DNA of 64,000 nt from Carnobacterium inhibens subsp. inhibens DSM 13024 (GTDB lineage: Bacteria; Bacillota; Bacilli; Lactobacillales; Carnobacteriaceae), in assembly GCF_000746825.1 (NCBI RefSeq), contig NZ_JQIV01000006.1:310001-374000 (forward strand), written 5' to 3'. Shown here in pieces: positions 1 to 64,000 of the stretch. A program made the position numbers and the translations under genes. Numbering within the stretch: position 1 is the stretch's first letter; the number at the start of each line of letters is the position of its first letter. The notes under the pieces are model-generated. The model was not told the DNA's origin. It did not search any database and worked only from the letters and a program-made list of their open reading frames with translations.

Positions 1-382
1 CTTGATCAAACAACGTGACCGTCTTGAAAAATTCTTAGGTGGGATCCAAGATATGCCTAGAATTCCAGATGTAATGTTCGTTGTTGACCCTCGTAAAGAA
101 CGTATTGCAATCCAAGAAGCACACAAATTAAACATTCCAGTAGTAGCAATGGTTGATACTAACTGTGACCCAGATGAAATCGATGTTATCATCCCATCAA
201 ACGATGACGCTATCCGCGCTGTTAAATTGATTACTTCTAAAATGGCTGATGCTATGATCGAAGGAAACCAAGGTGAAGATGAAGTCGTTGAAGAAACTTT
301 CACAGCTGAAGCTCCAGAAGCTTCTGAAACTGCTTCAATTGAAGAAATCGTTGAAGTCGTTGAAGGAAACAACGCTGAATAA
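1..382 (+). CDS. rpsB: 30S ribosomal protein S2, C-terminal part
   Basis: This is the 3' half of the gene for small-subunit ribosomal protein S2; the 5' end lies before the window. The reading frame opens at base 2 and gives 126 residues. They carry the S2 core signatures [12 protein letters not shown] and [23 protein letters not shown], which identify the family with no real alternative. A 40-residue acidic, Glu-rich tail follows the conserved domain, as in many lactic acid bacteria. It is followed by a hairpin and then tsf, the usual rpsB-tsf pairing. Confidence 0.97.
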
Positions 383-404
383 TCAATTTTATTACTAACA
401 CTAT

Positions 405-492
405 TTAAGGCTGTCTCGAGTAGGGAGAAGTGAGAAGCGACTTTTTACGAAGCGGCGTCATTTCTTTCTTGACGAGTCAGCCTTTTTTTTGT
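405..492 (+). terminator. Long hairpin between rpsB and tsf, terminator or attenuator
   Basis: AAGGCTGTCTCG at the left end pairs with CGAGTCAGCCTT at the right end with one mismatch, and eight T follow. A second, GU-rich inner helix (GAAGTGA with TCATTTC) can form inside the long loop. The structure lies between two co-transcribed genes, so partial termination to tune the S2:EF-Ts ratio is plausible but inferred. Confidence 0.7.
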
Positions 493-554
493 AAAAGAAT
501 AGTTAAAACAAAAATCGAATAACGAATAATGTAACTTATAGGAGGAAATATAGA

Positions 555-1436
555 ATGGCAAAAGTAACAGCTCAACTAGTTAAACAATTACGTGACATGA
601 CCGGCGTAGGAATGATGGATGCTAAAAAAGCATTGGTTGCTGTTGATGGCGACATCGATGCTGCAGTTGACCACTTAAGAGAAACAGGTATGGCAAAAGC
701 TGCTAAAAAAGCTGGACGTATCGCTGCTGAAGGATTAGCTGGCGTTTATGTTGATGGAAATGTTGGTTCTATTACAGAAATCAACTCTGAAACTGACTTT
801 GTTTCTAAAAACAACCAATTCATAAAATTAGTTAAAGATGTAACTGAAGCAATTGCTGAAGGAAATCCTGAAACAGTTGCAGATGCTCAATCTATTAAAG
901 CTGGAGACGGTACTGTAGAAACTGAAATTTTAGCAGCAGTAACTAAAATCGGTGAAAAAATCGAATTACGTCGTTTTGCACGTGTCGAAAAAACTGATGC
1001 AGACGTTTTTGGAGCATACACTCACATGGGCGGACGTATTGCAGTATTAGTTACTCTTGAAGGAACAACTGATGAAGATGTTGCTCGTGATATTGCTATG
1101 CATATCGCAGCTATCAATCCTAAATATGTTTCTCGTGACCAAGTTTCTCAAGAAGAAATCGATCACGAAACAAAAGTATTAACTGAACAAGCATTAAACG
1201 AAGGCAAACCAGCTAATATCGTTGAAAAAATGATCCAAGGACGTTTGAACAAATATTTAGCTGAAATTTCTTTAGTAGACCAACCATTTGTAAAAGATCC
1301 AGATCAAACAGTTGGAAAATACATTGAATCAAAAGGCGCTGTAGTTAAATCATTTGTTCGCTTTGAAGTTGGCGAAGGAATTGAAAAACGTGAAGAGAAC
1401 TTTGCTGAAGAAGTTATGAATCAAGTTAATAAATAA
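555..1436 (+). CDS. tsf: Elongation factor Ts
   Basis: EF-Ts is the guanine-nucleotide exchange factor that recycles EF-Tu in the cytoplasm. The 293-aa product has the N-terminal UBA-like domain with the signature [19 protein letters not shown] (about residues 9-27). The dimerisation core motif [14 protein letters not shown] follows, and later [11 protein letters not shown]. Length is typical. The ATG follows an AGGAGG site by nine bases. It lies downstream of rpsB behind a long hairpin and ends at a strong terminator, so it is the last gene of that unit. Confidence 0.98.
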
Positions 1437-1451
1437 ACGGATTTCAATTTG

Positions 1452-1482
1452 AAAAGGGACGCAGCAGTTGCGTCCCTTTTTT
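1452..1482 (+). terminator. Intrinsic terminator after tsf
   Basis: A perfect 12-bp stem (AAAAGGGACGCA with TGCGTCCCTTTT) has a 5-nt loop and a T tract. Confidence 0.95.
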
Positions 1483-1625
1483 ACTAGCGTTTTTCAGAAA
1501 CACTCACTTTTAAGGGTTATGAAAAAAAGACAGATTTTAGTGTATCTCAACTTTTTGCTACATAGTAGTCTTATTAGCCAAACCAGTATAAGAGATATCT
1601 TTTAAATGAAGTTTTTGTTTGAGTA

Positions 1626-1634
1626 TGGTAAAAT
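1626..1634 (+). promoter_or_regulatory. Candidate extended -10 promoter for pyrH-frr
   Basis: TGGTAAAAT matches an extended -10 element 36 bp before the pyrH start codon. No good -35 element is present at the proper distance. The preceding terminator makes a promoter here likely. Confidence 0.4.
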
Positions 1635-1669
1635 AATAAAAGTGAACGAGCCAATGGAGGGAAAGACAA

Positions 1670-2392
1670 ATGATTGAACCAAAATACAAACGTGTCGTTT
1701 TAAAACTAAGCGGAGAAGCCTTAGCAGGTGATACTGGATTTGGAATAAAACCACCAACAATAAAAGAAATTTGTAAAGAAATAAAAGAAGTAAAAGAATT
1801 AGGTGTAGAAATTGCTATTGTCGTTGGAGGCGGAAATATTTGGCGCGGTCAAGTTGGTTCTGAAATGGGAATGGAACGTGCTCAAGCAGATTACATGGGA
1901 ATGCTGGCTACAGTAATGAACGCTTTAGCATTGCAAGACTGTCTTGAAAATGAAGGAGTACCAACGCGTGTACAAACATCCATCGAAATGCGTCAAATTG
2001 CTGAACCTTATATTCGCAGAAAAGCTGTTCGTCATTTAGAAAAAGGGCGAGTAGTGATCTTTGCAGGTGGTACTGGAAATCCTTATTTTTCAACTGACAC
2101 GACTTCTGCATTAAGAGCAGCTGAAATTGATGCTGATGTTATCTTAATGGCAAAAAATAATGTAGATGGTATCTATTCAGCAGATCCAAAATTAGATAAA
2201 AATGCTACTAAATTTGAAGAGTTAACTCATTTAGAAATTATCAATAAAGGCTTGCAAGTAATGGACACAACAGCAAGTTCTTTAAGCATGGATAACAACA
2301 TTCCATTGGTTGTATTCAATTTAAATGAAACTGGAAATATCAAACGTGTTGCTTTAGGTGAAACTATTGGAACAACTGTGAGGGGGAAATAA
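1670..2392 (+). CDS. pyrH: UMP kinase
   Basis: UMP kinase phosphorylates UMP to UDP in pyrimidine nucleotide synthesis. The 240-aa product belongs to the amino-acid-kinase fold. It shows [12 protein letters not shown] at the N-terminus, the glycine-rich [10 protein letters not shown] loop (about 51-60), and the [21 protein letters not shown] nucleotide/UMP site near residue 130. The start follows GGAGGG by eight bases. The stop is two bases before frr, so the pair is translationally close, as in most Firmicutes. Confidence 0.98.
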
Positions 2393-2393
2393 T

Positions 2394-2951
2394 ATGACAA
2401 ACGCAATCTTACAAACAACAAAAGAAAAAATGGTCAAAACGGAAAGTGCTTTACAACGTGAATTAGGAACGATCCGTGCTGGTCGCGCAAATGCAGGTTT
2501 ATTAGACAGAATTAATGTTGTGTATTACGGAGCGCCTACACCATTAAAACAATTGGCACAAATTTCTGTTCCAGAACCGCGTGTATTAATGATCACACCG
2601 TTCGATAAAAGTTCAATCTCTGATATTGAAAAATCAATTATGCAAAGTGATATTGGGATCAGTCCAGCAAATGACGGAAATGTTATTCGTTTAGTGATTC
2701 CACAATTAACTGAAGAACGTCGTAAAGAATTAGCAAAAAAAGTTGGTAAAGAATCTGAGAATGCTAAAGTTTCAGTTCGTAACATCCGCCGTGAAGCAAT
2801 TGATGAATTGAAAAAAGCTGAAAAAAATAATGAAATTACTCAAGATGATTTACGTACGTTTGAAGAAGATGTACAAAAAATTACTAATGACAGCGTGAAA
2901 AATATTGACGCTATCTCAGCTGAAAAAGAAAAAGAACTATTAGACGTTTAA
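2394..2951 (+). CDS. frr: Ribosome recycling factor
   Basis: RRF splits the post-termination ribosome together with EF-G. The 185-aa length is exactly that of the family. The hallmark [19 protein letters not shown] lies near residue 22, and [17 protein letters not shown] lies in the C-terminal three-helix bundle. The gene begins two bases after the pyrH stop, with AGGGGG inside the end of pyrH as its ribosome-binding site. It is the last gene of the unit. Confidence 0.98.
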
Positions 2952-2966
2952 TAAACATGTAGGATA

Positions 2967-3003
2967 CTAAAAAGGGTTAAGACAATTGTCTTAGCCTTTT
3001 TAG
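2967..3003 (+). terminator. Intrinsic terminator after frr
   Basis: CTAAAAAGG...TAAGAC pairs with GTCTTA.CCTTTTTAG around an AATT loop. The T tract forms part of the stem, so it could act in both directions. Confidence 0.85.
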
Positions 3004-3111
3004 GTATAATTGAACGATAGAAAGCTAGAAAGAATAGTTTATCAAAGAACATTTTTCTGCTAGTCCGACTATTCACTTCAATTCGTCTGATAAAGATTTA
3101 TTCATCAATAG

Positions 3112-3252
3112 ATAAGCGCTCATGCTTCATTATGGGGAATGGAAATGGAGAACGTTCCTGCTCTAAAGGGCTTAGAAGCTGATTTTACAGCAAATAAACT
3201 AGGTAGCTTATATAGCTTTACTGAAAATAATACAAAAGGAGCAACAACATAG
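3112..3252 (+). pseudogene. Possible remnant of an unidentified gene
   Basis: A 46-codon open stretch between stop codons reads like real protein (ending LEADFTANKLGSLYSFTEN and a few more residues). It has no ribosome-binding site and a TAG directly before it. I do not recognise the family. It may be the 3' end of a decayed gene left between frr and the next hairpin. Confidence 0.25.
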
Positions 3253-3266
3253 AGCTTATTGTATAA

Positions 3267-3314
3267 AAAAGTACTTTCAACCTCTACAAAGATAGAGGTC
3301 GAAAGTACTTTTGC
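3267..3314. terminator. Strong bidirectional hairpin terminator
   Basis: AAAGTACTTTC-AACCTCTA pairs with TAGAGGT-CGAAAGTACTTT around a 6-nt loop. There is T-rich sequence on the plus side and a run of A on the other, so it also serves the minus-strand small ORF at 3331-3432. Confidence 0.85.
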
Positions 3315-3330
3315 TTTTGGAAATATCCAG

Positions 3331-3432
3331 TTAAGCTGTCTTTTTATCGTCGCCCATTAACATACTTGTTAATTTGGTTACTACAGCAGAAATAATTAAA
3401 CCGACGATGAATTTTTTGATTTGTCTTTTCAT
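3331..3432 (-). CDS. Small hydrophobic peptide of 33 residues, function unknown
   Basis: This small gene is too short for routine ORF calling. It begins MKRQIKKFIVGLIISAVVTK and ends in MGDDKKTA. A basic N-terminus, a hydrophobic stretch of about 16 residues and a charged tail suggest a single membrane segment or an amphipathic membrane-binding helix. An excellent AGGAGG lies eight bases before the ATG. An extended -10 (TGTTATAAT) lies upstream, and a strong hairpin follows the stop. The complete set of expression signals argues for a real gene. A type I toxin-like peptide is one possibility, but I recognise no family. Confidence 0.6.
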   Translation of the reverse strand: MKRQIKKFIVGLIISAVVTKLTSMLMGDDKKTA

Positions 3433-3470
3433 ATTAAAATCCTCCTTAAGTTCCTAACTAGGTTTAATGT

Positions 3471-3479
3471 ATTATAACA
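3471..3479 (-). promoter_or_regulatory. Extended -10 promoter of the 33-aa peptide gene
   Basis: On the minus strand TGTTATAAT lies about 40 bp before the start codon. No convincing -35 was seen. Confidence 0.5.
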
Positions 3480-3650
3480 TTTTTCGTTTTTTGAGCCTAC
3501 TAAAAGGCTTTCTATCATTATTAGCAGTAGAATAATAAAGGTAAGGGTGTATAAAACAGGAAAATAGCTATTTTAACTTGTAAATATTTCTTAATTATTT
3601 GCTAAAAAAGCCGTTTCTTATTAAATTTTGTAGGCTTTTATTTTCTTTTT

Positions 3651-3659
3651 TGCTACAAT
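3651..3659 (+). promoter_or_regulatory. Extended -10 promoter of the uppS unit
   Basis: TGCTACAAT is a good extended -10. It overlaps the upstream in-frame ATG at 3658, so a transcript starting near 3666 excludes that ATG and supports the TTG start of uppS. Confidence 0.55.
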
Positions 3660-3693
3660 GAGTAATGGTGAATTACGAAGTGGAGGGAATCAC

Positions 3694-4470
3694 TTGAAAG
3701 GTTTATTTAATAAAAGAAGTCAAAAAACAGATGAGATGTCAACCGTCTCTTTTAATATTGATGATAAAATTCCTAAACATATTGCGATCATTATGGACGG
3801 AAATGGACGTTGGGCTCAGAAAAAATTTATGCCGCGAGTTGCAGGCCACAAAGAAGGAATGAATACGGTCAAAAAAATCACCAAAAGAGCAAGTCAAATT
3901 GGTGTTAAAGTGTTATCACTTTATGCATTTTCAACTGAAAATTGGAAACGACCTGATGATGAAGTCAGTTTCTTAATGCAATTACCAGTTGATTTTTTTG
4001 ATACTTTTGTCCCTGAATTAATGGAGCAGAATGTTAAAGTTCAAGTTATCGGTTTTATTGATCAATTGCCTAAAAACACTCGTAATGCGGTAGAAAAGGC
4101 TATAAAAGATACTGAGAACAATACGGGTATGGTATTAAATTTCGCGCTGAATTATGGCGGACGCAGTGAATTGATCGAAGCTTCAAAAGCGATTGCAAAA
4201 AAAGTTAAATCAGGAGAATTAGACATAGATGATATAACGGAGTCTGTATTTGAAGACTGCTTAATGACTCATGCATTAAATGAGTATCAAAACGTTGATT
4301 TTATGATTCGAACGAGTGGTGAAGAGCGAATTAGCAATTTTATGTTGTGGCAAAATGCTTACAGTGAGTTTTACTTTTCTCAAGCTCTTTGGCCTGATTT
4401 TAATGAGCAAGCTTTAGAACAATCGATAGCGATTTATCAAAAACGACACCGTCGTTTTGGAGGATTATAA
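3694..4470 (+). CDS. uppS: Isoprenyl transferase (undecaprenyl diphosphate synthase)
   Basis: A cis-prenyltransferase that builds undecaprenyl diphosphate, the lipid carrier for cell-wall precursors, from farnesyl and isopentenyl diphosphate. The motifs IAIIMDGNGRWA (with the catalytic Asp), LSLYAFSTENWKRP, LNFALNYGGRSE and MIRTSGEERISNFMLWQ cover the active site. I chose the TTG at 3694 because GGAGGG precedes it by seven bases; this gives 258 aa. An in-frame ATG at 3658 would add 12 residues but overlaps the promoter. cdsA follows after 21 bases, the normal order. Confidence 0.95.
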   Translation: MKGLFNKRSQKTDEMSTVSFNIDDKIPKHIAIIMDGNGRWAQKKFMPRVAGHKEGMNTVKKITKRASQIGVKVLSLYAFSTENWKRPDDEVSFLMQLPVDFFDTFVPELMEQNVKVQVIGFIDQLPKNTRNAVEKAIKDTENNTGMVLNFALNYGGRSELIEASKAIAKKVKSGELDIDDITESVFEDCLMTHALNEYQNVDFMIRTSGEERISNFMLWQNAYSEFYFSQALWPDFNEQALEQSIAIYQKRHRRFGGL

Positions 4471-4491
4471 GAGAATTAGGAGGACATATTA

Positions 4492-5277
4492 GTGAAACAA
4501 CGTGTTATTTCGGCAATCGTTGCAATTATTCTCTTTGTCCCAGTAGTTTATATAGGGTCATGGATATTAGAATTAGTGGTTGCAGTATTAGGGGTCATTG
4601 CATTATTTGAATTATTCAGAATGAAAGGCAACAAATTAGGTTCAGTTGAAGGCATTATTTCTATATTAGCTTTATTAGGATTATTATTCCCGCATTATAC
4701 AGCCTCATTTTTACCGTCTCATGTGAATACACAAACCGTATTGTACTTCTTTACCTTATTATTATTAGTTTGCACTGTGTTTTCAAAAAATAATTTTACA
4801 TTTGATGATGCAGCAGTAGCTATTTTAGGGGTAATGTACATAGGTTTTGGCTTTAAATTTCTCTTACTGACAAGAGAAAATGGATTAGATTTACTTTTAT
4901 TTACGTTATTTGTTGTATGGTCAACAGATATTGGAGCGTATATGATTGGAAGAAAATTAGGGGAACATAAGCTAGCTCCTTCAATCAGCCCTAACAAAAC
5001 TATTGAAGGTTCTGTAGGTGGCATCATTATGGCTCTTATAGTTGCTGTTATTTACCTGATATTTTATCCACAAGACAATCCATTAGGCTGGATGCTGGTA
5101 TTGACAGTGATTCTTTCAATTGCAGGTCAATTAGGCGACTTAGTGGAATCGGCTTTTAAACGTTATTACAATGTAAAAGATTCTGGTAAAATAATGCCTG
5201 GTCATGGTGGCATTTTAGATCGTTTTGATAGTCTGTTATTCGTTTTGCCTATCCTGTATTTTTCAGGATTAATTTAA
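4492..5277 (+). CDS. cdsA: Phosphatidate cytidylyltransferase
   Basis: This integral membrane enzyme makes CDP-diacylglycerol from phosphatidate and CTP, the branch point for phosphatidylglycerol and cardiolipin. The 261-aa protein has about eight hydrophobic segments. The C-terminal family signature is GQLGDLVESAFKR, then VKDSGKIMPGHGGILDRFDS with the metal-binding Asp residues. The SPNKTIEGSVGG motif lies near residue 165. It uses a GTG start eight bases after AGGAGG. It sits directly after uppS and before rseP, as in other Firmicutes. Confidence 0.96.
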   Translation: MKQRVISAIVAIILFVPVVYIGSWILELVVAVLGVIALFELFRMKGNKLGSVEGIISILALLGLLFPHYTASFLPSHVNTQTVLYFFTLLLLVCTVFSKNNFTFDDAAVAILGVMYIGFGFKFLLLTRENGLDLLLFTLFVVWSTDIGAYMIGRKLGEHKLAPSISPNKTIEGSVGGIIMALIVAVIYLIFYPQDNPLGWMLVLTVILSIAGQLGDLVESAFKRYYNVKDSGKIMPGHGGILDRFDSLLFVLPILYFSGLI

Positions 5278-5291
5278 AAATATGTTGAAAC

Positions 5292-5332
5292 AGAAAGTAG
5301 TTATCCTTTATTGCGATGGCTACTTTTCTTTT
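5292..5332 (+). terminator. Hairpin terminator after cdsA
   Basis: AGAAAGTAG.TATC pairs with GATG.CTACTTTTCT, followed by TTTTA. The stem is imperfect but in the expected place. Confidence 0.6.
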
Positions 5333-5489
5333 ACGAATAATAAATCTTTAAGTCGAATGGTTATTGTATTCAAATTATGATAGAATTAAACTTGTTTTGT
5401 ACGTAGTATTCCTTATCTATATAAACGTGTTAACTGTTTGATAATATAAAAAGAAAAACTTTTTTAGTGAAGTACAAAGGAGAGAGTAT

Positions 5490-6764
5490 ATGATCGCTAC
5501 CATTATTACTTTTATTATAGTTTTTAGTATTTTAGTGATTTTTCATGAGTTTGGACATTATTATTTTGCTAAAAGAGCAGGTATTTTAGTTAGAGAATTC
5601 GCAATTGGATTTGGTCCGAAAATATTTTCTTATCGAAAAGGAGAAACAACTTTTACTATTCGTATCTTACCTGTAGGCGGATATGTGCGTATGGCAGGCT
5701 ATGAAGAAGAATCAGAAATCAAGCCCGGAACGCCTATTGGTTTAATCGTAAACGATGCAAATGAAGTGTCGCTGATCAATACGTATAAGAAAAAGCAATT
5801 ATTAGATGCGGTACCGATGGAAGTAACATCAATCGATCTTGAAAAAGAATTATATGTTGAAGGCTATTTAGCCGGAGATGAGACGAATTTAGTACGCTAT
5901 CCTGTTTTGAGAGATGCAATGATCATTGAGGAAGATGGAACTGAAGTGCAGATTGCACCTATTGATGTCCAATTCCAATCAGCTAGTTTGCCAAAAAGAA
6001 TGATGACTAATTTTGCTGGTCCCATGAATAATATGATTTTAGCAATCGTTGCTTTTATTATACTAGCGTTTTTACAAGGTGGAGTCGTTAGCCAAGAAAA
6101 TGTACTGGGAGATATTTTACCAGATAGTGCAGCAGAAGAAGCTGGTTTAAAAGAAGGCGACCGCGTTATTCAAATTGGTGACGAAAAAATCACTACATGG
6201 AATGAAATGGTGGATATGGTTCAGTTAAATCCAGAAAAGGAATTGGTTTTTCAAGTTGAATCAAAAGATGGTACTGAAAAGACACTAACGGTAACACCCT
6301 CTGCTAATGAAGCAGCTGACGGAACAGAAGTCGGACAAATCGGCGTGCAAGCATCTCTAGAAACCTCCTTTTGGGCTAAAATCAGTTCTGGTTTTGTTCA
6401 GACATGGGCATTAATCACTCAACTATTTACAGTATTGGGTTCAATGTTTACAAAAGGTTTTTCAATTGATATGTTTGGTGGTCCAGTAGCCATTTATGCA
6501 ACAACACAATCAGTCGTTAAAACAGGCTTGATTGGAATAGTGAACTGGCTAGCTGTTTTAAGTGTTAATTTAGGTATCGTCAATTTATTGCCTATTCCAG
6601 GGCTTGATGGTGGGAAATTGCTCTTAAACATTGTTGAAGGTATACGTAGAAAACCATTGAGTGAGGAAAAAGAAGGAATCATTACCTTAATAGGGGTAGG
6701 TTTACTATTAGTATTAATGGTATTGGTTACCTGGAATGATATCCAACGATATTTTTTTAACTGA
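5490..6764 (+). CDS. rseP: RIP metalloprotease (site-2 protease)
   Basis: This membrane-embedded zinc protease performs regulated intramembrane proteolysis of anti-sigma factors and signal-peptide remnants (RseP/RasP/Eep group). The 424-aa product has the HEFGH zinc motif in the first transmembrane helix (about residues 19-23) and a PDZ domain around 195-275 (AAEEAGLKEGDRVIQIG). The second metal ligand is in NLLPIPGLDGGKLL near residue 365. An AGGAGAG site precedes the ATG. In enterococci the orthologue Eep processes pheromone and lipoprotein signal peptides. Confidence 0.96.
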   Translation: MIATIITFIIVFSILVIFHEFGHYYFAKRAGILVREFAIGFGPKIFSYRKGETTFTIRILPVGGYVRMAGYEEESEIKPGTPIGLIVNDANEVSLINTYKKKQLLDAVPMEVTSIDLEKELYVEGYLAGDETNLVRYPVLRDAMIIEEDGTEVQIAPIDVQFQSASLPKRMMTNFAGPMNNMILAIVAFIILAFLQGGVVSQENVLGDILPDSAAEEAGLKEGDRVIQIGDEKITTWNEMVDMVQLNPEKELVFQVESKDGTEKTLTVTPSANEAADGTEVGQIGVQASLETSFWAKISSGFVQTWALITQLFTVLGSMFTKGFSIDMFGGPVAIYATTQSVVKTGLIGIVNWLAVLSVNLGIVNLLPIPGLDGGKLLLNIVEGIRRKPLSEEKEGIITLIGVGLLLVLMVLVTWNDIQRYFFN

Positions 6765-6821
6765 TAACTAGAAAAAACAATCATTTATAGACTAATTAGC
6801 GTGTCAAAAAGGAGACAGTAA

Positions 6822-8531
<1,710 letters not shown>

Positions 8532-8552
8532 TAGCACAAAGACACTACTATT

Positions 8553-8614
8553 AAAGGAGTTCAAACAAGTACGCACATCCACTTGTCTGGCTCCTTTTGC
8601 CATTATTCTTTTTT
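8553..8614 (+). terminator. Hairpin terminator after proS
   Basis: AAAGGAG...AACAAGT pairs with ACTTGT...CTCCTTT around a 10-nt loop. A T tract starts shortly afterwards (8606-8614). Confidence 0.65.
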
Positions 8615-8666
8615 TATAATAGTGTTGTTTCTTTAGTTCTATCGTTGTAAGTGAAAGGAGTTTCTC

Positions 8667-11600
8667 ATGAGTTTAAATCAAGAAGAAATGTTTCAAAAAT
8701 TACTAGAACAAGTAGGTTTGCAACATGAAGAACGGTACAAACCTTATTTTACTCAAGCCAAAGTTTTAAAAGTAACGGTCCATAAGTTATCAAAATGTTG
8801 GAATTTTCACTTGCAGTTTCAAGATGTTTTGCCTTTTGAAGTGTATCAAAATCTTTCTGAAAAAATGCAATTGGCTTTCCATACTATTGCACGGGTCCAA
8901 TTGACCATTGAAACGGTCAAGCCTGTAATGACAATTGAAAAATTAGAACATTATTGGTCAACTGCAGTGAAATTAAGTGCTGTGTCTTCTCCGATATGCG
9001 ATAAGCCGTTTAGAGAACAGTTTCCATTGTTAAACGGTAAAAAAATCCAATTTTATGTAGAAAACGAAGTGGTAAAGGGACATTTAATGAATCAATATTT
9101 GCCCCCAGTTGAAGAAGCATATGGTTCTTTAGGCTTTCCAAAATTCAAAATTGAACCAGTGATCGATGAAGCATCTCATTTGAAAAAAATAGCCGAGTTC
9201 CAAGCAAAAAAAGAAGAATCTGAAACTCTTTTGGCTATTCGTGCGAATGAAAACATTCAAAAAGCTGAACAAGAAAAGAAACAAAATAAACATCAAGTTC
9301 AAGCACAAAAAGGTCCAGTTGTGTTAGGTCGAAAAATTTCTGCTAAAGAAGAAGTTAAACAAATGGATCAAATTATCGAAGAAGAACGCCGTGTAACCGT
9401 TGAGGGTTATGTATTCGATGTAGAAGTAAGAGTATTGAGATCTGAAAGACAATTGCTTATCGTGAAAATAACAGACTATACATCTTCATTCTCAGTAAAA
9501 AAATTCTCGAATTCACCAGAGGATGAAGCGGCATTTGCGGCGATCAAAAAAGGAATGTGGGTTCGAGCAAGAGGAAGCGTTCAAGAAGATAACTTTATGC
9601 GGGACTTAGTGTTGAATGCTCAAGATATTACTGAATGGGATCATGAATCACGTAAAGATACCGCACCAGAAGATGAAAAACGTGTAGAATTGCATTTGCA
9701 CAGCAATATGAGCCAAATGGACGCAACCAATACTGTTACAGATCTAGTCGATCAAGCAGCTAAATGGGGACATAAAGCTGTTGCGATAACCGATCATTTT
9801 GGTGCTCAATCTTTCCCAGATGCTTATCATGCGGGTCAAAAAAATGGCATAAAAATTCTTTATGGAATCGAAGCTAACATTGTAGATGACGGTGTACCTA
9901 TAGCTTATAATCCTAAACATATTGAACTAACGGACGCAACCTACGTTGTTTTTGACGTCGAAACAACAGGTCTTTCAGCTGTCTATAATAAAATTATCGA
10001 GTTATCTGCCGTTAAAATGCATAAAGGCAATATTATTGAAAGTTTTGAGCATTTCATTGACCCAGGTCATCCTTTATCGCAAACAACGATTAATTTGACA
10101 GGAATCACAGATGAAATGGTTCATGGTTCAAAATCAGAAGAGGAAGTTTTAAAATTATTTAAAGAATTCGCAGGAGACTCTATTTTAGTTGCTCATAATG
10201 CGAGTTTTGATATGGGCTTTTTAAACACGAGCAATGCGAGACACAATATACCAGATGCTGTAAACCCAGTCATCGATACTTTGGAACTGTCGCGTTTTTT
10301 ACATCCACAATATAAGAGCCATCGTTTGAACACATTAGCAAAAAAATATGGCATCAATTTGGAACAGCATCACCGAGCTATTTTTGATTCTGAAACAACT
10401 GGACATCTGTGCTGGCTTTTCCTAAAAGAGGCCAAAGAAGAGCATGACATGCATTTCCATGATCAATTAAATGAGCATATTGGTGAAGGAGATGCTTACA
10501 AACGGGCTCGACCTTTTCATGCAACTATTATCGCAACAACTCAAGCAGGGTTAAAAAATCTTTTTAAACTGATTTCTTCATCGATGGTCGATTATTTCTA
10601 TCGGACTGCACGACTGCCGCGCTCTGAAGTGATCAAGCTGCGCGAAGGCTTAATTATCGGAACAGCTTGCAACCAAGGGGAAGTTTTTGAAGCCATCATG
10701 CAAAAAGGTTTTGATGAAGCAAAAAATAAAGCCAAATTTTATGATTACATTGAAGTTATGCCAAAAGAAGTTTACGCCCCTTTGATCGAACAAGAATTAG
10801 TTAAAGATGAGTCTGATTTAGAAGAAATCATTCGCAATCTTGTTCAAATTGGTGAGGATCTAAATATTCCAGCAGTTGCAACGGGGAATGTGCATTATTT
10901 AAATCCTGAAGATAGCATTTATCGTAAAATATTGATCAATTCTCAAGGTGGAGCGAACCCTTTAAACCGGTCTGAATTGCCTGAAGCACATTTTAGAACA
11001 ACAACGGAGATGCTAGAAACTTTTTCATTTTTAGGAGCAGAAACGGCACAGCAAATCGTTGTCAAAAATACAAATAAAATTGCAGATATGGTGGATGATT
11101 CTATTACACCAATAAAAACAGATCTTTACACTCCAAAAATTGAAGGGTCAGAAGATGAAATACGTCAATTGAGTTATGATGAAGCGCATAGACTATATGG
11201 AAATCCATTACCAGAAATCATTGAAAAAAGACTCGAAAAAGAACTGAACAGCATCATCGGAAATGGGTTCTCGGTTATCTATTTGATTTCGCAAAAACTG
11301 GTTCATAAAAGTATGTCAGATGGCTATTTGGTTGGTTCACGGGGTTCAGTGGGTTCCAGTTTTGTCGCGACAATGACTGGAATTACAGAAGTAAACCCAA
11401 TGCCGCCACACTATAGTTGTCCTAAGTGTCAGTATTCTGAGTTTTATACAGATGGTTCTGTTGGTTCGGGGTATGATCTTCCAGATAAAAATTGCCCTGA
11501 TTGTGGCGCTCGTTTGCACAAAGATGGACACGATATTCCTTTTGAAACGTTTTTAGGATTTTATGGAGATAAAGTACCCGATATTGATTTAAATTTCTCA

Positions 11601-13007
11601 GGTGATTATCAAGCAAATGCACATAACTATACAAAAGAATTGTTTGGTGAAGACTATGTTTTCCGTGCAGGAACGATTGGTACGGTAGCAGACCGGACAG
11701 CATTTGGATATGTAAAAGGGTATGAACGCGACAATAACTTGAATTTACGGGCTGCAGAAATCGATCGTTTAGCAAAAGGCTCTACTGGTGTCAAACGAAC
11801 GACTGGTCAGCATCCGGGAGGAATTATCGTTATACCGGACTATATGGACGTGTATGACTTTACACCAATTCAATTCCCAGCAGATGCACAGGATTCAGAA
11901 TGGAAAACGACCCATTTTGATTTCCATTCTATTCATGATAATGTTTTAAAATTAGATATATTGGGTCACGATGATCCAACGGTTATTAGAATGCTGCAAG
12001 ACTTATCAGGTGTCGATCCTAAAACGATTCCTACTGATGATCCTGAAGTGATGAAGATCTTTGGTGGGACAGAAGTTCTTGGCGTTACACCAGAACAGAT
12101 TCAATCAAAAACGGGCACATTAGGAATACCAGAATTTGGTACACGATTTGTAAGAGGAATGTTAGAAGAAACGAAGCCGACAACGTTTGCTGAATTGCTT
12201 CAAATATCAGGATTATCACATGGAACGGATGTATGGTTAGGAAATGCAGAAGAGCTGATACGCTTGAATGATATTCCTTTATCCGAGGTAATCGGTTGTC
12301 GTGATGATATCATGGTCTACTTGATCCATAATGGTATGGAAGACGGGTTAGCCTTTAAAATAATGGAATCCGTTCGTAAAGGTAAAGGCATTCCAGATGA
12401 TTGGCAAAAAGCGATGCGAGATGAAAATATACCGGAGTGGTACATCGATTCTTGTTTGAAAATCAAGTATATGTTCCCTAAAGCTCATGCTGCAGCCTAT
12501 GTATTAATGGCTTTACGTGTAGCTTATTACAAAGTTCATTTCCCTATTCTTTACTATGCTGCCTATTTCTCTGTCCGGGCAGATGACTTTGATTTAGTTG
12601 CCATGTCTAAAGGCAAAGAAAGTATCAAAGCTAAAATGAAAGAAATTACGGATAAAGGATTGGATGCTTCAACGAAAGAGAAAAATCTCTTAACTGTTTT
12701 AGAGTTGAGTAATGAAATGGTTGAGCGAGGCTTTAATTTTAAAATGGTAGATCTAGAAAAATCAGATGCTAGTGATTTTGTGATTGAAGGTAATTCATTA
12801 ATTGCACCTTTTAGAGCTGTACCAAGTTTAGGAGCAAACGTTGCTAAACAAGTTATTGAAGCACGAAAAGACAAACCGTTTCTTTCAAAAGAAGATCTGG
12901 CTAAAAGAGGAAAAGTTTCTAAAACCGTTATTGAGTATTTAAATGAAAATGGAGTGTTAAAAGGGTTGCCTGATGAAAATCAATTGTCTTTATTTGATCT
13001 CTTTTAA
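8667..13007 (+). CDS. polC: DNA polymerase III alpha subunit, PolC type
   Basis: The main replicative polymerase of low-GC Gram-positives. The 1446-aa protein shows the PolC domain order. An N-terminal domain precedes an OB fold (about 235-330). The PHP domain begins at [13 protein letters not shown] (about 341) and is split by the DEDDh proofreading exonuclease (FDVETTGLS near 427, HNASFDMGF near 512). A four-Cys zinc motif (CPKC...CPDC) lies near 920-950. The polymerase active site [12 protein letters not shown] is near 972. The C-terminus QLSLFDLF is a beta-clamp binding motif. GTGAAAGGAG precedes the ATG. Confidence 0.99.
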
Positions 13008-13081
13008 TGTGTCCTTTTGTTTAAAGCAATTTTATTTTTTCAGTAAAATGCAACTAGAAAGACTTATTTGATAGTGTTTTG

Positions 13082-13110
13082 TTGCTTATTGATTAAATAT
13101 ATGGTACTAT
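13082..13110 (+). promoter_or_regulatory. Sigma-A promoter of the rimP-nusA-infB operon
   Basis: TTGCTT and TACTAT are separated by exactly 17 bp. It stands 96 bp before the rimP start, upstream of a leader hairpin. Confidence 0.75.
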
Positions 13111-13133
13111 TTATTTGGATTTAGATATTCTGT

Positions 13134-13163
13134 TGAGAGTGAGCGGTGACGCTCACTCTTTTT
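13134..13163 (+). terminator. Leader terminator (attenuator) of the nusA operon
   Basis: AGAGTGAGCG-GTGA-CGCTCACTCT is followed by TTTTTC. It lies between the operon promoter and rimP, about 20 nt after the expected transcript start, so it can only act as an early terminator of this operon. In Bacillus subtilis NusA-stimulated termination in the equivalent leader is known to autoregulate the operon. Confidence 0.8.
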
Positions 13164-13205
13164 CGGCAGTAAGTTAGAAAAGTAACTATAAGGAGGCGAA
13201 AAAAG

Positions 13206-13679
13206 TTGAGCAATGTGACAGAAACAGTAACTGAAATCGTACAACCTATTGTTGAAAGTAATCAGTTTGAATTAGTGGACATTGAATTCATAAAAGAAGG
13301 TAAAAATTGGTTTTTAAGAGTTTATATCGATAAACCAGAGGGTGTTGATTTAGAGGATTGTGCATTAATTAGCGAGAAAATCAGCGAAAAAATGGATAAA
13401 ACGGATCCAGATCCTATACCACAAGCCTACTTCTTGGAGGTTTCATCTCCTGGAGCTGAAAGACCACTAAAAAAAGAAGAAGACTATATCAATGCAGTTG
13501 GGGAATACATCCATCTCTCATTATATGAACCGGTTGACGGCGAAAAAATCTATGAAGGCACATTAAAGGAAGTAAATGATGAAACCTTAACATTGACTAT
13601 TCGCATTAAAACAAGAGTGAAAGATATCGAATTCAACCGAAAAACAATTGCAAAAGCCAGAAGAGCTATTCAATTTTAA
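13206..13679 (+). CDS. rimP: Ribosome maturation factor RimP
   Basis: RimP assists maturation of the 30S subunit. The 157-aa product has the YlxS/RimP two-domain fold. The N-terminal half carries VDIEFIKEGKNWFLRVYID and VDLEDCALISEKISEKMD, and then comes the conserved YFLEVSSPGAERPLK. The start codon is TTG, placed eight bases after AAGGAGG. It is the first gene of a six-gene operon through rbfA and lies behind a leader terminator. Confidence 0.96.
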   Translation: MSNVTETVTEIVQPIVESNQFELVDIEFIKEGKNWFLRVYIDKPEGVDLEDCALISEKISEKMDKTDPDPIPQAYFLEVSSPGAERPLKKEEDYINAVGEYIHLSLYEPVDGEKIYEGTLKEVNDETLTLTIRIKTRVKDIEFNRKTIAKARRAIQF

Positions 13680-13715
13680 ACTAAATTAATGTTAGAGATA
13701 GGAGAGAAGAAAAAA

Positions 13716-14993
13716 ATGAGCAAAGAAATGTTAAATGCTCTTAATGCTTTAGAACAAGAAAAAGGAATTTCAAAAGAATTTGTTGTTGAAGCATTAGAAG
13801 TTGCGTTGGTTTCAGCTTACAAAAGAAACTACAACCAAGCGCAAAACGTTGAGGTTGAATTTGATTTAAAAAAAGGGAACATTCATGTTTACTCCGTTAA
13901 AGAAGTGGTAGATGTAGTTTATGATTCTCGCCTTGAAGTGGGTATTGAAGAAGCGTTAGACTTAAATAAAGCTTATGAGTTAGGCGACAAAATTCGTTTT
14001 GAAGTAACACCAAAAGATTTTGGACGAATTGCTGCTCAAACTGCAAAACAAGTCATCATGCAACGTGTGCGTGAAGCAGAAAGAAATATCATTTACAATG
14101 AGTTTATTGCTTACGAAAATGACATTATGCAAGGAATCGTTGAAAGACAAGATCACCGTTACATTTATGTGAATTTAGGAAAGATCGAAGCTGTCTTGTC
14201 TAAACAAGAACAAATTCCTAATGAAGTATACAAGCCTCATGACCGTATTAAAGTGTATGTAACAAAAGTTGAAAATACATCAAAAGGGCCTCAAATCTTT
14301 GTTAGTCGCAGTCACCCAGATTTGTTGAAACGCTTATTTGAACAAGAAGTTCCTGAAATTTATGATGGTGTTGTTGAAATTGTTTCTATCGCTAGAGAAG
14401 CAGGAGACCGCGCTAAAGTGGCTGTTCGTTCTAGAGAGGAACACATTGATCCAGTTGGAACTTGTGTGGGACCTAAAGGACAACGTGTTCAAGCAATCGT
14501 CAATGAATTAAAAGGGGAAAACATGGATATCGTTGAATGGGATGCAGATCCTGCAACTTATATCGGAAATGCTTTGAATCCGGCTCAAGTTGTCAGTGTG
14601 ACTTTTAACGAAGCTGCCGGCAGCTGTTTAGTAGTTGTCCCTGACTATCAACTTTCTCTTGCAATCGGTAAACGTGGTCAAAATGCTCGTTTAGCTGCTA
14701 AATTAACTGGATACAAGATCGATATCAAATCTGAAACAGACATGGAGGCTATTACTATGGCTAAAGAAGAAGTTGGATTAGAAAAAGATGTAGAGTATGC
14801 TGAAGTAATTGAAACGATTGAAAGTCAAGAACAAGAATTGAATGAAGAAGAAATCATTGAATCTGTTGAAGATCTTGATACTGAATTTGACGAAATCTCA
14901 ATTGATGACGACGTTGAAGAAGGAAATCTAGATGCTGAATCTGCAGAGGAATTGATTGAATTAGCCGAAGAACGTGACGGTATGGAAGACTAA
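13716..14993 (+). CDS. nusA: Transcription termination/antitermination protein NusA
   Basis: Binds RNA polymerase and nascent RNA and controls pausing and termination. The product is 425 aa. It has an N-terminal RNAP-binding domain (to about 125), an S1 domain (about 130-200, with GIVERQDHRYIYVNLGKIEAVL) and two KH domains (VGPKGQRVQAI and AIGKRGQNARLA). It ends in an acidic tail of about 70 residues that is longer than in Bacillus. I chose the ATG at 13716, preceded by GGAGAG, over an ATG nine codons upstream. It may control its own operon through the leader terminator at 13134-13163. Confidence 0.96.
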   Translation: MSKEMLNALNALEQEKGISKEFVVEALEVALVSAYKRNYNQAQNVEVEFDLKKGNIHVYSVKEVVDVVYDSRLEVGIEEALDLNKAYELGDKIRFEVTPKDFGRIAAQTAKQVIMQRVREAERNIIYNEFIAYENDIMQGIVERQDHRYIYVNLGKIEAVLSKQEQIPNEVYKPHDRIKVYVTKVENTSKGPQIFVSRSHPDLLKRLFEQEVPEIYDGVVEIVSIAREAGDRAKVAVRSREEHIDPVGTCVGPKGQRVQAIVNELKGENMDIVEWDADPATYIGNALNPAQVVSVTFNEAAGSCLVVVPDYQLSLAIGKRGQNARLAAKLTGYKIDIKSETDMEAITMAKEEVGLEKDVEYAEVIETIESQEQELNEEEIIESVEDLDTEFDEISIDDDVEEGNLDAESAEELIELAEERDGMED

Positions 14994-15008
14994 CAAGAGG
15001 TGAGAATA

Positions 15009-15293
15009 ATGCCAAAACGTAAAATTCCTATGCGGAAATGTGTGGTTTCTAATGAGATGAAACCTAAAAAAGACATGATCCGAATTGTGATCAATAAAGA
15101 AAATCAAGTATCTATCGATCCAAGTGGTAAGTTACCTGGAAGAGGTGCTTATGTCTCTATCGAACCTGAAATTGTCCAATCTTCATGGGATAAACATGTC
15201 TTGGATAAAGTATTGGGCACATCATTAGATGATCATTTTTATCAAGAGCTTTTAAATTATGTTACGCATCAAAAAGCTAGGATGAGTTTATGA
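15009..15293 (+). CDS. rnpM: RNase P modulator RnpM (YlxR family)
   Basis: A small basic RNA-binding protein of the YlxR family, recently described in Bacillus subtilis as a modulator of RNase P. The 94-aa product starts MPKRKIPMRKCVVS, and the conserved loop GRGAYVS lies near residue 47. I chose the ATG at 15009 because AGAGGTGAG lies just upstream; the in-frame GTG at 15000 overlaps that site. It sits between nusA and ylxQ, as in all Firmicutes, and overlaps ylxQ by four bases. Confidence 0.93.
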   Translation: MPKRKIPMRKCVVSNEMKPKKDMIRIVINKENQVSIDPSGKLPGRGAYVSIEPEIVQSSWDKHVLDKVLGTSLDDHFYQELLNYVTHQKARMSL

Positions 15294-15595
15294 TAGAGGA
15301 ACAAAAGGTGTTAAATCTCTTAGGTATGGCAACCAGAGCAGGTAAGCTTACAACTGGAGAAGATCTAAGTTTAAAAGAAATCAGAAATCAGACCGCGAAA
15401 GTTGTCATTGTTGCTACTGATGCAAGTGAAAATACTAAGAAAAAAATCTCGGATAAGTGTATTTATTATCAGATTCCTTTTATAATTCACTTTACGAGAA
15501 GTGAATTAAGCCAAGCAATAGGAAAAGAACGAACCATTTGCACCGTCACGAATAATGGCTTTGGAAAAAAATTCCGAGAATTATTATCGATTTAA
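15290..15595 (+). CDS. ylxQ: L7Ae-family RNA-binding protein YlxQ
   Basis: A 101-aa L7Ae/L30e-family protein, a kink-turn RNA binder associated with ribosomes. Visible family traits are LLGMATRAGKLTTGED near the N-terminus and VVIVATDASENTKKKI near residue 35. Its ATG overlaps the rnpM stop (ATGA), implying translational coupling. The stop precedes the infB ribosome-binding site by a few bases. The exact cellular target is not known. Confidence 0.92.
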   Translation: MIEEQKVLNLLGMATRAGKLTTGEDLSLKEIRNQTAKVVIVATDASENTKKKISDKCIYYQIPFIIHFTRSELSQAIGKERTICTVTNNGFGKKFRELLSI

Positions 15596-15610
15596 TTGGA
15601 GGGTGATAAC

Positions 15611-17992
15611 ATGGCTAAAAAACGTGTATATGAGTACGCCAAAGAATTGGATGTACCAACAAAAAGTGTTATTGATAAGGCTAAAGAACTTGGAATCGAC
15701 TATAACAGTCATATGTCTGCTATGGATGATAAACAGGTAGAAAAGCTAAATACTATTTTTGTTTCAAACAATAAAAGTAACGCAGTTTCTAAAAATAACG
15801 ACCCCAAAAAAGCAACGAGTACGTCAAGTACAAAAAATCAAAAAGGTGGTAATCCTATAACGAATCAGAAGAATCAATCCAATCAATCACAACCAAATCG
15901 CCCAGCATCAAAAGAAACGAATGCTGTTACAAGTAAACCGAAAAACACAACAACTGTAAAACCAGCTTCAACAAGTAAACCAGCAGCTAAACCAGCTGCA
16001 TCAACAAAACCAAAAACGCAAACAAGCAGTCAAACTGCTCAAAGCGGAACTGGAAATCAAGCACCACAACGTGCAGCTGCTGCTCCAGCAGGCAATAAGA
16101 ATAAACGTACTGGTAACAGACCGTTTAACCGTGGAAGTGTGGGAACACATGGCGGATTCAACAAACGTAAGAGAAAAGGTAAAAAAGGTGAAACTAAACC
16201 AGTAGCACCTCCAGTAGCTCGTAAGTTTAAAGAATTACCTGAAGTTCTTGTGTATACAGACGGTATGACTGTAGCGGATATTTCTAAAAAGATCTACCGC
16301 GAACCAGCTGAAATCATCAAAAAATTATTCATGCTTGGTGTCGTAGCTACATTGAACCAAAGTTTAGGCAAAGAAGCGATTGAATTATTGGCTGAAGAGT
16401 ACGGCATTGCAACAGAAGAGAAAGTTCAAGTAGATGTGTCTGATTTAGATGTTTACTTTGAACAAGAATCTGCTGAAGAAAATCTAACTACTCGTCCACC
16501 AGTAGTAACGATCATGGGACACGTTGACCATGGTAAAACAACGTTGCTAGACTCACTTAGAAATACAAAAGTAAGTTTGGGCGAAGCTGGCGGAATCACA
16601 CAACATATTGGTGCTTACCAAGTAGATGTTGATGGAAAAGTCATCACATTCTTGGATACTCCAGGACATGCTGCGTTTACAACGATGCGTGCTCGTGGTG
16701 CTGATGTAACAGATATTACGATTATCGTAGTAGCTGCAGATGATGGGGTTATGCCACAAACGGTTGAAGCTATCAATCATGCTAAAGCAGCAGAAGTTCC
16801 AATTATCGTAGCAGTAAATAAAGTAGATAAACCAGATGCTAATCCTGAACGAGTGATGCAAGAATTAACAGAATACGGTTTGGTTCCGGAATCTTGGGGT
16901 GGAGACACGATATTCGTTGAAATCTCAGCTAAGTTCGGTCAAAACTTAGACGAATTATTAGAAATGATTTTACTTGTAGCTGAAGTTGAAGACTTAAAAG
17001 CTGATCCTAAACGTTTAGCTCTTGGTTCAGTAATCGAAGCTCGTTTAGACAAATCTAAAGGTCCAATTGCGACTTTACTTGTCCAAGAAGGAACTCTTAA
17101 CGTAGGAGACCCTATTGTAGTAGGGAACACTTATGGTCGTGTACGTGTAATGGTCAACGAAAATGGCCGCCGTGTTAAACATGCTGGCCCTTCTGCTCCA
17201 GTTGAAATCACTGGATTAAACACTGCTCCTCAAGCTGGAGATCAATTTGTTGTCTTTGAAGACGAAAAAACAGCTCGTGCAGCAGGAGAAACACGTGAGA
17301 AAAAAGCGATGGCTGAGCAACGTTCAGCAACGAACCGTGTAACGATTGACAACTTATTCTCTAGTTTACAAGAAGGAGAATTGAAAGAAGTTAATGTTAT
17401 CATTAAAGCTGATGTACAAGGTTCTGCCGAAGCACTATCATCAAGTTTGCAAAAAATTGATGTAGAAGGCGTACGCGTGAAAATGATTCATACGGCAGTT
17501 GGAGCAATTAACGAAAGTGATATTACTTTAGCAGCTGCAAGTAATGGGATCATTATCGGGTTTAATGTTCGTCCGACTCCACAAGCAAAAATCCAAGCTG
17601 AACAAGAACAAGTAGATATTCGCTTGCACCGTATCATTTATAACGCAATCGATGAAATTGAAACAGCTATGAAGGGTCTATTAGATCCTGAATACGAAGA
17701 AAAAGTAACAGGACAAGCTGTAGTTCGTGAAACATTCAAAGTATCTAAAGTTGGTACAATTGCTGGTGGATTTGTTACGGATGGCTACATTACTCGTAGC
17801 AGCAGTATCCGCTTGATTCGCGATAATATCGTTATTTTTGAAGGCGAATTAGCAAGTTTGAAACGCTTTAAAGACGATGCTAAAGAAGTGAAAAAAGGTT
17901 TTGAATGTGGATTTATGATTAAAGATTACAACGAAGTTCAAGTGGATGATATTATCGAAGCTTATGAAATGGTTGAAATCAAACGCAAATAA
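15611..17992 (+). CDS. infB: Translation initiation factor IF-2
   Basis: A GTPase that places initiator fMet-tRNA on the 30S subunit. The 793-aa protein has an N-terminal IF2N helix domain. A low-complexity Lys/Thr/Ser/Asn/Ala-rich linker follows (about 55-195), then the conserved IF2_N2 domain and the G domain. GHVDHGKTT (G1), DTPGHAAF (G3) and NKVDK (G4) are all present, followed by domains II-IV. The ATG at 15611 follows TGGAGGGTGA. An in-frame TTG five codons earlier overlaps this ribosome-binding site and is unlikely. Confidence 0.98.
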
Positions 17993-18017
17993 TTAATATA
18001 AGAAAGTAGGGGTAAAC

Positions 18018-18365
18018 ATGGCAAACCATAGAATTGGACGTGTTTCACAAGAAATTCAAAGAGAAGTAAATGACATTTTGAAAAAACGCGTGAAAGATCC
18101 CCGTGTTGCTGATGTAAACATAACCGATGTTCGTGTAACAGGTGATCTTCAACAAGCAACTATTTTCTATAGTATTTTATCTGATAAAGCTAGTGACCGT
18201 GAAAAAACGCAATTAGGATTAGATAAAGCTTCTGGCTTAGTCAGAAGAGAGTTAGGCCAACGCTTAACGCTTTACAAAACACCAGAATTAACATTTGAAC
18301 GTGATGCATCTGTTGAATATGGTAACCATATTGATGAATTGTTGCGTAATTTAAATAAAGATTAA
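18018..18365 (+). CDS. rbfA: 30S ribosome-binding factor RbfA
   Basis: Cold-shock-related factor for late maturation of the 30S subunit and 16S rRNA 5' processing. The 115-aa protein has the KH-like fold with [18 protein letters not shown] at the N-terminus and the typical [31 protein letters not shown]-terminal part, recognised by its spaced RLxLxxxPEL pattern. AGTAGGGG precedes the ATG. It is the last gene of the rimP operon and is followed by a strong terminator. Confidence 0.96.
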
Positions 18366-18380
18366 AAAGAATATAAGTAT

Positions 18381-18427
18381 AAAAGAACAGTGTCGAGACA
18401 AAATGTCTTAACACTGTTCTTTTTTTC
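18381..18427 (+). terminator. Intrinsic terminator of the rimP-rbfA operon
   Basis: AAAGAACAGTGT pairs with ACACTGTTCTTT, with an extra AGACA/TGTCT helix inside, followed by a T tract. Confidence 0.93.
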
Positions 18428-18489
18428 TCAAAGTTCATTTTCTTTACTGTCTATATTTTTTTCGATAGACTTAATAGAGGAGGGACTTT

Positions 18490-19044
18490 ATGTCAGATTT
18501 CTTAATAAGCTTACAAACAGAGATAGGAATACCAAATCTATTTTTTGATAGTTGGACGCCAGTCTTTAGAATCCTTTTTTCAACATTAATAACCTATATA
18601 TTGTTACTTATCAGTTTAAGAATTTTTGGGAATAGAAGTGTTTCAAATATGAGTATACAAGATGTTATTACTTCATTTACGATAGGTTCAGTAATTTCAT
18701 CTACCTTGATTTTAAAAGAAGTTACTATAATCAATGGGTTTTTAGCTATTGTAGTACTCTTATTTTTGCAATTTCTCGTATCAAAAATTATTTTCAAATG
18801 GTCTTTTTTTTCAAAATACATCGATCCACCTCCAAAAGTTTTATTTTTAAAAGGTGAATTTTTAGAAAATACAATGAAAAAAAGTCGAGTAACTAAAGAA
18901 AATATTTATTCTGCTATTCGAACTCAAGCCAGGTGTTCATCTGATAAAGTTTTTGCGGTATTACTAGAAGCAAATGGTGAACTTTCTGTGTTGACTGATG
19001 TGAGTGTGAGTTATGAGAAAGAAATTACTAAATATTTAAACTAA
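18490..19044 (+). CDS. DUF421 (YetF-like) membrane protein
   Basis: Three N-terminal transmembrane helices (about 20-105) precede a small soluble YetF-type domain. The conserved DUF421 features are RIFGNRSVSNMSIQDVITSF near residue 44, the GSVI loop, and the segment around VLFLKGEF followed by AIRTQAR. At 184 aa it is shorter than Bacillus YetF/YkjA proteins, with a reduced C-terminal part but no sign of a break. AGAGGAGGG precedes the ATG. The unit is monocistronic between two terminators. The biochemical role of the family is unknown. Confidence 0.85.
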   Translation: MSDFLISLQTEIGIPNLFFDSWTPVFRILFSTLITYILLLISLRIFGNRSVSNMSIQDVITSFTIGSVISSTLILKEVTIINGFLAIVVLLFLQFLVSKIIFKWSFFSKYIDPPPKVLFLKGEFLENTMKKSRVTKENIYSAIRTQARCSSDKVFAVLLEANGELSVLTDVSVSYEKEITKYLN

Positions 19045-19080
19045 AAAAAGTCTATCTTTGATAGATTTTTTTTAGTTTAA
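19037..19080. terminator. Bidirectional terminator after the DUF421 gene
   Basis: AAACTAAAAAAAGTCTATC pairs with GATAGA.TTTTTTTAGTTT around a TTT loop. Confidence 0.88.
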
Positions 19081-19131
19081 AAATAATAGGAACCACTACT
19101 ATTTTAATGGATGACGGGTTTTCTAGAATTA

Positions 19132-19140
19132 TGGTATACT
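19132..19140 (+). promoter_or_regulatory. Extended -10 promoter of truB-ribF
   Basis: TGGTATACT is a strong extended -10. The expected transcript start near 19147 lies only a few bases before the first in-frame ATG at 19154. Confidence 0.6.
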
Positions 19141-19174
19141 AGGAGAGTTAAAAATGGAAGGTTGGGATTTAGCA

Positions 19175-20098
19175 ATGGAAGGTATTCTCCCTTTATGGAA
19201 AGAACGTGGCATGACCAGCCATGATTGTGTATTTAAACTTAGAAAAATTTTAAAAACAAAAAAAATTGGACACACAGGTACATTGGATCCAGATGTAGAT
19301 GGCGTGTTGCCTATTTGTGTTGGAAAAGCAACAAAAGTTGTTGAGTACATGATGGAGACAGGCAAAGGTTATATAGGTGAAATTACGCTAGGGTATTCAA
19401 CAACGACAGAAGACCGTAGTGGTGAAATTGTTGAGCGTGTTAGAGTAGAAGCCATTCCAGCATTGGAAGCTATTGATGATGCAATGAAACATATGGAAGG
19501 GACCATCACTCAAATTCCTCCTATGTATTCTGCAGTAAAAGTAAATGGAAAAAAATTGTATGAGTATGCGCGAGCTGGTGAAACGGTCGAACGACCAGTT
19601 CGATTGGCAGAAATCAAGCAATTTAAACGGACATCTGATCTTGTAATAGATGAAGAAAATGGGACAGTCTCTTGGACGTTTGAAGTTGCTTGTGGCAAAG
19701 GGACTTACGTTCGTACGTTAGCTGTTGATTTAGGTGAAAAGCTTGGATTTCCAGCGCATATGTCTGATTTAACACGTATATTGAGTGGAACGTTTAAACC
19801 AAGTGATTGTTTGACATTAGAACAAGTTGCTGAAAAAATGGAACAATTAGAAATTGAAAAGCACTTATTTCCTTTAGAATTTGGTTTAAAAGAACTGCCT
19901 TCATTTGATATAACTGAAGATTTGTGGGATAAAGTAAAAAATGGAGCAGTCTTGCCTATTGATACTGTGCCTAAAGACTTAAATGTATCAATGCCCATCG
20001 TGTTCACTTATCTTCAAAAGGCAGTCAGCATCTATGCTGTGCATCCGAGCAAAAAGGATTACTTAAAGCCGGTTAAAGTTTTACGGAATAATTTATAA
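19175..20098 (+). CDS. truB: tRNA pseudouridine(55) synthase
   Basis: Makes pseudouridine 55 in the T loop of tRNAs. The product shows the canonical N-terminus MEGILPLWKERGMTSHDCV and the catalytic motif GHTGTLDPDVDGVLPICVG with the active-site Asp. The PUA-like C-terminal region is complete (307 aa). I prefer the ATG at 19175 because family members start there. An in-frame ATG at 19154 adds seven residues, but its AGGAG would lie upstream of the predicted transcript start. ribF follows after 15 bases. Confidence 0.93.
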   Translation: MEGILPLWKERGMTSHDCVFKLRKILKTKKIGHTGTLDPDVDGVLPICVGKATKVVEYMMETGKGYIGEITLGYSTTTEDRSGEIVERVRVEAIPALEAIDDAMKHMEGTITQIPPMYSAVKVNGKKLYEYARAGETVERPVRLAEIKQFKRTSDLVIDEENGTVSWTFEVACGKGTYVRTLAVDLGEKLGFPAHMSDLTRILSGTFKPSDCLTLEQVAEKMEQLEIEKHLFPLEFGLKELPSFDITEDLWDKVKNGAVLPIDTVPKDLNVSMPIVFTYLQKAVSIYAVHPSKKDYLKPVKVLRNNL

Positions 20099-20113
20099 AG
20101 GAGTTTTCACACT

Positions 20114-21085
20114 ATGGAAATTATTAGACTACATCACCCTTACCAAGTAGATGAAATCCCTAAAGATAATGTAGTACTCGCGTTGGGCTTTTTTGATGGA
20201 GTACATAGAGGTCATCAAGAAGTAATTGGCAGAGCAAGAAGTATTGCTGAGAAAGATCAGTTAAAATTAGCTGTTATGACATTTAACCAACACCCATCGA
20301 TTGTTTTTCAAAAATTAAATCCGGATCATCATAAATATCTTTCAACAGTTTCCCGTAAAGAAGAGTTGATGGAAAAAATTGGTGTGGATTTTCTATATGA
20401 AGTAGATTTTACATCTGCTTTTGCTAGTTTGACACCGCAAGATTTTGTGGAACAATACATTGTTGGACTGCACGCACAAACCGTTGTAGCTGGTTTTGAT
20501 TATACATTTGGAAAAAAAGAAGTGGCTTCTATGCATCATCTGCCGCAGTATGCTAAAAATCGCTTTGAAATTGTAGTAGTAGAAAAACAGACGCTCAAAG
20601 ACGACAAAATTAGTTCTACACGCATTCGTTTAGCCTTAGAGGTTGGCGATATGGCTGTTGTTAATAATTTATTAGGTTACATCTATGCATCTCCAGGAAG
20701 AGTCGTTCATGGAGATGCAAGAGGCAGATTATTGGGATTCCCAACAGCGAATATAGAAGTAGAAAACCATGTGAAATTACCACGAACAGGCGTGTATGCT
20801 GTTAAAATTTTAGTTGGCGATCAATTGTATAATGGTATGGCTTCTATTGGTTATAACGTAACCTTTGAACCCAATCGGCCTTTAACGGTTGAAGTATACA
20901 TTCTTGATTTCAATAAAGACATTTATGGTGAAGAAGTGACCGTTTTCTGGTATGAATACTTGCGTGATGAAGAAAAATTTGACTCAATTGATGCTCTAAT
21001 TGAGCAACTTAAGCAAGACGAATTAGATACGGCACATTTTTTTGAACACTATAAAGAAATGCCACATGCAAATTTTTTAACTTGA
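20114..21085 (+). CDS. ribF: Bifunctional riboflavin kinase / FAD synthetase
   Basis: Converts riboflavin to FMN and FMN to FAD. The 323-aa protein has the N-terminal nucleotidyltransferase domain, with ALGFFDGVHRGHQEVIGRA (about 24-42) and ISSTRIRLALEVGD near 173. The C-terminal riboflavin kinase domain carries GRLLGFPTANIE near 213 and MASIGYNVTF. AAAGGAG precedes the ATG. It is co-transcribed with truB, a common Firmicute pairing. A GC-rich hairpin follows. Confidence 0.97.
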   Translation: MEIIRLHHPYQVDEIPKDNVVLALGFFDGVHRGHQEVIGRARSIAEKDQLKLAVMTFNQHPSIVFQKLNPDHHKYLSTVSRKEELMEKIGVDFLYEVDFTSAFASLTPQDFVEQYIVGLHAQTVVAGFDYTFGKKEVASMHHLPQYAKNRFEIVVVEKQTLKDDKISSTRIRLALEVGDMAVVNNLLGYIYASPGRVVHGDARGRLLGFPTANIEVENHVKLPRTGVYAVKILVGDQLYNGMASIGYNVTFEPNRPLTVEVYILDFNKDIYGEEVTVFWYEYLRDEEKFDSIDALIEQLKQDELDTAHFFEHYKEMPHANFLT

Positions 21086-21112
21086 TTTAGGATTTGAAAA
21101 AAATAAAACATT

Positions 21113-21400
21113 TATGGAGGCTGGGATAAAAATCCCGGCCTCTTTCTTTATATACGAAAGTTTAATCTAAACCGTGCTCCAAAAAGCAGACTCGACGTCC
21201 ACTTTGTCATGCCTAGTGGCTTCAGCTACGTACAGACAGGATACGCTTAGGCGTTAGCCTACAGTGCTTTTATTCAACGCTTGAGGGTTGATGACCATAC
21301 AGCGCTTATGCCCTAGCTCTTACGGCTGTAGTCGCTTAGAGATAAATTATACGATAGAAGGCTCGGGTCTAAACACTTTTTGTCTCCCGCCCTTTTTTTG
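21113..21400. other. Structured gene-free element, candidate ncRNA or dispersed repeat
   Basis: No ORF is present. The stretch has a higher GC content than the surrounding spacers and contains several local hairpins: CCACT/AGTGG (21208-21228), TAGGC-GTTA-GCCTA (21247-21260), CAAC/GTTG (21275-21290) and ACAGC/GCTGT (21299-21329). It is bounded by the ribF terminator on the left and by CTCCCGCCC plus seven T on the right. It could be a small RNA or a mobile repeat unit; its class cannot be decided from one copy. Confidence 0.4.
21117..21150 (+). terminator. Terminator after ribF, left end of the structured stretch
   Basis: GAGGCTGGGA-TAAAAA-TCCCGGCCTC is a perfect 10-bp stem with one GU pair, followed by TTTCTTT. 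Confidence 0.85.
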
Positions 21401-21544
21401 GATAAAATTAAAATAATATGAGGGGTTACTTTAATTGTTAAATCAACTTTATACATAATTAATGAATATATTTATCTAATATGCACTAATTTTTCGTTAA
21501 TAAGCAGAAAAATACAAAAAAGAGCATAAAAAAACATTAATTGC

Positions 21545-21573
21545 TTGTTTTAATCTTTTTGCCATGTTAGGAT
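21545..21573 (+). promoter_or_regulatory. Promoter of argGH
   Basis: TTGTTT and TAGGAT are spaced by 17 bp, with TG one base before the -10. Confidence 0.55.
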
Positions 21574-21576
21574 ACT

Positions 21577-21601
21577 TTCATGCAATAAATTTATGAAAAT
21601 G
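21577..21601 (+). promoter_or_regulatory. Candidate ARG box at the argG transcript start
   Basis: The AT-rich segment with TGCAATAAATTTATGA resembles an ArgR/AhrC operator (TNTGNATWWWWATNCANA) with mismatches. A second, weaker copy lies around 21461-21480 (AATGAATATATTTATC). The position over the transcript start suits repression. Confidence 0.3.
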
Positions 21602-21611
21602 AGGTGTCGTT

Positions 21612-22826
21612 ATGAAAAAAGGAAAAGTAGTTTTAGCTTACTCGGGAGGATTAGATACATCTGTCTCCATTAAATGGTTGATCGACGAAGGATACGATGT
21701 AGTCGCTTGTTGTTTAGATGTTGGAGAAGGCAAAAACTTAGACTTTATTAAAGAAAAAGCATTAAAAATGGGAGCTAGCGCATCATATACAATCGATGCA
21801 AAAGAAGAATTTGCAAACGACTATGCATTGATCGCATTGCAAGCTCATACGTATTATGAAGGTAAATACCCTCTGATTTCTGCGTTATCTCGTCCGCTGA
21901 TTGCTAAAAAATTAGTTGAAGTGGCTTTAAAAGAGGAAGCGGTAGCTGTAGCCCACGGCTGTACAGGAAAAGGAAATGATCAAGTTCGTTTTGAAGTTGC
22001 GATCCATTCTTTAGCTCCCCAATTAACCGTCCTTTCACCAGTTCGTGATTGGACATGGTCAAGAGAAGAAGAAATCAATTATGCTATTGAACATAACATT
22101 CCTGTACCAATTGATTTAGATAATCCGTTCTCCATCGATCAAAATCTTTGGGGAAGAAGTAATGAGTGCGGCATTTTAGAAAATCCATGGATTGCTCCGC
22201 CAGAAGTTGCTTATGACCTAACTACCAGCTTAGAAGATACACCAGACATTCCAGAAATGATTGAAATTGAATTTTTAGCGGGTGTACCGGTAGCTCTTGA
22301 TGGAGTTGAGTACAGTTTGCCGGATTTAATCCAACAGTTGAATAGCATTGCAGGAAAACATGGGGTGGGTCGGATCGATCATATTGAAAACAGATTGATT
22401 GGAATCAAATCTCGTGAAGTATATGAAGCTCCAGGAGCAGTAACGCTTATGACTGCTCATAAAGAATTGGAAGATTTAACATTCGTTAAAGATATCGCAC
22501 ACTTTAAACCCATAATCGAACAAAAAATAACAGAAATGATTTATAACGGTCTATGGTTTAATCCATTAACCGAAAGTTTAATTGCCTTTTTGAAATCAAC
22601 TCAAAAATACGTGAATGGAACGGTTCGTGTAAAATTATTCAAAGGTCATGCGATAGTAGAAGGCAGAAAATCGCCAAATTCATTGTATGATGAAAACTTG
22701 GCAACTTATACTTCTGCTGATACGTTCAATCAAGAAGCTTCAGTTGGATTCATTAAGTTATGGGGTCTGCCAACAAAAGTGCATGCAGAAGTAAATAAAG
22801 TAAAAGATACAGTTAAATTAAAATAA
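21612..22826 (+). CDS. argG: Argininosuccinate synthase
   Basis: Joins citrulline and aspartate with ATP, the penultimate step of arginine synthesis. The 404-aa protein begins with the PP-loop ATP motif [17 protein letters not shown]. It contains [16 protein letters not shown] near residue 115 and [15 protein letters not shown] near 178, all typical of ArgG. TGAGGTG precedes the ATG. It forms an operon with argH. No other arginine genes are in the window, so citrulline must come from genes elsewhere or from uptake. Confidence 0.98.
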
Positions 22827-22864
22827 CTAAATACAACTAGTCAAATACAGTTAGGATGACAAAG

Positions 22865-24247
22865 ATGAAAAAATTATGGGGCGGTCGTTTTGAAGGCGAA
22901 AATCAAAAATGGATCGATGAATTTGGAGCTTCCATTGAAGTAGATCAAGTTTTGGCTGAGGAAGACATAATTGGGAGCTTAGCTCACGTCAAAATGTTAG
23001 CCAAAACATCGATCGTCAGTCAAGAAGAAGCAGATGAAATTATCAAAGGATTAGAACGATTATTAGTAAAAGCAAAAAATAAAGAGTTGATATTTTCTAT
23101 TGAAAATGAAGACATTCATTTGAATATTGAGACGCTTCTTCATAAAGAAATTGGGCCTGTGGCAGGAAAGCTGCATACGGCCAGAAGTCGCAATGATCAA
23201 GTAGCGACCGATATGCATCTTTATTTGAAAAAACAGGTTGGAGAAGTTTCTGAGCTGCTGGAAGACTTAAAAAAAGTTATTTTGCTAAAAGCTGAAGATC
23301 ATGTTGAGACCATTATTCCTGGTTACACTCATTTGCAACATGCACAACCGATTTCTTTTGCTCATCATCTGTTGGCTTACTATAATATGTTTAAACGAGA
23401 TCTCGAACGCTATCAAGAAAGTTTCAAACGAATCGATTTTTCCCCTTTAGGTGCTGCAGCTCTAGCCGGTACTACTTTTCCAATTGATCGTTTAGAGACT
23501 GCTGAACAACTAGGATTCAATTCTATTTATTCAAATAGTCTAGATGCGGTAAGTGATCGTGACTATATCATTGAGTTTCTGTCAAACAGCAGTATAGTGA
23601 TGATGCATCTTTCCCGTTTTTGTGAAGAAATCATTCTTTGGACCAGTCATGAATACCAATTCGTTAGTCTGACGGATACTTATTCTACTGGAAGTTCAAT
23701 TATGCCGCAAAAGAAAAATCCAGATATGGCAGAATTGATCCGAGGGAAAACAGGTCGAGTATATGGCAATCTATTTTCATTATTAACAATAATGAAAGGT
23801 TTGCCATTAGCTTATAATAAAGACTTACAAGAAGATAAAGAAGGTATGTTTGATACGGTAAAAACAACCAAAGAGTGTTTGAAAGTTTTTTCTGGCATGT
23901 TAGAAGGTATGGTCATCAATGAAGAGAAGATGAGTGAAGCAACAACTCAGGATTTCTCAAATGCGACTGAATTGGCTGACTATCTTGCTTCAAAAGGTAT
24001 ACCGTTTAGAGAAGCACATGAAATCGTGGGCAAACTTGTATTAAACTGCCTGAAGAATGGTGGGTTTTTACAAGATATTCCGTTAGCAGAGTTTCAAAAA
24101 GTCGCACCAGTCATCCAAGAAGATGTTTATGCCTTGCTGGACTCTCGTATGGCTGTTGAAAGAAGAAATTCTTTAGGCGGCACTGGATTCGTTCAAGTCA
24201 AACAAGAAATAAAAAAAGCTAAGAAAGAGTGCAGTTTAATCCAATAG
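22865..24247 (+). CDS. argH: Argininosuccinate lyase
   Basis: Cleaves argininosuccinate to arginine and fumarate. The 460-aa product starts [11 protein letters not shown] and carries [19 protein letters not shown]. The fumarase/aspartase superfamily signature [12 protein letters not shown], with the catalytic Ser loop, lies near residue 280. I chose the ATG at 22865, with AGGA eight bases upstream and the canonical N-terminus, over an ATG three codons earlier that has no ribosome-binding site. It lies 38 bases after argG and ends at a terminator. Confidence 0.97.
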
Positions 24248-24249
24248 AA

Positions 24250-24293
24250 ACGGTATTAAAAATGGGCATACCATTTTTAATGCCGCTTTTTTT
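24250..24293 (+). terminator. Intrinsic terminator of argGH
   Basis: CGG.ATTAAAAATGG pairs with CCATTTTTAAT.CCG around GCATA, followed by seven T. Confidence 0.92.
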
Positions 24294-24374
24294 AATTAGA
24301 AATGCTGAAATATCAAGGTTAATGAGATCAATTAAAATAAACGTCAAAATTAGTCAAAAATTAAGCAAAAATTA

Positions 24375-24403
24375 TTGACAGAATTAGTTATATTTGGTAA
24401 ATT
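24375..24403 (+). promoter_or_regulatory. Sigma-A promoter of hrcA-grpE-dnaK
   Basis: A perfect TTGACA is followed after 17 bp by TAAATT, with TG just before the -10. The CIRCE element lies directly downstream. Confidence 0.8.
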
Positions 24404-24413
24404 AATACATGTG

Positions 24414-24440
24414 TTAGCACTCAATAGTTTCAAGTGCTAA
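24414..24440 (+). promoter_or_regulatory. CIRCE operator (HrcA binding site)
   Basis: TTAGCACTC, nine bases, then AAGTGCTAA matches the CIRCE inverted repeat with one mismatch in the right arm (A for G). It lies between the promoter and hrcA, so HrcA can repress its own operon. Confidence 0.93.
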
Positions 24441-24455
24441 AAAGAGGTGATGTAA

Positions 24456-25493
24456 ATGTTAACTGAAAGGCAGATTTTGATCTTAAAGTCTATCATTCGC
24501 TTATACACTTCATATGAGACTCCAATCGGGTCTAAGACCTTAATGAATGAAGCGGATATTAATTTTAGTTCTGCTACCATTCGGAATGAGATGGGACGTC
24601 TTGAAGAACTAGGCTTCATTGAAAAAACACATTCGTCATCAGGTCGTGTTCCTTCATTAAAAGGCTATCGTTTTTATGTGGACTATCTGGTTCATCCAGC
24701 AAAAATACAACAAAAAGATCTTGCAGTCATCAAGAGTGCATTAGGAAATCAATTTAGACAGTTGGATGAAATTGTTTTTCAATCGGCTGAATTGCTTTCA
24801 AGTTTGACCAGCTACACAGCTATCGCGTTAGGTCCTGAGATCAAAGAGAGTATCTTGACCGGTTTTCGTTTGGTACCATTAAATGATTATCAAGTCATGG
24901 CCATATTAGTTACCAATAAGGGCCATGTAGAGAACCAGGTATTTACTATTCCAAAATCAATGGATGCTAATGAGTTAGAAAAAATTGTTCGTATCTTTAA
25001 TGAACAATTAGTTGGATTGCCACTAATGGAAGTCTTTAGAAGGCTGAAAACAGACATTCCTTTATTGTTGAACAAATATGTTAAGACAAGTGAAGGAATG
25101 ATGGACATCTTTGAAAGTATTTTTATGAAAGCTGGACAAGATCGGATGCATGTAGGTGGAAGAATGAATATACTAGATTTCTCAAGTGAGTTGAATGTTG
25201 AGAAATTCAAATCTATTTATTCCTTAATGGATGGTACTCATGATTTATCTTCTCTATTGATTCCTAGTACATCAGGAATCACTGTGAAAATTGGCACTGA
25301 GTTAAATAATGAACTCTTTAATGAGTTTAGTTTAATTACAGCTAGCTATGATATTGCAGGATATAACTCAGGAGTTATCGCTTTGTTAGGTCCGACGAAT
25401 ATGCCTTATTCAAAAATGATTGGACTTGTGGATGTATTTAGACATGAGCTTTCAAGAAAAATAATCGACTACTACAATTCAGTAGATGATTAA
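24456..25493 (+). CDS. hrcA: Heat-inducible transcription repressor HrcA
   Basis: Represses class I heat-shock genes by binding CIRCE; folding of HrcA depends on GroEL. The 345-aa protein has an N-terminal winged helix with LTERQILILKSIIRLYTSYE and SSATIRNEMGRLEELGFIEK, then the typical SSGRVPSLKGYRFYVDYL. The C-terminal part has the GAF-like HrcA domain ending in GPTNMPYSKMIGLVD. GAGGTGATG precedes the ATG. It is first in the operon with grpE and dnaK. Confidence 0.97.
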   Translation: MLTERQILILKSIIRLYTSYETPIGSKTLMNEADINFSSATIRNEMGRLEELGFIEKTHSSSGRVPSLKGYRFYVDYLVHPAKIQQKDLAVIKSALGNQFRQLDEIVFQSAELLSSLTSYTAIALGPEIKESILTGFRLVPLNDYQVMAILVTNKGHVENQVFTIPKSMDANELEKIVRIFNEQLVGLPLMEVFRRLKTDIPLLLNKYVKTSEGMMDIFESIFMKAGQDRMHVGGRMNILDFSSELNVEKFKSIYSLMDGTHDLSSLLIPSTSGITVKIGTELNNELFNEFSLITASYDIAGYNSGVIALLGPTNMPYSKMIGLVDVFRHELSRKIIDYYNSVDD

Positions 25494-25512
25494 TCAAAAA
25501 GGAGCTGTTGAT

Positions 25513-26094
25513 GTGGCTAGAAATAAAAAAGATAAGCAAGAACAAGAAGTCGTTGAAGAATCAACAATAGAAACAGTAGAAGAAACTCTTGAAAATAGAG
25601 CAGAAAATACTGAATCTGTTGAAGAAGAACAACAACCAGAAATTGATGAACTTGCTGAAGCAAGAGCTGCTTTAAATGAAATGGAAAACAAATATTTGCG
25701 TGTTCAAGCTGAAATGGCAAATATCCAAAAACGCAATGCAAAAGAGCGTGAAGATGCGGCTAAGTACCGTTCACAGTCTTTAGCAACAGAATTACTTCCA
25801 GTTATTGATAGCTTAGAACGTGCTCTAGCTATAGAAGTAAAAGATGAGCATGGAGAAAGTTTGAAAAAAGGGATCGAAATGGTAATGGAAACCTTCAACA
25901 CTGCATTAAAAAATGAAGGAATTGACGTTATCGATCCTTTAAATAAACCTTTTGATCCTAATTTTCATCAGGCTATTCAAACCGTACCTGTTGAAGAAGG
26001 TCAAACAAGTGAAACAGTTGTACAAGTTTTACAAAAAGGGTATGATTTAAAGGGACGCGTATTACGTCCAGCAATGGTTATCGTTGCTCAATAA
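25513..26094 (+). CDS. grpE: Nucleotide exchange factor GrpE
   Basis: Releases ADP from DnaK. The 193-aa protein has an acidic, Glu-rich N-terminal tail and then a long coiled coil from about residue 45, with LRVQAEMANIQKRNAKERED. It ends with the beta-domain signature PFDPNFHQAI...GRVLRPAMVIVAQ. I chose the GTG at 25513 because AAGGAG precedes it by eight bases; the ATG at 25486 overlaps the hrcA stop and has no ribosome-binding site. It lies between hrcA and dnaK. Confidence 0.95.
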   Translation: MARNKKDKQEQEVVEESTIETVEETLENRAENTESVEEEQQPEIDELAEARAALNEMENKYLRVQAEMANIQKRNAKEREDAAKYRSQSLATELLPVIDSLERALAIEVKDEHGESLKKGIEMVMETFNTALKNEGIDVIDPLNKPFDPNFHQAIQTVPVEEGQTSETVVQVLQKGYDLKGRVLRPAMVIVAQ

Positions 26095-26132
26095 TGCTTA
26101 TAAAAATATAAAAAAACTAAAATAATATATAA

Positions 26133-27989
<1,857 letters not shown>

Positions 27990-28010
27990 TCGTATCAATA
28001 GATGATGGAA

Positions 28011-28050
28011 TGAGAAAGCCAAGGCAAATTGCTTTTGGCTTTTTCTTCTA
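28011..28050 (+). terminator. Intrinsic terminator after dnaK
   Basis: GAGAAAGCCAA.GCAA pairs with TTGC.TTTTGGCTTTTTC. It separates dnaJ from the CIRCE-controlled operon. Confidence 0.85.
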
Positions 28051-28122
28051 GATATGCTATGCTCATTAAGGCTAATTTAGAGGATAGATAAAAATTGTCA
28101 TACGTAACGATGGAGGGAAATT

Positions 28123-29280
28123 ATGGCTAAAAGAGACTTATACGAAGTATTAGGAGTATCAAAAAGTGCTTCCGATGATGAAATAAAAAAGGCATACCGA
28201 AAATTATCAAAGAAGTTCCACCCAGACATTAATAAAGAAGCTGGGGCAGAAGAAAAATTTAAAGAAGTTGCTGAAGCTTATGAAGTATTAAGTGATGCGA
28301 ATAAACGGGCTGCTTACGATCAATATGGTCATGCAAGTACTGATCCAAACTTTGGAGCAGGCGGTGGCGGATTCGGCGGCGGTGGCTTTGGTGGTGGTTT
28401 CGGTGGCGGCGGATTTGAAGATATCTTTGAATCATTCTTTGGTGGCGGAGGTCGTTCATACAATCCAAACGCTCCTCGCCAAGGAGAAGATTTACAGTAC
28501 TCTTTAAATCTTGAATTTGAAGAAGCTATCTTTGGTAAAGAAACAACGATCAGCTACAACCGTGAAGAAGAATGTAAAACGTGTCATGGTGATGGTGCTA
28601 AACCTGGTACTCACCCTGTAACGTGTTCTAAATGTCATGGTACAGGTTCATTAAATGTTGAACGGAATACTCCGCTTGGTCGAGTAATGACTCGTCAAAC
28701 CTGTGATGTTTGTCATGGTACTGGTCAAGAAATTAAAGAGTCTTGTCCAACTTGTCATGGTTCTGGACACATGAAAGACAAACATACGGTTAAAGTGACT
28801 GTCCCTGCAGGTGTTGAAGATGGAAATCAAATGCGCTTGAACGGTCAAGGTGAAGCCGGTAAGAATGGCGGACCATACGGCGATTTATATGTTGTTTTCC
28901 GTGTGAAACCCAGCAAAGAATTTGAACGAAATGGATCAGAAATTTATTATGAATTGCCGATCAATTTTGTCCAAGCTACTCTAGGGGATGAAGTTGAAGT
29001 TCCAACCGTCCATGGTAAAGTTAAACTTAAAATACCTGCTGGAACTCAAACAGAAACGAACTTCCGCTTGAGAGGCAAAGGAGCACCAAAATTACGCGGT
29101 ACAGGTACTGGAGACCAACACGTAAAAGTTAAATTGATGACGCCAAAAAATCTATCAAAAGAACAAACAGACTTATTGAGACAATTTGCTCAAGCGAGCG
29201 GTATGGAAGTTGAAGAACAAGATGGTTCTATTTTTGATAAAGTAAAAGACGCATTTAAAGCAGATAAGAAAAAGAAATGA
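28123..29280 (+). CDS. dnaJ: Chaperone DnaJ (Hsp40)
   Basis: Co-chaperone that loads substrates on DnaK and stimulates its ATPase. The 385-aa protein has the J domain (1-70) with HPD in [11 protein letters not shown] Gly/Phe-rich linker of GGGGFGGG repeats spans about 78-115. Four CxxCxGxG zinc repeats lie at about 150-215, followed by the two C-terminal beta domains. GGAGGG precedes the ATG. Unlike the upstream trio it stands behind its own terminator-separated spacer, and I see no CIRCE copy there. Confidence 0.98.
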
Positions 29281-29319
29281 ACCGATTGGTTTAATAAGAA
29301 TTAGCATTATGTATGATCT

Positions 29320-29356
29320 GAAAGAAAACCTAAGCGATCGCTTAGGTTTTCTTTTG
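29320..29356. terminator. Perfect palindromic terminator after dnaJ
   Basis: AAAGAAAACCTAAGC-GATC-GCTTAGGTTTTCTTT is a perfect 15-bp stem with a T-rich end. Confidence 0.9.
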
Positions 29357-29384
29357 CCTTAAACGTTAGTTTCTCTCTAATACA

Positions 29385-29413
29385 TTGTAATTCAAGGCTT
29401 TCACTGGTATAAT
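29385..29413 (+). promoter_or_regulatory. Sigma-A promoter of lepA
   Basis: TTGTAA and a consensus TATAAT are separated by 17 bp, with TG one base before the -10. Confidence 0.8.
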
Positions 29414-29461
29414 TTACAGTGACACTTTTTCGGAATAAATAAAGAAGGTAGGCACGACTAA

Positions 29462-31285
29462 ATGAATAAACAGGAATTAACTGAAAGACAAAAACGCATT
29501 CGGAATTTTTCCATTATTGCCCATATCGACCATGGAAAATCAACATTAGCCGATCGTATTTTACAAATGACACATACGGTTGCTGATCGTGATATGCAAG
29601 CACAATTATTGGATTCTATGGATCTTGAACGTGAGCGTGGAATCACCATCAAATTAAATGCGATTGAATTGAACTATACGGCAAAAGACGGCGAAACGTA
29701 CACGTTACACTTGATTGACACACCAGGACACGTCGATTTCACATATGAAGTTTCAAGAAGTTTGGCAGCCTGTGAAGGAGCTATTCTTGTTGTTGATGCA
29801 GCACAAGGAATCGAAGCTCAAACATTGGCAAACGTTTATCTTGCTTTAGACAACGATCTTGAAATCATACCGGTTATCAATAAAATCGATTTGCCAGCTG
29901 CAGATCCAGAGCGTGTTCGTGCTGAGATCGAAGATGTTATTGGGATCGATGCAAGTGAAGCTGTTTTTGCAAGTGCTAAAGCAGGTATTGGAATCGAAGA
30001 TATCTTAGAACAAATCGTAGAAAAAGTTCCTGCTCCAGTTGGCGACACTGACAGCCCTTTGAAAGCTTTAATATTTGATTCAGCTTACGATGCATATCGT
30101 GGAGTGGTATTGAATATCCGTGTGATGGAAGGGATGATCAAACCTGGAGATACCATGAAGATGATGAGTAATGGGAAAACTTTTGAAGTAGCTGAAGTGG
30201 GGATTTTCTCACCCAAACCGATCAAACGCGATTTCTTGATGGTTGGGGACGTTGGATACGTTACAGCTAACATCAAAACTGTTCAAGATACTCGAGTTGG
30301 GGATACGATCACATTAGCTAACAATCCTGCTGCAGAATCATTAGAAGGATACCGCAAAATGACGCCAATGGTTTATTGTGGAATGTACCCAATTGATTCA
30401 TCTCGTTATGGCGATTTAAGAGACGCTCTAGATAAGTTGCAATTAAACGATGCAGCTTTACAATTTGAAGCTGAAACTTCTCAAGCGCTTGGATTTGGGT
30501 ACCGTTGTGGATTCTTAGGACTATTGCACATGGACGTTATTCAAGAACGTCTTGAACGTGAATTTAACCTAGACTTGATTACAACAGCTCCATCCGTTAT
30601 TTATCATGCTAACTTAACAGATGGTACTCAAAAAATCGTAGCGAATCCGGCTGAAATGCCTGAACCAGGTGTGATTGAATCGATCGAAGAACCTTACGTT
30701 AAAGCAACAATCATGGTTCCAAATGATTACGTTGGTGCGGTTATGGAAATTTCACAACGCAAACGTGGCGACTTCTTAACAATGGATTACATGGACGATA
30801 ACCGAGTAAACGTAGTTTATGAAATTCCATTATCCGAAATTGTCTATGATTTCTTTGATAAATTAAAATCAAGTACTAAAGGATATGCTTCTTTAGACTA
30901 TGAAATGATTGGTTATAAGAAGAGTGATCTATCTAAGATGGATATTCTATTGAACGGCGAAAAAGTAGACGCTTTAGGATTTATCGTCCATAAAGACTTT
31001 GCTTTCAACCGTGGAAAAGCTATCGTTGATCAATTGAAGACGATCATTCCAAGACACCAATTCGAAATTCCAGTTCAAGCAGCAATCGGGCAAAAAATTG
31101 TTGCGCGTTCAAACATCAAAGCCTTGCGTAAAGATGTTACAGCTAAACTTTATGGTGGTGACGTAACCCGTCGTCAAAAACTATTGAAAAAACAAAAAGC
31201 TGGTAAAAAACGGATGAAACAAGTCGGATCCGTAGAAGTACCTCAAGAAGCATTTATGTCCGTTCTTAAGATGGATGACGAGTAA
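29462..31285 (+). CDS. lepA: Elongation factor 4 (LepA)
   Basis: A ribosome-bound GTPase related to EF-G that acts in back-translocation and in initiation/assembly. The 607-aa protein shows [14 protein letters not shown] (G1), [16 protein letters not shown] (G3) and NKIDLP (G4). Domains II, III and V follow, then the LepA-specific C-terminal domain ending near [21 protein letters not shown] precedes the ATG. It is monocistronic between its own promoter and a 21-bp terminator stem. Confidence 0.98.
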
Positions 31286-31312
31286 AAAAATGGTACAATT
31301 AAAGAAAAACTA

Positions 31313-31368
31313 AAACCTTCTGTCTAAAATAACTTTTATGTTATTTTAGACAGAAGGTTTATTTTTTT
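31313..31368. terminator. Terminator after lepA with a 21-bp perfect stem
   Basis: Positions 31313-31333 pair perfectly with 31340-31360 around TTTTAT, followed by ATTTTTTT. Confidence 0.95.
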
Positions 31369-31550
31369 ATATAACATTTTCAAAAAATCGAATACTTAAA
31401 TATTGTTGAAGGTTACGTGAGAATAAATGTTCAAGACAATATGGATAATTGAATTGCCGACTGTTCCTCTATAGTTTTATTTTTAGCTTCTAATTCTATC
31501 AATAAAGAAGAATTAATGTTCTAAGTATGTGAAAGCTAAAATTTATATAA

Positions 31551-31694
31551 TTATCTGTTGATTTTTTCCATATACAGGTTACGAATCGACTGTACTTGTG
31601 TTTTTACGACGAGTAGACGATCCAATGCTAAAGGAAAGACACCAATTCGGTCAAATAGGCTTTCAAGTACTGAACTAATAATTTTAATCAGTTC
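31551..31694 (-). pseudogene. C-terminal remnant of an unidentified gene
   Basis: A 47-codon open frame with protein-like composition (including DRIGVFPLALDRLLVVKTQV) ends in TAA and has a TAG immediately upstream. There is no start codon with a ribosome-binding site. It reads on the same strand as the CBASS genes but lies beyond their terminator. I do not recognise the family. Confidence 0.3.
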
Positions 31695-31702
31695 CTACAT
31701 AC

Positions 31703-31728
31703 AAAAAAGACACTTCGTTTGAAGTGTC
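31703..31728 (-). terminator. Terminator of the CBASS operon
   Basis: On the minus strand GACACTTC-AAAC-GAAGTGTC is followed by TTTTTT. Confidence 0.85.
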
Positions 31729-31751
31729 CGAAAAATATTATAGTAATTTTA

Positions 31752-32579
31752 TTAATCAATATTGGAAAACGTAATTTTTGCTAATTTTGTAATTTTATTT
31801 TTTTTAATAAAATAAATCCAACTAGGAGTAACACCAGAAACTTGGCGTTTTATAAAAACTATATTTTGAATTTCTCTAAAATCATCTTCATTTTTTGCTA
31901 AATTTAGTCGAAGATTTATTTCTTTATTTAATTTATTTACTTGCAGCGTTTTCAGGATCGTTGTGATAATCTTTTTGGATAAACTAGACATTACTAAAAA
32001 AACTGTTTTAAAATACTCAGTTAGAGTTGTATCTCGGAAGTATACAAATGTTAATAGTATTGAGATTATTAAAATACTTAGTAATATAGTATTTATACTA
32101 GCATCATAGTATACATTTTCACCTATAGCTTTTTTTAAAGTTGTTTGTTGATTTTCCTTATCATCGACGAACTCGTACCAATCTTTTACTCCTCTAGGTT
32201 TATCATTACCTGTATGATTCATCTGTGATTTAAACATTTTTTTATTCTTTGATTTAAGTATTTGAACTGGTTTAATAGTATTTTGAGAGATTTCTTTTTT
32301 CCAACCAAAAACATATTCGTCAAATACTTGTTTAAATTCCGCTGCTTTCGAAGTATATTGAGAAATGTAACTATCTAAAATTAATGTTGTTAAGAACCAT
32401 AAAATTAGTGAATAATCCATCCATATACTATTTGTCCATATCATTTTAAAGATAATAGTAATTAGAATACCTAGCCAATAAAAATTATCTAACAAATCAG
32501 CTTTATCATAATAATATCGAGCAGACGTTTGACAAGCTAAAGCTATATCAGTATTTTGTCTAGAATATATTGTATTCAT
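31752..32579 (-). CDS. S-4TM-type membrane effector of a CBASS system
   Basis: A 275-aa protein with four predicted membrane segments in two pairs (about 34-48, 56-72, 160-180, 188-207). A cytosolic middle region of about 85 residues lies between the pairs, and a basic C-terminal part follows. This architecture, the position beside a CD-NTase and the N-terminal QNTDIALACQTSARYYYDKA match the S-4TM effector family, which is predicted to permeabilise the membrane when it senses a cyclic oligonucleotide. ATG overlaps the E2 stop (ATGA), with AGGAGA upstream. The assignment is by pattern and context; no catalytic residues are expected. Confidence 0.78.
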   Translation of the reverse strand: MNTIYSRQNTDIALACQTSARYYYDKADLLDNFYWLGILITIIFKMIWTNSIWMDYSLILWFLTTLILDSYISQYTSKAAEFKQVFDEYVFGWKKEISQNTIKPVQILKSKNKKMFKSQMNHTGNDKPRGVKDWYEFVDDKENQQTTLKKAIGENVYYDASINTILLSILIISILLTFVYFRDTTLTEYFKTVFLVMSSLSKKIITTILKTLQVNKLNKEINLRLNLAKNEDDFREIQNIVFIKRQVSGVTPSWIYFIKKNKITKLAKITFSNID

Positions 32580-33235
32580 AAGTTTCTCCTATCTTTTAAA
32601 ATTTCTAAATCACTCATCGCCTGATTGTATAATAGACGTGATTTAGAAATTTTATGCAGTTCATAATAATGACATTTTTTCATTTTTTTACTGGAACCAC
32701 ATGGGCAGGGGAGATTTCTATTTTTATTTTTAACCGGAAGAGCAAATAATAGTTTTAAAACAATCCCTCTGTTTTCTGATTTAAATAGATATTGATAGCC
32801 TTCCAAAATACCTTTATTCCCATGGCTGCGCTCTACCACAGGCATTGTATGATACTTTTGATAATATGAATAAACAGTGAGGTACTCTACAATTAATTCA
32901 AAGTATTTATTGATAGTATAGTTTGGTAGTAATCTATACCTTAACTCCATCTCCGTACCTAAACAGAAGGAACCAGCTTTATCCGGATTAATATGATGGT
33001 ATGAATGAATTTTTCTTTCACCATACTCATAGCAAGTCGGTAATGATTTTGGATAAGAATAAGGGAGTTCAATCAAAATATTATAATCTAGAAATGTTTT
33101 AACTCCATTTATTTGACTACTACAAGAAATACACATAACAATTTTGTAAAAGTTTTTTTCTTCTATAATTTCTTTTATTGTCAGCCCAGATAAACTATTA
33201 ATACTTTGGATAATCAAGCTTTTAGATAGAATCAT
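32576..33235 (-). CDS. E2-like conjugation protein with C-terminal SEC-C zinc motif (CBASS)
   Basis: The 219-aa product has a UBC/E2-like core. PYSYPKSLP is followed by the active-site segment HINPDKAGSFCLGT, placing the likely catalytic Cys at residue 91. The C-terminus carries a SEC-C motif, CPCGSSKKMKKCH (about 177-189), a zinc-binding module. In type II CBASS, E1-E2 (Cap2) or E2-only proteins conjugate the CD-NTase C-terminus; no E1 or JAB protease is present here. I chose the ATG at 33235, with GGAG upstream and an ATGA overlap with the CD-NTase stop. A TTG four codons earlier is possible. Confidence 0.8.
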   Translation of the reverse strand: MILSKSLIIQSINSLSGLTIKEIIEEKNFYKIVMCISCSSQINGVKTFLDYNILIELPYSYPKSLPTCYEYGERKIHSYHHINPDKAGSFCLGTEMELRYRLLPNYTINKYFELIVEYLTVYSYYQKYHTMPVVERSHGNKGILEGYQYLFKSENRGIVLKLLFALPVKNKNRNLPCPCGSSKKMKKCHYYELHKISKSRLLYNQAMSDLEILKDRRNL

Positions 33236-34350
33236 TTTACTCTCCAAGGGCTTGCTTTAGCAGAATTAACTTCAAAATCTGCTTCTTTAATTGAAGAAAA
33301 ATCTAGATTCAAAGAGTCATAAAGCATTTCTGATTTTTGAATATCTTCAATATTTGAAGAAGTTTGACTTTCAACTAAGTTTTTTAAGTCGGAAACCCAG
33401 TTGAAAAAGTCTTTAGCTACTTGTTTTTCTTCATTCCAAGAGCTTAAAATATTATCTAAACCATTGGCTGGATTTTTAAGAATCCATTGACCGTTGCTTA
33501 AAGCTATAATCTCTGAAATTATAAAACCTTCATTTAAACTTTTCTGAATAGATTTTCCTCTAGAGAAACTTTCTAGTTGTTGAAGCTCAGATACTACTAA
33601 GTTTAATAAAGTAAACTCGTCTTGAGCATAGAATAATTTATTAGCTAATTTAGCAACAATTGTAGTAATAACTATTGAAGATGGTTTTGACTGAGCAGTT
33701 GCTCTTGAGAAATATACATCACGTAATCTTTTAAGAATCTTAATTACATTTCTCATTAAATTAGTTGCTGCATCTTCTGGCAATTCTTCAATAGTGGAGT
33801 CAAAAATCCCTTTACGAAATTCTTCATATTTTTTCTCGTAAGCTTGTGTTTGGTTTTCAAACCAAGTTTTATACCCAAGAGGGTTATTTGAAATCCATTT
33901 ATTATAACTTGGAGCTACGTTAGGAATAGCTATTGAAGTCTCAACTAATTCAATACATTCAGTTTCTTGTCTTATTTTTTCTAATGTTTCAAAAGATTCA
34001 GCAACGGAAGGAATAATATCGATCGTAAATTCAATATCGTCAATTTTAGCATATTCAACTGTAAAACATTTTTCCCACCGTGTATAATTATGATAACCTG
34101 CAGAGTCTATGGCTTCTTCAAAAATATCCATTAATTTTGAAGGTGTGATACTTTTATCTAAATTTTGAACTTCGCAAATAACATCTACATCATATGACCT
34201 ATCTTTTCCATCTTTAAAAGGTCTAACAGCAGTCTTAGTTGCAAATGAACCTTGTGAGTAAAAATTTATATCTAAACCAGATGTTCTAATTATTGTTTTA
34301 CAAATATTAGTATATAATTCCTTTGCACGTTCTCTTTGTGTTTTTGTCAA
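33232..34350 (-). CDS. CD-NTase (cGAS-like cyclic oligonucleotide synthase, SMODS family)
   Basis: A nucleotidyltransferase that on phage infection would make a cyclic nucleotide signal for the S-4TM effector. The catalytic site is intact: GSFATKTAV (GS at 34-35), DVD (Asp 54 and 56) and the third Asp in FTIDIIPS (about 111). The C-terminal helical domain ends in SPWRVK, the expected conjugation target. The open frame starts only at a TTG without a ribosome-binding site. Family-like residues (NEVLAKID) are encoded upstream in frame but lack a start codon. One extra base in the A7 tract at 34385-34391 would join them to the ATG at 34400 (see findings). It may therefore be frameshifted. Confidence 0.83.
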   Translation of the reverse strand: MTKTQRERAKELYTNICKTIIRTSGLDINFYSQGSFATKTAVRPFKDGKDRSYDVDVICEVQNLDKSITPSKLMDIFEEAIDSAGYHNYTRWEKCFTVEYAKIDDIEFTIDIIPSVAESFETLEKIRQETECIELVETSIAIPNVAPSYNKWISNNPLGYKTWFENQTQAYEKKYEEFRKGIFDSTIEELPEDAATNLMRNVIKILKRLRDVYFSRATAQSKPSSIVITTIVAKLANKLFYAQDEFTLLNLVVSELQQLESFSRGKSIQKSLNEGFIISEIIALSNGQWILKNPANGLDNILSSWNEEKQVAKDFFNWVSDLKNLVESQTSSNIEDIQKSEMLYDSLNLDFSSIKEADFEVNSAKASPWRVK

Positions 34351-34436
34351 ATCTATTTTTGCTAGTACTTCATTTATTTTTTCATTTTTTTGTATCCCAT
34401 TATGTTAGTGCCCCCCCATTTTATAAAGTTGATCTT

Positions 34437-34445
34437 ATTATATCA
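34437..34445 (-). promoter_or_regulatory. Extended -10 promoter of the CBASS operon
   Basis: On the minus strand TGATATAAT lies about 40 bp before the ATG at 34400. No consensus -35 is present, which would suit activator-dependent or weak basal expression. Confidence 0.55.
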
Positions 34446-34470
34446 TGGAAAATTACAATAGTATATGGTG

Positions 34471-34490
34471 AAACACAACATGTTGTGTTT
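34471..34490. promoter_or_regulatory. Perfect 20-bp palindrome, candidate operator of the CBASS operon
   Basis: AAACACAACATGTTGTGTTT reads identically on both strands. Its centre lies about 50 bp upstream of the expected transcript start, the usual place for a dimeric regulator. No T tract follows it, so it is unlikely to be a terminator. Confidence 0.5.
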
Positions 34491-34945
34491 GGTTTATTTT
34501 TAAGAGCTATATGGAGTGTTTATTGTTTTTTGAAAATATTATATATAGATAGTTACTGTGTCTAAACCTTATTGAACATAGATGAAATTTTTTATACTAT
34601 ATTAAAATAAAAACTAACGAAATATACTACCAATTTTAGAACCCAAAATTAGAACACATTAGGTTCAAATCTATTCAAATTCATTCAATATATATTTCTT
34701 CAAAATGCTGTAATATCAGGATTTTTCATGCTTATTCATTTAGTCAAATATAAAACCAGGTCTTAAGAAAGTTCAAACAGCGTCTCAATACTAAAAACGT
34801 TAATATAACGATATATATATATAAAAACTATCTATATGGCAGTTCTTTTTTTTGAACGAAAACTAGCATACTCAATTTGATGAACACATAAGAAGATATT
34901 AATATTTTGAAGATTAAAACAGTCTAGAAGAATCTCTCTACCTAT
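34491..34945. other. Very AT-rich intergenic stretch without recognisable genes
   Basis: About 450 bases with no credible ORF. It contains an (AT)n tract near 34810-34820 and short AT-rich repeats (ATTCAAAT, ATTCATTCAAT). I see no further structure. Confidence 0.5.
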
Positions 34946-34947
34946 GA

Positions 34948-34956
34948 TGGTATACT
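34948..34956 (+). promoter_or_regulatory. Extended -10 promoter of the SRPBCC gene
   Basis: TGGTATACT lies 46 bp before the start codon, without a clear -35. Confidence 0.5.
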
Positions 34957-35002
34957 TTAAAAAAGTAAAAGAGTCGATTATATTTATGAAGGAGCGTTTA
35001 TC

Positions 35003-35485
35003 ATGGAAAACAATCCGAAGAGTGGAAGGATTGACACTGTCTCAAAAGTAATTGATGCTTCACCACAAACACTTTATCAAGCATTTATGGACCCGAATTA
35101 TTTAGTTAAATGGTTGCCACCTGAGAGTATGAGAGGAGAAATAAGCCTGTTTGAACCAGTAGTAGGTGGGAGATTTCAATTAACACTCACTTATGAGGAT
35201 GAACATGCCACTCAAGGGAAAACAACTAAAAATTCAGATGTTTTAGAAGGTACCTTTGTTGAATTGATACCCAATCAGAAAATCGTTGAGGCTGGTGTAT
35301 TTGAGTCAGATGATCCTGCCTTTGCAGGGAATATGGTGATGACTTGGTACTTTGAAGAAGTAGAACAAGGGGCGAAGGTAACGATTGTCGCTGAAAATGT
35401 CCCTAAAGGCATCAAGAAGGACGATCACATTGATGGGTTGAATTCCACACTAGAAAACCTGGAATGTTTTGCAAAGAAAAGTTAG
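35003..35485 (+). CDS. SRPBCC (AHSA1/START-like) domain protein
   Basis: A 160-aa protein of the activator-of-Hsp90-homologue 1-like SRPBCC family, a helix-grip fold with a hydrophobic ligand cavity. Family traits are VSKVIDASPQTLYQAFMDPN at the N-terminus, WLPPE at about residue 38, VVGGRFQLTL, and the C-terminal helix GLNSTLENLECFAKK. GAAGGAGCG precedes the ATG. It stands alone between the CBASS region and the repeat-flanked segment. Ligand and role are unknown; many relatives are general stress proteins. Confidence 0.82.
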   Translation: MENNPKSGRIDTVSKVIDASPQTLYQAFMDPNYLVKWLPPESMRGEISLFEPVVGGRFQLTLTYEDEHATQGKTTKNSDVLEGTFVELIPNQKIVEAGVFESDDPAFAGNMVMTWYFEEVEQGAKVTIVAENVPKGIKKDDHIDGLNSTLENLECFAKKS

Positions 35486-35837
35486 ATAACACTGTACTTT
35501 ATGAATAGCTCACTGATTTCCTTGATGTGTGTATCTTATATAATGCATTGAATGTGTTTCAGGAGGAACTTGGGTTATCGATAGAAGGAATAGTAGTCAA
35601 GAATTTGAGCATAGGCAATGCTTTTTTTGATTTGCGATCAGAAGTAAAATTTAGATAAAGTTTCCCTTTTCTTTAACTAGTGTATTTGGCTGTAGTTCAA
35701 ATTTTTCACAGTTTCCAGTGGCCAAACGTTTTAATAGGATAAATCACGTTACTCATTTTATTCGGATTCAGAGAAAGCTTATATAGAGAAGTAAACTAGA
35801 AGTTTAATTTAGTAGGAATAGTTTCTGATTACTTTAC
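35486..35837. other. Gene-free stretch with a decayed fragment
   Basis: No intact gene. A 49-codon open stretch (35509-35658) without a start signal reads like a C-terminus (LGLSIEGIVVKNLSIGNAFF). The rest is AT-rich spacer up to the terminator at 35838. Confidence 0.4.
35509..35658 (+). pseudogene. Probable 3' remnant of an unidentified gene
   Basis: The frame from a TAG at 35506 to a TAA at 35658 encodes 49 plausible residues, but no ATG or ribosome-binding site is present. I do not recognise the family. Confidence 0.25.
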
Positions 35838-35894
35838 AGGCAGAATCAACTCTAAAGCGGATAGCTTTAGGATTGATTCTGCCTGCTTTTTTTC
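35838..35894 (+). terminator. Long hairpin terminator
   Basis: CAGGCAGAATCAA pairs with TTGATTCTGCCTG, with an inner TAAAGC/GCTTTA helix, followed by CTTTTTTT. Confidence 0.88.
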
Positions 35895-35900
35895 TAACCT

Positions 35901-36265
35901 ATAAAATAATAATTGAAATGGAACGGTTAATTCGTTTAGTCGGATAAGTTTAGTGTTCCTTCATATAGATAGTAAATTTCTAAAGTATCATTATTTCCTG
36001 GTTCCCAATAATATTTTTTCTCAGCTACGCGGGATAGACCCTTGTGTTCATAGTATTGATAATCAGAAGAATTGTCGGTAAACAAATAGAAATTTTCTGC
36101 TTGATGTTCTTTAAGGTAATCATAAAAATGATTATACAACAGTCCCCCAATACCCAATCCTTTAAATTCTTCCTTCACTATAAGCAAATTTAAACCGGCG
36201 TCATAATTTTTTCGGCTTTTTTCTAAAAGAAATTCATTGATTTCCAGCGTCTGAATGTATTTCAA
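35901..36265. repeat. Direct repeat, left copy (about 365 bp)
   Basis: Nearly identical to 38485-38849 with a constant offset of 2584 bp and only scattered substitutions. It contains the 3' half of the GNAT gene. Homology ends sharply at 36265, where the IS1380-remnant DNA begins. Confidence 0.92.
35936..36265 (-). pseudogene. Truncated duplicate of the GNAT acetyltransferase gene
   Basis: The 109 codons match residues 104-212 of the intact GNAT protein at 38520-39158 with about four changes (such as KEHQ for KQHQ). The N-terminal 103 codons are missing because the duplication breaks at 36265. The apparent TTG start is an internal leucine codon of the full gene. It is almost surely non-functional. 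Confidence 0.88.
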
Positions 36266-36310
36266 GGTGTTGATGAGCTAAATTTAGTTAAAAATAAAAT
36301 CTGATTTAGG

Positions 36311-36343
36311 CAGCGTGAGGCAACGGACTCACGCTGTTTTTTT
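36311..36343 (+). terminator. Intrinsic terminator in the insertion remnant
   Basis: CAGCGTGAG-GCAACGGA-CTCACGCTG is a perfect 9-bp stem followed by seven T. Confidence 0.85.
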
Positions 36344-36568
36344 AGTCTCTTGGCATACAGTGTGGTTAATTTCTTGCGTACCATATGTTTTGAACCAAAA
36401 TCAAAAGGACTCCAAGTGAATAAGATACGTCTTCGTCTGTTTAAAGTGGTTGGAAAGCTCGTCACTACGGCTAGACAAATCTACTTAAAACTATCAAGTT
36501 CCCATGTTTATAAGCGAGAGTTTGAAGCCGTATTCAGGAAAATCCAAAGGATTCGGCAGTACATTTAA
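36341..36568 (+). pseudogene. 3' remnant of an IS1380-family transposase
   Basis: About 75 codons encode the C-terminal end typical of IS1380-family DDE transposases: LAYSVVNFLRTICF, then IRLRLFKVVGKLVTTARQIY and LKLSSSHVYKREF. The catalytic domain and the left part of the element are absent. It abuts the breakpoint of the direct repeat at 36265, so this element probably took part in the rearrangement that duplicated the GNAT gene end. Confidence 0.8.
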
Positions 36569-36652
36569 AGAACCTGTTTTTTTAAAACCGTTTAAATGGC
36601 CTAGGAGAAGCACGTCCAAAATCCGTGGGATGAGACTAAAATAACTTGATAT

Positions 36653-36680
36653 TTAAAAGTATGAACTATTCAGGTATAAT
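36653..36680 (+). promoter_or_regulatory. Promoter of the FAD/NAD(P)-binding protein gene
   Basis: TTTAAA and a consensus TATAAT are separated by 16 bp, 36 bp before the start codon. Confidence 0.55.
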
Positions 36681-36716
36681 TAGATGGATTAGTTTTGTAG
36701 TTACAGGAGGATAACA

Positions 36717-38216
36717 ATGGATATTGCTATTGTAGGAGCTGGAATTTCTGGTTCCAATGTATTAAAAAGTTTAATAACTCATCCGAATTTCCAAGCCGAT
36801 GACTTAATCGATGTCTATGAACCCCGTCAGTCTCTAGGCTCAGGATTACCTTATGAACCAACTGACGACGAATCAATTATGTTAAACACCTCTTCGGATG
36901 TGTTGAGTGTGGATGAAAATAATGAATTAGATTTTACGGAATGGTTAGAACATCATTTTAAAGAACCAACGAATTTTGAGCAACTCGTTTCACGGCCACA
37001 TTATGGAAAATATTTAGTGGAGCGCTTTTCCCCATTCTATACGCACGAACAAGTACGCCACGTTCAAAATACTGTTGTTGACGTTGAAGTGCTAGATGCT
37101 GCAACAAAAGAACCAGCAGATGACACACAAGACGGCAATTTTGTGTACCGTATTAAAACGGAAGACGGCTGGCAAGATGGTGTATATGATGCGGTATTCT
37201 TTTCAGTCGGACATCCTGAATACAATGATTTCTATGATTTAAAAGGTACTGAAAATTATATTCATAACCCTTACCCAATGAAAGAAAAACTAGCAAATTT
37301 TGACAATAATCAAAAGATTTCGGTTGTTGGAAGTGGTGCTACAGGTGTTGACTTGATGCGTTTCTTCACGTCTAATTATGAATTAGAGCAACCCCTAACA
37401 TTTTATGATTTAAAAGAACCGTTTTACTGTGTAGCTATTCCTTATGAGAAGGATGATTTTACATATCACTTAACAAAAGATTGGGTGGAAGAACAAAAAG
37501 AAGTACACGGTGGGTTTATTCCGCTCCAAGTCATACTCGATACGATTAAAGATGATTTAAAACAAGAGAATGTTGAGCCAATGGCAGTTTATAATCGTTA
37601 TAAATCTGGAACGTTAGATGTTTTCCGCAAAGCATTTGATATGAAAGACCAGGAATTGGCAGCTGTTCAGAAATATGCGGCTAATTCTGTTCCAAATCTT
37701 CCGCATTTGTATAATGCATTGTCAGGTGAAGACCAACAAGAGTATATGAAAAACTATTATCAGATTATGTTGTTTTTCAAAGCGAAAGTACCTTACTACA
37801 GCTATCAGTGGTTATTTGAATTAATTGATGCGGGTAAAGTAGAAACTGTTGCTGGTTTGAAAGAAGTAACTGTTTTAGAAAATGGACGCTTCCAATTTGT
37901 GACGGAGGATAGCGAAGCCGAAGCTGATATTGTCGTTAACGCGACAGGTTTTATAAACAACATTGAAACATTGACTAAACACTCTGAGTTAATTGAAAAT
38001 CTGTTCCATCGCCGCTTAATTATGCCGCATGTGGATGGGAAATTTATCTTAGTCGATTGGCCACAGTGTCGTGTGATTAACCAACAATATGGACGTATGG
38101 ATCATTTGTTCTTCCTCGGTCTATTAATTGGTGGAACACAACATGAGAATAATGATGCCGGGCAAACGATTCAGCAAGCCCAATATACAGCAAAAGCGTT
38201 TATGGACGAACGATAA
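36717..38216 (+). CDS. FAD/NAD(P)-binding oxidoreductase-like protein
   Basis: A 499-aa flavoprotein-like product with an N-terminal Rossmann FAD motif MDIAIVGAGISGSNVL. A second dinucleotide site, ISVVGSGATGVDLM, lies near residue 200. The segment LGSGLPYEPTDDESIMLNTSSDVL is typical of the FAD-NAD(P)-binding family NAD_binding_9 (written here only as a pattern: GLPYxP near 42 and MLNT near 55). CAGGAGG precedes the ATG, and a terminator follows. Its substrate is unknown. It lies alone between the two 365-bp direct repeats and could be lost by recombination. Confidence 0.82.
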   Translation: MDIAIVGAGISGSNVLKSLITHPNFQADDLIDVYEPRQSLGSGLPYEPTDDESIMLNTSSDVLSVDENNELDFTEWLEHHFKEPTNFEQLVSRPHYGKYLVERFSPFYTHEQVRHVQNTVVDVEVLDAATKEPADDTQDGNFVYRIKTEDGWQDGVYDAVFFSVGHPEYNDFYDLKGTENYIHNPYPMKEKLANFDNNQKISVVGSGATGVDLMRFFTSNYELEQPLTFYDLKEPFYCVAIPYEKDDFTYHLTKDWVEEQKEVHGGFIPLQVILDTIKDDLKQENVEPMAVYNRYKSGTLDVFRKAFDMKDQELAAVQKYAANSVPNLPHLYNALSGEDQQEYMKNYYQIMLFFKAKVPYYSYQWLFELIDAGKVETVAGLKEVTVLENGRFQFVTEDSEAEADIVVNATGFINNIETLTKHSELIENLFHRRLIMPHVDGKFILVDWPQCRVINQQYGRMDHLFFLGLLIGGTQHENNDAGQTIQQAQYTAKAFMDER

Positions 38217-38230
38217 TTTAACAATGAAAT

Positions 38231-38264
38231 AAGCTCAGAACCCTTTGTGGTTCTGGGCTTTTTT
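38231..38264 (+). terminator. Intrinsic terminator after the FAD/NAD(P)-binding gene
   Basis: AAGCTCAGAACC-CTTTGT-GGTTCTG.GCTT is followed by TTTT. Confidence 0.9.
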
Positions 38265-38309
38265 GTTCATATGCGTATAAATTTCGGAATGGCCGGATTA
38301 TTGTTATAT

Positions 38310-38532
38310 TAAGGGTACGCAAATGGAACAAGCTATATGAATGCAAGAGGAATTTATATGGAAATCGAAGGTTACGAAAAATTAACGCTATGAGGTAAAA
38401 AAATATTCGATCGAACACATGTGGAGAATAAGAAAATTGCAGATGACGAATCAGCTCAACTGCTTTTATGTCATGCATATAGTCATAAAATAATTTTTGA
38501 ACTGGAACGGTTAATTCGTTTAGTCGGATAAG
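38310..38532 (+). pseudogene. Decayed gene fragment with an in-frame TGA
   Basis: One plus-strand frame reads NARGIYMEIEGYEKLTL, stops at a TGA (38390-38392), and continues GKKIFDRTHVENKKIADDE to a TAA at 38530, where it overlaps the end of the GNAT repeat. No complete gene can be built. The family is not recognised. The same tail (RLIRLVG) recurs at the left repeat because it lies inside the duplicated DNA. Confidence 0.3.
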
Positions 38533-38849
38533 TTTAGTGTTCCTTCATATAGATAGTAAATTTCTAAGGTATCATTATTTCCTGGTTCCCAATAATATTT
38601 TTTCTCAGCTACGCGGGATAGACCCTTGTGTTCATAGTAATGGTAATTAGAAGAGTTGTCGGTAAACAAATAGAAATTCTCTGCTTGATGTTGTTTAAGG
38701 TAATCATAAAAATGATTATACAACAGTCCACCAATACCCAATCCTTTAAATTCTTCTTTCACGATAAGCAAATTTAAACCGGCGTCATAATTTTTTCGGC
38801 TTTTTTCTAAAAGGAATTCATTGATTTCCAGAGTTTGAATGTATTTCAA
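38485..38849. repeat. Direct repeat, right copy (about 365 bp)
   Basis: This is the parental copy of the left repeat (35901-36265) in the same orientation. Here the GNAT reading frame continues intact beyond the end of the repeat. Confidence 0.92.
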
Positions 38850-39158
38850 AAAGATCGAATCAGGTTCAGTAATGCGTAATATTTTTTCCAATGAAGAAAT
38901 ATTCTTCCTAGTACTGATTTTCTGAATATTGGTTTGGTCTACTAATCCGGTTGCTACAATTCCTACTATGTCGTCACCTATTTGAGCAACAAAAACATCG
39001 TCTGATTCTAGTAATAGATCACTTAGAAAAAAATCGGCCATTGGGGCTACTAAATTATTTGGGACCCATGACCGATAATCCCAGGTGTTAATCACTAAAT
39101 CCAAAATAGAATCATAATCTTCAGGTATCATCTTTCTTAATATAGTTTCTTTTTTCAT
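38520..39158 (-). CDS. GNAT family N-acetyltransferase
   Basis: A 212-aa acetyl-CoA-dependent acetyltransferase. The central motif A is LLIVKEEFKGLGIGGLLYNH (about 128-147), with the GxGxGG-like pyrophosphate loop. The C-terminal YYEHKGLSRVAEKKYYW forms the usual last strands, and FLYTDNSS-like residues precede it. AGGAGA lies ten bases before the ATG. The substrate is unknown. Its 3' half is duplicated at 35936-36265. It lies upstream of, and in the same orientation as, the decayed insertion region. Confidence 0.87.
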   Translation of the reverse strand: MKKETILRKMIPEDYDSILDLVINTWDYRSWVPNNLVAPMADFFLSDLLLESDDVFVAQIGDDIVGIVATGLVDQTNIQKISTRKNISSLEKILRITEPDSIFLKYIQTLEINEFLLEKSRKNYDAGLNLLIVKEEFKGLGIGGLLYNHFYDYLKQHQAENFYLFTDNSSNYHYYEHKGLSRVAEKKYYWEPGNNDTLEIYYLYEGTLNLSD

Positions 39159-39255
39159 TCCTATGTTCTCCTTGTTTGAAAGTGTTCATCTCCGTGCAAC
39201 TAACTACTGGAACCATTGATATACAACGACTTTTTCTAACTACTAAATGATTCTA

Positions 39256-40290
39256 TCAGAACATCCAATTAATTAATACAACAGCCAATACGATTTGGAA
39301 GAAACCGATCAGTAAACCGTACAACATAGTTCGAGGTCCTTCTTTTAAGATATCAGAGAACTTGACCTGTAATCCAATCGCAGCCAAAGCAGTAATCTCA
39401 AATTGGTTGCTGATGACTTCCGAACTGTAGATCATTAGGGAAGGCAAAGGCAGAAAGCTTCTAAGCATGAACAAAATGAAGAATCCGATAATAAACCAAG
39501 GAACAGTCATTAGACTAGAATTCTTGTTCACTTCAGAAGTTGAGCGAGTAGCCGTTTTAGAAAATAACGATTCTTCCTCTTTTGTATTCATTTTGCTGAA
39601 ACATAAGGCTACACCAACGATGAGGAGAACTCTCATGAGTTTAAAGACAATGGATAAATTGGTTACGTCGACGCTGACCAGCTTAGCTGAAGCAACGACT
39701 TGTCCTATAGATTGGACAGTTCCTCCAATCAGAGCAGATGTTTGAACGACTTCATTTTGATACAGAACAGAAGAGAGGATAGGCAATAAGACCATCAATA
39801 TCGTTCCAATGACATTGACTATAGTAATAGACATAGCTTTATCTTTCTTATCAGCTTCAATCACCGGAGAAACGGTCCCGATAGCAGAAGAGCCACATAC
39901 TGCGTTACCCGCACTCATCAATAAAGACATCTTTTTATTGAACTTCATAGTTCGACCGATCCAATAAGCAAATAATATCGTCAAGATCATTTGGAGAATC
40001 ACAAAAATAAATCCTGTAGATCCAACTTGCTTGATGATCTGAAAATCTAAAATCATGCCGTTTAATACGATCGACCACTCTAGAAGTGCTTTTTCGGAGA
40101 ACTTAGTTCCACTTTTTAAATAAGGTTTGTTCAAAAAAGTATTCCCTAATAGGATACCTAAAAAAATAGCGATCAATGCTGCACCTATGTTCGGCATAAA
40201 GTGGGTCAAATACTGACTGATGAATGAAATTATGATGCTGATCATTAGACCAGGCAAGATGGAACGATTATTTTTCATTTGAGTATACAT
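39256..40290 (-). CDS. YeiH-type (UPF0324) membrane transporter
   Basis: A 344-aa integral membrane protein with about ten hydrophobic helices. Conserved features of the YeiH/UPF0324 family, annotated as putative sulfate exporters, include MSLLMSAGNAVCGSSAIGTV (about 120-139) and GGTVQSIGQVVASA near 190. GGAGG precedes the ATG by seven bases. It is transcribed divergently from a LysR regulator, the same arrangement as yeiH-yeiE in enterobacteria, which suggests local control. The true substrate is not established. Confidence 0.87.
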   Translation of the reverse strand: MYTQMKNNRSILPGLMISIIISFISQYLTHFMPNIGAALIAIFLGILLGNTFLNKPYLKSGTKFSEKALLEWSIVLNGMILDFQIIKQVGSTGFIFVILQMILTILFAYWIGRTMKFNKKMSLLMSAGNAVCGSSAIGTVSPVIEADKKDKAMSITIVNVIGTILMVLLPILSSVLYQNEVVQTSALIGGTVQSIGQVVASAKLVSVDVTNLSIVFKLMRVLLIVGVALCFSKMNTKEEESLFSKTATRSTSEVNKNSSLMTVPWFIIGFFILFMLRSFLPLPSLMIYSSEVISNQFEITALAAIGLQVKFSDILKEGPRTMLYGLLIGFFQIVLAVVLINWMF

Positions 40291-40405
40291 ATTAAACCTC
40301 CTTCAATCCTTTGTTTATAGGATTATCATATAAGGTAATTTGTATAAAATAAAATAATCATTTATTATATCTTTATAAGATAATATTATGAAGGAGCTGT
40401 TTAAG
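40291..40405. promoter_or_regulatory. Divergent control region of the YeiH transporter and LysR gene
   Basis: A 15-bp dyad TATCTT-TAT-AAGATA (40368-40382) lies just before the LysR gene. AT-rich -10-like elements occur on both strands. The layout suits an autoregulated LysR regulator; the exact binding site is inferred. Confidence 0.4.
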
Positions 40406-41287
40406 ATGTTAGATTACCGATACCAAACGTTTCTTACGCTGACAGAAGAAATGAATTACACAGCAACAGCCAAAAGACTGCACATTACTCAACCCGCTGT
40501 CACACAACACATCCAGTATTTGCAGCAAGAATTAGGGGTCGAACTGATTCGCTATGAAAACAGACAACTGTCCTTAACAGCTAAAGGCAAGCAACTGAAA
40601 AAGGATCTTTATTGGCTGCAAAGAGAGATTACTAAAGTGCAAAAACAATTGGCCTCTACTGTAGAACACACTACTCTTACATTTGGAGCTTCTTTGACGA
40701 TTGGGGAATATATGATGCCGGACCTCATTGAGTCGTATTTAAATCAATATCCAACGCATGATATTTCGATGGTAACGGACAACACTCAACACTTGATCGA
40801 ACTATTGGAACATGGGAAAATCGATTTTGCACTTGTGGAAGGAGAATTCAATCAATCTTTATTTGAATTTCAAAAAATTGCTGAGGAACCGTTTATCGCT
40901 GTCTGTTCCGAAAAATGCTCTTTATGGAAACAGGATCAAAGCATTAATGACTTATTTTCTACGACGATTTTAGTGCGTGAAGAGGGATCTGGATCACGGC
41001 TTATTTTCGAAACAGCCATAAAGAACAAAGGAATCCATTTAGACAGCTTTTCGAAAGTCATGACGATTGGGAGTATTGGAGCAATAAAAAAACTGGTCGA
41101 AAAAAACTTAGGTATTACTTTTGTGTATCAGAAAGCTGTTGAAGAAGAACTAAATAATGGAATTTTAAAAAAGATTCCGTTAAGTAATTTCAGTGTAATT
41201 CATCCGTTTTATTTGATTTATTTGAAAATAACTCAGTTAAGAGGAGAAGCGAAGATAAAAAAAATATTGAGACTGATAGAATATTGA
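40406..41287 (+). CDS. LysR family transcriptional regulator
   Basis: A 293-aa regulator with an N-terminal winged helix-turn-helix (YTATAKRLHITQPAVTQHIQ, about 17-36) and a periplasmic-binding-like effector domain. Sequence resembles the CysL/YeiE branch: SLTIGEYMMPDL near 95 and VREEGSGSRLIFE near 195, the latter typical of that branch. I chose the ATG at 40406, with AAGGAG nine bases upstream; the ATG at 40388 overlaps that site. The divergent YeiH transporter is the probable target. Confidence 0.88.
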   Translation: MLDYRYQTFLTLTEEMNYTATAKRLHITQPAVTQHIQYLQQELGVELIRYENRQLSLTAKGKQLKKDLYWLQREITKVQKQLASTVEHTTLTFGASLTIGEYMMPDLIESYLNQYPTHDISMVTDNTQHLIELLEHGKIDFALVEGEFNQSLFEFQKIAEEPFIAVCSEKCSLWKQDQSINDLFSTTILVREEGSGSRLIFETAIKNKGIHLDSFSKVMTIGSIGAIKKLVEKNLGITFVYQKAVEEELNNGILKKIPLSNFSVIHPFYLIYLKITQLRGEAKIKKILRLIEY

Positions 41288-41382
41288 AGAAACAACTGTT
41301 TTTTATTTTTTAATTATAATAAGTATGAATTTTTCAGGTTAAGGATAGATATTTAAAGAGTTCAGCGTTTTGACTTATTTTT

Positions 41383-41391
41383 TGGTATAAT
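41383..41391 (+). promoter_or_regulatory. Extended -10 promoter of the small ORF and SPFH gene
   Basis: TGGTATAAT matches the extended -10 consensus. A TTGACT lies upstream but is only 10 bp away, too close to act as its -35. Confidence 0.5.
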
Positions 41392-41408
41392 TATTAAGGT
41401 GATTTTTT

Positions 41409-41537
41409 ATGGGAAGAGACAAAAAATATAATCAACTCGTAAAAGAAAAAGTATGTAGAAAAGAATACACAAGCTTAATGCAAAAAAATTCTGTGTATTT
41501 CTCTTTATACATTGCAGTAAACAATTATACGGGGTGA
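41409..41537 (+). CDS. Small basic protein of 42 residues, function unknown
   Basis: This short ORF starts MGRDKKYNQLVKEKVCRKEY and ends YFSLYIAVNNYTG. AAGGTGA precedes the ATG by six bases, and an extended -10 promoter stands just upstream. The N-terminal half is basic and the C-terminal half hydrophobic. It precedes the SPFH gene by 83 bases and may share its transcript. I recognise no family, and it could also be a truncated remnant. Confidence 0.4.
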   Translation: MGRDKKYNQLVKEKVCRKEYTSLMQKNSVYFSLYIAVNNYTG

Positions 41538-41620
41538 TATTTTGTAAGTAATAAAGTAAAAAGGAAAGCTTTAGTTATTATGTTAGTGGGTCATTTGAAA
41601 AAAGAAATGAGGAAACATAA

Positions 41621-42451
41621 ATGAATGAAAAAGTATACGATAAGAATAGCATCAAAAAAATTAAAGGAATAATGATTGGTATTATAGTTGTTATGTTATT
41701 AATAGGCGGTTTTTTCTTGTTTTTTGAAAAAATCGAAAATGGTTATGTAGGAGTTCGTTATTCAATGAATGGCGGAGTAAAAGATCAAACTTTAAGTCAA
41801 GGGGTTAAATTTGTAGGTCTTGATAAAGTAACCCAATATCCAATTCGATTACAAACGGTTAAAGCAGAAAAATTGAATTTAGCTACAGAAGATGGAAAAG
41901 CTACACATGTATCTATTACATATGCCTATAAAGTAGATTCAAAAAAAGTTTCTGATGTCTTTAAAGAATTTGGTAGTATTAGCGTAGAAGATATTGAAGC
42001 AAACTGGCTGAAAGCACAATTACTCAAATCATCTCGTAATATTGTTGCCAAATATAGTTTATTGGATGTAACGGGATCGAAATCAACAGAAGTTCAGCAA
42101 TCCATTTTAGAAGATTTCACTAAAGCTGTTGAACCAAAAGGATTTCTGGTAGAAGATGTTGCCTTTGGAGTTCCGGATGTAGATGCTGAAACGCAAAAAT
42201 CAATTGATGAAATCATTAAAGCTGGTCAAGAAAAAGAAAAAGCTCTCTTAGAAGCTGATACAGCAAAAACAAAAGCGGATAGTTTAGCCTATCAAAAAGT
42301 AAAAGCAGCAGAAGCTGAGGCTGAAGCAAACAAAAAATTATCAGAATCCATTACAGAAGAATTAATTAAGTTAAAAGAAGTAGAAGCACGTTTAGAACAT
42401 GGTTGGGTTGAAGTACAAACTGGCGAAGCAATTGTTGATACTAATAAGTAG
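41621..42451 (+). CDS. SPFH (prohibitin/band 7) domain membrane protein
   Basis: A 276-aa protein with one N-terminal transmembrane helix (about 16-38), an SPFH/band-7 domain (about 40-200, with ENGYVGVRYSMNGGVKDQTL) and a C-terminal Ala/Glu/Lys-rich coiled coil (about 200-250). Such proteins oligomerise at the membrane as scaffolds near proteases or in functional microdomains. GAGGAAAC precedes the ATG. A 38-codon membrane peptide gene starts nine bases after its stop, forming a compact cluster. Confidence 0.88.
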   Translation: MNEKVYDKNSIKKIKGIMIGIIVVMLLIGGFFLFFEKIENGYVGVRYSMNGGVKDQTLSQGVKFVGLDKVTQYPIRLQTVKAEKLNLATEDGKATHVSITYAYKVDSKKVSDVFKEFGSISVEDIEANWLKAQLLKSSRNIVAKYSLLDVTGSKSTEVQQSILEDFTKAVEPKGFLVEDVAFGVPDVDAETQKSIDEIIKAGQEKEKALLEADTAKTKADSLAYQKVKAAEAEAEANKKLSESITEELIKLKEVEARLEHGWVEVQTGEAIVDTNK

Positions 42452-42459
42452 GTGATAGA

Positions 42460-42579
42460 ATGATTTTCTTCTTAGGTAAACTTATTTTTATAACTATACT
42501 AGTAGTTTTAGTAGTTGGTTTAATATTTTGGTTGTTTAAAGCAGATAATAATAATGACGATGATGATTTCAACTTTTAA
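42460..42579 (+). CDS. Small membrane protein of 39 residues with acidic tail
   Basis: The peptide starts MIFFLGKLIFITILVVLVVG, a single transmembrane helix, and ends in an Asn/Asp-rich tail (NNNDDDDFNF). AGGTGATAG provides a ribosome-binding site within nine bases of the SPFH stop, and a terminator follows, so it belongs to the SPFH operon. I recognise no family. A subunit or regulator of the SPFH oligomer is an inference from position only. Confidence 0.6.
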   Translation: MIFFLGKLIFITILVVLVVGLIFWLFKADNNNDDDDFNF

Positions 42580-42610
42580 GTACTTCTTATTAATGCATAG
42601 TTGAATATAT

Positions 42611-42650
42611 AGAGAAAGAGATTCTTGTGATTACAAGGATCTCTTTTCTA
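42611..42650 (+). terminator. Terminator of the SPFH unit
   Basis: GAAAGAGAT.CTTGT-GATT-ACAAG.ATCTCTTTTC forms a 14-bp stem with one mismatch. Confidence 0.85.
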
Positions 42651-43230
42651 TTACTTATTTTAAATCTCCTTCTAAAAAAATATTGATATTAATTGGACAA
42701 GTTATTTGCCTAACAACTTACATTTTATTTTGTTACTTCTTGGTTTATTCTGTATGATTTAATGAAGATTGTAAAACCAGATATTGTGTTGTTAGGCAAA
42801 GGATATAGGAAATAATAATGGATTTAGAAAATAGTGTACTACGTTTTAAGAATGAATCCACTTTTTTTAAAAGCTCGCAGACATTAAAAATAATTCCATA
42901 AATGTGTAACCATGGCTCCTTTTATCTCATTGAAAGTATTTAGTGTTACATTAACGAGGTGATGTGAAAAAATGAATTAAAAGGATAAAAAGTTAGAGTT
43001 GATCAAAAAGAAGCAAGAAACTGACGGTCTCAATTTGCTGAAGCTATAAGAATGTAATAATGTACTGATGTAGTATGAGGTGAACGAAGAGAGTTGCTCA
43101 AAACATATTATTCTGACCTAATCTATGTAGAATAATATATTCTATGACTCATTTGTAATGTGTTTATACAATAGTGTAAATAACTAATGTGAAGAGGACA
43201 ATATACTTTTCTAGAAGAGTTATTATATGT
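42651..43230. other. Gene-free, probably decayed stretch
   Basis: About 580 AT-rich bases with many stops in all frames. Short protein-like snippets (such as IVKPDIVLLGKGYRK near 42765-42810) suggest decayed genes, but nothing identifiable remains. Confidence 0.45.
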
Positions 43231-43262
43231 AATTTCGTTTGTTCAACTTAACAAACGAAATT
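43231..43262. terminator. Hairpin at the end of the immunity gene
   Basis: AATTTCGTTTGT-TCAACTTA-ACAAACGAAATT is a perfect 12-bp stem overlapping the stop codon region of the minus-strand gene. Its T tract is weak. Confidence 0.6.
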
Positions 43263-43564
43263 TAAAAAGAATATTTACTACCTATCGGAGAACGGAATGT
43301 ACCATTTACTCCAGCTTTACCACCAATATCATTTAATTTGCTAATTATACTTTGCTGCTCCTCATTAAATTTAAATTTTTCTGTCATAGCAGTAAAATAG
43401 ATATAATTTACCAATCGATTAATTAAACTGATATTTTCTTTAGTGTCATCTAATTTAGAATAAACTTTTAGAAGAACTTCTTTTAAATCTTCAAATTTTG
43501 TTAAATCAGACTGTGAAATACTATTATACAAGTTATGGACAAGTTCTTTTGATTGATTAGCCAT
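43262..43564 (-). CDS. Class II bacteriocin immunity protein (enterocin A type)
   Basis: The 100-aa product matches the EntA_Immun family, a cytosolic antiparallel four-helix bundle that protects cells from pediocin-like bacteriocins at the Man-PTS receptor. Visible family traits are ELVHNLYNSISQSD at the N-terminus, INRLVNYIYFTAMTEKFKF (about 48-66) and LNDIGGKAGVNGTFR near the C-terminus. A TTGACA-16-TACGAT promoter lies upstream on the minus strand. No bacteriocin precursor with a double-Gly leader or YGNGV motif is visible nearby, so it is an orphan immunity gene. Confidence 0.9.
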   Translation of the reverse strand: MANQSKELVHNLYNSISQSDLTKFEDLKEVLLKVYSKLDDTKENISLINRLVNYIYFTAMTEKFKFNEEQQSIISKLNDIGGKAGVNGTFRSPIGSKYSF

Positions 43565-43605
43565 AGATAATACCCCTTTATAGTTTTATTATATGATTAA
43601 TCGTA

Positions 43606-43627
43606 TCTCAAATAAAATTTTTGTCAA
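43606..43627 (-). promoter_or_regulatory. Promoter of the bacteriocin immunity gene
   Basis: On the minus strand TTGACA (43622-43627) is followed after 16 bp by TACGAT, about 40 bp before the ATG. Coordinates mark the -35 and spacer; the -10 is just to the left. Confidence 0.5.
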
Positions 43628-43879
43628 ATAAACTGGAATAGAGCTATAGATGATTACATAAATATACCAAACATTACTAGAGAAACATTTATTCAAAAGA
43701 CACATGAAAAAATTAGATGTATATGTATAGACCATTAAGACTTTGATATCCAAAACTATGTTTTGAATTATGAATTTGAAAAAAGTATTGTATAAAACCG
43801 TTGATTGGTTTGAAGAGAAAATGAAAACAGATAAATTGCGGGTATCGCTGCTCCGTTTAACATTAAAATGTTTATTATC

Positions 43880-43912
43880 AAAAGAGAATTGCTTCTTGCA
43901 GTTCTCTTTTAT
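43880..43912. terminator. Bidirectional hairpin in a gene-poor stretch
   Basis: AAAAGAGAA.TGC pairs with GCA.TTCTCTTTT around TTCTT. No intact gene leads into it from either side, so it probably belonged to a lost gene. Confidence 0.65.
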
Positions 43913-44268
43913 TCTGGACATTAATCATTGAACAATGGGCGCAATCCAATTGTTTAGTTGTGTGCAAGAGCCTATTGTAATGAAGAGCTTAAGACAATGA
44001 TGACTATTATTTAGAATGGATGTAAAGAATAGTTCCTGGGTATCAATAAAGTATGGAGTGTAAGAGAAAATAAAAGCGATGGACCATTGATGAAATTAAA
44101 AAATTTGTTGATAATAATTCTGAAAGTAAATTGCTAACGATAGAATATCACGATTTTTTTTTAAAGGCAGAGAATATTGCACTTCTTTTGGCAGATTTCT
44201 TGCTAAAAAATGTCTTTTATATTAACCTAAGTTTAAACAGACGTATGAACTGAAAGGAAGTTTTTTCT
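43913..44268. other. Gene-poor stretch with a decayed fragment
   Basis: About 350 bases whose only coding-like content is the fragment at 44074-44253. An AAGGAAG site just before 44269 belongs to the next gene. Confidence 0.45.
44074..44253 (+). pseudogene. Fragment resembling the start of a KWTIEEV-type repeat protein
   Basis: After a TAA the frame reads KRWTIDEIKKFVDNNSESKL, resembling the repeated WTIEEVKxxVE module found before zinc-ribbon/treble-clef segments in some mobile-element proteins. It then loses the pattern after a run of nine T (44155-44163) and stops at 44253. No start signal. Identification is tentative. Confidence 0.3.
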
Positions 44269-44721
44269 ATGAAACTTGCGGAGGCATTACTCTTGAGGCG
44301 GGATCTTGAAGCAAAGTTAAAGGCACTTAAGCAGGAAATTTTAGCGAACGCCTTGATTCAAGAAGGAGATTCATTGGATATAAGCATGGAAGAATTGATA
44401 CAAGATTACCAAAAAACTAATGAAGAATTCTCTCAATTAGTCGTAAAGGTCAATCAACGAAATTCTTCGGCTCATCTGTATGATACTGATAAATTGATTG
44501 TTGAGGCGTTGGAGGAAAGAGAATCTTTAAGAAGACAGCACGGTCTTTATAACGAGACTATCGAAACAGCCAATGATATCAGACGATTTGGACGAAATGA
44601 AATCCGAATGGTGCGAACCGTCGATACGAAGGAATTAACTAAAAAAATGAATGTAGTTTCTAAAAAATTACGAGAATTAGACGGACAGATTCAACAAACA
44701 AATTGGCTGGTTGATTTATAA
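44269..44721 (+). CDS. DIP1984 family protein
   Basis: A 150-aa, largely alpha-helical protein of the DIP1984 family (some members were once labelled septicolysin). Family-like features are KLAEALLLRRDLEAKLKALK at the N-terminus, VKVNQRNSSA near 62-71, LYNETIETAN and the C-terminal DGQIQQTNWLVDL. AAGGAAG precedes the ATG. It is isolated between decayed DNA on both sides. The biochemical function of the family is unknown. Confidence 0.82.
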   Translation: MKLAEALLLRRDLEAKLKALKQEILANALIQEGDSLDISMEELIQDYQKTNEEFSQLVVKVNQRNSSAHLYDTDKLIVEALEERESLRRQHGLYNETIETANDIRRFGRNEIRMVRTVDTKELTKKMNVVSKKLRELDGQIQQTNWLVDL

Positions 44722-45150
44722 ACTAAGCTGTTGGGTGGGAAATCAAAGGCGAGCACACAGCCCGTACAGGCTCAAATGTACACCCTATGAGGTTTGGCAG
44801 GAACCTTTAATCATCAATGACTGCTCAACAATGACATCAGAAACAATAAAAAATGAATAATTAATTACCATGTGCTGATTTGATTATGGTAGGGAGACAC
44901 CCCTTGATCTTGTATCAAGGGGTGTTAAGGTTGAATTAACTAAATTCTGTTGAACAAGTTTTTCAAAAATATTCGAAAAGACCCGGAAATTTTTAATAAG
45001 TAAATTGATGTGTACTACATTGAAAGGATCACTGATAAAAGCCTTCTTGACAACACAAGAATTAAAATAGCGGAGAAATTGTTTCTGTCAACCAAGTTTT
45101 GACTGAACCGCATATTTTACTTACAACGGTTGTTTATAAAGTGAAATAAA
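44722..45150. other. Gene-free stretch with hairpins and a broken gene
   Basis: It contains a perfect stem ACACCCCTTGAT-CTTGT-ATCAAGGGGTGT at 44897-44925 without a T tract, and the pseudogene remnant at 44950-45149. The left part (44730-44860) is GC-richer but codes for nothing recognisable. Confidence 0.45.
44950..45149 (+). pseudogene. Frameshifted 3' remnant of an unidentified gene
   Basis: One frame reads LNKFFKNIRKDPEIFNK, a TAA, then IDVYYIERITDKSLLDNTRI. It switches frame near 45070 to GEIVSVNQVLTEPHILLTTV and ends VYKVK-stop. The good protein character with one stop and one shift indicates a decayed gene end. A terminator follows directly. Family not recognised. Confidence 0.35.
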
Positions 45151-45152
45151 CT

Positions 45153-45181
45153 TCAAGACTCTTTCTGGGGTCTTTTTTTTT
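45153..45181 (+). terminator. Short terminator-like hairpin after the broken gene
   Basis: AAGAC and GTCTT flank CTCTTTCTGGG-like loop sequence, followed by nine T. Confidence 0.6.
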
Positions 45182-45259
45182 ATTCAATTAGTTCATTACA
45201 ACCAAAAATACCCTACACATGATGTGCAGGGCAGTCGATGAATTTATTTGTTAACTTAG

Positions 45260-45724
45260 TTAGGCTACTATTTCATAAGTACCATCTTTATAAACTTTAT
45301 ATATACCAGCAGTTCCAGAACCGCCTTGCTCTTGTAAGGATTGGCTTATTAATTTCAAAGTGTAAGAGTCATCATCTGATTCTAAAACTTCATAGACGAT
45401 GTCTGTGTTATCTGCTTCAATTCCAGTTTCTTCTTTGATAAAAATAAAAGCTTCTTCTTCAGAATTGATGACATTTTCAGATGTGCTTGAAGTACTTTCT
45501 TCTGACTCTTCCATGCTGCTTGAATTCGATGTATCGCTTTGTTCCTCAGAATTGGTTGTACTTGACGTGCTTTCTGCAGACTCTTGCGAACTACTCGAGC
45601 TTGATGTATCACTTTGTGAAACGGAAGATTGAGTAGGAGCTTCTGCTTTTTCGTTGGTAGTATTACAACCGGTTAAAATAAATAAACTCGTCAACATAGT
45701 TAGTGTCATACTTAGTTTTTTCAT
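45260..45724 (-). CDS. Ser-rich lipoprotein, function unknown
   Basis: A 154-aa secreted lipoprotein. The signal peptide MKKLSMTLTMLTSLFILTGC ends in a lipobox with the acylated Cys at residue 20. A low-complexity Ser/Thr/Glu linker follows (about 28-85). A small folded domain of about 65 residues begins at NSEEEAFIFIKEETGI and ends IYKVYKDGTYEIVA; it resembles lactobacillar lipoprotein C-terminal modules of unknown role. AAAGGAG precedes the ATG. The linker likely spans the cell wall. Confidence 0.75.
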   Translation of the reverse strand: MKKLSMTLTMLTSLFILTGCNTTNEKAEAPTQSSVSQSDTSSSSSSQESAESTSSTTNSEEQSDTSNSSSMEESEESTSSTSENVINSEEEAFIFIKEETGIEADNTDIVYEVLESDDDSYTLKLISQSLQEQGGSGTAGIYKVYKDGTYEIVA

Positions 45725-46040
45725 TTATTTCTCCTTTCCTAATAGAAATAGTTTAAAAATAGATGAAATGAACTAATCTATTAGTGTCAGTTTTTATTTT
45801 GAATCTTTACTATACTATTAGCATAACATTATCAATTATCTAATCAAATATTTGAACCCGTTTACATAGAAAATGTTGACTAAATCTAATCTTTTTCCAA
45901 AATTTATGCAAGATACTACAATATAAATTATTCTATCATACTGAATTAATAGTATTCTTAAGAAGGTGTAAAAGAAATTGATAAAACCAGATGATGTGTT
46001 TTTAATTCTACTGGAAAGTCTAACATTAGAAATATAGAAA
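45725..46040. other. Intergenic stretch between two minus-strand genes
   Basis: About 315 AT-rich bases with no convincing gene. A TTGACT at 45880 has no -10 at a proper distance. Nothing else stands out. Confidence 0.4.
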
Positions 46041-46060
46041 GACGAATGATAAATCGTCTC
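46041..46060 (-). terminator. Weak hairpin after the 99-aa protein gene
   Basis: GACGA and TCGTC form a short stem, about 15 bases beyond the stop on the minus strand, with a short T-rich tail. Confidence 0.35.
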
Positions 46061-46074
46061 TCTAATTAGAATTT

Positions 46075-46374
46075 TTATAGTAATTTTCGTGAGATAGATT
46101 TTATAGATGAGGTTTTATAAAAAGTGGCAAAATCAGTGTCTGTTCCTATGGTAATCCAGTCTGCTTCATCAATTAAACTAGCATAACCTATTTGAGGTGT
46201 ACTAGTGGCTATCATAGAACTTTCATTTGTATGGATAGCATTAAATGAGTTTGAAAATATTTTCTTCAACTCATATTCTTTATTGAGTTCATGAACATTA
46301 ATATAACCATTAATAATTGAAGAGTCACATAGTTCTAGTTGCTCTCCATCGATGAATGTAATAACTAATTTCAC
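46075..46374 (-). CDS. Hypothetical protein of 99 residues
   Basis: The product starts MKLVITFIDGEQLELCDSSI. It looks like a small soluble, mostly beta protein, with an aromatic/acidic segment DEADWITIGTDTDFATFYKT near residue 70. The start is a GTG with AAGGGGG about eight bases upstream, and a good promoter precedes it. The N-terminal pattern (KLxITFxDGxxxE) resembles small phage- or plasmid-associated proteins of unknown function, but I do not recognise a family. Confidence 0.6.
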   Translation of the reverse strand: MKLVITFIDGEQLELCDSSIINGYINVHELNKEYELKKIFSNSFNAIHTNESSMIATSTPQIGYASLIDEADWITIGTDTDFATFYKTSSIKSISRKLL

Positions 46375-46394
46375 AACAACACCCCCTTAAAAAA

Positions 46395-46423
46395 ATTATC
46401 TCATAATGTGACAGAAATGTGAA
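46395..46423 (-). promoter_or_regulatory. Promoter of the 99-aa protein gene
   Basis: On the minus strand TTCACA and GATAAT are separated by 17 bp, with TG one base before the -10. Confidence 0.55.
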
Positions 46424-46603
46424 CTATAACACCTTTGATATAAATATCAAAAGTTTAAACTCTGAATAAATTTTAGTAGAAAGAAGTACATTTTTTTTAT
46501 GTATTGAAAAATTTATTTTAAAATAGTTAAACTTAACTTTAGCTTCGTAGAATGGTACATTAAAGTTAGTCATATTTAAAGAGAAAAAGAGAGGAGTGCT
46601 TTT

Positions 46604-47185
46604 TTGTTAGACAAAACAATTCCATACGCAGAAATTTGGATGTACCGCTTGAAAGATCTTCCTGTTACCGAACAAGCTTTACCTGAAGGCTTTCACTTTG
46701 AGTTTTACCAAGAGGGTGATGAAACTGAATGGGCAGCTATCGAAACGGCTGTTTCTGAATTTGAGGATGAAGCGCAGGCACTAGATTATTTCCAGAAGAA
46801 ATTTGCACCATTCTCGAAAGAATTGAAAAGGCGAATGCTGTTTATAACGGATTCTGAAGGCAGAAAAATCGGCACGTGTTCAGCTTGGTGGAAAGAACTG
46901 CCTGATGGCACTCGCTATCCGCGAGTACATTGGGTAGCAGTAAGACCAGGATACCAAGGAAAAGGAATCGCCAAAGCTATGTTACGTCGGACGCTTAAGC
47001 AGTTGCAAAAACTTGAGGCTACTACTCCTGTTTATCTGCATACTCAAACTTGGAGTCATGTTGCAATCCGATTGTATCAAAAGCTGGGATTTGAGATCAC
47101 AGATAAAAACTTAGATGGGACTCCTAACTCGGATTATAAAAAAGCGATGGAGATTCTAGCCGGATTAGAAAATAGCAAAAGATAA
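46604..47185 (+). CDS. GNAT family N-acetyltransferase
   Basis: A 193-aa acetyltransferase with motif A VHWVAVRPGYQGKGIAKAML (about 109-128), the acetyl-CoA pyrophosphate loop being QGKGIA. WSHVAIRLYQKLGFEI gives the C-terminal strand and helix. The start codon is TTG with GAGGAG eight bases upstream. It is unrelated to the duplicated GNAT at 38.5 kb. The substrate is unknown. Its nearest neighbour is the ANT(6)-like gene. Confidence 0.85.
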   Translation: MLDKTIPYAEIWMYRLKDLPVTEQALPEGFHFEFYQEGDETEWAAIETAVSEFEDEAQALDYFQKKFAPFSKELKRRMLFITDSEGRKIGTCSAWWKELPDGTRYPRVHWVAVRPGYQGKGIAKAMLRRTLKQLQKLEATTPVYLHTQTWSHVAIRLYQKLGFEITDKNLDGTPNSDYKKAMEILAGLENSKR

Positions 47186-47292
47186 GTTCAATTAAGACAA
47201 ATCGATAGGATCCAATTTAAATCCGGCGATCATTCTTTGCCAAATTAGTAAAATGTAAAAAAAATAATCTGAAAATTATATTCTTGAAAATA

Positions 47293-47313
47293 GTTAGGTG
47301 AAACGAACCTAAC
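47293..47313. promoter_or_regulatory. Inverted repeat before the ANT(6)-like gene
   Basis: GTTAGGT-GAAACGA-ACCTAAC is a perfect 7-bp dyad with a 7-base spacer, 19 bases before the start codon and close to the ribosome-binding site. It could be an operator or an RNA hairpin in the leader. Confidence 0.35.
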
Positions 47314-47331
47314 ATTGGTAGGTGTTTAAAA

Positions 47332-48204
47332 ATGAGAAACGAAAAAGAAATGCTGGAATTAATTTTAACAAAAGCAGAGGAAATAGATACTATCAGACTA
47401 GTAGAAATGAATGGATCGCGAGTTTCCTCCACAGCTAAAAAAGACCCTTTTCAAGATTATGATATTGTCTATTACGTTGAAGACATAGATTCTTTTTTGA
47501 AAGACCATTCATGGATAGACTACTTTGGAGAAAGAATTCTATTGCAAATGCCGGATCAAATGGTTATTCCGCCTGCTAGTAGTAGACGAAAAAGCTTTTC
47601 TTATTTAATGCTTTTTACGGATGGAAATCGAATTGATTTAACATTAACTCCGGTAAACCTCGCTGAGAAATCTTTAAAGAGCAATGAAGCTCGCAAAATA
47701 CTCTTAGATAAAGACAACAGAACTACAGCATTAGTGGTTTCTACTGAAGACCCTTATCGAATTAGTAACCCTAATGAGAAAGAGTTTATAGACTGCTCCA
47801 ATGAGTTTTGGTGGGTAAGTACTTATATTGCAAAAGCTTTATGGAGAGAGGAACTCCCATTAGCTAAAAACATTATGGAAGGTCCTGTAAGAGATATGCT
47901 GATGACTATGTTGCATTGGCACATTGGTATACGAACAGATTTTAAAGTTAGCGCTGGAAAAGGCGGCAAAAATATTCAGAAGTATGTTGAGAGCAACGTT
48001 TGGAATAAACTGGTCCGTACTTATCCCGATGGAAATTACAAAAATATATGGCAATCTTTTATTAATATGTGCGACCTTTTTGAAGAATTGTCCATTGAAA
48101 TCAGCCAAACATTCGATTTTGATATGCCAGATTATGGAAAGAACGTGTTGCCGTATTTAGAACATATTGAAAAGTTGCCTCAACATAGCAAAGACATTTA
48201 TTGA
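47332..48204 (+). CDS. Aminoglycoside 6-adenylyltransferase-like protein (ANT(6)/AadE family)
   Basis: A 290-aa nucleotidyltransferase of the AadE/streptomycin adenylyltransferase family, which modifies the 6-OH of streptomycin. Family traits are LVEMNGSRVSSTAKKDPFQDYDIVYYV (GSR near 28-30 and DYD near 42-44, the metal-binding Asp pair), then RIDLTLTP near 104. FWWVSTYIAKALWREELPLAK and MLHWHIGI follow. AGGTG precedes the ATG. No mobile element adjoins it, so it may be a chromosomal gene of the species; resistance activity is not proven by sequence. Confidence 0.85.
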   Translation: MRNEKEMLELILTKAEEIDTIRLVEMNGSRVSSTAKKDPFQDYDIVYYVEDIDSFLKDHSWIDYFGERILLQMPDQMVIPPASSRRKSFSYLMLFTDGNRIDLTLTPVNLAEKSLKSNEARKILLDKDNRTTALVVSTEDPYRISNPNEKEFIDCSNEFWWVSTYIAKALWREELPLAKNIMEGPVRDMLMTMLHWHIGIRTDFKVSAGKGGKNIQKYVESNVWNKLVRTYPDGNYKNIWQSFINMCDLFEELSIEISQTFDFDMPDYGKNVLPYLEHIEKLPQHSKDIY

Positions 48205-48330
48205 TGAATTTTTAGAATGAACTGCAGCCTAAATCAGAATAAGGTTTAGATACTTCATTATTCTCCAAAACAGCCATTGTTTAAGTAGTCAAAATGATAA
48301 TGATTAATTTATTAAAAAATAGGATTTCAC

Positions 48331-48361
48331 TTGACTTAAAGTTAACTCAAAGGTGTATCTT
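48331..48361 (+). promoter_or_regulatory. MerR-type promoter with 19-bp spacer
   Basis: TTGACT and TATCTT are separated by 19 bp. The spacer region holds the dyad TTGACTTAAAGTTAACTCAA (48331-48350, arms TTGA.TTAA and TTAA.TCAA). The long spacer with a spacer-centred dyad is the hallmark of MerR-family activation (NmlR/AdhR type). No MerR gene is in the window. Confidence 0.7.
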
Positions 48362-48468
48362 AATAGATAAGAAATGAATTAGTAAAAAATAATTTTGATT
48401 AAGTCGCTCATCTATTGAGTAAAAATAATGGTAGTAGCGGCTTAATGATTAATAAAGGAGAAAAAGAG

Positions 48469-49449
48469 ATGGAATACACGAAGTTAGGAAATACAGGTAT
48501 GGATGTTTCGAGAATTTGTCTTGGCGCAATGAGTTTTGGGGACCCAGAAAAATGGATTCACAAATGGGTGTTGAATGAAGCGGAAAGTCGTCCGATTATT
48601 AAAAGAGCACTGGATCTGGGAATCAATTTTTTCGATACAGCAAATATCTATTCACTTGGAAGAAGCGAAGAAATTTTAGGTAAAGCATTAAAAGACTATG
48701 CAAACCGAGATGAAATCGTATTAGCAACAAAAGTTCATGGACATATGTTTGATGGACCAAATGGTGGAGGCCTTTCAAGAAAAGCCATTCTCTCTCAAAT
48801 CGATCAAAGTTTAAAGCGGTTGCAGACAGACTATGTTGATTTGTATATTATTCATCGCTGGGATTACAATACACCGATTGAGGAAACTATGGAAGCTTTA
48901 CATGACGTTGTAAAATCTGGTAAAGCTCGATATATTGGAGCTTCGTCAATGTATGCTTGGCAGTTTCAAAAAGCACAAAACATTGCAGAACGAAATGGAT
49001 GGGCCAAATTTATTTCTATGCAAAATCATCTAAACTTGATTTATCGAGAAGAAGAACGAGAAATGATGCCTTATGCTTCATCAGAAGGAATCGCTCTGAC
49101 TCCGTATAGTCCCTTAGCCTCGGGACGATTGACTCGTGATTTTTCTGTTCAGACCAAACGTGCAGAAACAGATAACATAGCACGTTCTAAATATGATGAG
49201 ACTGCTGATAAAGATCGTCTCATTATTGAAAGAGTTGCACAACTGGCTGAGCACTACCAGGTCAGTCATGTTCATATAGCACTAGCTTGGCTTTTACAAA
49301 AAGAAAGTGTAGCAGCCCCAATAGTAGGAGCAACTAAGCTTGAACATATAGAAACAGCAGCGGCAGCCGTTAATTTTAAGCTTACTCCAGAAGATGTTAT
49401 TTTTCTAGAAGAACCTTATATTCCACATGGCATAGTCGGATTTTCATAA
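48469..49449 (+). CDS. Aldo/keto reductase
   Basis: A 326-aa NADPH-dependent reductase of the AKR superfamily (TIM barrel). The catalytic tetrad is present: Asp in FFDTANIYS, the Tyr four residues later, Lys in LATKVHGH, and His in YIIHRWD. LTPYSPLASGRLTRD and the C-terminal VAAPIVGATKLEHIE (cofactor loop) are also typical. I chose the ATG at 48469, with AAAGGAG upstream, over a TTG 18 codons earlier. The MerR-type promoter suggests induction by aldehydes or electrophiles. Confidence 0.92.
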   Translation: MEYTKLGNTGMDVSRICLGAMSFGDPEKWIHKWVLNEAESRPIIKRALDLGINFFDTANIYSLGRSEEILGKALKDYANRDEIVLATKVHGHMFDGPNGGGLSRKAILSQIDQSLKRLQTDYVDLYIIHRWDYNTPIEETMEALHDVVKSGKARYIGASSMYAWQFQKAQNIAERNGWAKFISMQNHLNLIYREEEREMMPYASSEGIALTPYSPLASGRLTRDFSVQTKRAETDNIARSKYDETADKDRLIIERVAQLAEHYQVSHVHIALAWLLQKESVAAPIVGATKLEHIETAAAAVNFKLTPEDVIFLEEPYIPHGIVGFS

Positions 49450-49780
49450 AAAATTGATTAAATTGTGTGAAAGTATGTGAAATAAGAAATAAGAAATAAG
49501 GTAAGTTAAGTTTACAAAGAGGCTGTGTCTTTAAGTATAATGTGATGAATGGTAAGAAGATCTTAATTCTGGTATTCTTCTTTGATAGCTTTTCAATGGA
49601 TGCTATTTTAACTTTAAATCAAGGAGAAAGTTTATTCTTTTCACATTATGATCCGGATTTAGTCAAAACGTTAACAAAACGTAGCAAGTAAGAAACATTG
49701 TATCAAATAAAAGGTCATTTGTTTAATAGCGATTATCATCTGAAATCTGGATGGAAGAAAAATGATTTCTTATTAAAAAA
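49450..49780. other. Intergenic stretch with a short doubtful ORF
   Basis: A 48-codon ATG-started frame at 49545-49691 (MNGKKILILVFFFDSFSMDA...) has a TATAAT close upstream but no ribosome-binding site. It may be a gene remnant. The rest is AT-rich spacer with nothing recognisable. Confidence 0.35.
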
Positions 49781-49787
49781 ATTTGAA

Positions 49788-49826
49788 AGAATAAGTAGAT
49801 TTTGCTATCTATTTATTCTTTTTTTT
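49788..49826 (+). terminator. Terminator upstream of the MarR-ABC operon
   Basis: AGAATAA.TAGAT-TTTGCT-ATCTA.TTATTCT is followed by seven T. Confidence 0.8.
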
Positions 49827-49836
49827 GCTAATATAG

Positions 49837-49862
49837 TTACCTATAGTAATTATATTAGGTAA
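49837..49862. promoter_or_regulatory. Operator-like 26-bp dyad of the MarR regulator
   Basis: TTACCTA and TAGGTAA are the outer arms, around a palindromic TAATTA core. A TTGCTA (-35-like, 49825-49830) lies just before, so the dyad covers the promoter of the marR-ABC operon and suits autorepression. Confidence 0.65.
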
Positions 49863-49886
49863 TTTAATTTAGAAGGGGGAGAAATA

Positions 49887-50333
49887 ATGGATAGACAACT
49901 ATCTGAAGAATACATTGATGCGTGTTTGAGTGCAAAACACACGATGCGGTTTTTACCTGAGCCACCTCCTGAAGTGCAAAAAAGACACATCCATATCATC
50001 AAAACAGTGTACAACTTATCAGAAGAGTTGAATGCGGTACGTGTAAGTGATATCGCAGAGACGATTGGTGTAACATTACCGAGTATCACCAAGAATATAG
50101 CTACATTAGAAGACTTAGGTTATATAAAAAAAGAATCAAACCTTGAAGATAAACGAGTAGTAAATATCAAGTTAACTGAAAAAGGGTTAGCTTTGCATCA
50201 AAAAGTGGTCTATGATTTCCACCAAAAAAATAGTCAGATCCTAAAAGATATTCCAGAAGAAGATATACGCCTGACGATAAAAACGATTTACCGAATACAT
50301 GATTTAATGGAGCAAGCACATTTGCTCAGTTAA
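49887..50333 (+). CDS. MarR family transcriptional regulator
   Basis: A 148-aa winged-helix repressor. The DNA-binding part shows VRVSDIAETIGVTLPSITKN (about 51-70), the wing LEDLGYIKKESNLEDKRVVN, and a C-terminal dimerisation helix. AAGGGGGAG precedes the ATG. It is first in an operon with two ABC half-transporters and lies directly after a dyad, so it likely represses the exporter until an inducing compound binds. Confidence 0.92.
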   Translation: MDRQLSEEYIDACLSAKHTMRFLPEPPPEVQKRHIHIIKTVYNLSEELNAVRVSDIAETIGVTLPSITKNIATLEDLGYIKKESNLEDKRVVNIKLTEKGLALHQKVVYDFHQKNSQILKDIPEEDIRLTIKTIYRIHDLMEQAHLLS

Positions 50334-50355
50334 TTAAAAGGAGAGAAGCCAAAAA

Positions 50356-52092
50356 ATGTATAAAACGTTAATGAAATCATTGCGACAATATAAGAAACCG
50401 TCGTATCTAACCATGCTGTTTATGGCATTGGAAGTTGCTGTGGAGATTTTTATTCCTTTTCTCATGGCGAAAATTATTGATAAAGGATTAATAGATGGGG
50501 ATCTTGGATATGTTTTAAAAATAGGCTCACTAATGTTTGTAATAGCTTGTTTTTCTATGTTGTTTGGAGTATTGGGCGGGAAATTTTCTTCCGATGCTGC
50601 AGTAGGTCTTTCAACAAATCTTCGTCAAGACATCTACGAAAATATTCAAACATTTGCATTTGATAATATTGACAAATATTCTTCATCCAGTCTGATTACA
50701 AGACTCACAACAGATATCACTAATATTCAAATGGCTTTTCAAATGGTTCTAAAAACTATTATTCGAGCACCATTCATGATCGCATTTGCATTTGCAATGG
50801 CTGCTTATACGAATTTGAAATTATCTTTAACTATTTTGATTATTGTGCCTATTGTAGCGTTCATTTTAATCGGTTTAATCTATCGTGTGCATCCTTATTT
50901 TATAAAAGTTTTCAAAAAATATGACCGATTAAATCAAACTGTGCAAGAAGATATTAACGGTGTACGAGTTGTAAAATCATTTGTACGTGAAGAAAAAGAA
51001 ATTGAAAAATTTAAAGTCGCTTCTACAGATATTAAAAATTTATTTACGAAAGCAGAAAAAATTACGGCACTTAATGCGCCGGTTATGCAGATTGCTATCT
51101 ATTCTTGTCTGCTGCTCGTTTATTGGTTTGGGGCAAAATACGTTGTCGGTGGAACAATGAGTACAGGGGAATTAACGAGTTTTATTACTTATATGATGCA
51201 AATTTTAAGTAGTATCATGATGATTTCAATGATTTTTGTCATGATCGTTATTTCTGAAGCTTCAGTAGAACGTGTTGCTGAAGTTTTGACTGAAAAAGCA
51301 TCATTGTCAAATCCAGAAAACCCGCTTACAACAATTGAAAATGGAGACATTGAATTTAGAAATGTTCAATTTAAATACAATGAATTATCCGAAGAGGCAG
51401 ATTTAAGTCAGATTAATTTTACGATAAAGTCTGGTGAAACGATAGGAATCATTGGTGGAACTGGGAGTGGAAAGAGCTCGCTAATTCAATTAATTCCTAG
51501 ACTCTACGATGCGACTGAAGGAGAAGTATATGTTTCTGGTCATAACGTAAAAGACTATGATTTAGTGACATTGCGTGATCAAATTGCAATGGTACTGCAA
51601 AAAAATACGTTGTTTTCGGGAACGATTAGCGACAACTTAAGATGGGGAGATAAAGAAGCTTCCAAAGAAGAAATTCAACGTGTTGCTAAATTAGCCCAAG
51701 CAGATGAGTTTGTACAAGGATTTCCTGATGACTATGAAACTGTTTTAGACCAAGGCGGTTCAAATGTATCCGGCGGACAGAAACAACGTTTGACGATTGC
51801 ACGTGCTTTATTAAAACAACCTAAAATCTTGATTTTAGATGATTCAACAAGTGCTGTGGATACAAAAACTGATGCTTATATTCGAAAAGCATTTATAGAA
51901 GAAATTCCAAATACAACAAAAATCATTGTGGCACAACGCATTTCTTCCATCCAAGATTCGGATCGCATCATCGTATTAGAAGAAGGTAAGATCGATGGAA
52001 TTGGTACACATGATGAATTGTTGAAAAACAATAAGATTTACAAAGAAGTATACGATTCTCAAGTAAAGGGAGGGACGATAGTTGAAGAATAA
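50356..52092 (+). CDS. ABC multidrug exporter half-transporter, degenerate ATPase site (BmrC/EfrA-like)
   Basis: A 578-aa type IV ABC exporter subunit: six transmembrane helices (about 15-300) and a C-terminal nucleotide-binding domain. Walker A is GGTGSGKSS (about 365-373) and the signature VSGGQ. Walker B ILILDDSTSAVD has Asp where the catalytic Glu should be, marking the non-catalytic half of a heterodimer. Its own signature motif is intact and serves the partner site. AAAGGAGAG precedes the ATG. It overlaps the next gene by 11 bases, as expected for obligate partners. Confidence 0.93.
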   Translation: MYKTLMKSLRQYKKPSYLTMLFMALEVAVEIFIPFLMAKIIDKGLIDGDLGYVLKIGSLMFVIACFSMLFGVLGGKFSSDAAVGLSTNLRQDIYENIQTFAFDNIDKYSSSSLITRLTTDITNIQMAFQMVLKTIIRAPFMIAFAFAMAAYTNLKLSLTILIIVPIVAFILIGLIYRVHPYFIKVFKKYDRLNQTVQEDINGVRVVKSFVREEKEIEKFKVASTDIKNLFTKAEKITALNAPVMQIAIYSCLLLVYWFGAKYVVGGTMSTGELTSFITYMMQILSSIMMISMIFVMIVISEASVERVAEVLTEKASLSNPENPLTTIENGDIEFRNVQFKYNELSEEADLSQINFTIKSGETIGIIGGTGSGKSSLIQLIPRLYDATEGEVYVSGHNVKDYDLVTLRDQIAMVLQKNTLFSGTISDNLRWGDKEASKEEIQRVAKLAQADEFVQGFPDDYETVLDQGGSNVSGGQKQRLTIARALLKQPKILILDDSTSAVDTKTDAYIRKAFIEEIPNTTKIIVAQRISSIQDSDRIIVLEEGKIDGIGTHDELLKNNKIYKEVYDSQVKGGTIVEE

Positions 52093-53968
52093 ACCGATTA
52101 TGAGACCAACTGTTAGCCCGTTAAAAATATTTAAACGAATTCTTTCATATGCAACGAAACAATATAAATTACGGATCATTATCGTAGTTGTCAGTATCAT
52201 CATCAGTGCTGCAACCAATGCGATCGGGATCAGTTTTACAAAGACATTGATTGATGATTACATTGCGCCTTTGCTGACTCAGCAAACGCCTGATTATTCT
52301 GAGTTAGCGCGTATTATTGGTTTGATGGCGATGTTATATTTAACCGGCGCTCTATTCACCTATATTTTTAATCGTACAATGGTTACTGTGTCACAAGGTA
52401 TCTTGAAAGATATTCGTGATGAAATGTTTACGCATATGGAATCTTTGCCTATTCGTTATTTTGATGGCAATGCAACTGGTGATATTATGAGCCATTACAC
52501 GAATGATACGGATACGTTAAGACAAATGATCAGCCAATCGATTCCACAAATTTTTTCTTCGCTGATCATGATTTTATCGATTATTATTGCGATGTTTATC
52601 ATTAATATACCAATGACATTATTTGTCTTATGTATGGTAGGGATCATGGTTGCTGTGATTCGTACAATTGGTAGCAAAAGTGGCCGTTACTTCTCTATTC
52701 AACAAGCAGCATTAGGTACGTTAAATGGTTATGTAGAAGAAATGATTGAAGGCCAAAAAGTCGTGAAAGTATTTAATCATGAAGAAGAAGCCATTTCGGA
52801 TTTTAGTGAATTAAATGAAGAACTAAGAGAAAATGCGACGAAAGCAAATACGTATGCGAATATTTTAATGCCGATTATGGGAAATATTGGAAACTTTATG
52901 TATTTATTGACGGCTGTAATAGGTGCTGTTCTTTCAATCACAGGACTTACAGCTTTAACGGTAGGGAGTATTGCGTCTTTTGTTCAATTCACGAAAAGTA
53001 TTACCATGCCTGTAGCTCAAATTTCACAACAGTTTAATGCAATCATCTTGTCTTTAGCAGGCGCAGAGCGTATTTTCAACTTGTTAGATGAAAAACCTGA
53101 AGAAGATGATGGAACGATCGAGTTAGTCAATATTACTAAACAGGCTGACGGAACAATCGAGGAATCTAGTCACCGTACAGGCAGCTGGGCTTGGAAACAA
53201 ACAACTTCTGCTCATGAAGCTGTCTATAAGGAATTAACGGGTGATGTGCGTTTTAAAGATGTCACATTTGGATACAATTCTAATAAAACGATTCTTCACA
53301 ACATTAATCTATTTGCAAAACCCGGCCAGAAAATTGCTTTTGTTGGTGCAACTGGTGCTGGAAAAACAACGATTACCAATTTGATCAACCGTTTCTACGA
53401 TATTCAAGAAGGAGCCATCACTTATGATGGCATTGATGTTAAAAAGATTAAGAAAGATGATTTAAGAAGATCATTAGGCATCGTACTACAAGATACACAT
53501 TTGTTCACCGGAACGATAAAAGACAATATTCGATACGGACGTTTAGATGCTACCGATGAAGAAGTTGAAGCAGCTGCTAAACTAGTAAATGCCGATTTCT
53601 TTATAAGACAATTGCCGCATGGTTACGATACCGAATTAACGGGCGATGGCGGTTCACTTTCTCAAGGACAAAGACAATTACTCGCAATCGCCAGAGCAGC
53701 TGTAGCGAATCCGCCAGTCTTGATACTTGACGAAGCTACGTCAAGTATTGATACACGAACGGAATCGGTTGTCCAAAGCGGAATGGATGCGCTAATGAAG
53801 GGAAGAACGGTATTTGTTATTGCCCATCGACTTTCAACGGTTCGCAATTCAGATGCGATCATGGTAATGGAACAAGGACGCATCATTGAAAGAGGAAACC
53901 ACGATGAGCTGATTTCTCAACAAGGTGAATATTACCAACTTTACACCGGTGCGTTTGAAATGAACTAA
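52082..53968 (+). CDS. ABC multidrug exporter half-transporter, catalytic partner (BmrD/EfrB-like)
   Basis: A 628-aa partner subunit with an extended N-terminus, six transmembrane helices and a nucleotide-binding domain. Walker A is GATGAGKTT (about 421-429). Walker B VLILDEATSSID keeps the catalytic Glu. The signature is LSQGQ rather than LSGGQ. An insert of about 35 residues before the ATPase domain (near 350-390) is typical of this half. TTG start overlaps the upstream gene, with AGGGAGG as ribosome-binding site. Together the pair likely exports lipophilic drugs. Confidence 0.93.
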   Translation: MKNKPIMRPTVSPLKIFKRILSYATKQYKLRIIIVVVSIIISAATNAIGISFTKTLIDDYIAPLLTQQTPDYSELARIIGLMAMLYLTGALFTYIFNRTMVTVSQGILKDIRDEMFTHMESLPIRYFDGNATGDIMSHYTNDTDTLRQMISQSIPQIFSSLIMILSIIIAMFIINIPMTLFVLCMVGIMVAVIRTIGSKSGRYFSIQQAALGTLNGYVEEMIEGQKVVKVFNHEEEAISDFSELNEELRENATKANTYANILMPIMGNIGNFMYLLTAVIGAVLSITGLTALTVGSIASFVQFTKSITMPVAQISQQFNAIILSLAGAERIFNLLDEKPEEDDGTIELVNITKQADGTIEESSHRTGSWAWKQTTSAHEAVYKELTGDVRFKDVTFGYNSNKTILHNINLFAKPGQKIAFVGATGAGKTTITNLINRFYDIQEGAITYDGIDVKKIKKDDLRRSLGIVLQDTHLFTGTIKDNIRYGRLDATDEEVEAAAKLVNADFFIRQLPHGYDTELTGDGGSLSQGQRQLLAIARAAVANPPVLILDEATSSIDTRTESVVQSGMDALMKGRTVFVIAHRLSTVRNSDAIMVMEQGRIIERGNHDELISQQGEYYQLYTGAFEMN

Positions 53969-53984
53969 ATAAATAAACAAACTA

Positions 53985-54020
53985 AAAGGCACTTTCCAAT
54001 TTGGAGAGTGCCTTTAATTA
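53985..54020. terminator. Terminator of the MarR-ABC operon
   Basis: AAAGGCACT.TCC-AATTT-GGA.AGTGCCTTT forms a 12-bp stem with one mismatch. Confidence 0.85.
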
Positions 54021-54149
54021 TCAAAAGCGATTGGGTTATCTATCCAACTAGAGTAAGAAATCGAATTAGCACTGTATGACTAGTTTACTTCATAATAATC
54101 TTCCTGCATAATGAAAATAAAGCTAAAATGTTCTAGAAGGGAGATTACC

Positions 54150-55031
54150 ATGAAGTATTTAAGCTCAATCACATTTCCTGATAAAGAGAAGGAATTTGAT
54201 TTTTTTCTCGAGATTAAACGGACAATCTATAATTCTTTTTATCCCTTTCAAGTTTTGCCGAAACACAGTTTTGAAAGAATTGATTTTAAACCAATTACCA
54301 TTCTTTATGGAGGAAATGGTTCTGGTAAAACCACAGCCTTAAATATCATTGCTGAAAAACTAGAATTAAAGCGAGATTCTAATTTCAATAAATCTAATTT
54401 TTTTGTGAATTATCTTTCTCTTTGTGCTATAGACATTGTGGAAACAATTCCTATTCATAGTAGGATCATTACAAGTGATGATGTATTTGATTATATCTTA
54501 ACTATTCGTTCGTTGAATGATGGTATTGATTTAAAGCGTGAAGCGTTATTTGAAGAATATTTAGAGGCGAAATATTCTAAATTTCAGATGCATTCATTAG
54601 AAGATTATGATCAATTGCGAAAAGTAACGGATGCTAGAAGTAAAAGCCAGTCGCATTATGTAAGAGATAAGTTGATGGGTAACGTTCGAGAACATTCAAA
54701 TGGTGAAAATGCCTTTCGTTATTTCACAAATAAAATTGAAGAAAATGGACTTTATGTATTAGATGAGCCAGAAAATAGTCTTTCACCGATTCGTCAAATG
54801 GAACTCATGCAATTTATCGAAGATTCTGCTAGGTTTTTCGGATGTCAATTTATTATTTCTACTCATTCTCCATTTTTTTTAGCACTTCGTGAGGCAAAAA
54901 TCTATGATTTAGACTCAGATCCGGTAGATGTGAAAAAATGGACAGAATTAGAAAATGTCCAAACCTATTATAATTTCTTCAAAGAGCATCAAGAAGAATT
55001 TCATTTATCTGAGAATAAAAATAAGGACTAA
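54150..55031 (+). CDS. AAA family ATPase (ABC-ATPase-like, predicted ATPase)
   Basis: A 293-aa stand-alone ATPase of the ABC/SMC-like AAA class (COG3910-like). Walker A is LYGGNGSGKTTALN (about 54-67), a signature-like HSNGENAFRYF lies near 195, and Walker B is GLYVLDEPENSLSP (about 214-227). The switch His in FIISTHSPFFLAL is also present. There are no membrane segments. I chose the ATG at 54150, with GAAGGGAG upstream, over one 13 codons earlier. Function unknown. It lacks a nuclease or protease partner, so a defence role is not supported. Confidence 0.82.
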   Translation: MKYLSSITFPDKEKEFDFFLEIKRTIYNSFYPFQVLPKHSFERIDFKPITILYGGNGSGKTTALNIIAEKLELKRDSNFNKSNFFVNYLSLCAIDIVETIPIHSRIITSDDVFDYILTIRSLNDGIDLKREALFEEYLEAKYSKFQMHSLEDYDQLRKVTDARSKSQSHYVRDKLMGNVREHSNGENAFRYFTNKIEENGLYVLDEPENSLSPIRQMELMQFIEDSARFFGCQFIISTHSPFFLALREAKIYDLDSDPVDVKKWTELENVQTYYNFFKEHQEEFHLSENKNKD

Positions 55032-55095
55032 AAATTGAATAACTAGATAGATGACTAACCCTTGAAGTGAACTATAAATTATGGAGGTATCTTAG

Positions 55096-55584
55096 ATGAA
55101 AGAGCCATACCATTCAACAAGTAGAGTTATTCTTATGTGCGGAACAGCAGGATCAGGAAAGTCGACTTATGCTCAGATGTTAGAACAACAAGGATTCGTT
55201 CGTTTATCTTATGATGTAGAGTCATTTAATAAAGGATTCAAAATTCACCCGCTGCCAACTGATGTTTACGATGAAATCAAAACGTTCCTTGATCTAAAGT
55301 TAAAAGTACTAATTAGAAAAAATAAAGATGTTGTTCTAGATTATTCCTTTTGGTCACGTGAAATGCGTGATGAATATAAAAATATGCTGGTTCCGTTCGG
55401 AATAAAACCAGAAATCATTGTAATCGTTACTCCTAAAGAAATTGTTTTACAAAGAATTCACGACCGAAAAGGAAAAAATCCTAATGATATTATGTTAGAC
55501 GAACAAACTGCAGCTCAATATTACGAAAATTTTCAGCCACCAACACTTGATGAAGGGGAAGTAACAATCATTAATGGTTACTAA
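55096..55584 (+). CDS. P-loop kinase-like ATP-binding protein (AAA_33 family)
   Basis: A 162-aa P-loop protein with Walker A MCGTAGSGKSTYAQML (about 13-28) and the acidic DYSFWSREMRD in the position of the kinase Asp. The lid region has RIHDRKGKNP, as in small kinases of the AAA_33/zeta-toxin-like fold. GGAGG precedes the ATG. The substrate is unknown; related proteins phosphorylate small molecules or nucleosides. It follows the AAA ATPase by 64 bases and may share its transcript. Confidence 0.8.
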   Translation: MKEPYHSTSRVILMCGTAGSGKSTYAQMLEQQGFVRLSYDVESFNKGFKIHPLPTDVYDEIKTFLDLKLKVLIRKNKDVVLDYSFWSREMRDEYKNMLVPFGIKPEIIVIVTPKEIVLQRIHDRKGKNPNDIMLDEQTAAQYYENFQPPTLDEGEVTIINGY

Positions 55585-55773
55585 TATCCAAGTTAGCAAA
55601 AAAATAATATTTTGAACATTTTTATAAATTAAACACAATAAAAAGTTCAAGGTAATATATTGAATTGTTAATTTCAAAAACGACTTTCTTTTTATCTAAG
55701 TGTTATTTTATTGTATACTAGTTATTGAAGAAACAATCACTAAAAATGTACTAAACAAGAAAGAGGAATAAAA

Positions 55774-56397
55774 TTGGATTTTTGGACAGATCATACTAAA
55801 ACAACAGAAGAAATCGCTCAAGATTTATTGGGATGTTTAGTCATCAAAGAAACTGATGAAGGGGTGACATCTGGCTGGATCGTGGAAACGGAAGCTTATC
55901 TGGGTGAAATAGACGAAGCTGCTCATAGCTTTGGATTGAAAAGTACTCCTCGATTGGCTTCAATGTATAAAGAACCGGGTACTATTTATGTTTACAGTAT
56001 GCACACTCATTTGATGCTGAATGTTGTTGTTCAAGAAAAAGGAATACCAGAAGCGATTCTGATACGGGCTATTGAACCTTATAAAGGCATGTCACTTATG
56101 TCTGAACGTAGAGGGAAAACTGGTTTTGTAGTAACAGATGGTCCTGGTAAATTAACAAAGGTAATGAATATTACTAAGTTGGATGACGGCACACTTGCTT
56201 GGGAACCTCCTTTAAGAATTGATGTTGAAACTAGGAAAATACCTAAGAAAATTGAGTTGTCCCCTAGAATAGGTATCCCAAATAAAGGAAAGTGGACGGA
56301 TGCATTATTGCGGTATACTGTTGTGGGAAATCCATATGTATCAAGAAAAAAAGGAAAAATAGAAGCAGATTTCGGTTGGAATGATCCAATCAACTAA
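55774..56397 (+). CDS. 3-methyladenine DNA glycosylase (AAG/MPG family)
   Basis: Removes alkylated purines from DNA at the start of base-excision repair. The 207-aa protein matches the AAG family: AQDLLGCLVIKE near 15, IVETEAYLGEIDEAAHSF (about 36-53, with the catalytic Glu in VETEAY), GTIYVYSMHTHLMLNVV near 69, and GPGKLTKVMNI. The start codon is TTG with AGAGGA upstream. It is followed closely by the DUF3013-prmA-rsmE genes. Confidence 0.95.
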   Translation: MDFWTDHTKTTEEIAQDLLGCLVIKETDEGVTSGWIVETEAYLGEIDEAAHSFGLKSTPRLASMYKEPGTIYVYSMHTHLMLNVVVQEKGIPEAILIRAIEPYKGMSLMSERRGKTGFVVTDGPGKLTKVMNITKLDDGTLAWEPPLRIDVETRKIPKKIELSPRIGIPNKGKWTDALLRYTVVGNPYVSRKKGKIEADFGWNDPIN

Positions 56398-56412
56398 TGG
56401 AGGCGAAAAATC

Positions 56413-56907
56413 ATGGCACAAGAAACACTAATAGACTATTTAGGTGAAGCATTAGAAGAAAGTGATTTTGAATTTGATTGGAAATTAGAATGGAATAAAA
56501 AACAGCACGCTATTGAGGTTTATTTTTCAATTTTTGCTGAACAGAAAGAAAACAATATTATTATTGAAGATATTGAAGGAACAGCTACACAAAATGAAAT
56601 CATTCAATTTGAAGACGCAATCTGTTTCTTTGACCCTAAAAAATCAAAGATTCAAATGGATAATTATTTAAAAGCTTTTCCATTTGATTTTAAAATGGGT
56701 ATCGAAAAAGGATATATTGATGCCATACTTAAAACACTTCGGATAGTTGTAACGGAAGGACAATCTGATTTGTTAGACTTTGCGACTGACCCTACAATTG
56801 AAGAATTTGAATTAAATTGGAATGATATGAATTTTGACGGAACAATCAAAACGTTGAAAGATACCAACCGTTATAGTGAAGAGAAACTTCTTTATCCAAA
56901 ATATTAA
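56413..56907 (+). CDS. DUF3013 family protein
   Basis: A 164-aa acidic protein of the DUF3013 family, which is confined to lactic acid bacteria and usually lies next to prmA, as here. It begins MAQETLIDYLGEALEESDFE and continues with WKLEWNKKQHAIEVYF; the C-terminus contains the Trp/Asp-rich FELNWNDMNFDGTI. GGAGGCG precedes the ATG and the gene starts 15 bases after the glycosylase. No function is known for the family. Confidence 0.82.
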   Translation: MAQETLIDYLGEALEESDFEFDWKLEWNKKQHAIEVYFSIFAEQKENNIIIEDIEGTATQNEIIQFEDAICFFDPKKSKIQMDNYLKAFPFDFKMGIEKGYIDAILKTLRIVVTEGQSDLLDFATDPTIEEFELNWNDMNFDGTIKTLKDTNRYSEEKLLYPKY

Positions 56908-56953
56908 CCTAATCGAAATTAAATGAATTGTTAATTGGAGGCAAAGCGACAAG

Positions 56954-57907
56954 ATGAAGTGGACTGAATTACAAATACAAACCTCAAATGAAGCGGTAGA
57001 TGCTGTTTCGAATATCCTGATCGAATCAGGTTCACAAGGCGTGGCTATTGAGGATATACAAGATTTTTTAAATACGCCAGATGATGAATTTGGTGAAATT
57101 TGGGCATTAGATGAAGCTGACTTTTCTAAAGAAGGTGTTATTATCAAAGCCTATTTTCCAGACACTCTTTTTTTACCTGAATTGGTTCCTGGCATTCAAC
57201 AAAGAATCAAATCTTTAGAGACTTTTGGTTTAACGATAGCGCCAAATACGTTGAAAATAGAAGAAGTAACAGAAGAGAACTGGGCAACTGCTTGGAAAAA
57301 ATATTACCATCCTTTGCAAGTAACACGATTTTTAACTGTTGTTCCAAGTTGGGAAGAGTATGAACTAAAACAGGCAGATGAGCGTGTGATTCGTTTAGAT
57401 CCAGGCTTAGCTTTCGGTACAGGAACTCATCCGACAACTATACTGTCCTTGCAAGCTCTTGAAACATATATTCGTGGAAATGAAACGATTTTAGATGTAG
57501 GAACAGGTTCAGGTGTATTAAGTATTGCCAGTAAAGCTCTAGGCGCCAAGCATGTTCATGCATATGATTTAGATGATGTTGCAGTAAAATCAGCCATGGA
57601 TAATATTAGATTAAATGACTATGCTAAAGACGTTACTGTAAAAGCCAATGACTTGCTGAAAGGTGTAACGATCGAAGCAGATATTGTGGTAGCTAATATC
57701 TTGTCAGAAATCATTGTACCGCTTATACCAGAAGCTTATGCTGTTTTGAAGCCCGGTGGTTTATTTTTAACATCTGGAATTATTGAAGATAAAAAAGAAC
57801 TCATTCTTTCTGAACAAAAGAAACAAGGTTTCACAATTATTCAAGTGCAACAAATGAAAGATTGGTGTAGTATTGTCGCTAAAAAACCGTTGGCGGAGGA
57901 TGAATAA
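56954..57907 (+). CDS. prmA: Ribosomal protein L11 methyltransferase
   Basis: SAM-dependent methyltransferase that trimethylates ribosomal protein L11. The 317-aa protein has the N-terminal L11-binding domain and the Rossmann SAM motif ILDVGTGSGVLSIASKALGA (about 179-198). The active-site loop is DPGLAFGTGTHPTT, and the substrate motif is VVANILSEII near 256. GGAGGC precedes the ATG. Its stop is contiguous with the rsmE start, a standard pair. Confidence 0.96.
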   Translation: MKWTELQIQTSNEAVDAVSNILIESGSQGVAIEDIQDFLNTPDDEFGEIWALDEADFSKEGVIIKAYFPDTLFLPELVPGIQQRIKSLETFGLTIAPNTLKIEEVTEENWATAWKKYYHPLQVTRFLTVVPSWEEYELKQADERVIRLDPGLAFGTGTHPTTILSLQALETYIRGNETILDVGTGSGVLSIASKALGAKHVHAYDLDDVAVKSAMDNIRLNDYAKDVTVKANDLLKGVTIEADIVVANILSEIIVPLIPEAYAVLKPGGLFLTSGIIEDKKELILSEQKKQGFTIIQVQQMKDWCSIVAKKPLAEDE

Positions 57908-58669
57908 ATGCAACGTTATTTTTTAAAGGATGATTTAACAGATTATCAAAAACAAACTATCTCCATCACAGGAGAGAACTTTCATCATATGGTAAAAGTG
58001 ATGCGAATGAAAGTAGACCACCGCGTTTTTTTGGTAACGAAGAATCAGCAAGCTTTTATTGCTGAAATTAGCGCTATAAATGAGAAAGAAGTTCTTTTGA
58101 ATTGGGTTGAAGATGACAATCGAGAACAAGAATTGCCGGTTAATGTAACGATTGCAAGCGGGTTGCCTAAAGGAGATAAATTGGATCTAATTATCCAAAA
58201 AGGGACGGAATTAGGAGCAAGTGCATTTATTCCGTTTTCAGGTGCTTTTTCAATTACCAAATGGGATGCTAAAAAAGCGGCTAAAAAAGTTGAACGATTA
58301 CAAAAAATCGCACAAGAAGCAGCTGAACAGTCGCATCGTACAAAAGTTCCTATGGTTCAATCACTCGTTTCAGTGAAACAGTTGATTGAACTGAGTGAAG
58401 AATATGATACCTGCTTAGTCGCGTATGAAGAAAGCGCAAAAGTTGGAGAAGACCAAAACTTTGTTAAAGGATTAAAAAAATTATCAGCCGGCGGAAAACT
58501 GTTAATCGTATTTGGGCCAGAAGGCGGGTTGTCTAAAGAAGAAATCGATGCTTTCATAAAAAATGGCTTTTTACCTTGTGCATTAGGCCCACGAATTTTG
58601 AGAACTGAAACAGCTCCGTTATATGCATTATCTGCTATTTCGTATCATTTTGAATTGCTGCATAAATGA
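57908..58669 (+). CDS. rsmE: 16S rRNA (uracil(1498)-N3)-methyltransferase
   Basis: Methylates U1498 of 16S rRNA. The 253-aa SPOUT enzyme has an N-terminal PUA-like domain with FHHMVKVMRMKVDHRV and a C-terminal trefoil-knot domain. Its SAM-binding motifs are VFGPEGGLSKEEIDAF (about 200-215) and LGPRILRTETAPLYAL. GGAGGATG at the end of prmA provides the ribosome-binding site, and the ATG follows the prmA stop without a gap. Confidence 0.96.
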   Translation: MQRYFLKDDLTDYQKQTISITGENFHHMVKVMRMKVDHRVFLVTKNQQAFIAEISAINEKEVLLNWVEDDNREQELPVNVTIASGLPKGDKLDLIIQKGTELGASAFIPFSGAFSITKWDAKKAAKKVERLQKIAQEAAEQSHRTKVPMVQSLVSVKQLIELSEEYDTCLVAYEESAKVGEDQNFVKGLKKLSAGGKLLIVFGPEGGLSKEEIDAFIKNGFLPCALGPRILRTETAPLYALSAISYHFELLHK

Positions 58670-58681
58670 GAAATTTCTTTT

Positions 58682-58710
58682 TTGTCCCAACCAAAGAAGT
58701 CGGGTATAAT
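58682..58710 (+). promoter_or_regulatory. Sigma-A promoter of deoC
   Basis: TTGTCC and a consensus TATAAT are separated by 17 bp, 38 bp before the start codon. Confidence 0.75.
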
Positions 58711-58748
58711 GAAACTGCTATCACTAGAATAAGAAAGAAGGCTATAAT

Positions 58749-59399
58749 ATGACAGTACAATTAAACAAAACAATTGATCATACATTACTAAAACCAGAAG
58801 CAACTGAAGCACAAATTAAAACGCTTTGTGAAGAAGCTGCAAAATATGACTTTATGTCTGTTTGCGTAAACCCTACTTGGGTAAAGAAAGCTGCTGAATT
58901 GTTAGCAGGTACAGATGTAAAAGTATGTACCGTTATTGGTTTTCCTCTAGGAGCTAATACATCTGAAGTTAAAGCTTATGAAGTTGAAAATGCGATCAAA
59001 AATGGTGCTACTGAAGTAGACATGGTCATCAACATTGGAGCCCTTAAAGGTGGAAATGACACTTTAGTACAAAGTGACATTGAAAGTGTTGTAGCTGTTT
59101 CAAAAGGAAAAGCTTTATCTAAAGTAATTATTGAAACATCATTATTAACAGATGACGAAAAAGTAAGAGCTTGTGAACTTGCTAAAAAAGCAGGAGCAGA
59201 TTTTGTTAAAACTTCTACTGGATTTTCAACAGGTGGAGCAACACTTGAAGACATTAAATTAATGCGTGCAACTGTTGGACCAGAAATGGGCGTTAAAGCG
59301 AGCGGCGGCGTTCGTACAACTGAAGATGCACACCAATTTATTGAAGCAGGAGCTACACGTTTAGGTTCTTCAAATGGTTTAGCAATCGTAGAAGGATAA
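58749..59399 (+). CDS. deoC: Deoxyribose-phosphate aldolase
   Basis: Cleaves 2-deoxyribose-5-phosphate to acetaldehyde and glyceraldehyde-3-phosphate in nucleoside catabolism. The 216-aa class I aldolase has [15 protein letters not shown] near the N-terminus and the Schiff-base Lys in [17 protein letters not shown] (about residue 151). The proton-relay Lys lies in [10 protein letters not shown] near 180. AAGAAGG precedes the ATG. It is monocistronic here, without the usual deoB/pdp neighbours. Confidence 0.96.
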
Positions 59400-59444
59400 T
59401 CTGATAGCAGTTAGATGAATAAAAAAGTGAATAAACTATTTGAT

Positions 59445-59484
59445 AGAATACGAGTCTCAAGTACGGCTCGTATTCTATTTTTCT
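59445..59484 (+). terminator. Intrinsic terminator after deoC
   Basis: AGAATACGAG and CTCGTATTCT form a perfect 10-bp stem, followed by ATTTTTCT. Confidence 0.88.
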
Positions 59485-59528
59485 AATTAAAAAAATAAAG
59501 ACTGTTTTATTTGATTTTTGTGTTTATA

Positions 59529-59557
59529 TTGAAATAAGCGTGTATTATGAGTATAAT
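59529..59557 (+). promoter_or_regulatory. Sigma-A promoter of rel
   Basis: TTGAAA and a consensus TATAAT are separated by exactly 17 bp. The leader to the start codon is about 115 nt. Confidence 0.82.
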
Positions 59558-59578
59558 GTACTGTAAATACATGTGGTA

Positions 59579-59606
59579 AAGCACTCATTTGGAGTGCTTA
59601 TTTTGT
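59579..59606 (+). terminator. Leader hairpin of rel, possible attenuator
   Basis: AAGCACTC and GAGTGCTT flank a 5-base loop, followed by a weak TATTTTGT tract. It lies inside the transcribed leader, about 15 nt after the expected start. Confidence 0.45.
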
Positions 59607-59676
59607 ATTAATCTAGTTATATGAAAAGCAAGATTAGTACTTATAAACTAGTGATAAACGAAAAGAAGGTGGCAAG

Positions 59677-61887
59677 ATGCCCAAAAGTAAAGATTATACT
59701 GCACAAGAAGTAATTGCTCTAACCGTTACTTATATGAATAGCAATCATGTAGCTTTTGTCAAAAAGGCATGCGACTTTGCCACAAATGCTCATAAAGATC
59801 AGTATAGAAAATCTGGTGAACCGTATATTATTCATCCAATACAAGTTGCAGGGATTTTAGCAGAATTAAAAATGGATCCAGTAACGGTAGCGACTGGATT
59901 TCTTCACGATGTTGTTGAAGATACTGAATATACTTTTGAAGATATTTCAAGAGAATTTTCTCCTGAAGTGGCTATGCTTGTAGATGGTGTAACGAAATTA
60001 GGAAAAATAAAATATAAATCACATGAAGAACAACAAGCAGAAAACCATCGTAAAATGTTGTTGGCAATGGCTAAAGATTTAAGAGTGATCATGGTTAAAC
60101 TAGCTGACCGATTGCATAATTTGCGTACGCTAAAGTTTCATAGACCAGAAAAACAACGACGCATCGCAAATGAAACGCTTGAAGTTTATGCTCCGCTTGC
60201 TCATCGTTTAGGGATCAATTTAATCAAATGGGAATTAGAAGATACTTCTTTGCGTTATTTGAATCCTCAACAATATTACCGGATTGTTCATTTAATGAAT
60301 TCTAAAAGAGAAGAAAGAGAAACGTATATTTCTGATTCAATCTCAAAAATTCAAGATTCTATTGACGAATTGAGCATTACTGCAGATATTACGGGTCGAC
60401 CAAAACACATTTACTCTATTTATCGTAAAATGCGAGATCAAAAGAAACAATTCGATCAAATTTATGATTTGTTGGCTATCCGTGTTATTGTAGATTCAAT
60501 TAAAGACTGTTATGCCGTATTAGGAGCAATCCATACGCGATGGAAACCTATGCCTGGTAGATTTAAAGATTATATTGCTATGCCAAAATCCAATATGTAC
60601 CAATCGATCCATACTACGGTTATTGGAGAACACGGTAAACCCGTTGAAGTTCAAATTCGTACTAAAGAAATGCATGAAATAGCTGAATATGGTGTTGCGG
60701 CTCACTGGGCATATAAAGAAGGTATCACTAAAAAAGTTGAAGACGATTCTGATGGTAAAAAAATCTCTTGGTTTAGAGACATCATTGAATTACAAGATGA
60801 ATCCAGCGATGCAAGCGACTTTATGGAAAGTGTAAAAGAAGATATTTTTAAAGATAAAGTCTATGTTTTCACACCAAAAGGAGACGTTAGTGAATTGCCT
60901 TCTGGTGCTGGGCCATTAGATTTTGCGTTTAATATTCATACAGAAATTGGCAATAAAACCATTGGGGCTAAAGTGAATGGGAAAATAGTTCCTTTGAATT
61001 ATAGATTGAAGACAGGAGATATCATTGAAATTTTGACTTCTCCTAATTCATACGGTCCGAGCCGTGACTGGATCAATTTAGTCTCAACGAGTAAGGCTAA
61101 AAATAAGATCAAGCGTTTCTTTAAATTACAAGACCGTGAAGTCAATATTGTCAAAGGTCGGGATATGCTTGAGAAGCAATTAATTGACATGCAATTTCAA
61201 CCTAAAGCGTTTCTTACCAAGAATCATATCAAATTGCTTTTGGAGCGCTTCAATTTCACTTCAGAAGACGACTTATATGCGGCTATTGGTTATGGTGAGT
61301 TAACAGCATTAGTAGTAGCCAACCGATTAACTGAAAAAGAACGAAGAGACCGAGACAATGAAAAGAAAATTCAAGATATCGCTTCGATCGAACTTAAAAC
61401 TAAAAAAGAACCAGAAAAAATCAAAATAAAACATGAAGGCGGCATTGTCATTCAAGGAATCGATAACTTACTGATTCGTATTAGCCGTTGTTGTAACCCC
61501 GTACCAGGCGATGAAATTGTTGGATATATAACCAAAGGCAGAGGCGTTTCGATTCATCGGAAAAACTGTCCTAACGTTATCGCAGCAAAAGATGCTGAAA
61601 ATCGACTAATTGATGTTGAATGGGAAGATACAACTTCTAAAAGCCAAGAGTATAATGCTGAATTGCAAATTGTTGGGTATAATCGTTCTGGGTTGTTGAA
61701 TGAAGTCCTGCAAGTTGTCAACAGTATGACGAAAAATTTAAATAATGTAATGGGAAAAGTAGACAATAATAAAATGGCCACAATTACGTTAACAGTGGGT
61801 ATCCAGAATATCCACCAGTTGGATAAAATTATTGATAAAATAAAATCTATTCCTGATGTTTATGGTGTAAAAAGAATGTCTTCTTAA
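59677..61887 (+). CDS. rel: Bifunctional (p)ppGpp synthase/hydrolase
   Basis: The long RSH enzyme that makes and degrades the stringent-response alarmone. The 736-aa protein has an intact HD hydrolase domain, with HPIQVAGILAELK and FLHDVVEDTEYT (about 52-90). The synthetase domain has YRKMRDQKKQFDQIYDLLA and AMPKSNMYQSIHTTV. A TGS domain follows (VYVFTPKGDVSELPSGAG, about 394), then a Cys-bearing helical/zinc-finger segment (RCCNPVPGDEIVGYITKGRG) and a C-terminal ACT domain. AAGGTGG precedes the ATG. dtd follows, as in most Firmicutes. Confidence 0.98.
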   Translation: MPKSKDYTAQEVIALTVTYMNSNHVAFVKKACDFATNAHKDQYRKSGEPYIIHPIQVAGILAELKMDPVTVATGFLHDVVEDTEYTFEDISREFSPEVAMLVDGVTKLGKIKYKSHEEQQAENHRKMLLAMAKDLRVIMVKLADRLHNLRTLKFHRPEKQRRIANETLEVYAPLAHRLGINLIKWELEDTSLRYLNPQQYYRIVHLMNSKREERETYISDSISKIQDSIDELSITADITGRPKHIYSIYRKMRDQKKQFDQIYDLLAIRVIVDSIKDCYAVLGAIHTRWKPMPGRFKDYIAMPKSNMYQSIHTTVIGEHGKPVEVQIRTKEMHEIAEYGVAAHWAYKEGITKKVEDDSDGKKISWFRDIIELQDESSDASDFMESVKEDIFKDKVYVFTPKGDVSELPSGAGPLDFAFNIHTEIGNKTIGAKVNGKIVPLNYRLKTGDIIEILTSPNSYGPSRDWINLVSTSKAKNKIKRFFKLQDREVNIVKGRDMLEKQLIDMQFQPKAFLTKNHIKLLLERFNFTSEDDLYAAIGYGELTALVVANRLTEKERRDRDNEKKIQDIASIELKTKKEPEKIKIKHEGGIVIQGIDNLLIRISRCCNPVPGDEIVGYITKGRGVSIHRKNCPNVIAAKDAENRLIDVEWEDTTSKSQEYNAELQIVGYNRSGLLNEVLQVVNSMTKNLNNVMGKVDNNKMATITLTVGIQNIHQLDKIIDKIKSIPDVYGVKRMSS

Positions 61888-61901
61888 GCACATTAATCAA
61901 G

Positions 61902-61956
61902 TAGAAAACAGAAAATTGCCCGTCCTTGTGGGCGAATTTCTGTTTTCTTATTTTTT
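61902..61956 (+). terminator. Hairpin terminator between rel and dtd
   Basis: GAAAACAGAAA.T.GCCC pairs with GGGC.A.TTTCTGTTTTC, followed by a T-rich tract. Confidence 0.85.
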
Positions 61957-61995
61957 TGATCAAAAAATATTAACAATTCAAAAGGTGGTTTAAAA

Positions 61996-62442
61996 ATGAA
62001 AGTAGTCATTCAGCGTTCAAAGCAAGCAAGCGTACGTATTGAAGAAACAGTTATAGGAGAAATATCGCATGGGTTTGTTTTGTTAGTCGGTATAGAGGAA
62101 GAAGATCAGCAAGAAGATATTGATTATATGGTACGTAAAATCAGCAAAATGCGTATTTTTGAAGATTCTCAAGGGAAAATGAATTTAAGCCTAGCAGAAG
62201 TCAATGGAGAAATATTGTCGATTTCTCAGTTTACACTTTATGCAGATACAAAAAAAGGAAATCGCCCCAGTTTCACTAAAGCCGCAAGACCTCAAATTGC
62301 TATTCCACTGTATGAAGCCTTTAATGCTGGTTTAAGAGAAACTGGAGTAACGGTTCAAACGGGTGAATTTGGTGCAGATATGCAAGTCTCAATCTTAAAT
62401 GATGGCCCAGTGACCATTATTATTGATAGCAAACAGCGTTGA
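61996..62442 (+). CDS. dtd: D-aminoacyl-tRNA deacylase
   Basis: Removes D-amino acids wrongly attached to tRNA. The 148-aa length is typical. The two family motifs, SQFTLYAD (about 76-83) and the Gly-cisPro motif NDGPVTI near the C-terminus, are both intact. AAAGGTGG precedes the ATG. It lies downstream of rel, but a terminator separates them, so some transcription may start locally. Confidence 0.96.
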
Positions 62443-62448
62443 GTTAAA

Positions 62449-62501
62449 GAAAAGAGCTAACAACGATAGGAATATTTCCTCCGTTGTTAGCTCTTTTTAT
62501 T
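62449..62501. terminator. Bidirectional terminator between dtd and the amidase
   Basis: AAAGAGCTAACAACG and CGTTGTTAGCTCTTT form a perfect 15-bp stem with an extra AGGAA/TTCCT helix in the loop. It serves the convergent genes on both sides. Confidence 0.93.
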
Positions 62502-63817
62502 TATGGGATAAAGTATTGATTTAAAGATTGATAAATGATTTCAGCAATGGATGTTTGGTAGGATGAAGTATTGACAGTAATTTGATCCACATCACTATTT
62601 AAATACCCTAATTCAATTAAGATAGCAGGCTGGGTATTTTCTCTCGTAACATAGAAATCTCCAAAACGAACACCATTATTAGGTAGGATCCCATTTTGTT
62701 TTAAGTTTCCATTTACGATTTCAGCTAAAGGCATATCTTTGTCATGGTAGTAATAAGTTGTCGTACCACTGATTTCATTAGCGTGTTCCGTTGAATCATA
62801 ATGTAAACTGATAAAAACATCGGCATTAGCCTGATTGCTGATAACTGTTCGTTCATCTAAGCTAACAAACGTATCATCAGAACGAGTCAATATCACATTT
62901 GCTCCCGCATCGCGTAATCGATTAGCAACAAGTTGAGCTGTGTCTAACGTTACTTCTTTTTCATAGAATGTATTGGCTAAAGCACCAGGATCGTTTCCGC
63001 CATGTCCTGCATCAATCACGATCGTTGCTTCAGCTAATGAAGTGACATTAGCTGTAGGCGCTGGTTGTTGATCAGCTGATAAGTCTACTACCCAATTGGC
63101 TACATAGCCGGTTTGTCCATCTGCTAATGTGATTTTGTACCAATCTCCTTCAGTAGAGAGGTAGGTAAAGCTTTCTCCTTTGTCAACTGTTGTGACAACT
63201 GTACTTTCAACTGAAGGACCACTTCGAATATTTGTTCCGGAGCTACGTGTGGTCACTGTTTGAATAGGAGCTGAATTATCTTCGGCACTAGCGACCGTCG
63301 TTGTAGCTAATGGTGTTTCATTGATTTTAATCAAATCTGAACTGATCCAAGCGACTTGGCCGTAATATTGAATTTGAGTCCAACCTTCTTGTTGGAATAA
63401 TACGGTAAGTTCTGTTCCATTGGCTACTTTACCAAGAATTTCAGAATCCAGATTGCTTTCGCTTCGGATATTTACTTCTTCACCGGTTACAATACCTATT
63501 TTATTGGTTGCGGCACTTACTTCCGTATTTTCAATCAACCAGCTAGCGATCCATCCAATCTGATCGTTGCTTAGGCGTACTTTGTACCATTCATTTTCTT
63601 CGGTAAGCATCGTTACTTTTTCGCCACCAGTGACCTGTGTCATGATATCATAGGAAAGACCTGGCCCTGTACGAACATTGACCACACTAGCATCAACTTT
63701 GATCGTTCCTTGATTAGCAAGAACAACTGTAGCAAATGCAGTTAGTCCAATGAATAGTGTAATGATAAGCAATGAAACCATTTTTTTTATTTTTTTTAAT
63801 GTCAATTTATTTTCCAT
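62501..63817 (-). CDS. Secreted N-acetylmuramoyl-L-alanine amidase with SH3b repeats
   Basis: A 438-aa cell-wall hydrolase. A basic N-terminus and a hydrophobic helix (about 12-34, ending near ATVVLANQ) act as a signal peptide or anchor. Three bacterial SH3 domains follow (about 35-95, 105-165, 185-245; each with an NVR/NIRSGPS-like motif). The C-terminal Amidase_3 domain has zinc ligands in IVIDAGHGGNDPG, FYEKEV and SLHYD, and the catalytic Glu in ILIELGYLN. It resembles LytH/LytC-type amidases, which often lie between dtd and hisS. An extended -10 promoter precedes it. Confidence 0.94.
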   Translation of the reverse strand: MENKLTLKKIKKMVSLLIITLFIGLTAFATVVLANQGTIKVDASVVNVRTGPGLSYDIMTQVTGGEKVTMLTEENEWYKVRLSNDQIGWIASWLIENTEVSAATNKIGIVTGEEVNIRSESNLDSEILGKVANGTELTVLFQQEGWTQIQYYGQVAWISSDLIKINETPLATTTVASAEDNSAPIQTVTTRSSGTNIRSGPSVESTVVTTVDKGESFTYLSTEGDWYKITLADGQTGYVANWVVDLSADQQPAPTANVTSLAEATIVIDAGHGGNDPGALANTFYEKEVTLDTAQLVANRLRDAGANVILTRSDDTFVSLDERTVISNQANADVFISLHYDSTEHANEISGTTTYYYHDKDMPLAEIVNGNLKQNGILPNNGVRFGDFYVTRENTQPAILIELGYLNSDVDQITVNTSSYQTSIAEIIYQSLNQYFIP

Positions 63818-63880
63818 TAGAAGTTCACTACTTTCTTAATTACGAAAACGCAATCAATTATAAAATATATGTACTATTTG

Positions 63881-63910
63881 ATTATAGCAATGTTACACTT
63901 TAATATGCAA
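63881..63910 (-). promoter_or_regulatory. Promoter of the amidase gene
   Basis: On the minus strand TTGCAT and TATAAT are separated by 18 bp, with TG one base before the -10. It lies about 65 bp before the ATG. Confidence 0.65.
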
Positions 63911-63981
63911 TTAAATCCTTATATTCATCAACTTTTTTTAGAATGAGAAAAAAAGTAAGCAAGGATTAAACTTTCTGTCCT

Positions 63982-64000
63982 TGACAATGTTTAGACTTTC
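63982..64000 (+). promoter_or_regulatory. -35 element of a rightward promoter cut by the window end
   Basis: A perfect TTGACA lies at 63982-63987; its -10 would fall beyond the window. In related genomes hisS-aspS follows in this position. Confidence 0.35.

Follow-up and report, generated by a model that had tools for sequence, protein, structure and literature searches.

A truncated GNAT gene end next to a FAD/NAD(P)-binding protein gene as the probable scar of two joined alleles in Carnobacterium

In homology-facilitated illegitimate recombination (HFIR), incoming DNA recombines homologously at one of its ends, while its other end is joined illegitimately (PMC3240628). A related outcome has been described for the orphan immunity genes of the Vibrio cholerae type VI secretion system (T6SS), where a module is added, possibly by one-sided homology, and the earlier part stays (PMC5361080). 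Here we analyze a locus of Carnobacterium inhibens subsp. inhibens DSM 13024 that lies within a 64,000-nucleotide stretch of contig NZ_JQIV01000006.1 (hereafter, the window) and that resembles HFIR products in having one junction in shared GNAT acetyltransferase sequence and another that joins unrelated sequences, GNAT and an ISL3-family insertion sequence (IS). HFIR is known from experiments, whereas here it is deduced from one old junction present in two species. The V. cholerae scars differ in that whole immunity genes are kept in arrays, while what is left in the Carnobacterium locus is one truncated GNAT end that shows no sign of being used. Fragments of ISL3- and IS1380-family elements are both present at the left edge of the inserted block; compared with intact elements of these families, neither is complete here, and there is no clean insertion end at the GNAT junction. 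Judged by titles and the beginnings of abstracts, the matches listed for ISL3 and Carnobacterium do not treat this locus, and those for defence islands and lepA contain nothing on this site.

We consider it probable that the interval from lepA to the GNAT gene is variable and that two of its alleles were joined, through homology in the GNAT end on one side and by an illegitimate junction with a truncated IS end on the other.

The repeat pair and the block between its copies

The relevant part of the window contains the following features.

35003..35485, plus strand: AHSA1-domain gene, the left neighbour in G000 (the window's own genome), G002 and G003 (PF08327, E 2.1e-18)
35837..35885, no strand: terminator-like inverted repeat between the AHSA1 gene and the left repeat copy (two 22-nt arms, 91% complementary, then T-rich)
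35901..36265, minus strand: left repeat copy, cut off at 36265 and made up of the 3' part of a GNAT acetyltransferase gene with 35 bp of downstream sequence
36266..36343, plus strand: ISL3-family terminal fragment, outermost 15 bp missing (79% to the G001 copies, 91% to the G005 copy)
36344..36633, plus strand: IS1380-family element, 3' end only (ORF for the transposase C terminus, 36350-36568)
36634..36716, plus strand: upstream region of the FAD gene, within a stretch common to five FAD-bearing loci
36717..38216, plus strand: FAD/NAD(P)-binding protein gene, complete, 499 aa (PF13454, E 1e-22; PF07992, E 2.9e-06)
38217..38484, no strand: spacer after the FAD gene (95.5-97.0% in G003, G004 and G005; not found in the G002 stretch)
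38485..38849, minus strand: right repeat copy, made up of the 3' part of the complete GNAT gene with 35 bp of downstream sequence (from the repeat alignment)
38520..39158, minus strand: complete GNAT acetyltransferase gene, 212 aa (PF00583, E 3.9e-07)
39256..40290, minus strand: Cons_hypoth698 membrane protein gene, presumably YeiH, in the right-hand shared flank (PF03601, E 7.5e-72; homologues in G002-G005 and G013)
40388..41287, plus strand: LysR-like regulator gene in the right-hand shared flank (identified by eye from the translated sequence; G002-G005 and G013 have homologues)

The direct repeats at 35901-36265 and 38485-38849, 365 bp each, align without gaps and differ at 16 of the 365 positions (95.6% identity within the genome). 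Similarity of 96% over 365 bp is far beyond chance, and the alignment of both copies bears out the original observation of near-identical, same-orientation copies offset by 2584 bp from start to start. When a 451-bp query (35850-36300) was compared with the 2.75-Mb genome, these two places only were found. The open frame of the left copy (35936-36265, minus strand) retains the last 109 GNAT codons and the stop codon and is cut at 36265; in a family search it matches Acetyltransf_1 (E 4.4e-05).

At the 36265/36266 junction GNAT codons are joined to a truncated ISL3 end, i.e., to unrelated sequence. The stretch 36266-36343 aligns to positions 16-93 of a 1500-bp IS present in seven copies in G001, the transposase of which matches NF033550 transpos_ISL3 (E 1.9e-91); the second end of the ISL3 element adjoining the left copy is lost. 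The left copy had been claimed to break at an IS1380-family remnant. This was wrong, since the ISL3-family end adjoins it and IS1380 sequence starts only at ~36344. The ORF at 36350-36568 matches positions 365-434 of the 435 in PF13701 (E 5.4e-17), and the IS1380 part is 83% identical over 282 columns to a copy elsewhere in the same genome that has a full-length transposase ORF. A composite transposon was considered and rejected: rather than two IS copies flanking the FAD gene, there are IS matches solely to its left. No multi-copy match to the spacer on its right (38217-38484) turned up in 39 genomes, nor any match in plasmid records; from the latter, the block was matched only through its IS1380 part (five Enterococcus plasmids, 75% over 8% of the query).

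As originally noted, a complete FAD/NAD(P)-binding protein gene lies between the repeats. Its product matches NAD_binding_9 and Pyr_redox_2 in a family search; a single-sequence search of solved structures returned no relative at E 0.001. At E 1e-100 the protein is present in 4 of 18 genomes of the family, and the genes in G003, G004 and G005 are 94-98% identical to that of the window. A further relative, with different neighbours, was found in a contig labelled as an uncultured Atopostipes metagenome-assembled genome (MAG), in a scan that returned two loci in all. The five FAD-bearing loci seen are thus those of the window, G003, G004, G005 and the Atopostipes MAG contig. The FAD gene of G005 is frameshifted (L028 10170-11669).

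Single and fused arrangements in related genomes

A 4.2-kb region was used to search 39 genomes, 13 of which, our own included, gave some match. The genus was sampled by six Carnobacterium genomes, one per species, among them C. jeotgali MS3 (G005, contig NZ_JQNF01000005.1), and the family by 18 genomes. Arrangements were compared after dropping BLAST rows of 60 columns or fewer, and segment identities refer to the best match per segment and genome within the stretches compared.

The fused arrangement of the window, with the left copy after the AHSA1 gene, is also present in a second species, G003. Two of the 18 family genomes, G000 and G003, contain the GNAT/ISL3 breakpoint pattern, and they are one base apart inside it. 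Repeats can confuse assembly, and an assembly artefact had been named as a possible refutation of the duplication. With the same duplication and left breakpoint in G003 and 16 positions at which the copies differ, such an artefact is very unlikely. The G003 GNAT gene itself (L065 14899-15546, minus strand) does not have the stop codon at which its counterparts in the window, G002 and G005 end, and its 215-aa product is three residues longer. Where the IS1380 scrap gives way to the region upstream of the FAD gene (~36634-36647), ~81 bp of G003 sequence have no counterpart in the window, and this gap falls between copies of a short direct repeat.

In a third species, G002, the AHSA1 gene is followed by one GNAT copy, and the sequence corresponding to the left copy is continuous with AHSA1. 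When one repeat unit is removed from the window, the result aligns to G002 as a single 3951-column block (92.7%, 8 gap openings), and the GNAT gene of this joined form is an intact 212-aa frame. Both the expectation that one intact GNAT gene would remain and that of presence/absence variation were therefore borne out, the latter between species, with G002 empty and G000 and G003 filled. If the two copies recombined homologously, the FAD gene could be lost while an intact GNAT gene was kept. It is nevertheless improbable that G002 is the product of such a deletion and that the repeats are a recurrent excision device for the FAD gene. The single-block alignment fits this idea, but the identical structure is expected if G002 never had the block, no intermediate was found among the genomes searched, and the low divergence of the FAD gene (see below) points to recent arrival. 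G002 more simply represents the state before the block arrived.

In the other single arrangement, that of G004 and G005, <100 bp separate lepA from an ISL3 end in which the 15 terminal bases are present; next come the IS1380 scrap, the FAD gene and GNAT, and neither genome has the left GNAT copy. In G004 a stretch matching window positions 38738-39319 is also absent (L027 ~10107), a deletion that takes the 5' part of the GNAT gene and the 3' end of the Cons_hypoth698 gene. In G001 the FAD gene was not found, and the GNAT gene had no match at the DNA level. We asked whether G004 and G005 are simple deletion products of the fused form and rejected this, since their ISL3 terminus is intact while its 15 bp are missing at the GNAT junction.

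These arrangements bear on the idea, implied by the earlier title, that an in-place duplication within one genome gave two copies of the GNAT end, between which the FAD/IS block arrived. The direct orientation and the 95.6% identity within one genome would be expected from such a duplication. Yet in G004 and G005 the FAD block adjoins GNAT without a left copy, the duplication was not seen apart from the block in any of the 39 genomes searched, and the truncated copy differs mostly synonymously in the window, though not in G003. In-place duplication is therefore unlikely.

The main rival to the joining of two alleles is an IS-mediated route, in which an ISL3 element inserted into the GNAT gene of one allele and then recombined with the ISL3 copy that precedes the FAD gene of the other or transposed aberrantly, the 15 bp being lost then or later. 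The ISL3 end that adjoins the left copy, the scraps of two IS families in the block and the seven near-identical ISL3 copies of G001 are all consistent with it; the latter are 99.7-100% identical in pairwise alignments of 1354-1516 bp, where all-against-all rows of 150 columns or fewer were dropped and 2 of the 7 copies were not aligned along the whole 1500 bp. A clean insertion would have kept the complete terminal inverted repeat at the insertion point, but neither G000 nor G003 has, at the GNAT junction, the outermost 15 bp that are present in G004, G005 and the seven G001 copies. In addition, the 78-bp ISL3 part has no second match in its own genome. We regard the IS-mediated route as possible but rather doubtful.

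Under the joining of two alleles, which we favour, the interval from lepA to the GNAT, Cons_hypoth698 and LysR genes would be a variable Carnobacterium site with at least two alleles. Allele (a) would consist of cargo, AHSA1 and GNAT, as in G002. Allele (b) would run from the ISL3 end through the IS1380 scrap and the FAD gene to GNAT, the order seen in C. jeotgali MS3 and G004; both of these single arrangements are observed. The two would have been joined in tandem in the lineage to which the window and G003 belong. On the left, allele (a) would have been interrupted inside its GNAT gene and linked to allele (b) at the latter's truncated ISL3 end, giving the breakpoint that G000 and G003 share; on the right, the FAD block would continue into GNAT, where the alleles are homologous. 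The GNAT end occurs in both single arrangements, so that one junction lies in shared sequence. We infer that incoming DNA was joined by homology on the GNAT side and illegitimately on the IS side, and we infer the order of events likewise. The left 365-bp copy would then be the leftover GNAT end of allele (a), a scar rather than a functional unit. A ComEC (Competence) model was matched in all 5 genomes examined, but 10 of 14 control genomes matched it as well, so DNA uptake is permitted and nothing more is shown.

Divergence of the copies and of the FAD block

In the coding part, 10 of the changes that separate the left and right copies of the window are synonymous and 3 are nonsynonymous. A truncated copy in free decay should show ~68-80% nonsynonymous changes, and P values for this expectation range from 1.2e-05 to 2.5e-03 at nonsynonymous fractions of 0.81 to 0.65; significance is overstated here, as the calculation assigns all 13 differences to the left copy. 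The copies were thus probably different alleles already when joined, and the 16 differences in the window are probably in large part older than the joining. The differences had been read as a sign that the duplication is not brand-new, a weak inference when 10 of the 13 coding differences are synonymous. In G003 the left and right copies differ by 8 synonymous and 7 nonsynonymous changes, and part of that divergence is probably later decay.

Synonymous divergence between left and right copies does not clearly exceed the interspecies value of the FAD gene (P 0.05 and 0.10), and the full GNAT copies of the genus are roughly equidistant, with 15-24 differences in 365. Near-equidistance means that neither the donor nor the right-hand crossover can be placed and, together with a left-right divergence not clearly higher than that of the FAD gene, that the joining cannot be dated. 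In a site table that excludes G004, which has 253 of the 365 bp of the repeat and a partly deleted GNAT gene, the base at 35984 is common to both left copies (window and G003) and absent from the five other full copies compared, favouring a single origin. Against the favoured account, a three-base pattern at 35910-35912 that G004, G005 and the right copy of G003 have in common is missing from the right copy of the window.

The window closely resembles G002 to the left of the block (AHSA1, 96.3%) as well as to its right (5' part of GNAT, 97.7%). Per 200 bp, its identity to the FAD-bearing genomes is 95-100% up to ~38434 and 91-96% for the next several hundred bases; these values were taken at a fixed offset with indels ignored, and G005 values from ~40018 and the last window of some rows were not used. 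Identity to G003 climbs again to 97-98% in parts of 39834-40833, and the drop at the GNAT end is therefore no clean block edge.

The FAD gene is far less diverged than lepA. In pairs of G000, G003 and G004, dS is 0.062-0.087 for the FAD gene and 0.465-0.694 for lepA; for the first 844 nt, with G005 included (six pairs), the values are 0.054-0.079 and 0.366-0.774, respectively. Fisher tests of this contrast, which use rounded counts and treat sites as independent, gave P values of 1e-18 (G000-G003), 4e-29 (G000-G004) and 2e-09 (G000-G005). Relative to lepA, our sole yardstick gene, the FAD block looks to have become common to several species recently, and the low divergence suggests that it probably spread horizontally. 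When G000 is paired with the other genomes, dS is 0.099-0.210 for GNAT, 0.167-0.328 for Cons_hypoth698 and 0.209-0.361 for LysR. Between G000 and G002 it is 0.072 for AHSA1 and 0.099 for GNAT, and these low values indicate that parts of the interval beyond the FAD block have recombined too.

The variable interval downstream of lepA

The repeat and the FAD block represent ordinary genome evolution, for which relatives that have the block and others that lack it provide good documentation. They provide a compact worked example: both single forms, the fused form and the form expected from deletion are all found in living relatives, and a partial gene duplication can therefore be read as an acquisition scar and not as an in-place duplication. 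The wider lepA interval is more interesting than the repeat itself, for it is a variable site with different defence genes in three species.

Between lepA and AHSA1 the window contains CBASS-like defence genes (31752-34350, minus strand) for a CD-NTase (SMODS), an E2-like protein with a SEC-C motif and an effector with four transmembrane segments. For the G002 and G003 stretches, defence-gene matches were listed up to E 1e-05. The G003 interval has the Thoeris genes ThsB, ThsA and ThsB (L065 2242-4857, minus strand), with a ThsA frame of 354 aa that starts at position 122 of a 478-position model and may be truncated. The interval also encodes a TmtA-like protein of 1682 aa that has a caspase-like match at its C terminus (L065 6006-11054, minus strand). 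That of G002 encodes a 769-aa PDC-S06 candidate defence protein (L064 6719-9028, plus strand) and a 965-aa helicase-like protein (L064 9981-12878, plus strand). G004 and G005 have the FAD block where the window, G002 and G003 have defence genes. The gene content of these last three suggests a putative defence hotspot downstream of lepA. More tentatively, the lepA-GNAT interval may be a cargo-exchange site of Carnobacterium, at which whole alleles, different phage-defence systems included, would be swapped via conserved flanks and sometimes stacked by one-sided homology; gene-end scars would then record the order of stacking and could later serve as deletion repeats.

The AHSA1 gene was found in three of the six genus genomes (G000, G002 and G003). 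In G013, which belongs to another genus, the order of AHSA1 and GNAT is kept with ~10.8 kb of other genes in between (L029 4569-15394), including, as judged by eye, look-alikes of chromate transporters, a PTS permease and a 6-phospho-beta-glucosidase. The G013 stretch beside AHSA1 (14994-15368) matches window positions 42641-43017 at 80%.
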